Of a stretch of 64,000 nucleotides of DNA, positions 1-64,000 are shown one piece after another (the stretch's first letter is position 1; each line of letters starts with the position of its first letter). This stretch comes from Corallococcus coralloides DSM 2259. Lineage in GTDB: Bacteria; Myxococcota; Myxococcia; Myxococcales; Myxococcaceae. Location of the stretch: contig NC_017030.1 in NCBI RefSeq assembly GCF_000255295.1, positions 5,270,001 through 5,334,000 of the forward strand. Direction: 5' to 3'. A model generated the notes under the pieces. The model was not told the DNA's origin and searched no databases. It saw nothing but the letters and a program-made list of their open reading frames with translations. Made by a program: the position numbers and the translations under genes.

Positions 1-31322
<31,322 letters not shown>

Positions 31323-31357
31323 GGGGGGGGCCGTCCATGTGTCGAAAATTTCGACAC
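31323..31357 (-). promoter_or_regulatory. Palindromic operator candidate and G8/C8 tract at the synthetase start
   Basis: GTGTCGAAAATTTCGACAC at 31339-31357 is a perfect 9-bp inverted repeat around one base, 17 nt upstream of the GTG start. Its centre is AT-rich in otherwise GC-rich DNA, as expected for a repressor or activator site. Between it and the start lies a run of eight C (coding strand, 31323-31330), which could affect translation or slip. That it is an operator is inference. Confidence 0.5.
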
Positions 31358-31390
31358 TTCATAGCAGCCCGACTGCTCAATCCCGAGGCA

Positions 31391-31413
31391 CTCCCGTCAA
31401 TGAAACACGGGAG
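31391..31413 (-). terminator. Weak hairpin after the Hsp70-like gene
   Basis: CTCCCGT at 31391-31397 pairs with ACGGGAG at 31407-31413, a 7-bp stem with a 9-nt loop, in the 136-bp gap downstream of the Hsp70-like stop. There is no clear T-run, so termination here is only a possibility. Confidence 0.3.
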
Positions 31414-31458
31414 ACCTGCGACGCCAGCCCACTCGGGGAGCGGGGACCCGACACGCCC

Positions 31459-35324
<3,866 letters not shown>

Positions 35325-35379
35325 GGCATCCACCGCCCCAAGGCCTCACCGTCACCGGGAGGCTTCGGGGCAGGGGAGT

Positions 35380-35405
35380 CTCCCCCGGTCAAGGCACCGG
35401 GGGAG
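35380..35405. terminator. Hairpin between convergent guaB and lipoprotein genes
   Basis: CTCCCCCGGT (35380-35389) and ACCGGGGGAG (35396-35405) form a perfect 10-bp stem with a 6-nt loop in the 93-bp convergent gap. A second, imperfect stem lies just upstream at about 35337-35370. There is no T-run, so it is a bidirectional terminator or barrier by position. Confidence 0.5.
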
Positions 35406-35417
35406 GACTGCGGGCGG

Positions 35418-36044
35418 CTACTTGCCGCGACGCTTGCCGCTGCCGGTGGACGTGTCCTCGGCGGGGGCGGCCGTGGCGGACACGCGCTTCTCCGCCGAGT
35501 TCACGCTCTGGAGGAGCGACTCGCGGTCGTCCGGGTCCAGCGTCTCGATGGCCTTGCGCAGGGTGCTGAAGTCCAGGCGGGCCACCGTGACGGTGTTGCC
35601 ACCCTTGATCTCCTGCACCGTGGGCACGGCCACCAGCTCACGCAGGTAGGTCTCGAACTCCACCCGGACGTCCGCGGTCTGCTGGATGCAGGCGTCCTTG
35701 GCGTTGACCAGGCTCTGGCTGCCCTCGCGGTAGCTCAGGTCCGGGTTGCGGGCCATGGCCTCCTCGAAGGTGTGGGTGCGGTCCTTCAGCGAGGAGTAGA
35801 GGTTGACGTAGTCCACCAGCCGGTCGGACTCCGGGCGGTTCACGTCTCGCGCCTTGTTGAGGGGCGCGGAGGTGTCGTCACAGGTGAGCTTGGACAGCTC
35901 GCTGACCCCGGGCGCGTCCTTCACCGCGACGCTGCGGGTGTCACGCTCCAGACGCTCGTCGGAGGTGATCTCCTTCACGCACCCCGAGGCGGACAGGAGG
36001 AGCATGGCTGCTGCAGTGGAAGCGGACAGGCGGCGCACGAACAA
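35418..36044 (-). CDS. Small lipoprotein of unknown function
   Basis: The chosen start is a TTG at 36044 with AAAGG 7 nt upstream (36052-36056). It gives 208 aa beginning MFVRRLSAST and a hydrophobic stretch ending in LLLSASGC, so Cys22 would be lipidated by type II signal peptidase. A longer ATG version would start at 36098, only 31 bp from guaA. The mature part is charged and probably helical, with cysteines at TCDDT and DACIQQ, and ends in a basic Ser/Gly-rich tail. No family is recognised. It lies between guaB and guaA on the opposite strand, and nothing in it suggests a purine role. Confidence 0.85.
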   Translation of the reverse strand: MFVRRLSASTAAAMLLLSASGCVKEITSDERLERDTRSVAVKDAPGVSELSKLTCDDTSAPLNKARDVNRPESDRLVDYVNLYSSLKDRTHTFEEAMARNPDLSYREGSQSLVNAKDACIQQTADVRVEFETYLRELVAVPTVQEIKGGNTVTVARLDFSTLRKAIETLDPDDRESLLQSVNSAEKRVSATAAPAEDTSTGSGKRRGK

Positions 36045-36129
36045 TTGACGGCCTTTCAGCGTTGATTTCCCGAAGTTTGTAGCGATAAGGGCCCCCACCC
36101 GTCAACGACGCCCCCTGGGAGAATCGCCG

Positions 36130-37683
36130 GTGGACCTGCACTCCGAGAAGATCCTGATCCTTGATTTCGGGAGCCAGTACACCCAGCTCATCGCCCGCCG
36201 GGTGCGCGAGCTGGGCGTCTACTGCGAGATCCACCGCCCGGACCTCCCCGCCGCCGACATCCAGCAGTTCGCGCCGAAGGGCATCATCCTCTCCGGCGGG
36301 CCGGCGTCCGTGGAAGCGCCCGGCTCCCCGCGCTGCGACCCCTTCGTCTTCGAGGCCGGCGTCCCGGTGCTGGGCATCTGCTACGGCCTCCAACTGATCT
36401 CCAAGCTCCTGGGAGGCCGCATCGACCGGAGCGCCCACCGCGAGTTCGGCAGCGCCGCGGTGGAGGTGCTGGCCGCGCGGGGCCCCTTCGCGGAGTTCCG
36501 CCCGGGCGACCAGGTGCAGGTGTGGATGAGCCACGGCGACCGGGTGGACGAGCTGCCGCCCGGCTTCGAGGCCATCGGCCGCAGCGGCAACTCGCCCTTC
36601 GCGGCGGCAGCCCACAAGACGAACCCCTGGTACGGCTTCCAGTTCCACCCGGAGGTCGTCCACACGCCGCAGGGCAAGGCCATGCTGCGCGCCTTCCTCT
36701 TCAACGACTGCAAGGTGTCCGGCTCGTGGACGATGAAGGGCTTCATCGACGAGGCGGTGGAGACCATCCGCAAGCAGGTCGGTGACGAAGGCCGCGTCAT
36801 CTGCGGCCTGTCCGGCGGCGTGGACAGCTCCGTCGCGGCGCTGCTGCTGCACCGGGCGATTGGCCCCCGGCTCCAGTGCATCTTCGTGGACAACGGCGTA
36901 CTGCGTCAGGGCGAGCGGGCGCAGGTGGAGGCGCTCTTCGTGGACCGCTTCCACGTGCCGCTGAAGACGGTGGACGCGCGCGAGCGCTTCCTGTCGAAGC
37001 TGGCCGGCGTCACGGATCCGGAGCAGAAGCGGAAGATCATCGGGCGGGAGTTCATCGCCGTGTTCGAGGAGGCCTCGCGCGACGTGCAGGACGCGGGCTT
37101 CCTGGCGCAGGGCACGCTGTACCCGGACGTCATCGAGTCCGTGTCGTGGAAGGGCCCGTCCGTCACCATCAAGAGCCACCACAACGTGGGCGGCCTGCCG
37201 GAGCAGATGAAGCTCAAGCTGGTGGAGCCCCTGCGCGAGCTCTTCAAGGACGAGGTCCGGGCGCTGGGCCGCGAGCTGGGCCTGCCGGACGAGATGGTCT
37301 CCCGCCAGCCGTTCCCGGGCCCGGGCCTGGCCATCCGCGTGCTGGGCGAGGTGAACGAGAAGCGCCTGGACCTGGTGCGCCGCGCGGACGCCATCGTGCA
37401 GGAGGAGATCCACAAGGCCGGTCTCTACAAGGAAGTGTGGCAGGCCTTCGCGGTGCTGCTCCCGGTGCAGAGCGTGGGCGTGATGGGCGACGAGCGCACC
37501 TACGAGTCCACCTGCGTGCTGCGCGCCGTCACCAGCGTGGACGGGATGACGGCCGACTGGGCGCGCCTCCCGTTCCCCATCCTGGAGAAGATCTCCTCGC
37601 GCATCACCAACGAGGTGCGCGGCATCAACCGCGTCGTCTACGACATCTCCTCCAAGCCGCCCGCCACCATCGAGTGGGAGTGA
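36130..37683 (+). CDS. guaA: GMP synthase (glutamine-hydrolysing)
   Basis: It converts XMP to GMP using ATP and glutamine. The 517-aa length is typical. The class I glutamine amidotransferase domain has Cys84 in GICYG, His173 and Glu175 in FHPEV. The ATP pyrophosphatase PP-loop SGGVDSS is at 228-234. The C-terminal dimerisation domain ends in [11 protein letters not shown]. The start is GTG with GGGAG upstream. It follows guaB in the pathway. Confidence 0.98.
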
Positions 37684-37695
37684 GGCGGTAGCGCC

Positions 37696-38460
37696 TCACG
37701 TCACCGCGCGCCGGATGGCTTCCTCCACCGGCGACGTGTCCTCCGGGAGCCGGGCCAGGCTCAGGGGCTCCCGGGGCAAGAGTGGCGGCTGCGCCATGAA
37801 GCGCGGCCGCGCTCCCCGGTGGGGCTGGGCCGAGTGCACGAGGAAGGGGTGGCACAGGTACACCGTGCCCGCCTCGCCCGTGGCCAGGACCTCCCGACGG
37901 TGGGCGGACTCCGCGAAGCCATTGGCCGCGAGCTGACGGAGCGTCAGGCCCGCCTCGCCCGCGGGGCCCAAAAGCCGCGCGATGTCCTGGTGCGAGCCCA
38001 CGCGGATGCGGGTGGGCGCGTCGTCCTCGCCCACGTCGGAGAAGAGGAAGAGCATGAGCAGCGCCCGGCCCTTGGAGGCGACGTTGGCGCGCCAGTCCAT
38101 GAAGTCCGGCTTGTCGAAGTCGAAGCCCACGTCGATGTGCCACCCCGCGTCTCCCGGATCAGTGGGGGAGGGGAAGCGCACGGGGAACGTGCCCATGGCC
38201 CCGAGCGGCAGCCACCGCCCGGCGCCGACGAGTTCGTCGTAGGCCGCGTGCAGCACGGGCGTGTTCGCGGCGTCCACGAAGGGCTTCTGCGTGTACATGC
38301 CCAGGCGGATGACGGGGCGGGTCCAGGTGGAGGGCTGGTCCGGGTCGCACCCCGTGTCCCGCCAGAGAATGGCCCGGGCCTCGTCCGCGACCTCCCGGGG
38401 GAAGGCCCCGTCGATGCGAAGGAACCCGTCCCGCATGAACTGCTCGGCGCGCGCGTCCAT
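37696..38460 (-). CDS. PhyH-type Fe(II)/2-oxoglutarate dioxygenase
   Basis: The protein is 254 aa from an ATG at 38460 with GGAG 5 nt upstream. The iron-binding HxD is His108-Ile-Asp110 (GWHIDVGF). The distal ligand is probably His209 (LVHSAQPHRGARPRF), with an arginine downstream for 2-oxoglutarate. The family hydroxylates diverse small molecules, and the substrate here is unknown. It is convergent with guaA (12-bp gap) and lies 41 bp downstream of the lipoprotein gene at 38502, so the two may be co-transcribed. Confidence 0.85.
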   Translation of the reverse strand: MDARAEQFMRDGFLRIDGAFPREVADEARAILWRDTGCDPDQPSTWTRPVIRLGMYTQKPFVDAANTPVLHAAYDELVGAGRWLPLGAMGTFPVRFPSPTDPGDAGWHIDVGFDFDKPDFMDWRANVASKGRALLMLFLFSDVGEDDAPTRIRVGSHQDIARLLGPAGEAGLTLRQLAANGFAESAHRREVLATGEAGTVYLCHPFLVHSAQPHRGARPRFMAQPPLLPREPLSLARLPEDTSPVEEAIRRAVT

Positions 38461-38501
38461 ATGTCTCCTGTCCCCGGGGGAAGTGCCGGGGCGCCGTGAC
38501 T

Positions 38502-39494
38502 TCACTCCAGGTAGCCGCTCTCCCTGACAAACGTCTTCACCGCGGCGGTGTCCGCGTAGTCCAGCTCGATCATCCGCTGGAGCGCCGCCTGCTTGTCCGG
38601 GGCCTTCGCATGGTAGGCGCGCGCGATGGCGTAGCCCACGTAGTAGCCCAGGTCCGCCACGCCCTCCGCGTTGTCCGGGCCGGACCAGAGCCACGGCGCG
38701 AAGCGCGTCGAGTCCTGGGCCTCGCGGAACCGTTCGCGCAGCTCCGCGTCGTGCTGGGGGCCGTAGGTGACATAGGCCAGCGCGGGCAGCCGGCCGGTGA
38801 CCTGCTCGGCCACGAAGTCCGCCACGCCCTCGTAGACGACCTGGTCCACCAGCACGTCCGCGGGGACCTTCTGGCGCGTGTGCACGGCCTCGTGGGCGAT
38901 GAGCACGTCCAGGCCTTCGTGGGGGCGGCTCTGGAAGTACGCGCCCAGGCCCGCGCGCAGCTTCGGCGGCAGCTCCGACACGTCCACCTGTTCATCGCCG
39001 GTGGCCAGCTCCGCGCCCAGGAGCACCCGGCCGTCCAGCGCGGTGCCGCTCGAGTTGAGGGCGCCCACGGTGAAGTACACCTCCGCGGTCCCCAGCCGGG
39101 GGTAGAGCGCCCGGAAGCGCTCCAGCGTGGGGGCCACGCGGGCCACGGCCTCCCGGGCGCGCGCCGTGAGCGGACGGACCGACGCCCAGAACCGGGGGTA
39201 GTCGCGGATGGCGTCCACGTAACCCTGCGCCGTGTAGCGCCTGGCGCGCATGAAGCTGTGCAGCCCCGGCGTGCCCCGGTCGACGTAGAGCGCCTGGAAC
39301 CGGGCCAGTTGCTCGGCCGGATCCGTCGTGGCCCGCACGGCGTCGTAGGCCTCCCAGAAGTGGTCCACGTCCACCGTGGAGACCACGTCCTGGATCGCGG
39401 CGGGCGCGGCCTCCACGGGCTGCCTCGCGGCGCAGGCCGTCAGTGCGAGGGCGGCGGTGGTCGTCGCGGCGAGGAGGGCAGGGCGCGGGAACAT
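38502..39494 (-). CDS. Predicted zinc-metallopeptidase-like lipoprotein (DUF2268-like)
   Basis: The protein is 330 aa with a signal peptide and lipobox ALTAC (Cys21), so it is an envelope lipoprotein. HEAVH at 201-205 fits the HExxH zinc motif, and a downstream Glu222 in YEGVADF fits the third ligand of gluzincins. This arrangement resembles DUF2268/GldB-related predicted proteases. The substrate is unknown. It is separated from the upstream peptidase gene by a strong hairpin. Confidence 0.75.
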   Translation of the reverse strand: MFPRPALLAATTTAALALTACAARQPVEAAPAAIQDVVSTVDVDHFWEAYDAVRATTDPAEQLARFQALYVDRGTPGLHSFMRARRYTAQGYVDAIRDYPRFWASVRPLTARAREAVARVAPTLERFRALYPRLGTAEVYFTVGALNSSGTALDGRVLLGAELATGDEQVDVSELPPKLRAGLGAYFQSRPHEGLDVLIAHEAVHTRQKVPADVLVDQVVYEGVADFVAEQVTGRLPALAYVTYGPQHDAELRERFREAQDSTRFAPWLWSGPDNAEGVADLGYYVGYAIARAYHAKAPDKQAALQRMIELDYADTAAVKTFVRESGYLE

Positions 39495-39520
39495 GGCGGT
39501 CCGGGGAGGAGATGAACGAA

Positions 39521-39550
39521 GAGGCTGCCCGGAGCGAACCGGGCAGCCTC
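39521..39550 (-). terminator. Strong hairpin after the S46 peptidase gene
   Basis: GAGGCTGCCCGG (39521-39532) and CCGGGCAGCCTC (39539-39550) form a perfect 12-bp stem with a 6-nt loop. On the minus strand it follows the S46 stop by 28 nt and is succeeded by TTCGTT. This is consistent with an intrinsic terminator that separates the two minus-strand genes. Confidence 0.7.
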
Positions 39551-39578
39551 TGGGTGCTTCAGGAAGCCAGCGGGAAGA

Positions 39579-41672
39579 CTACCCCGCCGGGTTCGCCTTC
39601 ACCGGCGGGACCTTGGTGCTGCCGGGGCGCAGCTCTTCCAGGACGCGGGTGGCGCCGTAGATCTTCTGGAGCGCCTCGATGATGGCCTCCGAGTGCACGG
39701 CCACCGTGCGGTTCACGGACTCGTCGAAGCCGTACTCGCCGCCCAGCGACTGGATGTTGCCGTCGAACACCAGGCCGACGACCTCCTGGTTCTTGTTCAC
39801 CACGGGCGAGCCGGAGTTGCCGCCGATGATGTCGTTGGTGGTGACGAAGTTCATCGGCGTGGTGCCGGTGATGACCTTCTCCGACTTCAGCCACGACTTG
39901 GGCAGGGCGTACGGATCCTGGCCCGTGGCGTGCTCGAAGGTGCCGGACATCTGGGTGATGGGGGCGACCTGCTGGCCGTTATCCGTGTAGCCCTTCACGG
40001 AACCGAAGGACACGCGCGGGGAGAAGGTCGCGTCCGGGTACTGGCTGGTGCCGTAGATGTCGAACTTCGCCTTGGCGACGAGCTCGCTGTTCTTCTTGAT
40101 GACGGACTCGACTTCGTCCTCGAACTTCTTGCGGATGGCGCGGGAGTCCGGGTCCGTCAGCAGGGCCAGCTGGACCATGGGGTCCTTGGACGCGTCCACG
40201 GCCTTCTTGCCGCCGTCCCAGAGCGCCTGGCGGGCCTTCGGGTCCTTCAGCTTCGTGCCCTTCACGACGCGGGTGGCGACCTGCTCCGGGGACTCCTTGC
40301 CCAGCACCTTCTTCACGAACGGGTGCTTGGCGCCCAGCTCCTCACGCATCTTGGTGAGGCCGTACGTCAGGCGGGCGATCTCCAGCTCCGGGTAGATGGG
40401 CGCGGGGCTGAAGAGCTGCGCCTTGAGCGCGGGCTGGTTGGCGTCGTTGAACTCGCGCAGCCGCTGGCCGTTGTCCTTGGGCAGCTCGTCGCCAGCGCGC
40501 ACCAGCGCCTTGGCGATGTGGAACAGGCTGGAGGACAGCCCATTGCCCTGCTCGATGAAGTTCAGCTCCTCGCGGATGGTGAGCAGCTGGGCCTCCGCCT
40601 TGGCGATCTCATCCCAGGCGGCGGCGTACTTCTTCTTCAGCTCGGGGTTCGCGTCGACCTTCTTGCGCAGCTCCTGCTCCGCGGCGACCTTGGAGGCGAA
40701 GAACTTCTTGTCGAGCAGCGCCTCGTGGCGGCCCTTGGACGCCTTCAGGCCGTTCTCCACGCCGAACAGGAGGTTGCTGGAGATGCGCTTCTGCTCGGGG
40801 CCCCGCTTCTGGAACTCGGTGAGCATGCCGCGCAGCTCGGAGAGGTACATGAGCGTCTTGGGCAGGGACACGTCGCGGGTGTACTCCAGCTCCGCGATGG
40901 TCAGCGCGCGCGAGGTGCGGCCCGGGTTGCCGGCCACGAACGTGAGGTCGTTCTCCTTCGCGCCGCCCTCGGACCACTTGAAGTAGTCCGGCGTCTTCAC
41001 CGGCTGCTTGTCCTGGTAGACGCGCACGAACGTCACGTCCAGGTCGTAGCGGGGGAACTCGAAGTTGTCCGGGTCACCGCCGAAGAAGGCGATGGCGTGC
41101 TCCGGGGCGAACACCAGGCGCACGTCCTGGAAGCGGCGGTACTTGTACAGGTTGTACTTGCCGCCCTGGTACAGCGTGACCAGGTCACAGCGCACCTTGT
41201 CGTCGCCGTTGGAGCAGGCCTTCTCGACCTTGGACATCTCCGCCTTCAGCGTGTCCGAGTACTGCTTGCCGGTCAGCGACGCGGTGGCCTTGTTGAGCTG
41301 CTCGGTGACGTCGGTGATCTCGACGAGCTGGTTCACCTCCATCGCCGGGCACTGCTTCTCCTCGGCCTGGGTCTTCGCGTAGAAGCCGTTGGCCAAGTAG
41401 TCCTGCTTCGCGGTGGACAGCTGCTCGATGCAGCCGCGCGCGCAGTGGTGATTGGTCATCACCAGGCCGTCCGGCGACACGAAGCTCGCCGAGCAGCCGC
41501 CGGCCAGACGCACCGCGCCCAGACGGAGCTTGTCCAGCCACTGCTGATCCGGCTGGAAGCCGTACTTCTCCTTCACCTTGGCGGCGGGGAAGTTGTTGTA
41601 CGTCCACATGCCTTCATCGGCGAGCGCCGGGGCGGCACCCACGAGGGCGGCGATGACGACCAATCGCTTCAT
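39579..41672 (-). CDS. S46 family serine dipeptidyl-peptidase (DPP7/DPP11-like)
   Basis: The protein is 697 aa, a usual length for the family. The Sec signal peptide MKRLVVIAALVGAAPALA is cleaved before DEG. The catalytic triad motifs are TNHHCARG (His 75/76), DNFEFPRYDLD and GGNSGSP (Ser620). The residue pattern after it (VFDGN) has Gly where DPP11 has Arg, which favours a DPP7-like preference for hydrophobic P1 residues. It probably releases dipeptides from peptides in the envelope. ATG has AAAGGA 10 nt upstream. Confidence 0.93.
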   Translation of the reverse strand: MKRLVVIAALVGAAPALADEGMWTYNNFPAAKVKEKYGFQPDQQWLDKLRLGAVRLAGGCSASFVSPDGLVMTNHHCARGCIEQLSTAKQDYLANGFYAKTQAEEKQCPAMEVNQLVEITDVTEQLNKATASLTGKQYSDTLKAEMSKVEKACSNGDDKVRCDLVTLYQGGKYNLYKYRRFQDVRLVFAPEHAIAFFGGDPDNFEFPRYDLDVTFVRVYQDKQPVKTPDYFKWSEGGAKENDLTFVAGNPGRTSRALTIAELEYTRDVSLPKTLMYLSELRGMLTEFQKRGPEQKRISSNLLFGVENGLKASKGRHEALLDKKFFASKVAAEQELRKKVDANPELKKKYAAAWDEIAKAEAQLLTIREELNFIEQGNGLSSSLFHIAKALVRAGDELPKDNGQRLREFNDANQPALKAQLFSPAPIYPELEIARLTYGLTKMREELGAKHPFVKKVLGKESPEQVATRVVKGTKLKDPKARQALWDGGKKAVDASKDPMVQLALLTDPDSRAIRKKFEDEVESVIKKNSELVAKAKFDIYGTSQYPDATFSPRVSFGSVKGYTDNGQQVAPITQMSGTFEHATGQDPYALPKSWLKSEKVITGTTPMNFVTTNDIIGGNSGSPVVNKNQEVVGLVFDGNIQSLGGEYGFDESVNRTVAVHSEAIIEALQKIYGATRVLEELRPGSTKVPPVKANPAG

Positions 41673-41871
41673 TGAATGGGATCCTTTCGGGCCGCGGGAC
41701 GGAGCTCCGCGGGGACGGGGCGTTTGTGGTGGATGCCCCAGCGTCGGTCAAGCTGGGAAAACGCCTCCGCCAGCCGCATAACGTCCGAGCGCCCGAACGA
41801 TTCCCTGGGACGCACACCGTGCAGGCGCTTTCCCCACCCTCCGGGTACCGACGCAGCGCGTCCTGGCCCGC

Positions 41872-42648
41872 TCAGGCCGCCTGTGCGCGCAGCCACGCGC
41901 CCGGCGTGGTGCCCAGGACGGCCCGGAAGTCCGCGATGAGGTGGGCCTGATCGTAGTAGCCCGCACCCGCGGCGATGCTTCCCCAGTCCGGTCGTGCTCC
42001 CTGATCCGTCGAGGCATGGAGCGCGCGCTGGAAGCGCACGAGCCGGGCATAGGACTTGGGTCCCATGCCCAGCACGTCATCGAAGGCGCGGCGCAGGTGC
42101 CGCTCGCTCACGCCCAGCGTGCGGGCCAGCTCCGCGACGCGGGGGAGTTCCCTGGAGCCGGTGAGCAGGCGGATGCCGCGCCGCACCAGGTACGCGGCGG
42201 CCGGTTCGTAGACGTCGTCCCGGTGGAGCCGCTCCGCGAGCGCGGCCTCCAGCGTGCGCAGGCGGGCCTGGGAGGAGGGTGCTTCCGCGAGTGCTTCGCG
42301 GAGCTTCGCGCCGTCCGCCTTGCCCCAGAGCGTGTCGATGGAGAGCGACCGGTGGGCGAGTTCCGACATGGGCAGGCCGAAGAACGGGTACGCGCCGCCG
42401 GGCTTGAACTGGATGCCCAGCGTGTCGGGCGGAACCTCCGAGGGCGCCTTGCGCACCACCTGCTCCCGAGGCCCCAGGGCGTGAACATCACAGGTGGTGG
42501 AGGTGACGCGGACCACCAGTTCCACGGTGCCGTCCGGCACGCGGACGTAGTCGCCCGAAGAGGGACCGCGCCAGAGAACGCGCACCCGCTGGACGAAGCG
42601 GGACAGGTCGGCCCGGGGGGCCAGCGCGTTGTCGGACCGAGCGGCCAT
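41872..42648 (-). CDS. AraC family transcriptional regulator
   Basis: The protein is 258 aa from the ATG at 42648 (a longer ATG at 42756 would overlap the divergent gene). The N-terminal half resembles the cupin-like domain of AraC regulators (VPDGTVELVV). The C-terminal half has two helix-turn-helix motifs (AELARTLGVSERHLRRAF and AGYYDQAHLIADFR). It is divergent from the hydrolase at 42755, with a palindrome in the gap, so it is a plausible regulator of that gene. Confidence 0.9.
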   Translation of the reverse strand: MAARSDNALAPRADLSRFVQRVRVLWRGPSSGDYVRVPDGTVELVVRVTSTTCDVHALGPREQVVRKAPSEVPPDTLGIQFKPGGAYPFFGLPMSELAHRSLSIDTLWGKADGAKLREALAEAPSSQARLRTLEAALAERLHRDDVYEPAAAYLVRRGIRLLTGSRELPRVAELARTLGVSERHLRRAFDDVLGMGPKSYARLVRFQRALHASTDQGARPDWGSIAAGAGYYDQAHLIADFRAVLGTTPGAWLRAQAA

Positions 42649-42707
42649 GCGTGGGAAAGCATGGGACGGACGGACCTTCGCTTCAACCCGGAGCCCGGGC
42701 AGGATGG

Positions 42708-42724
42708 CCGATTCCTCCAATCGG
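42708..42724. promoter_or_regulatory. Inverted repeat in the AraC/hydrolase divergent gap
   Basis: CCGATT and AATCGG flank a 5-nt centre (CCTCC), 31 nt upstream of the hydrolase start. It may be an operator for the adjacent AraC regulator. This rests on position and symmetry only. Confidence 0.35.
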
Positions 42725-42754
42725 GCGACGGGCCCGGTCCGTACCTTGCCGGCC

Positions 42755-43570
42755 ATGCGAATCCATCACCTCAACTGTGGAACCCTGTGTCCCTCCAGTG
42801 CCCGGTTCGTCACGGGCTCGGGCGGCCTGTTCGAGCCGGCACGGATGGTCTGCCACTGCCTGCTGCTGGAGACGCCCCGGGGGATCGTGCTCGTGGACAC
42901 AGGCCTGGGGACCCAAGACGTGCAGGACGCGCGGGGGCGGCTGGGACAGCGCTTCGTAAGCCGGAGCGCGCCCCGGTTGGATGCGTCGGAGACGGCGCTG
43001 GCCCAGGTGGAGCGGCTGGGCTTCCGGCGCGAGGACGTCCGGCACATCGTGCCCACGCACCTGGACATGGATCACGTCGGGGGCCTGGCGGACTTCCCGG
43101 ACGCCCAGGTCCACCTCTTCGCGGACGAGCACGCCGCGGCGATGGCGGGCAAGAGGCAAGGCTACAAGCCGGTCCAGTGGGCGCACGGGCCGAAGTGGAA
43201 CCCGTACGCGGTGGACGGTGAGCGCTGGTTCGGCTTCTCGGCGGTGCGGCTCATTCCAGGCCTGGACGCGGAGGTGCTGCTGGTGCCGCTGACGGGCCAT
43301 TCGGCGGGCCACTGCGGCGTCGCGGTGAAGGGGCCCGCAGGCTGGATGCTGCACGCAGGGGACGCGTACTTCAGCCACCACGAGGTGGATCCGGTCGCGC
43401 CGCGAAGCCCGTGGGGCCTGGCGCTGTTCCAACGGCTGTTCTCCGAGAACAACGCCGTGCGCATCCAGAACCAGGAGCGCCTGCGCGGCCTGGTGCGCGC
43501 GCACGGACACGAGGTGAAGGTGTTCTCCGCCCACTGCGCCGTGGAGTTCGACCGGATGCGAGCGGCCTGA
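42755..43570 (+). CDS. Metallo-beta-lactamase-fold hydrolase (lactonase-like)
   Basis: The protein is 271 aa from the ATG at 42755 (MRIHHLNCGT). The metal motif reads HLDMDH (102-107), so the second histidine of the usual HxHxDH is Asp. Later ligands are GHSAGHCG and HAGDAYF. The size and the N-terminal pattern resemble AttM/AiiA-type N-acylhomoserine lactonases, but the substrate is not established. It is probably controlled by the divergent AraC gene. Confidence 0.85.
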   Translation: MRIHHLNCGTLCPSSARFVTGSGGLFEPARMVCHCLLLETPRGIVLVDTGLGTQDVQDARGRLGQRFVSRSAPRLDASETALAQVERLGFRREDVRHIVPTHLDMDHVGGLADFPDAQVHLFADEHAAAMAGKRQGYKPVQWAHGPKWNPYAVDGERWFGFSAVRLIPGLDAEVLLVPLTGHSAGHCGVAVKGPAGWMLHAGDAYFSHHEVDPVAPRSPWGLALFQRLFSENNAVRIQNQERLRGLVRAHGHEVKVFSAHCAVEFDRMRAA

Positions 43571-43595
43571 GCCAACGCGGTAGCATGGCGGGACC

Positions 43596-44918
<1,323 letters not shown>

Positions 44919-44954
44919 GGCACACGGCCCCAAGCGCCGGGCCGACCGTCCGCG

Positions 44955-45650
44955 TCACGTGCCGGGCCAGCGCCCCCGGGCCTCGAACACCGCGAACCTG
45001 TCCGGCTGTCGGACAGGTTTTTCGCCTGCCGGGCCAGCGCGACGTCGGACCGGGCGGCGCGAACCTGTCCGACAGGTCTTCATTGTCCGCCGGGCCGGCA
45101 CGGCCTCGGGCCTCACGCCACGCGAACCTGTCCGACAACCCGCCAGGGTTTCATCGCAAGGAGAACGGCACGGCGCCGGGTCTTGGGCGACACGAACCTG
45201 TCCGACTGTCGGACAGCCGTTCATCGCGTGCCGAGCCAGCGAGGCCCCGAGCCGCAGGAGGCGCGACCCTGTCCGACTGTCCGACAGGTTTTCATCGCCC
45301 GTCGGGCCAGCGCGGCCTCGGGCCTTGGGCGACACGAACCTGTCCGACTGTCGGACAGGTTTTCATCCTCTGCCGGGCCAGCGCGCCCCTGGGCCTCGGG
45401 CGCAGCGAAGCTGTCCGACTGTCCGACAGGTTTTCATTGGCTGCCGGGCCAGCTCGGCCTCGGGCCTAGGGCGCAGCGAACTTGTCCGACTGTCCGACAG
45501 GTTTTCATTGGCTGCCGGGCCAGCTCGGCCTCGGGCCTAGGGCGCAGCGAACTTGTCCGACTGTCCGACAGGTTTTCATTGGCCGCGGGGCCAGCGCGCC
45601 CCCGGGCCTCGGTCACCGCGAACCTGTCCGACTGTCGGACAGGTTTTGGC
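44955..45650. repeat. Tandem array of ten 71-bp units with a hairpin core
   Basis: Cores start at 44997, 45064, 45127, 45197, 45268, 45339, 45410, 45481, 45552 and 45623. The last seven spacings (45197 onward), except one of 71 shared with the start, are 71 nt, and the first three are 67, 63 and 70. The inner core is CTGTCCGACTGTCGGACAG or the variant with TCCGAC in the second half, extended by AAC and GTT arms and followed by TTTTC on the plus strand. The other 50 nt of each unit are also conserved (GCCGGGCCAGC, GGCCTCGGGCCT). Units at 45410 and 45481 are identical except for their first two bases. The array lies between convergent genes (the 831-bp gap 44919-45749 holds nothing else). It could act as serial terminators for the plus-strand gene. 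Confidence 0.9.
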
Positions 45651-45749
45651 GCACGGCGTTCCCGCCGGGCGGTTCGCCCCGTGTGGGGTCAAAGAAGCGC
45701 GGACTTCGCGACGGCGGCATGGCGGCTCTTTGTGCAGCGCACCATGGGC

Positions 45750-47495
45750 TCACTTTCGGATGAGCACGTCGCTCAGCAGGAAGTCGAGTGTGTCCCCGGA
45801 CAGCCAGCGTGCGCTCACGCCCGCGAAGTCCGGCTCCGCTTCGGCGTCGGCCTGACGCCAGAGGTCCTCCATGCGGTAGCGCGCGGCGGTGCAGTAGACG
45901 TCCGCCAGCGCGTCGGCTTGCGGCTGTCCGCGTGAAGCCAGGGCCGATGCGTGGGCCAGGGTGACGGACATCGTGAACAGCTCGTTGCAGAGCTGGGTCA
46001 TCAGGATGAGCGGCCGCTGCTTCGCGTGCAGGGCTCCCGCGTCCGGATGGCGGCGCGACAGGTCCAGGCTTCGCTTCGCGAGCCGATGCACCTCCCGGGC
46101 TGTGTGCTGGAGATGGTCGCGGTTGCGGAGGGACAGATGCTCCTCAACGGGGAGGGGGGCAGGGGGCGACTCCAGCTCCGCCGCGTGCGAGGCCGACGGG
46201 TAGTAGAGCGAGAAGAGGCCTTCCCTCGCGGCCTTGTGGTCCACCAGGAAGTCCACGCCTCCCGCGACCCGGAAGGCCCGGGCATCGCGCAACGTGCGCT
46301 CCAGCGGGGCCGGCGCGGCACCGCGGGCGACCTTGCTCTCCGACGTCTCGTAGCCTTCGGCGGCGAGCAGCGACATCGTCCGGTCCGTGATGCGCGCGCA
46401 CGTCAGGGACGCGATGTTCTTGGCCGCCACCTGTTCGAACCAGCGCAGGGGCAGCGTGTCCGCCGTCACGCCCGTGAGGCTCCAGCGGGCCACGCTCTCC
46501 ATGGCGAAGACCTCCGCCGCCGTGGCGGACACCTGGCGCTGGATCTCGTCGAAGTCCCCGAGCCTGCGCCCCTGTGCAAGGCGCCGGTGGAGGAACTCAC
46601 GCGACCACTGGAGGCACTTCTTGGAGAGCGCCAGCGACGCGGCCACGATGATGTACATGCGGCCCAGGGCGCTGAGCGGCTCCAGCAACGGCGTGTTCCG
46701 CCAGTGCTCCTGCGACATCGCGAGCATCCGCTCCTTCGGCACCCGCACGTTGTCGAAGCTCAGCGCGGCGATGGGCAGTCCTCGCAGGCCCATCAGGCCG
46801 TGCTCGGCGCGGACGTGGAAGCCGGGGCTGGAGGTCTCCACGAAGAAGAGGCTGATCTGCTCGCGGCCGTCCTCCTGGAGCGTGGCGGTGACGTTCAGCA
46901 GATCCGCGATGGAGCCGTTGCCGATGAAGACCTTCTCCCCATTGAGCACATACGCCGTTCCGTCCTCCGTGGGCACGGCGGTGGTGGACGCGCGCCGCAC
47001 GGAGGCTCCGATGGGCTCCGTGTCGGCCCAGCCGGAGATGACTCCGTCGGCGACCCGGCCTCGGACGTAGTCCTTGAGGGGACCGTCCTGCACGGCCTCG
47101 ATGATGGCACCCGCGCCCAGGCCACTGTGGATGGCCAGCGTGTAGCCCACCGGCAGGCACACGCTCATCACGGCCTCGATGACGCGGAAGGTGTTCAGCA
47201 TGGAGAGGCCCCGGCCTCCCAGCTCCTGCTCCACCTGGAGCTTGTAGTAGCCGCGTGAACGCAGGGCTTCGCGCAGCTCCGGTGGAATGCGGCCCGTGCG
47301 CTCAATCTCGTCCGGGTCCACGTGCGCCTGGAGGAACTGTTCGACCTCCGCGATGACGGCGTCGCCTTGACGGCGCTCCTCCGGGTCCTGTTCGGGGAAC
47401 GCTCGGACGAGGTCCCAGCGGAGCTTCCCCGCGAAGAGCTGGCCCAGGAAGCCCTCGCGGCTGCGGGTGGCGGGGTGCAGTGGCTCGTGGCTCAT
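45750..47495 (-). CDS. Acyl-CoA dehydrogenase-like flavoprotein of the second NRPS/PKS operon
   Basis: The protein is 581 aa from the ATG at 47495, which overlaps the thioesterase stop (ATGA). The acyl-CoA dehydrogenase core is recognisable (GWADTEPIGASVRR, GEKVFIGNG, GLMGLRGLP, then AAEGYETSE and a conserved Arg-Asp-Ala-Arg segment). A C-terminal helical extension of about 170 residues makes it longer than standard enzymes. As last gene of the operon it probably desaturates an acyl or aminoacyl group on a carrier protein or CoA. The substrate is not known. Confidence 0.87.
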   Translation of the reverse strand: MSHEPLHPATRSREGFLGQLFAGKLRWDLVRAFPEQDPEERRQGDAVIAEVEQFLQAHVDPDEIERTGRIPPELREALRSRGYYKLQVEQELGGRGLSMLNTFRVIEAVMSVCLPVGYTLAIHSGLGAGAIIEAVQDGPLKDYVRGRVADGVISGWADTEPIGASVRRASTTAVPTEDGTAYVLNGEKVFIGNGSIADLLNVTATLQEDGREQISLFFVETSSPGFHVRAEHGLMGLRGLPIAALSFDNVRVPKERMLAMSQEHWRNTPLLEPLSALGRMYIIVAASLALSKKCLQWSREFLHRRLAQGRRLGDFDEIQRQVSATAAEVFAMESVARWSLTGVTADTLPLRWFEQVAAKNIASLTCARITDRTMSLLAAEGYETSESKVARGAAPAPLERTLRDARAFRVAGGVDFLVDHKAAREGLFSLYYPSASHAAELESPPAPLPVEEHLSLRNRDHLQHTAREVHRLAKRSLDLSRRHPDAGALHAKQRPLILMTQLCNELFTMSVTLAHASALASRGQPQADALADVYCTAARYRMEDLWRQADAEAEPDFAGVSARWLSGDTLDFLLSDVLIRK

Positions 47496-48247
47496 GGGGT
47501 CGGCGTCCTTCTGGAGAGGGTTTCCGCGATGAGGCGCAGGAGGGTGGCCTTCGCTTCGGCTTCCCGAAGGTAGAAGTGGCCACCGGGCAGCAGGTGGAGC
47601 GCGAAGGGCCCGGAGGTGTGGAGGCTCCACGGCTCCAGCTCGGCGCGGGTCAGTTCATCCTGGGTGCCGCCCGTGACGGTCATCGCGCAGCGGAGGGGCG
47701 TGCGGTCCTGGTGCCGGTGGGACTCCACGAGCCGCAGGTCCGCGCGCAGGCCGGGAAGGATGAGCTCGCGCAGCTCTTCGTCCTCGCGCAGCTCGTGGAT
47801 CAGCTCGCCGTAGGTGGGCTCCAGGGCGGTGAGGAGTCCGTCCTCGTCCAGGTGGCTCGCGGGGATGCCTCGAGGCGGGAGCTGTGGGGCTGGAGACGCG
47901 GAGAGGAACAGCGCAGAGGGAAGCACACGGCCCAGGTCGCGCAGACGGCGGGCCGTCTCGAAGGCCACGAACGCCCCCAGGCTGTGACCGAAGAACGCGA
48001 AGGAGGATCCGAAGTCCACCGCTTGCACCAACGCGTCCACCAGTGCGTCCAGCCGGGTGAACGGCGCTTCTTCCGCCCGAGCCCCTCGACCCGGAAGCTG
48101 CACACCCCAGACCTCGATGTCCGGGAGCAGGTCCGCCCAGCGGACGTACTCGCCCACGGAGCCGCCGCTGTGCGGGAAGCAGTAGAGACGCACGGAGGCT
48201 TCCGGTCGCCGGATGCGGCACGCGAGCCAGGGAGAAGTCGAGGTCAT
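47492..48247 (-). CDS. Type II thioesterase (RifR/GrsT-like)
   Basis: The protein is 251 aa with an alpha/beta hydrolase fold. Catalytic Ser89 is in GHSLG, Asp197 in GGTQDEL and His224 in GGHFYL. The N-terminal LYCFPHSGGS is typical. Such enzymes remove wrongly loaded acyl groups from carrier proteins. Neither synthetase gene of this operon has a fused thioesterase, so a role in product release is also possible. It overlaps both neighbours by 4 nt. Confidence 0.93.
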   Translation of the reverse strand: MTSTSPWLACRIRRPEASVRLYCFPHSGGSVGEYVRWADLLPDIEVWGVQLPGRGARAEEAPFTRLDALVDALVQAVDFGSSFAFFGHSLGAFVAFETARRLRDLGRVLPSALFLSASPAPQLPPRGIPASHLDEDGLLTALEPTYGELIHELREDEELRELILPGLRADLRLVESHRHQDRTPLRCAMTVTGGTQDELTRAELEPWSLHTSGPFALHLLPGGHFYLREAEAKATLLRLIAETLSRRTPTP

Positions 48248-51192
48248 GCCGGAGAGGACTCCGCGATGAAGCGCGTCAGGCGCGCCACGGTGGGCGCGCG
48301 GAAGAGGGCCTTCACCTTGAGGGGCGTGGCGACATGCGGACGCAACCGCGCGATGACCTGCGCCGCCATCAACGAGTCGCCTCCCAGCGCGAAGAAGTTG
48401 TCGTGGAGCCCGACCCGGGCCAGCCCCAGGACCTCCGCGAACGCGGTGGCGACCCGGCGCACGACTTCGTCCTCTGGCAGCTCCGGCACATCCATCGGTT
48501 CAGGTTCGGGCGGTGGTGACACTGCCGTCACGGTCGTGGAGGTGGCGGGGGCGTCGACGAGGTAGCGCTGACGTTCGAATGGATACGTGGGCAGAGGTAC
48601 CCGGCGACGGGAGAGGCCCCCATGAAGTCCCTGCCAGGAGATCGCGACGCCCGCGCACCACAGGCGTCCCGCGGCGGTGAGCGCGCTGACCGCATCGGAC
48701 GTGTTGTCCGCGGGATGGGGCAGGGTGGCCACCGTGAGATGCGGCCCTGCTCCCGGGTTCTGGCGCGCCAGCGTCGCCAGGGTTCGTCCGGGCCCGACCT
48801 CCAGGAACACGCCCGGCGGACCGGCGAACAACATGTTCAGCGCGTCGCCAAAGCGCACGGTGTGGCGCAGGTGCGCGGCCCAGTACGCCGGGTCCACGGC
48901 CTCTTCCGCCGTGACCGCCACGCCGGTGCGATCGGAGATCCACGGGAGCTGCGGCGGACGCCGTTCGACGCGCTGAACGCAGGCGGTGAACGCGGCCAGT
49001 GACGGCTCGACGAGCGGCGAATGCCCCGCGCCCGGAATGCGCAGCAGCTTCGACTCCACCCCGCGCTCCATCAGTCGCGCCTGGAGCGCTTCGATCTCCG
49101 CCGCGGGGCCAGACACCGCGCACTGCGCGGGCCCGTTCACGGCCGCCAGCGCGAGTCCTCCGTGAAGCAGGGGGGCCAGCTCCGACTCGGGCAACGGCAC
49201 GGCCAGCATGGCCCCCGAGGGAAGACTCGCGAGGATGCGCGAGCGCTCCAGGACCAACCGCAGCGCGTCCTCCAAACGGAAGACCCCAGCCACCGTGGCC
49301 GCGGCATAGGCCCCCAGGCTGTGGCCCACGACCGCGGCGGGCTGCACGCCCCAGCGCTTCCACAGCCGCGCCACCGCGTACTCGGTGACGAACACGGAGA
49401 GCTGGCCGGTGATGAACTCACCCATCCGGGCAGTGGCCAGTTCCAGCGCGGCGGCATCCGTGGGATCCGGATGGAGCACCGACCCCAGGTCGAACCCGAG
49501 GAGCGGCGCCAGGTGCGCACGGCACGCGTCCACGGCCTCGCGGAACGCTGGCTGTGAACCGTACAGCTCCCGGCCCATGCCCACGTGCTGCCCACCGTGA
49601 CCGGGGAACATGAACACCACCTGGCGTTCACCGGCCATCTGTGGCGCGAAGCCTTCCTGTTCCAGAACCTCTTGGGTGTCCTGGCCTACCGCGAACGCTC
49701 GGTGCTTGTGCGCGGTACGTCCCGTCTGGAGCGTCCAGGCGACGTCACCCAGGTCCACCTCCGGATGCGCGCGCAGGTGCCCACCGAGCCGCTCCACGGC
49801 ACGGGCCAGCGCGGCGGGGCCGTGGGCCGACAGGACCATCAACTGCGGAGTGCGCGAACGCTCGGAGGCGGGCAGGGTGGGCGCCTCTTCCAGCACGACG
49901 TGCGCGTTGGTGCCGCCAATGCCCAGCGAGCTGACGCCGGCTCGCCGAGGATGACCGCCGGTGTCCCAGTCCCGCAGCTCCGTGTTCACGCGGAAGGGGC
50001 CGTGCTCGAAGTCGATCTCCGGGTTGGGCCGTTCGAAGTTCAGACTCGGTGGCAGCTTCCGGTGCTCCAGCGCGAGGACCGTCTTGATGAAGCCCGCCAC
50101 GCCTGCCGCCGCGTCCGTGTGGCCGATGTTCGTCTTCACCGAACCCAGCCAGCAGGAGCGGGGCTCGCGGGCACCGAAGGCCTTCGTCAGCGCGGCGACC
50201 TCGATGGGATCTCCCAGCCGAGTTCCGGTGCCGTGCGCTTCCAGGTAACTGATGCTCGCGGGGTCCACGCCCGCGGCATGCAGGGCGGTCTCGATGACGC
50301 GGGACTGGCCCTCCACGCTCGGCGCGGTGAAGCCGATCTTCCCAGCGGCGTCGTTGTTGACGGCCGTGCCTCGGAGGACGGCGCGGATGGTGTCCCCATC
50401 CTCCAGCGCATCCGCGAGCCGCTTGAGCACGACCATCCCCGCACCGTTGCTGCCCACCGTGCCCTGTGCCCGAGCGTCGAACGCTCGGCAGCGGCCGTCC
50501 GGGGACAGCGGCCCGCCCTCGCTGTAGTGGCCGAACCGGGGAGGCACATGCACCGACGCGCCTCCCGCCAGCGCGATGTCACAGTCCCCCGCGAGCAGTG
50601 CCTGCGCGGCCAGATGGATCGCGACCAGGGACGTGGAGCACGCGGTCTGTACGGTGACGGCCGGCCCGCGAAGCCCCAGCTTGTAGGCCACGCGGCTGGT
50701 GAGAAAGTCCACGCCCGTGGCCAGCCGGATCTGCCAGTCACTGGCACCCGCCAGCAGGTCCCTCCGGGCCCGCAGCGCGGACAGATAGTCCGTCTCACTG
50801 CCACCCGCGTAGATGCCAATGGCGCCCCGGTACCGAGCCGGATCATACCCGGCGTCCTCCAGCGCCTCCCGCGCGCACTCGAGGAACACCCGGTGCTGCG
50901 GATCCAGCATCAGCGCTTCCTGCGGCGACATCCCGAAGGCCTGCGCGTCGAACCGGTCCGCATCCGTGATCAGACCGAACGCCGGCACCGCCTCGCCCAC
51001 GGCGCGCTCGGTGGGTGGTTCGGCACGGGGCTGGCCGTCCGGACCGAAGTAGGTGATGGACTCGACGCCGCTGGCCAGGTTGGACCAGAACTCCGCCGCG
51101 TTGGCCGCACCGGGGAGCCGGCACGCCAGGCCCACGACCGCGAGGTGGGCCGAGCGGTCCTCTTCCTCCATCACGTCGAGCGACGCGCTCAT
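48244..51192 (-). CDS. Polyketide synthase KS-AT-ACP
   Basis: The protein is 982 aa. The KS (about 14-440) has Cys185 in TACSTSL, His320 in EAHGTGT and His358 in NIGH. The AT (about 525-830) has Ser625 but is atypical: GHGGQ instead of GQGxQ, GHSLGAY instead of GHSxGEY, and GAGH (721-724) at the HAFH/YASH position, so the extender cannot be assigned. The ACP (905-975) has LGGDSL with Ser940. No reductive domain or thioesterase is present. It follows the NRPS by an ATGA overlap and should extend its dipeptidyl product by one ketide unit. Confidence 0.95.
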   Translation of the reverse strand: MSASLDVMEEEDRSAHLAVVGLACRLPGAANAAEFWSNLASGVESITYFGPDGQPRAEPPTERAVGEAVPAFGLITDADRFDAQAFGMSPQEALMLDPQHRVFLECAREALEDAGYDPARYRGAIGIYAGGSETDYLSALRARRDLLAGASDWQIRLATGVDFLTSRVAYKLGLRGPAVTVQTACSTSLVAIHLAAQALLAGDCDIALAGGASVHVPPRFGHYSEGGPLSPDGRCRAFDARAQGTVGSNGAGMVVLKRLADALEDGDTIRAVLRGTAVNNDAAGKIGFTAPSVEGQSRVIETALHAAGVDPASISYLEAHGTGTRLGDPIEVAALTKAFGAREPRSCWLGSVKTNIGHTDAAAGVAGFIKTVLALEHRKLPPSLNFERPNPEIDFEHGPFRVNTELRDWDTGGHPRRAGVSSLGIGGTNAHVVLEEAPTLPASERSRTPQLMVLSAHGPAALARAVERLGGHLRAHPEVDLGDVAWTLQTGRTAHKHRAFAVGQDTQEVLEQEGFAPQMAGERQVVFMFPGHGGQHVGMGRELYGSQPAFREAVDACRAHLAPLLGFDLGSVLHPDPTDAAALELATARMGEFITGQLSVFVTEYAVARLWKRWGVQPAAVVGHSLGAYAAATVAGVFRLEDALRLVLERSRILASLPSGAMLAVPLPESELAPLLHGGLALAAVNGPAQCAVSGPAAEIEALQARLMERGVESKLLRIPGAGHSPLVEPSLAAFTACVQRVERRPPQLPWISDRTGVAVTAEEAVDPAYWAAHLRHTVRFGDALNMLFAGPPGVFLEVGPGRTLATLARQNPGAGPHLTVATLPHPADNTSDAVSALTAAGRLWCAGVAISWQGLHGGLSRRRVPLPTYPFERQRYLVDAPATSTTVTAVSPPPEPEPMDVPELPEDEVVRRVATAFAEVLGLARVGLHDNFFALGGDSLMAAQVIARLRPHVATPLKVKALFRAPTVARLTRFIAESSPA

Positions 51193-54100
51193 TCCACTTC
51201 CTCCCGCGAGCGGTCCGACGACAGCCGGCCCTGACGGCCCAACAGGCGCGCACGGCCACTGCGCCGTTGCTCCTGGCGCTGCGCCTGCGCGGCCTCGGCC
51301 TCTCCACCATCGTCCCGGCCCTGGAGATGACTGGCGAGCACGCGGACGGTGGGGAACTCGAACAGCGTCACCATGGGCACGTCATGGCCCATGCGGTGCT
51401 TCAGGAGGTACTGCACCTGCGCCAGCAGCAGCGAGTGCCCCCCGAGGTCGAAGAAGTTGTCCTCCGCGCCCACGTGCTCCAGGCGCAGCGTCTCGCACCA
51501 GATGCCGGCAATCCGCCGTTCGTGCTCGTTCGCGAGCGGGACCCGAGGCGCCTGGGTTCCGGGCGTGGGTTCGGGCAGCGCCCGTTCATCCACCTTGCCA
51601 CCGTGGGTGAGCGGCAGCGCCTTCAGCTCCACATACGCGGAGGGGATCATGTACGCCGGCAGCTCACGCGACAGGTGCTCACGCAGCCGCGCCGGTGTGG
51701 GCAGGGGCTGACCCGCGAGAGGCACCAGGTAGCCGACCAGCTGGGGCGCGCCACCGGGAGGACTCCACGCGCGGACGTGCGCCGCCGCGAGTCCCGGATG
51801 CGTGCGCAGGCGGACAGCGACCTCCGCGGGCTCCACGCGGAAGCCCCGGATCTTGAGCTGCGCGTCCATGCGGCCCAGGAACTCGAGCGTCCCGTCCGCC
51901 CGACACAGGACCCGGTCGCCCGTACGGTACATGCGCGCGCCTGGATGGGCCGCGTACGGGTCGGGGACGAAGCTCGCGGCGGTGAGGTCCGGGCGGTTCA
52001 GATAGCCGCGCGCCACACCGGCACCGCCGATGTAAAGCTCTCCCGCGACGCCCGAGGGGACAGGTTGCAGCTCCGCGTCCAGGACATGGGCCGTGGTCCC
52101 GTCGATGGGCTGGCCGATGGCGGGCAGTGTCTCGATGGGCCCCGCGGGCAGCACCTCGCCGGAGGTGGCCGTCACGGTGGTCTCGGTGGGGCCGTACTGA
52201 TTGAACAGCCGCCACGGCAACCCGGGCACGGGCCGCGCGTGGAGCCGGTCACCGCCCGCGAGCACCGTGCGCAGCTCGCACGACGCCGGCCATGGCAGGG
52301 CCAGCAGTCGTTCCGCCAGCGCGGTGGGCAGGTCCGTGAAGGTGATGCGCTCGGAGAGGAGCCATGACTGGAGCCGCTCCGGGGACAGGCGCACGTCCTG
52401 TCCGGGGACATGCAACGTCGCGCCCGCGGTGAGGGCAGGCCAGAGCTCCGCGACAGACGGATCGAACGCGGGCGAGTAGAGCAGCGTGGTGCGGCTGTTC
52501 GGCTCCAGTCCAAACGCGCGCCGGTGCCACCCGACGAGGTGGGCCAGTGCGCCGTGCTCCACCACCACGCCCTTGGGGACGCCCGTGGAGCCCGAGGTGT
52601 ACATGACGTAGGCCCGCTGTTCGGGCCGCACCTCCGTGGGCAGGCGGCCCTGGGGCGTGCCGGGGCCATGGAAGGGCTCGATGCGCACGCGCTCCACCGT
52701 GGAGGGAAGTCGTTCGGCGAGCGGCCCTGTGGTGACCACCTGGCGTACGCCAGCGTCACCGAGGATGAGCGCGATCCGTTCGGCCGGATGCTCCGGGTCC
52801 AAGGGCAGGAACGCGGCTCCGGACAGCATCACGCCCAGCTCGGCCGTCACGAACTCCGCGCCACGAGGCGCGCAGACACCGACGACCGACTCCGCGTCTG
52901 CACCGCGCGAGTGCAGATGTTCGGCGAGCAGCGTCGCGCGCCGGACCAGTTCCGCGTAAGTGAGGGTGCCTGCCTCGTAGCGCACGGCCACCGCGTCAGG
53001 GGTCCGCAGGGCCTGCGCCAGGACCTGCTGATGCACGGGTGGCTCCGCGCTGACGGGCATCGCGGATCCGTTCGCCACGAGGACCCGCCGCTCCGCATCC
53101 GAAAGCATCGGCAGGCGCGACACGGGTGTGCCAGGACTGGCCACCGCGGCCTCCATCAGGCGCAGGAAGTGCGCGGCCATCCGCTCCATCGTCGAGCGGT
53201 CGAACAGGTCCCGGTTGTACTCCCAGATGAGCGAGATGCGCGCGTCACCACGCTCGCGGTCGCCCAGGTGCCGGCCCGCGTGCGGAATCGCGACGACATC
53301 CAGGTCCACCTTCGACGACCCGTTGCCGCGCTCGAAGATGGTGCACGAGGCATCCCCCAGCCGAGGGCTCCGCACGGCCGAGTCATGGAAGCTGAACATG
53401 GCCTGCACGAGCGGATTGCGGCTGGGGTCTCGCTTCACGCCCAGGGCTTCGATCAGCTTGAGGAACGGATACGTCTGATGCTCGGCCGCCGCCACGGTGA
53501 GGTCCCGCACCTGATGGACCAGCTCGCGGAACGACGGCGCGCCGGAGACGTCACACCGGAGGACCACTGCGTTGACGAACATCCCGATGACATTCTCGAT
53601 GTTCCGGACACCGGCCCGGGCCGCGAACGCCGAACCGATGCACAGGTCCTGCTCGCCGGTGTAGCGATGCAGCAGCGTGGCGAAGGCGGCGAAGAGGGTG
53701 TTGAAGAGGGTCACGCCCTCCTGCTGACAGAACGCGCGCAGGGCGCCGGGCAGGGCGGGCGGCAGCTCCAACCGGAGCAGGTCGCCGTTGAAGGTCTGCA
53801 CACGCGGGCGCGGATGGTCGGTGCGCAGCGGCAGCACCTCTGGAGCACCGGCCAGCCGCTTCCGCCAGAAGTCGAGCTGGGCCTTCATGGCCGGACCGTC
53901 GAGCGCCTCGCGCTGCCACGCCGCGAAGTCGCGGTACTGCACCGGGAGCTCCGGCAGCGGCGAGGACTCACCGCGCAGATACGCGTTGTAGAGCGCGTCC
54001 AGCTCCCGCATCAGCACGGAGAACGACACGCCGTCGTGGACGACGTGGTGCTCCACGAGGACCAGTTCGTGATCGTCCGGAGCCAGGCGGACGACGGTCC

Positions 54101-56258
54101 AGCGCACGAGCGGCGGTTCGAAGAGCGACAGGGGCCGCCGCAGCTCCTGGCGGAGCGCCTCTTCACGCCGGTGTTCACGCTCGACCGGGGGCAAATCGGA
54201 CAGGTCGATCAACGGGACCTGCACCGGTGTCACGGGAAGGACGCGCTGCCACGGCCGGCCGTCGACTTCCTCGTAGGTCGTCCGCAGCAGTTCATGGCGG
54301 CGGGTGATCTCCGTCAGCGCGCGTTCGAGCACCGCCAGGTCCAGCCCGCCCAGCACGCGAAGGGTCGTCTGCGCCTGGTAGGAGATGCTGCCGGGGGACA
54401 GCTTCTGGAGGAACCAGACCTGCTCCTGTTGCACGGACAGCGGTGCCCGTTCGGGGTCGGCGACGCGGACCACGGGCGGCAACGCGTCCTTCGCGGGAAC
54501 GGACCGACGCGGCTCCAGCACGTTCGCCAGCTGGGAGATGCGACGGTGCGCGAAGAGCTCCGTCAGAGACAACGGGAGCCCCAGCACCTCCGCGACCCGA
54601 GCGGCGATCCGCGTGGCCAGCAGCGAGTGGCCGCCCAGTTCGAAGAAGTCGTCCTCGATGCCGATCCGCTCCAGGCGCAGCTCCTCCTGCCACACCTGGA
54701 CGAGTCCATGCTCCAGCTCCGTGCGAGGCGCGACATAGGCGCTGCTCCGGGTCGCGTGGGCATCGGGCATGGGCAGCGCCTGGACGTCGACCTTGCCGGT
54801 GGGGCCCAGGGGCAGGGCGTCCACGACGACAAAGGTCCGGGGGAGCATGGCCTCGGGGAGCCAGGCGCGGAGGTGCTCGCGGAGCTGCTCCGTCCCGGGA
54901 ACGGCGCGTGCGTCCTTCGGCGCGAACCACGCCACGAAGAAGACGTCGTGGCTCTCGGTGCTGCGAGCCAGGACGTGCGCGGCCCCGACGTGCGGATGGG
55001 TCAGCAGCGCGGCGGTGATCTCCGCGGGCTCGATGCGGATGCCGCGGACCTTCACCTGCCGGTCAGAACGGCCATGGAACTCCAGCGAGCCATCCGGCAA
55101 CCGGCGGCCCAGGTCTCCCGTGCGGTACAGCCGTTCGCCGCCGAACCGGGAGAAGGGATCCGGAATGAATCGATCCGCGGTCAGGTCCGGCGTGCCCACG
55201 TAACCGCGAGCCAATCCGGGGCCGCCAATGAACAGCTCCCCGGTCTCGCCCTCCGCCACGGGCCGCAGCTCCGGACCGAGGACGTGCACCTCCACGCCGC
55301 CAATGGGACGGCCGATGGACGGCAGCCGGTCCCCGGTCGAGGCATCACCAGGAGGGACGACCCCGGACGTGCTGTAGATGGTGCACTCGGCGGGGCCGTA
55401 GCCGTTCACGAGCTGGAACGGCAGCCCGGGCCTGGGGTGCAGGTGCAGCCGGTCACCGCCGGTGAGGATCAGGCGCAGGGCACAGGACTCAGGCCAGGAC
55501 AGCGGGAGGACGCGTTCGGCCAGCGGCGTGGGCAGGAAGACGCAGGTGATGTCCCGGGCCAGGAGCCAGTCCTGCAGCCGCTGGGGCGACAGGCGGGTCT
55601 CCTCATCAGGCGGCAGCTCCAGTCGAGCCCCCGCGGCCAGCGACGGCAGGAGCGTCATGACGAAGGCATCGAAGCCGGGCGAGGCCACCACGCCAATGCG
55701 ATCCGCGGGCGACAGGCCGAACGTGCCGAGGTGGTACCCGGTGAAGGCGGACAGGGCCCGGTGGCTGATCATCACGCCCTTGGGCAGCCCGGTGGAGCCC
55801 GAGGTGTGGATCACATACGCGAGGTGATCCGGCTGCACGGTGACGCCCGGGTTCACGTCCGGGAACGCCTGAAGCGCCAGGGCCTCTGGAGCCAGGACCT
55901 GGATGCCGTCCGCCGCGAGCCGCTCCATGGCAGGCCCCGTGCCGATGACAAACCGGGCCCCCGCCGAAGCAGCCATGTATCGCAGGCGTTCGGGAGGGGA
56001 GGCCGGGTCCAGGGGAAGCCAGGCCGCTCCGGCCTTGAGAACACCCAGGACGGATGAGACCAGCTCCACGCTTCGCGGAAGACAGACGCCGACGAGGACG
56101 TCCGGGCCGGCGCCCCGAGCGATCAGCGCATGGGCCAACCGGTTCGCATGCACATTCAGCGCGGCGTGGGTGAGAGAGCGGGCTCGGGAGGCAACGGCGA
56201 TCTGGGAGGAAAGTTCGGTCGCTCGTCGCTCGACGAGCTGGTGGACGGGGGGCAGCAA
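51189..56258 (-). CDS. Non-ribosomal peptide synthetase A-PCP-C-A-PCP
   Basis: The protein is 1689 aa from a TTG at 56258 with GGAGG 4 nt upstream. It starts directly with an adenylation domain, so it is an initiating synthetase. A1 (about 15-500) has TSGSTGLPKG and NGYGPAE, with pocket residues D-A-M-F-L-G-G-I-Y. The PCP has LGGHSLLATR. The C domain (about 605-1050) has HHVVHDG near residue 738. A2 (about 1075-1555) has TSGSTGVPKG and NQYGPTE, with pocket residues D-P-A-D-L-G-Q-V-T. The final PCP has LGGHSLLLAQ. I do not recognise either code. It hands over to the PKS encoded next. Confidence 0.95.
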   Translation of the reverse strand: MLPPVHQLVERRATELSSQIAVASRARSLTHAALNVHANRLAHALIARGAGPDVLVGVCLPRSVELVSSVLGVLKAGAAWLPLDPASPPERLRYMAASAGARFVIGTGPAMERLAADGIQVLAPEALALQAFPDVNPGVTVQPDHLAYVIHTSGSTGLPKGVMISHRALSAFTGYHLGTFGLSPADRIGVVASPGFDAFVMTLLPSLAAGARLELPPDEETRLSPQRLQDWLLARDITCVFLPTPLAERVLPLSWPESCALRLILTGGDRLHLHPRPGLPFQLVNGYGPAECTIYSTSGVVPPGDASTGDRLPSIGRPIGGVEVHVLGPELRPVAEGETGELFIGGPGLARGYVGTPDLTADRFIPDPFSRFGGERLYRTGDLGRRLPDGSLEFHGRSDRQVKVRGIRIEPAEITAALLTHPHVGAAHVLARSTESHDVFFVAWFAPKDARAVPGTEQLREHLRAWLPEAMLPRTFVVVDALPLGPTGKVDVQALPMPDAHATRSSAYVAPRTELEHGLVQVWQEELRLERIGIEDDFFELGGHSLLATRIAARVAEVLGLPLSLTELFAHRRISQLANVLEPRRSVPAKDALPPVVRVADPERAPLSVQQEQVWFLQKLSPGSISYQAQTTLRVLGGLDLAVLERALTEITRRHELLRTTYEEVDGRPWQRVLPVTPVQVPLIDLSDLPPVEREHRREEALRQELRRPLSLFEPPLVRWTVVRLAPDDHELVLVEHHVVHDGVSFSVLMRELDALYNAYLRGESSPLPELPVQYRDFAAWQREALDGPAMKAQLDFWRKRLAGAPEVLPLRTDHPRPRVQTFNGDLLRLELPPALPGALRAFCQQEGVTLFNTLFAAFATLLHRYTGEQDLCIGSAFAARAGVRNIENVIGMFVNAVVLRCDVSGAPSFRELVHQVRDLTVAAAEHQTYPFLKLIEALGVKRDPSRNPLVQAMFSFHDSAVRSPRLGDASCTIFERGNGSSKVDLDVVAIPHAGRHLGDRERGDARISLIWEYNRDLFDRSTMERMAAHFLRLMEAAVASPGTPVSRLPMLSDAERRVLVANGSAMPVSAEPPVHQQVLAQALRTPDAVAVRYEAGTLTYAELVRRATLLAEHLHSRGADAESVVGVCAPRGAEFVTAELGVMLSGAAFLPLDPEHPAERIALILGDAGVRQVVTTGPLAERLPSTVERVRIEPFHGPGTPQGRLPTEVRPEQRAYVMYTSGSTGVPKGVVVEHGALAHLVGWHRRAFGLEPNSRTTLLYSPAFDPSVAELWPALTAGATLHVPGQDVRLSPERLQSWLLSERITFTDLPTALAERLLALPWPASCELRTVLAGGDRLHARPVPGLPWRLFNQYGPTETTVTATSGEVLPAGPIETLPAIGQPIDGTTAHVLDAELQPVPSGVAGELYIGGAGVARGYLNRPDLTAASFVPDPYAAHPGARMYRTGDRVLCRADGTLEFLGRMDAQLKIRGFRVEPAEVAVRLRTHPGLAAAHVRAWSPPGGAPQLVGYLVPLAGQPLPTPARLREHLSRELPAYMIPSAYVELKALPLTHGGKVDERALPEPTPGTQAPRVPLANEHERRIAGIWCETLRLEHVGAEDNFFDLGGHSLLLAQVQYLLKHRMGHDVPMVTLFEFPTVRVLASHLQGRDDGGEAEAAQAQRQEQRRSGRARLLGRQGRLSSDRSREEVE

Positions 56259-56582
56259 GAATCCTCCAACCGGCGCCGCACCCGTCCGAAGAAAATCAAG
56301 CGTTTAGCGGATTTGGGCCGTTTTCAGGATTTTACATGACCCGGTGAAACACCGTGAGACATGGCTCGCCACAAGGGAGTGCGGATCCACCCTGTTGGGT
56401 AGCCCTTGAGAGGAGAGGACACGGAGAGTCCCGAGGGACTTCCATGGCGCCGGAGTGACTCAGAGGCGAAGCCGAAAGGACTACCCGTAAAGTTCCGCGC
56501 CCTTGCCGGAGACCCGCTGGAACCGTGGTGACAAAGCCACGCCCCGCGGAGACCTCACTGGTCCCGAGCGCTGGAGCAGTTC
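56259..56582. promoter_or_regulatory. Divergent control region between second NRPS operon and RCC1 lipoprotein
   Basis: The 324-bp region has no gene. It holds the NRPS ribosome binding site (56263-56267), an AT-rich stretch at 56290-56340 with a TAAAAT-like element on the minus strand, and a small inverted repeat CGGTGAAACACCG at 56342-56354. It also holds a block at 56442-56470 that recurs upstream of the second lipoprotein gene (63331-63360) at nearly the same distance from the start (141 and 144 nt). GGAG precedes the lipoprotein ATG. Confidence 0.5.
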
Positions 56583-59003
56583 ATGGATCAAAAGAGTCGA
56601 AGCGGGCTGGCGGTACTGGCCCTGGGCTTGATGCTGGCGCTGACCGGGTGTGGCAGTCCGTCCATGGTGGTGGCGGAAGGCAGCGCGCAGGCAGTGGTAA
56701 CGCTGCCGCAAGCCTTGAGTGCCAGCGACATCGCCCGTGTGGAGCTCACGGTGTCCGGCGCGGGCATGACGACGCGCACGGATGCACTGGTGAAGACGGG
56801 CGGGCAGTGGGGTGGGGTGCTGGGCCAGCTGCCTGCGGGCACCGGCCGTCTCTTCAGCGCCCAGGCCTTCGACGCCTCCAACACCGTGCGCTACTCGGGG
56901 CAAGTGACGCCGCCCGTCACCATCCAGGCCGGGCAGACGACGGCGGTCACCCTGCTGCTCCAGGAGGTGAACGCGCCGCCCCCCTTCAGCAATGCGGCTC
57001 CGCGCATCCTCTCCCTGGTTGCGAGCCCTGGCACTGTCGCCCCGGGCGGGCAGGTAACGCTCCAGGCCACCGCGGACGACCCGAACGCGGGCGACACCCT
57101 CACGTATGCGTGGACGGCAGCCTCCGGCAGCTTCAGCGCCGCATCCAGCCTCACCACGTCATGGACGGCACCGGCCTCCGCGGGCCAGGTCGCGCTGACG
57201 CTGACGGTGACGGACTCCAGGGGCGCCAGCGCCTCTCTCAGCGTCACCATCACGGTGAGCACCGGCAATGGCAGCGCGGCCGTCAATGTCTCCTTCAACA
57301 CCTGGCCCCAGGTGGCTGGAATGACAGCCCTGCCTTCCTCCGTCTCTGTCGGCCAGACCACCCAGGTGACGGCCTCCGCCAGCGACGCGGACGGCGACAG
57401 CCTCAGCTACGAGTGGACGGCCAGCTGCGCGGGGACGTGGGCCAATGCCACATCCGCCAGTCCCAGCTTCACCCCCTCCGCACGACCCTCCAGCGGCACG
57501 TGCACGCTCAGCGTGACGGCGCGTGACGGGCGCGGTGGGATGGGCATGGGCAACCTCACCATCCACGTCCCGTCCTCGCCCACCACCGGGCAGTTCCCAC
57601 CGGAGATCGTGGAGACGTTCCACTCGATCGCCACCGTGCCTGCGCAGGGTGACACCGTCGTCTTCCGCGCGAGGGCGCGAGATCCGCAAGGCAGCGCGCT
57701 CTCCTTTGCCTGGTCCGCGAACGCGGCCGGGCTGGGCACGGCCAGCGACGGTGCGACGACCAGCGAGGTGCTCTGGACGGCGGGCGCCTGCCTTTCTTCG
57801 GGCACGTCCCTCACGGTGACGGTGACCGTCCGTAACGCGCTGGGGTTGTCCGCCAGCGCCTCCATGATTTTGGAGGGCGGCACGCCATGCGCTCCCTCGC
57901 CGAGGCGAGTGACCTGGATTGCCGCGGGAGGCGCGCACAGCCTGGTCGTGAGGCAGGACGGCACCGCGGACGCGTGGGGCCACAACGGCTACGGGCAGCT
58001 GGGGGACGGAACGAGCGTGGACCGCTTCCTTCCCGGTCCGGTCCAGGTGCAGGGCCTCACGGGGGCCACGGCCCTGTCCGCTACCGCCTACCACACGCTC
58101 GCGCTCGCTCAGGACGGCACCGTGTGGGGCTGGGGGTACAACGACTCCGGCCAGCTGGGAGACACCGTGGACATGGTCCGAGTGACACCGGCTCCGCTGC
58201 CCGGCCTCACGGGCGTCACGGCCCTGGCCTCGGGGACGTACCACTCCCTCGCGCTCAAGCAGGACGGCACCGTGTGGGCCTGGGGCCTCAACAACCTGGG
58301 CCAGCTGGGAGACGGAACGACGGTCAGCCGCACGGAGCAGATGCCCGTGCCGGGCCTCACGGATGTCACGGCCCTGGCCGCGAGCACCTATCACTCGCTC
58401 GCCTTGAAGCAGGACGGCACCGTGTGGACCTGGGGCTACAACAGCTCCGGGCAGCTGGGAGACGGAACCACCGCGAGCCGCCTCACGCCCGCGCAGGTGC
58501 CGGGGCTGACGGGCGTGTCGGCCATCGCGGCGGGGCTCGTCCATTCGCTCGCGCTCAAGCAGGACGGCACCGTGTGGGCCTGGGGTCGCAACACCGACGG
58601 TCAGCTCGGAAATGGGGCGGCCGTGAACAGCCCGGTCCCGGTACAGGTGCAGGGATTGACGGGCGTGTCGGCCATCGCCGCCGGGTCCTATCACTCGCTG
58701 GCGCTGAAGCAGGACGGCACCGCGTGGAGCTGGGGCCGCAACGGCACGGGGCAGCTCGGGAATGAGACCATCACGGGCAGCCTCACGCCGGTGCAGGTGC
58801 AAGGACTGACGGCGGTGACGGCTCTGGCCGGAGGCGACGCGCATTCCATGGCGCTGCTGCGGGACGGCACCGTGTGGACCTGGGGCTACAACGCCGAGGG
58901 CGAGCTGGGCGATGGGACGACGCTCGACCGCACCGCGCCCGTGCGGGTGCAGGGCTTGGTTCTTGAGGCAGGACGGCACCGTCTGGGCCTGGGGATGGAA
59001 TGA
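56583..59003 (+). CDS. RCC1-repeat lipoprotein with Ig/PKD-like domains, C-terminus frameshifted
   Basis: The protein is 806 aa. The signal peptide ends in the lipobox ALTGC (Cys23). A conserved N-terminal domain (residues 30-140) is followed by three Ig/PKD-like beta domains (about 140-450, for example ATADDPNAGDTLTYAWTA). Seven RCC1-type blades follow, each with QDGTxWxWGxNxxGQLGDGT. The blade period is exactly 150 nt: matching sites lie at 58110, 58260, 58410, 58560, 58710 and 58860. The last ten or so residues are out of frame because of a 41-nt deletion. It is a surface or periplasmic protein, probably with binding functions. Its paralogue starts at 63475. Confidence 0.9.
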   Translation: MDQKSRSGLAVLALGLMLALTGCGSPSMVVAEGSAQAVVTLPQALSASDIARVELTVSGAGMTTRTDALVKTGGQWGGVLGQLPAGTGRLFSAQAFDASNTVRYSGQVTPPVTIQAGQTTAVTLLLQEVNAPPPFSNAAPRILSLVASPGTVAPGGQVTLQATADDPNAGDTLTYAWTAASGSFSAASSLTTSWTAPASAGQVALTLTVTDSRGASASLSVTITVSTGNGSAAVNVSFNTWPQVAGMTALPSSVSVGQTTQVTASASDADGDSLSYEWTASCAGTWANATSASPSFTPSARPSSGTCTLSVTARDGRGGMGMGNLTIHVPSSPTTGQFPPEIVETFHSIATVPAQGDTVVFRARARDPQGSALSFAWSANAAGLGTASDGATTSEVLWTAGACLSSGTSLTVTVTVRNALGLSASASMILEGGTPCAPSPRRVTWIAAGGAHSLVVRQDGTADAWGHNGYGQLGDGTSVDRFLPGPVQVQGLTGATALSATAYHTLALAQDGTVWGWGYNDSGQLGDTVDMVRVTPAPLPGLTGVTALASGTYHSLALKQDGTVWAWGLNNLGQLGDGTTVSRTEQMPVPGLTDVTALAASTYHSLALKQDGTVWTWGYNSSGQLGDGTTASRLTPAQVPGLTGVSAIAAGLVHSLALKQDGTVWAWGRNTDGQLGNGAAVNSPVPVQVQGLTGVSAIAAGSYHSLALKQDGTAWSWGRNGTGQLGNETITGSLTPVQVQGLTAVTALAGGDAHSMALLRDGTVWTWGYNAEGELGDGTTLDRTAPVRVQGLVLEAGRHRLGLGME

Positions 59004-59109
59004 CTACGGCCAGCTCGGCGACGGGACGACGACGGACCGCCTCACGCCCGTGCAGTTGCTGAATCTCAGACGAGACGCCAGGCGCTTGCGTTTGGGGCTG
59101 AAGGACTGA
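58969..59109 (+). pseudogene. Frameshifted eighth RCC1 blade
   Basis: The next repeat begins at 58969 instead of the expected 59010, so 41 nt are missing, and the continuation (RQDGTVWAWGWNDYGQLGDG) is in another frame ending at a TGA at 59109. The deletion could be real or a sequence error. The seven in-frame blades are enough to close a propeller. Confidence 0.75.
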
Positions 59110-59115
59110 CTCCCA

Positions 59116-59152
59116 GCGGGTCCCGTCTTCTTGTCAGGAGCTCGGGACCCGC
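59116..59152 (-). terminator. Hairpin at the convergent end of the peptide operon
   Basis: GCGGGTCCCG (59116-59125) and CGGGACCCGC (59143-59152) form a perfect 10-bp stem with a 17-nt loop. It overlaps the last codons of the S26 gene and the gap to the RCC1 gene. It is a possible bidirectional terminator without a T-run. Confidence 0.4.
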
Positions 59153-59586
59153 ACGACGCCGATGATGGCCTCCGCGTCGATGTAGCCCAGCTGCCGCGAG
59201 TCCTGGGTGTTCTCGGCGTTGTCTCCCGACACCACCACCTTCCCGGATGGAACGCGCGTCCGGGAGTCGGCGCCGAGCTTCGCCCACGCCCAGTCCGGCA
59301 CCGGCTCTCCCGCGACGGCGGCCACCCGCTTGATGAGATAGGGCGAGTCCTCCGAGTTCATCACCGCGAGCCGCTCGGCGGGCAGCAGGAAGACGATGAC
59401 GTCCGAGCGCGCGTAGCCGCCGTCTCCGACACGGCGCCTCGCGAGGAGCTGCTGCCCGTCGCGCAGCGTGGGCGCCATGCTGTTGCCGCGCACCGTGACG
59501 ACGAGCCAGCGGCGGCGCGCCCAGGCCGTGAGCGCGGCGCCCGCCACCAGGAGCCCCGCGCCCACGCCCATCGCCGCGAGCATCAC
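59134..59586 (-). CDS. S26 family signal-peptidase-like protease
   Basis: The protein is 150 aa from a GTG at 59586 that overlaps the ABC gene stop (GTGA). One N-terminal membrane segment (about 3-22) is followed by the serine/lysine dyad: Ser36 in RGNSMAPTL and Lys86 in LIKRVAAVAG. A third S26 box, GDNAENTQDSRQLG, is near the C-terminus. It is short compared with housekeeping LepB. As last gene of the operon it is the likely protease for the precursor peptides, whose leaders end in Ala-Gly-Ala, a type I signal-peptidase-style site. That assignment is inference. Confidence 0.9.
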   Translation of the reverse strand: MMLAAMGVGAGLLVAGAALTAWARRRWLVVTVRGNSMAPTLRDGQQLLARRRVGDGGYARSDVIVFLLPAERLAVMNSEDSPYLIKRVAAVAGEPVPDWAWAKLGADSRTRVPSGKVVVSGDNAENTQDSRQLGYIDAEAIIGVVRVPSS

Positions 59587-61448
59587 GCGACCTCCCGCTG
59601 CGAGGTCCGTGAGGCGACGCGCTCGTCCTGATAGCCGCTGGCCTGGAGCGTGAACAAGCGCGCGTACTCGCCACCCGCCGCCATCAGCGCGTCATGCGTG
59701 CCCTGCTCGATGACGCGGCCTTCGGAGAGGACGTAGAGCGTATCCGCGCTCCGCAGCGCGCTCATCCGGTGGGAGATGAGCAGACGCGCACGCCCCGCGC
59801 CGTGGCGCTCCAGCGTCTGGTGGATGTGGAACTCCGCGGCCGCATCCAGTCCGGAGCTGGGCTCGTCCAACACCAGCAGGTCCACGTCCTGGCGCATCAG
59901 GGCACGGGCCAGCGCCACCCGCTGCCACTGGCCTCCCGAGAGCGACACTCCCGCCGGCGCGTCGTCGTCCTCGCCCGCGAACACGCGGCTCAGCAGCGTG
60001 TCGTAGCCCGCGGGAAGCGAGGCGAGCGTTTCGTCCATCTCCGCCAGCCGCGCCACGTCGCGGATCCGCGCGCCGTCCTTCAGCCGGGCCACGTCCCCCA
60101 GGCCGATGTTCTCCGCCGCGCTGAAGTCGTACGTCATGAAGTCCTGGAACGTCGCCGTCATCCGCGCCCAGAGCGCAGGAGCATCCAGCTCCCGCACGTC
60201 CACGCCGTCCCACAGGATCTGCCCGCGCTCCACGTCATAGAAGCGGCACAGCAGCTTCACCAGCGTGCTCTTTCCGGCGCCGTTGACGCCGACGAGCCCC
60301 ACCGATCCTCCCGCCGGAATGAAGAGGTTCACGCCGCGCAGCACCCAGGGGCCGTGGGCGTCGTAGCGGAACCAGACGTCGCGCAGCTCGATGCCATGTC
60401 GCAGCGGTGCCACCGGGCGCGAGGGCCCCACCGCGCGGACCGGCAGGTTGATGATGTCGAGGTAGTTCTTGAAGGTCTGGATGCTGCGGCTCGCGAATTC
60501 AATCTGCGAGAGCAGCCCGTTGAAGGCGCTCTGGATGCCCGCCACGGCCGCGAGGAAGAGGGCCACGTCTCCAAGCTGGAGCTGCCCCCGGATCGCCCCT
60601 CGCGCGACGATGAAGGCCCCCACCGAGGCCACCACGGCCGTGAGCAGCGACAGCGCCGCCTGCACGCCCAACCCCTTGCGCGTCACGGCCAGCTCCTGGG
60701 TCGACGCCTTGCGCAGCGACGCCACCATCCGCTCCAGGAGCAGGTCCCCCAGGTTGAACAGCCGGCTCTCCTTGGCCGCCCGCACGTCCACCAGCAGCGA
60801 GTGGTAGAAGTCGCGCCAGCGGTACGTGGGCACGAGCGCCTCGGTCAGCTCCACCAGCCACCGGCTGCGCGCGAGCTGCGCCGCCAGCGCCACGCCCCCC
60901 GCCAGCAGCAGCAGCAACGCCATGGGCGGGGACACCATCAGCACCACGGCGCTCAGCGTCCCCACCGACACCAGCGTGCGCACCATGGCGCGCACGAACT
61001 CGGCGAGCTGCTGGGGCGCGTCCAGGGCGGCCTCGTTCGCGAGGCGGAGCCGGCCGTGGAAGGCGGGGTCCTCGAAGTGGCGCAGTCCCTCCAGCGCCAC
61101 CACCTTCGCGAAGAGGGTGCGCTCGACCTCGATGGTGACGCGCCAGCGAATCAGCCCGGCGAGGTACTCGGTGACGTTGAGCACCGCCATGGAGCCCCCG
61201 GCGACGGCGGCGGCGCCCACCGCGAGCGTGAGCGCCCGCTGCGTGTCGGCGAGCGCACCGCGGCTCAGCTCGTCCAGCAACTCCTTGGTGAGCCAGCCGC
61301 CCACGGCCGCCACGGAGCCCGTGCACAGCGTGAGCGCGAACGCGAAGGCCGACGCCAGCGGTGCCGAGCGCCACTGGAGCACCACGGCCGCGCGCACCGT
61401 GCGCAGCACCTCACGCACGAGCCTCCGCGCGTTCCGCGGCCCGGTCAT
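59583..61448 (-). CDS. ABC exporter (fused membrane and ATPase domains, no peptidase domain)
   Basis: The protein is 621 aa. Residues 1-340 hold the transmembrane domain. The ATPase domain has Walker A GVNGAGKST (387-395), Q-loop Gln435, signature LSGGQ (503-507), Walker B LLVLDE (524-529) and His560. It is a half-transporter that should dimerise. There is no N-terminal C39 peptidase domain, unlike double-glycine bacteriocin exporters, which fits processing by the adjacent S26 protein. The ATGA start overlaps the TlpA-like gene. It probably exports the cysteine-rich peptides. Confidence 0.93.
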   Translation of the reverse strand: MTGPRNARRLVREVLRTVRAAVVLQWRSAPLASAFAFALTLCTGSVAAVGGWLTKELLDELSRGALADTQRALTLAVGAAAVAGGSMAVLNVTEYLAGLIRWRVTIEVERTLFAKVVALEGLRHFEDPAFHGRLRLANEAALDAPQQLAEFVRAMVRTLVSVGTLSAVVLMVSPPMALLLLLAGGVALAAQLARSRWLVELTEALVPTYRWRDFYHSLLVDVRAAKESRLFNLGDLLLERMVASLRKASTQELAVTRKGLGVQAALSLLTAVVASVGAFIVARGAIRGQLQLGDVALFLAAVAGIQSAFNGLLSQIEFASRSIQTFKNYLDIINLPVRAVGPSRPVAPLRHGIELRDVWFRYDAHGPWVLRGVNLFIPAGGSVGLVGVNGAGKSTLVKLLCRFYDVERGQILWDGVDVRELDAPALWARMTATFQDFMTYDFSAAENIGLGDVARLKDGARIRDVARLAEMDETLASLPAGYDTLLSRVFAGEDDDAPAGVSLSGGQWQRVALARALMRQDVDLLVLDEPSSGLDAAAEFHIHQTLERHGAGRARLLISHRMSALRSADTLYVLSEGRVIEQGTHDALMAAGGEYARLFTLQASGYQDERVASRTSQREVA

Positions 61449-61966
61449 GGCAGGACTTCGTGCAGGAAGTGTCCCGCGGCGGCGACCACGCCTTTATCGA
61501 CGAGCACGAGGGTAGGGTACCCGGCCTGCTTGATCGCCCGCGTGATGGAGTCCCCATCGCTCAGGTACGCCACCCGGGCCACCTGCTTCAGCGACGCCCC
61601 GAGCGAGACCACGTCCGGGTCCTCGGGCCCGCCCTCGATGAAGGCCAGGAGCGGCATCCCAGGCGGCGAGGCGATGAGCTTCTCGCGCACCGAGGAGCAG
61701 GGCCGACAGCCAGGGGTGAAGAAGCCGATCAGGGTCTGCCCGTCCGCGAGGGCGGCATCCGTGACGGACTCGCCCTCCACCGTGGTCGCCTCGAAGCGGC
61801 CCACCTTGTCACCCTCCAGCGGCAGGGCAGGGTCCCGGGTAGGAACCTGGTTGGCCACCGTCTCCTGGAGTTTGCGCAGCCGGCCGATGAGCGCGAGCGT
61901 CAGCAAGAGGTTGAGCACCACCAGCACGGCGAGGATGGCGCCACCCACGACAAGAATCTCAACCAT
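61445..61966 (-). CDS. Membrane-anchored thioredoxin-fold protein (TlpA/MauD-like)
   Basis: The protein is 173 aa. An N-terminal membrane anchor (about 3-28) precedes a periplasmic thioredoxin-like domain with the redox motif Cys87-Arg-Pro-Cys90 (FFTPGCRPC) and the cis-proline loop GYPTLVL (Pro151). The start has GAGGAAG close upstream. With the adjacent MauE-like protein it matches the MauD/MauE pair, which is needed to make the disulfide-rich small subunit of methylamine dehydrogenase. A role in forming or correcting disulfides of the precursor peptides is inferred. Confidence 0.88.
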   Translation of the reverse strand: MVEILVVGGAILAVLVVLNLLLTLALIGRLRKLQETVANQVPTRDPALPLEGDKVGRFEATTVEGESVTDAALADGQTLIGFFTPGCRPCSSVREKLIASPPGMPLLAFIEGGPEDPDVVSLGASLKQVARVAYLSDGDSITRAIKQAGYPTLVLVDKGVVAAAGHFLHEVLP

Positions 61967-61974
61967 CGTCTTCC

Positions 61975-62529
61975 TCAGTTCCTTCGGGCTCGCGAAGACG
62001 CGGCCACGGGCTCCGGTCCGCGGATCAGGAACACCAGGTCATCCCAACGCGTGACGAAGACTCCGCCCAGCACCCCGGCGGTCCCCGCGATGGCCCCCAT
62101 CGCCACCGGCACGGGCGCGCCAGAGGCCGCCGCGTGGCTCACGGCCCCAACGACAGTGACAGCCAGCAGCAGGCCGTTGCGCACGAGGTGCGCCGCGCCC
62201 ACGGGGGTGTTGCTTGCGCCAAAGCACCGGCAGGCGACCTTCGCGCCCCGGCGCAACACCCATGCAATGCCAAGCGTGAAGCCCCCCAGGAGCGCCAGCG
62301 CCAGCGCATAACCCACAGCCACGTTCAGGAGCAGCAGGAGCGCGGAGGCGGCCTCCGCGAGAATCAAGGTGGCTGCGAGCGGCGCGCCCGCCAGGGAGGG
62401 CGGCAGGCCGAAGTTCACGAGCGTCTGGATGAAGTCTTCGAAGGGCTTGCGTCCGCGCGCCTTGCCAAAGGCGGCGAGCACGAACACCAGGGCCAGCATC
62501 AGGCGACAACCGAGATTGACCGCGCTCAA
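61975..62529 (-). CDS. MauE/DoxX-like redox membrane protein
   Basis: The protein is 184 aa from a TTG at 62529 with GAGG 7 nt upstream. Four hydrophobic segments (about 8-22, 46-68, 70-92, 115-160) and the paired cysteines Cys100-Arg-Cys102-Phe-Gly fit the MauE family, which passes electrons between membrane and periplasmic thiol proteins. It is 8 bp upstream of the TlpA-like gene. Confidence 0.85.
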   Translation of the reverse strand: MSAVNLGCRLMLALVFVLAAFGKARGRKPFEDFIQTLVNFGLPPSLAGAPLAATLILAEAASALLLLLNVAVGYALALALLGGFTLGIAWVLRRGAKVACRCFGASNTPVGAAHLVRNGLLLAVTVVGAVSHAAASGAPVPVAMGAIAGTAGVLGGVFVTRWDDLVFLIRGPEPVAASSRARRN

Positions 62530-62549
62530 CGGAGAGCCTCACTGAGACG

Positions 62550-62582
62550 ACGGCTGGACGCCGAGGTGGCGCGTCCAGCCGT
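62550..62582 (-). terminator. Hairpin between peptide gene 1 and the processing genes
   Basis: ACGGCTGGACGC (62550-62561) and GCGTCCAGCCGT (62571-62582) form a perfect 12-bp stem with a 9-nt loop, 17 nt after the peptide stop. There is no T-run, so it may be a partial terminator or an RNA-stabilising stem rather than a full stop. A copy follows peptide gene 2. Confidence 0.5.
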
Positions 62583-62598
62583 GGTCATCAAGCAGAAG

Positions 62599-62757
62599 TC
62601 ACTTGCAGCCGACCGACGCGACGCAGATGCCGTAACAGTTGTGGACCTTGCGCTTGGTGGTGCAGCACTCTCCGTTGGAGGGCACGCAGGCGCCAGCGGG
62701 AACCTCGGACAGGAACATCTTCAGAAAGCGGTCGCTCAGCGCCTTGAGGATCTTCAT
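62599..62757 (-). CDS. Six-cysteine precursor peptide 1
   Basis: The peptide is 52 aa from the ATG at 62757, with AAAGGA 7 nt upstream (a longer in-frame ATG at 62805 has no such site). The leader starts MKILKALSDRFLKMFLSE. It is amphipathic, with no hydrophobic core long enough for a Sec signal, and ends in Pro-Ala-Gly-Ala. The core follows at Cys24 with spacing C-x6-C-C-x8-C-x3-C-x5-C (residues 24, 31, 32, 41, 45, 51). It is basic and contains GECC and HNCYG. This looks like a disulfide-stabilised, knottin- or defensin-like secreted peptide. No family is recognised, and an antimicrobial or signalling role is only a guess. Confidence 0.85.
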   Translation of the reverse strand: MKILKALSDRFLKMFLSEVPAGACVPSNGECCTTKRKVHNCYGICVASVGCK

Positions 62758-62815
62758 GGTGTGGTCCTTTCGGTATGCGTTGAGAGGGGGGTGAACAACA
62801 TCCACTCAGCGCAAC

Positions 62816-62850
62816 GCGAACGTTACACCTCAAAGGTTATCTGGCGAAAG
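62816..62850 (-). promoter_or_regulatory. Conserved upstream box of peptide gene 1
   Basis: Thirty of 35 bases match the box at 63154-63188. On the plus strand the shared parts are GCGAACGTTACA, CAAAGGTTAT and GGCGAAAG. It lies 59 nt from the start codon, followed toward the gene by a leader stretch of 26 nt (62763-62788) identical to that of peptide gene 2. It is a probable promoter, and the sigma factor is not assigned. Confidence 0.6.
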
Positions 62851-62906
62851 AGTGATTTCGCGGAATCTAAGTATTTAGAGATTAACGCAGCGCACCTTGC
62901 CAGGGA

Positions 62907-62936
62907 CGGCTGGACGCCGTGCGGCACGTCCAGCCG
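62907..62936 (-). terminator. Hairpin downstream of peptide gene 2
   Basis: CGGCTGGACG (62907-62916) and CGTCCAGCCG (62927-62936) form a perfect 10-bp stem with a 10-nt loop, 17 nt after the stop of peptide gene 2. It is a sequence relative of the hairpin at 62550-62582. Confidence 0.5.
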
Positions 62937-62953
62937 GGGTCATGACGCAGGAA

Positions 62954-63109
62954 TCAGCAGACAGGCGACCGGGTGCAGACGCCATAGCAGTTGTGGCTCA
63001 TGCGCCGGGCGTTGCAGCACTCGCCATGGTTGATGACGCACGCACCTGCGGGAACCTCGGACAGGAACAGCTTCAGGAAGCGGTCGCTCATCGCCTTGAG
63101 GATCTTCAC
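62954..63109 (-). CDS. Six-cysteine precursor peptide 2 (GTG start)
   Basis: The peptide is 51 aa from a GTG at 63109, with AAAGGA 6 nt upstream, at the place where peptide gene 1 has ATG. The leader (MKILKAMSDRFLKLFLSE, then VPAGA) differs from peptide 1 at only two positions. The core keeps the identical spacing C-x6-C-C-x8-C-x3-C-x5-C, GECC and HNCYG, while most other core residues have changed. Conserved leader and cysteines with a variable core is the usual pattern of exported peptide families. It ends on the last cysteine. Confidence 0.85.
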   Translation of the reverse strand: MKILKAMSDRFLKLFLSEVPAGACVINHGECCNARRMSHNCYGVCTRSPVC

Positions 63110-63474
63110 GGTGGGTCCTTTCGGTATGCGTTGAGAGGGTTTCTCGACGCGATGCGAACGTTACATTCCAAAGGTTATGCGGCGAAAGCCAGCTTTCATG
63201 GAATAACAGCACTCAATGAATAACGCGCCGCGCCTTTCCCGGGTGCTCCTCGATGAAGGGGAAAGGCTTTCATCGGAGAGCCCGGATTCGTAGCAGGAAA
63301 GATAGAGGCAAGGGATGTCGGGTTGGACCGCCGTGGCGCTGGGGTGACTCAGGCGCGAAGAGTAGAAGCTCCCGCTAGAGTCCTGCGCTCCTCTCCTGAG
63401 TCAGGCACCCGTCCGGCGTGGACGCGGATTGCCGTTCAGGAAGGCTCATCCAGTTGCACACGGGGGAGAAGTCC
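63110..63474. promoter_or_regulatory. Divergent control region between peptide gene 2 and second RCC1 lipoprotein
   Basis: The 365-bp gap contains the 26-nt leader shared with peptide gene 1 (63114-63139) and the conserved box at 63154-63188 driving peptide gene 2 (45 nt from its start). An AT-richer stretch follows to 63230. For the plus-strand lipoprotein it holds the block 63331-63360, which is also found upstream of its paralogue, and a GGGGGAGA ribosome binding site. No further gene is seen. Confidence 0.55.
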
Positions 63475-64000
63475 ATGAGACAAGTGAGTCGAAGAGGGCT
63501 GGCGTGTCTGGCGTTGAGTCTGGTGCTGGCGTTGGCCGGCTGCGGTGGGGCGCAGCAATCCGAGGAGGCGGAAGGCAGCGCGCAAGCGGTGGTGACGCTG
63601 CCGCAGGCCCTCAGTGCCAGCGACGTGGCGCGGGTGGAGCTCACGGTGAGCGGCACCGGCATGACGACGCGCACCGACGCGCTGGTGAAGACGGGAGGGC
63701 AGTGGAGTGGGGTGTTGGGGCAGTTGCCCGCGGGCACCGGCCGTACCTTCAGTGCCCAGGCCTTCGATGCCTCCAATGCTGTGCGCTACGCAGGCCAGGT
63801 AACGCCCGTCACCATCCAGGCCGGCCAGACGACGGCGGTGACGCTGCTGCTTCAGGAGGTGAATGCGCCTGCGCCCTTCGACAATGCGGCCCCGCGGATC
63901 CTCTCGCTGGTGGCCAGCCCCGGCACCGTCGCGCCGGGTGGCCAGGTGGCCCTTCAGGCCACCGCGGAGGACCCCAACGTGGGCGACGTGCTGACCTACG
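63475..64000 (+). CDS. Second RCC1-type lipoprotein, 5' part only
   Basis: The ATG at 63475 opens a frame that runs off the right edge. The signal peptide ends in the lipobox ALAGC (Cys23). The following residues are nearly identical to those of the gene at 56583 (AEGSAQAVVTLPQALSASD, then QLPAGTGR and EVNAP-PF-NAAPRILSLVAS), so the same Ig-like domains and RCC1 blades are expected beyond the window. Confidence 0.9.
   Translation, partial: MRQVSRRGLACLALSLVLALAGCGGAQQSEEAEGSAQAVVTLPQALSASDVARVELTVSGTGMTTRTDALVKTGGQWSGVLGQLPAGTGRTFSAQAFDASNAVRYAGQVTPVTIQAGQTTAVTLLLQEVNAPAPFDNAAPRILSLVASPGTVAPGGQVALQATAEDPNVGDVLTY

What the first reader, a model, noticed from the sequence alone, without database searches (positions are those of the whole stretch)
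59134..63109. Self-contained operon for disulfide-rich exported peptides
Seen: two paralogous six-cysteine precursors, then MauE-like, TlpA/MauD-like (CRPC), ABC exporter without C39 domain and S26 protease, all minus strand, mostly overlapping or within 8-70 bp. Known: MauD/MauE support disulfide formation in methylamine dehydrogenase, and S26 enzymes cut after A-x-A. Inference: together they cleave, oxidise and export a knottin- or defensin-like peptide. I know of no described system with exactly this gene set and leader type.
Basis: partly seen in the sequence, partly recalled or inferred. Interest (0 to 1): 0.92.

Follow-up and report, generated by a model that had tools for sequence, protein, structure and literature searches.

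The report
Cassette for disulfide-rich exported peptides
A compact set of genes in soil bacteria appears to make a small cysteine-rich peptide, trim it, lock it with disulfide bonds and export it, and the same set recurs in two distant bacterial groups with very different peptides in it.

Summary
The operon is real and at the stated coordinates: two paralogous six-cysteine precursors (51-52 aa), MauE, an anchored thioredoxin-like protein (CRPC), an ABC exporter without C39, and an S26 (signal-peptidase-I-like) protease. The same order occurs in 9 other Myxococcaceae genomes. The gene set also recurs in Actinomycetota: 11 full sets on plasmid-collection records, with cores unlike the myxobacterial one, plus a twelfth, incomplete locus with a similar core. 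All 21 full sets examined have a Cys-rich precursor. All 28 precursors counted carry [A/V]-x-A at residues 20-26 and an even number of cysteines; an orphan precursor without operon has lost both. This supports a dedicated disulfide-peptide (RiPP-like) system with a shared leader and exchangeable core. A knottin or defensin fold is not supported. It is not wholly undescribed: decRiPPter (2020) listed Streptomyces candidate families with mauE, one also with mauD. New here: the full machine in a second phylum, the invariant cleavage motif, and charge patterns suggesting that MauE's CxC loop and the thioredoxin domain (S26 unclear) face the cytoplasm. No product, cleavage, disulfide or activity has been shown.

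The parts
62954..63109 (-). PEP1, precursor of 51 aa: leader 1-23 ending A-G-A, core from Cys24 with 6 Cys; GTG start
62599..62757 (-). PEP2, paralogous precursor of 52 aa, same leader type and Cys spacing; ATG start
61975..62529 (-). MauE-family membrane protein with C-R-C-F motif, TTG start
   Evidence: PF07291, 81.5 bits
61445..61966 (-). membrane-anchored thioredoxin-like (TlpA-type) protein with CRPC
   Evidence: not matched by the curated MauD model
59583..61448 (-). ABC exporter, transmembrane plus ATPase domain, no C39 peptidase hit
59134..59586 (-). S26 (signal-peptidase-I-like) protease with conserved Ser and Lys
63110..63180 (-). upstream region of PEP1 (limits approximate), similar to that of PEP2
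   Evidence: alignment of upstream regions
62758..62842 (-). upstream region of PEP2 (limits approximate), similar to that of PEP1

Best explanation
The operon is a self-contained system for a small disulfide-rich secreted peptide. The ribosome makes PEP1 and PEP2 as a leader of about 23 residues plus a Cys-rich core. The conserved leader directs the precursor to the shared machine. The S26 protease cuts after A-x-A, so that here the product would begin at Cys24. The thioredoxin-like protein and MauE act as a DsbA/DsbB-like pair that pairs the cysteines and hands the electrons to the membrane. The ABC exporter, which lacks its own leader peptidase, carries the peptide out. Shown from sequence: the gene set, its recurrence in two phyla, the shared leader with exchangeable core, the invariant A-x-A, even Cys counts and intact catalytic motifs. 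Inferred: every biochemical step, their order, and the activity (most likely a weapon or signal against other cells). I place oxidation, and less firmly cleavage, on the cytoplasmic face before export (about 0.5, against about 0.35 for the outer face).
For: Same order PEP-MauE-TlpA-ABC-S26 in 9 more Myxococcaceae loci. MauE of this type, at E<=1e-12, in 10 of 195 Myxococcota genomes, exactly those with the operon. Full set in 11 distinct actinobacterial loci, in two of them in another arrangement. Precursors: [AV]xA ending at residue 20-26 in 28 of 28 and even Cys in 28 of 28 (selection caveats in Tried and rejected). Leader identity 0.86 against 0.42 for core positions without shared Cys, in 55 pairs of 11 myxobacterial rows. 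CxxC in 22 of 22 thioredoxin-like proteins, CxCF in 21 of 21 MauE, Ser and Lys in 22 of 22 S26 (alignments, counted by eye). Orphan precursor in G059: start TTG, A-G-D-R in place of A-G-A-C, 5 Cys; no operon beside it and no MauE or thioredoxin-like match in that genome. G074: precursor and most of MauE missing next to a transposase-like ORF, with changes at conserved places in what remains. In the unrooted exporter tree the incomplete Embleya locus L064, whose precursors share the myxobacterial core frame, attaches beside the myxobacterial branch, apart from the other 11 actinobacterial rows (100/100).
Against: No product, transcript or activity is known. AlphaFold models of precursor and core are poor (mean pLDDT 58.5 and 57.2), so the disulfide fold is unresolved. 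The thioredoxin-like protein is below every curated cut-off. None of the six genes looks like an outer-membrane partner, immunity gene or regulator. L064 has precursors, exporter, S26 and, on the other strand, the thioredoxin-like gene, but no MauE match in its 18 kb. L065 has a precursor without this set beside it (its plasmid carries a full set elsewhere). The exporter of L021 is aligned across an in-frame stop near its N-terminus, so its start is unsure. L064 is a long branch, and the tree is rooted only at its midpoint.
Confidence: 0.78

Rival explanations
1. Same parts, usual geometry: the ABC exporter recognises the leader and exports the uncut, reduced precursor; S26 cuts it and MauE/thioredoxin oxidise it on the outer face, as NisT/NisP or Bdb proteins do for other peptides (recalled).
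For: A-x-A is the signal-peptidase-I rule (recalled), and S26 is over the SPase I cut-off. Four actinobacterial S26 (L064, L069, L072, L074) can have one or two positive residues before the hydrophobic segment, depending on the start codon. A housekeeping signal peptidase I of this genome (L079) shows the same 0-before, 5-after charge pattern by the same script, so that pattern in S26 does not settle the side.
Against: Thioredoxin-like proteins have 0 K/R before and 2-5 after the anchor in 22 of 22. The CxC loop of MauE is net +4.6 on average in 21 rows against -1.4 in 21 other MauE. Two Streptomyces S26 have no N-terminal hydrophobic segment (best 17-residue mean 0.44 in L075, 0.97 in L077) and L067/L068 are borderline (1.55, 1.58).
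Confidence: 0.35
2. The peptide is a metal-binding or copper-buffering peptide and MauE is a DoxX-like helper, as in the Hvf/bufferin systems.
For: Weak hit of MauE to the HvfX model (E 0.017, 15.3 of 80 bits); Cys-rich peptide beside a MauE/DoxX-type protein.
Against: No MNIO-type enzyme among the six genes; the leader has charged residues through its length, unlike a Sec signal (by eye, no predictor run); even Cys counts in 28 of 28; dedicated CxxC protein and exporter; spacing differs between loci.
Confidence: 0.07
3. The small ORFs are not the substrate of the neighbouring genes; the set matures some other envelope protein.
For: S26, MauE and thioredoxin-like proteins have general roles elsewhere (recalled).
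Against: 21 of 21 full sets examined have such a precursor; MauE of this type was found at E<=1e-12 in no genome that lacks the precursor; pS > pN in 7 of 7 precursor comparisons; the orphan precursor has decayed at the cleavage site.
Confidence: 0.04

Closest known systems
decRiPPter mauE / mauD candidate RiPP families of Streptomyces (Kloosterman et al. 2020, PMC7794033; section 7 read in full, other passages by term)
   Same: mauE, in one family also mauD, beside a predicted Cys-rich precursor; the strict filter asked for transporter, peptidase and regulator. Probably overlaps the actinobacterial members found here.
   Different: There the precursors had at least 8 Cys, 'S26' does not occur in the main text, and the section read analyses no leader or cleavage motif for them, tests nothing on them and deals with Streptomyces only. 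Identity of the families could not be checked (supplements not available).
mau cluster of methylamine dehydrogenase (MauE, MauD)
   Same: MauE family membrane protein (PF07291) next to a thioredoxin-like protein with N-terminal anchor (MauD's anchor is recalled).
   Different: None of the six genes is a methylamine dehydrogenase gene; curated MauD model not hit; CxC loop strongly positive, unlike 21 other MauE of the phylum.
Lantibiotic-type export with separate leader protease (NisT/NisP) and disulfide-containing glycocins such as sublancin (recalled)
   Same: Leader plus core, ABC exporter, dedicated protease, thiol-disulfide proteins.
   Different: No ring-forming or sugar-transferring enzyme among the six genes; S26 protease instead of subtilisin or C39; MauE plus anchored thioredoxin.
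Ni-SOD maturation protease SodX (TIGR02754)
   Same: S26-type cognate peptidase that trims an N-terminal stretch (PMC3919588, passages seen, says SodX is the cognate peptidase of SodN); weak hits of the four S26 proteins scanned (30-40 bits).
   Different: Those four are below the TIGR02754 cut-off of 63.25 bits and above that of signal peptidase I (47 bits).

Membership tests
RiPP (leader plus core, dedicated maturation) | conserved leader with variable core | tested here: met
   leader 0.86, core without shared Cys 0.42 in 11 myxobacterial rows; most actinobacterial cores unlike
RiPP (leader plus core, dedicated maturation) | maturation genes linked to the precursor | tested here: met
   21 of 21 full sets examined
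RiPP (leader plus core, dedicated maturation) | chemically modified product isolated | not testable with these tools
   needs mass spectrometry
MauE (PF07291) | match over curated cut-off | tested here: met
   81.5 against 27 bits
MauD (TIGR02661) | match over curated cut-off | tested here: not met
   no hit at E<=1; none in the own genome at E<=1e-10, though no control genome rang
Signal peptidase I / S26 | curated score and Ser-Lys pair | tested here: met
   72.2 against 47 bits; Ser and Lys in 22 of 22
C39-containing bacteriocin exporter | N-terminal C39 peptidase domain | tested here: not met
   no C39 hit at E<=1; TIGR01193 only 138.9 of 523.85 bits
Knottin or defensin | known fold | tested here: inconclusive
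   mean pLDDT 58.5 and 57.2; PDB sequence search gave only chance hits
Knottin or defensin | one Cys framework through the family | tested here: not met
   4, 6 or 8 Cys with different spacing
Bufferin / Hvf copper-binding RiPP | HvfX over cut-off and an MNIO enzyme | tested here: not met
   HvfX 15.3 of 80 bits; no MNIO family among the hits of the six genes
decRiPPter mauE candidate families | same precursor or gene family | not testable with these tools

The most novel reading that the evidence does not exclude
This is an exchangeable-core class of disulfide peptides whose oxidation machinery is inverted: MauE's CxC loop, the thioredoxin domain and, at least in some lineages, the S26 protease work on the cytoplasmic face, so the peptide is cut and locked with disulfides inside the cell and exported already folded, an inverted counterpart of DsbA/DsbB. 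The basis is the loop charges of MauE (21 rows), the anchor of the thioredoxin-like protein (22 of 22), and S26 proteins without a membrane segment in L075 and L077, borderline in L067/L068.
Probability: 0.4. Interest if true: 0.85.

Novelty: new variant of a known kind. Interest (0 to 1): 0.66.

Why it matters
It gives a mining rule (MauE with CxCF, anchored CxxC protein, ABC, S26, leader ending in A-x-A) for an uncharacterised class of disulfide-rich bacterial peptides in myxobacteria and Actinomycetota. One kind of machine apparently serves 4-, 6- and 8-Cys cores, so it could become a tool for making constrained peptides in bacteria. If the topology reading holds, it would be a natural system for making disulfides on the cytoplasmic side of the membrane.

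Tried and rejected
Fold of the peptide: AlphaFold with 4 sequences for precursor and core gave low confidence, so I did not search structure libraries with them. PDB sequence search gave only chance p53 hits.

Negative or weak searches: the window's own MauE found nothing in plasmids at E<=1e-4; the actinobacterial sets came from the thioredoxin-like protein and PEP2. The precursor scan of genome contigs gave 2 loci, both already among the myxobacterial ones; its patterns came from the myxobacterial leader, so it says little about other phyla. Actinobacterial chromosomes were not searched. In 20 regions around other MauE of Myxococcota (14 with a MauE match at E<=1e-3, some cut by contig ends) no thioredoxin-like, ABC or S26 gene of this set's profiles was found at E<=1e-3. 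MauD model in 195 genomes: nothing, but no control genome rang. Phages and viral contigs: no relatives of the precursor. Rfam: no match; promoter scan: none; terminator scan: 1 on the other strand, fewer than in shuffles.

Selection effects: actinobacterial precursors were found by several routes. Two rows of L077 and one of L073 were found only with a search pattern that itself contained A-x-A; without them the count is 25 of 25. L069, L072 and L074 were picked by eye from ORF lists. I chose the start codons of unannotated genes. Rows left out of the 28: the orphan of G059 (told separately), near-copies L071 and L078, one S. atratus plasmid not fetched (H17) and 15 of 16 S. clavuligerus records. 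The 28 rows are not independent; the shuffling test used 12 representatives of my choice.

Topology: the script took a wrong start for S26 of L064, and the annotated S26 start of L070 looks too short beside L078; I do not call S26 topology in Actinomycetota uniform. Of the two signal peptidases I of the own genome, L080 has 2 K/R before and 2 after, L079 0 before and 5 after, so the S26 pattern alone is weak; loop limits in MauE were set by me.

Among the papers listed, only PMC7794033 bears on MauE peptide clusters; held 283 and 113 papers, of which 20 each were listed. PMC13097080 and PMC3919588 were seen as found passages only; the others as listings.
Full report
What is there. The minus-strand operon of the finding is confirmed gene by gene: PEP1 (51 aa), PEP2 (52 aa), MauE, an anchored thioredoxin-like protein with CRPC, an ABC exporter of 621 aa without a C39 hit, and an S26 protease of 150 aa. 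The window lies in a 10,080,619-base single-contig genome; that this is the size of Corallococcus coralloides DSM 2259 is recalled. The family is Myxococcaceae, because G056, of the same family, has the contig length of the Pyxidicoccus fallax record. PEP1 and PEP2 are 71% identical and have similar upstream regions, so the gene was probably duplicated with its upstream region.

Distribution in myxobacteria. PEP2 finds relatives in 11 of 96 genomes of the family, the own one included. In 10 of the 11 the order PEP-MauE-TlpA-ABC-S26 is complete (nine loci, plus the window); the exporter start of L021 is unsure. The profile of MauE finds 10 of 195 genomes of the phylum at E<=1e-12, the same ten. 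The thioredoxin-like profile finds 11 of 145 genomes of the order at E<=1e-8: these ten plus G074. In G074 the precursor and most of MauE are gone next to a transposase-like ORF (named by eye, not by a family search); the thioredoxin-like protein lacks one residue and S26 has changes at conserved positions. In G059 only a precursor remains: TTG start, A-G-D-R where the other 12 aligned have A-G-A-C, and five cysteines; no part of the set in the 20 kb around it and no MauE or thioredoxin-like match in that genome. Flanking DNA, compared by blastn only and over at most about 7 kb a side (891 bp upstream in the window), is shared by the window with L016 (3.3 kb downstream), by L018 with L019 (881 bp), by L020 with L021 (650 bp at 69%, in opposite orientation), and over about 200 bp upstream by L022 with L018 and L019; no other match over 150 bp between different loci was listed. 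The exporter tree mixes genera. The operon therefore seems to move as a unit.

A second phylum. tblastn of PEP2 and of the thioredoxin-like protein against plasmid records (7.3 billion bases) hit Embleya, Streptomyces and Nonomuraea. In Embleya sp. NBC_00888 precursor and thioredoxin-like hits lie side by side. Fetching regions and searching them with the myxobacterial profiles gave 11 distinct full sets (L066, L067, L068, L069, L070, L072, L073, L074, L075, L076, L077) plus L064, which lacks MauE nearby. Four fetched records were already annotated there with MauE/DoxX, hypothetical protein, ABC and S26 family signal peptidase, and L068 with TlpA, ABC and S26. Arrangement varies in two: in L066 the precursor comes last, and in L073 S26 is on the other strand. 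All 21 full sets (10 plus 11) have a Cys-rich precursor. Searches that found no relatives: PEP2 in phages, the precursor profile in viral contigs, the window MauE in plasmids.

The precursors. Twenty-eight rows (12 myxobacterial, 16 actinobacterial; exclusions and selection effects in Tried and rejected) have [AV]-x-A with the last Ala at residue 20-26, ahead of the first Cys (residue 22-36), 28 of 28; in a leader-shuffling test on 12 representatives the product of chance values was 7e-10, to be read with those caveats. Cys counts are even in 28 of 28. Myxobacterial leaders are 86% identical on average and cores, without shared Cys, 42% (55 pairs of 11 rows). The precursors of L064 and L065 share the myxobacterial core frame; the other actinobacterial cores are quite different. 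Neither Pfam nor NCBIfam names any of the 12 precursors scanned; the few hits lie below the cut-offs.

The machine. Motifs that the mechanism needs are kept: CxxC in 22 of 22 thioredoxin-like proteins, CxCF in 21 of 21 MauE, and Ser and Lys of S26 in 22 of 22 (read by eye). In the exporter tree the branch between the myxobacterial rows plus L064 and the other 11 actinobacterial rows has full support (100/100); the tree is rooted only at its midpoint and L064 is a long branch. The precursor cores divide in the same way.

Which face of the membrane. The thioredoxin-like proteins start almost directly with the membrane segment, no K or R before it and 2-5 after it, in 22 of 22; myxobacterial S26 likewise, 0 before and 2-4 after, 10 of 10. 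Of 13 own-genome redoxin matches, six have a hydrophobic N-terminus by eye, and five of these have K or R before it. Of the two housekeeping signal peptidases I, L080 has 2 before and 2 after, but L079 has 0 before and 5 after, so for S26 the pattern alone decides little. In MauE the loops alternate: loop 1 net +1.5, loop 2 +0.2, CxC loop +4.6, loop 4 -0.5 (21 rows), against -1.9, +1.2, -1.4, -0.1 in 21 other MauE of the phylum; the K+R bias for the CxC side is 5 to 11 against -3 to 5. By the positive-inside rule (recalled) the CxC loop and the thioredoxin domain of this family are cytoplasmic, whereas the other MauE look different. S26 in Actinomycetota is mixed: L072 and L074 have two positive residues before the segment, L069 one, L075 and L077 have no segment, and L067/L068 are borderline. 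This is a prediction; canonical MauD could not be used as a control.

Mechanism and rivals. Best reading: leader-guided maturation by S26 and a MauE/thioredoxin oxidation pair, and export by a peptidase-less ABC protein. The order and side are open; I put about 0.5 on the cytoplasmic side and 0.35 on the outer side. Metal binding and unrelated-neighbour readings are unlikely for the reasons in the fields above. Activity is unknown; cores carry a net charge of 0 to +4, which fits but does not show an antibacterial role.

What is known. decRiPPter (PMC7794033; section 7 read in full, other passages found by term) named three Streptomyces candidate families with mauE, one with mauD, each with a precursor of at least 8 Cys, and proposed that they modify RiPP precursors. 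Searches for MauE with RiPP, bacteriocin, MauD or signal peptidase terms, and for TlpA/S26/RiPP, listed nothing else on the subject (lists of 30 and 38 were capped at 20). So the idea is in print; the full anatomy given here, and any experiment on it, were not found in these searches of an open-licence library.

Noticed in passing
window 56583-59003 (+) and 63418 onward (+): The operon sits between two genes whose first parts are 81% identical DNA over 526 bases; the first carries PKD-like domains and RCC1 repeats, the second is cut by the window end and its visible part has no Pfam hit. The related locus L016 lacks the copy downstream of the operon.
   Followed up: partly
window 51189-56258 (-): NRPS gene with two AMP-binding, one condensation and two carrier domains, downstream of the operon beyond the RCC1 gene.
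   Followed up: no
L024 7704-7856 (-), genome G059: Orphan, decaying precursor without operon: TTG start, cleavage-site Ala and first Cys lost, odd number of Cys.
   Followed up: yes
L042 10908-12465, genome G074: Transposase-like ORFs (by eye) sit where precursor and most of MauE should be; the remaining set shows changes at conserved positions.
   Followed up: partly
G147:C57, G148:C249, G151:C324: Two MauE matches about 4.2 kb apart in three genomes of one family, contexts not identified.
   Followed up: no
L066 and L073 (Nonomuraea gerenzanensis), L064 and L074 (Embleya NBC_00888): Single replicons carry two such loci with different precursor scaffolds.
   Followed up: partly
L065 8995-9168: Embleya NBC_00896 precursor of the myxobacterial type without the gene set next to it; a full set with another precursor lies about 125 kb away (L072).
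   Followed up: partly
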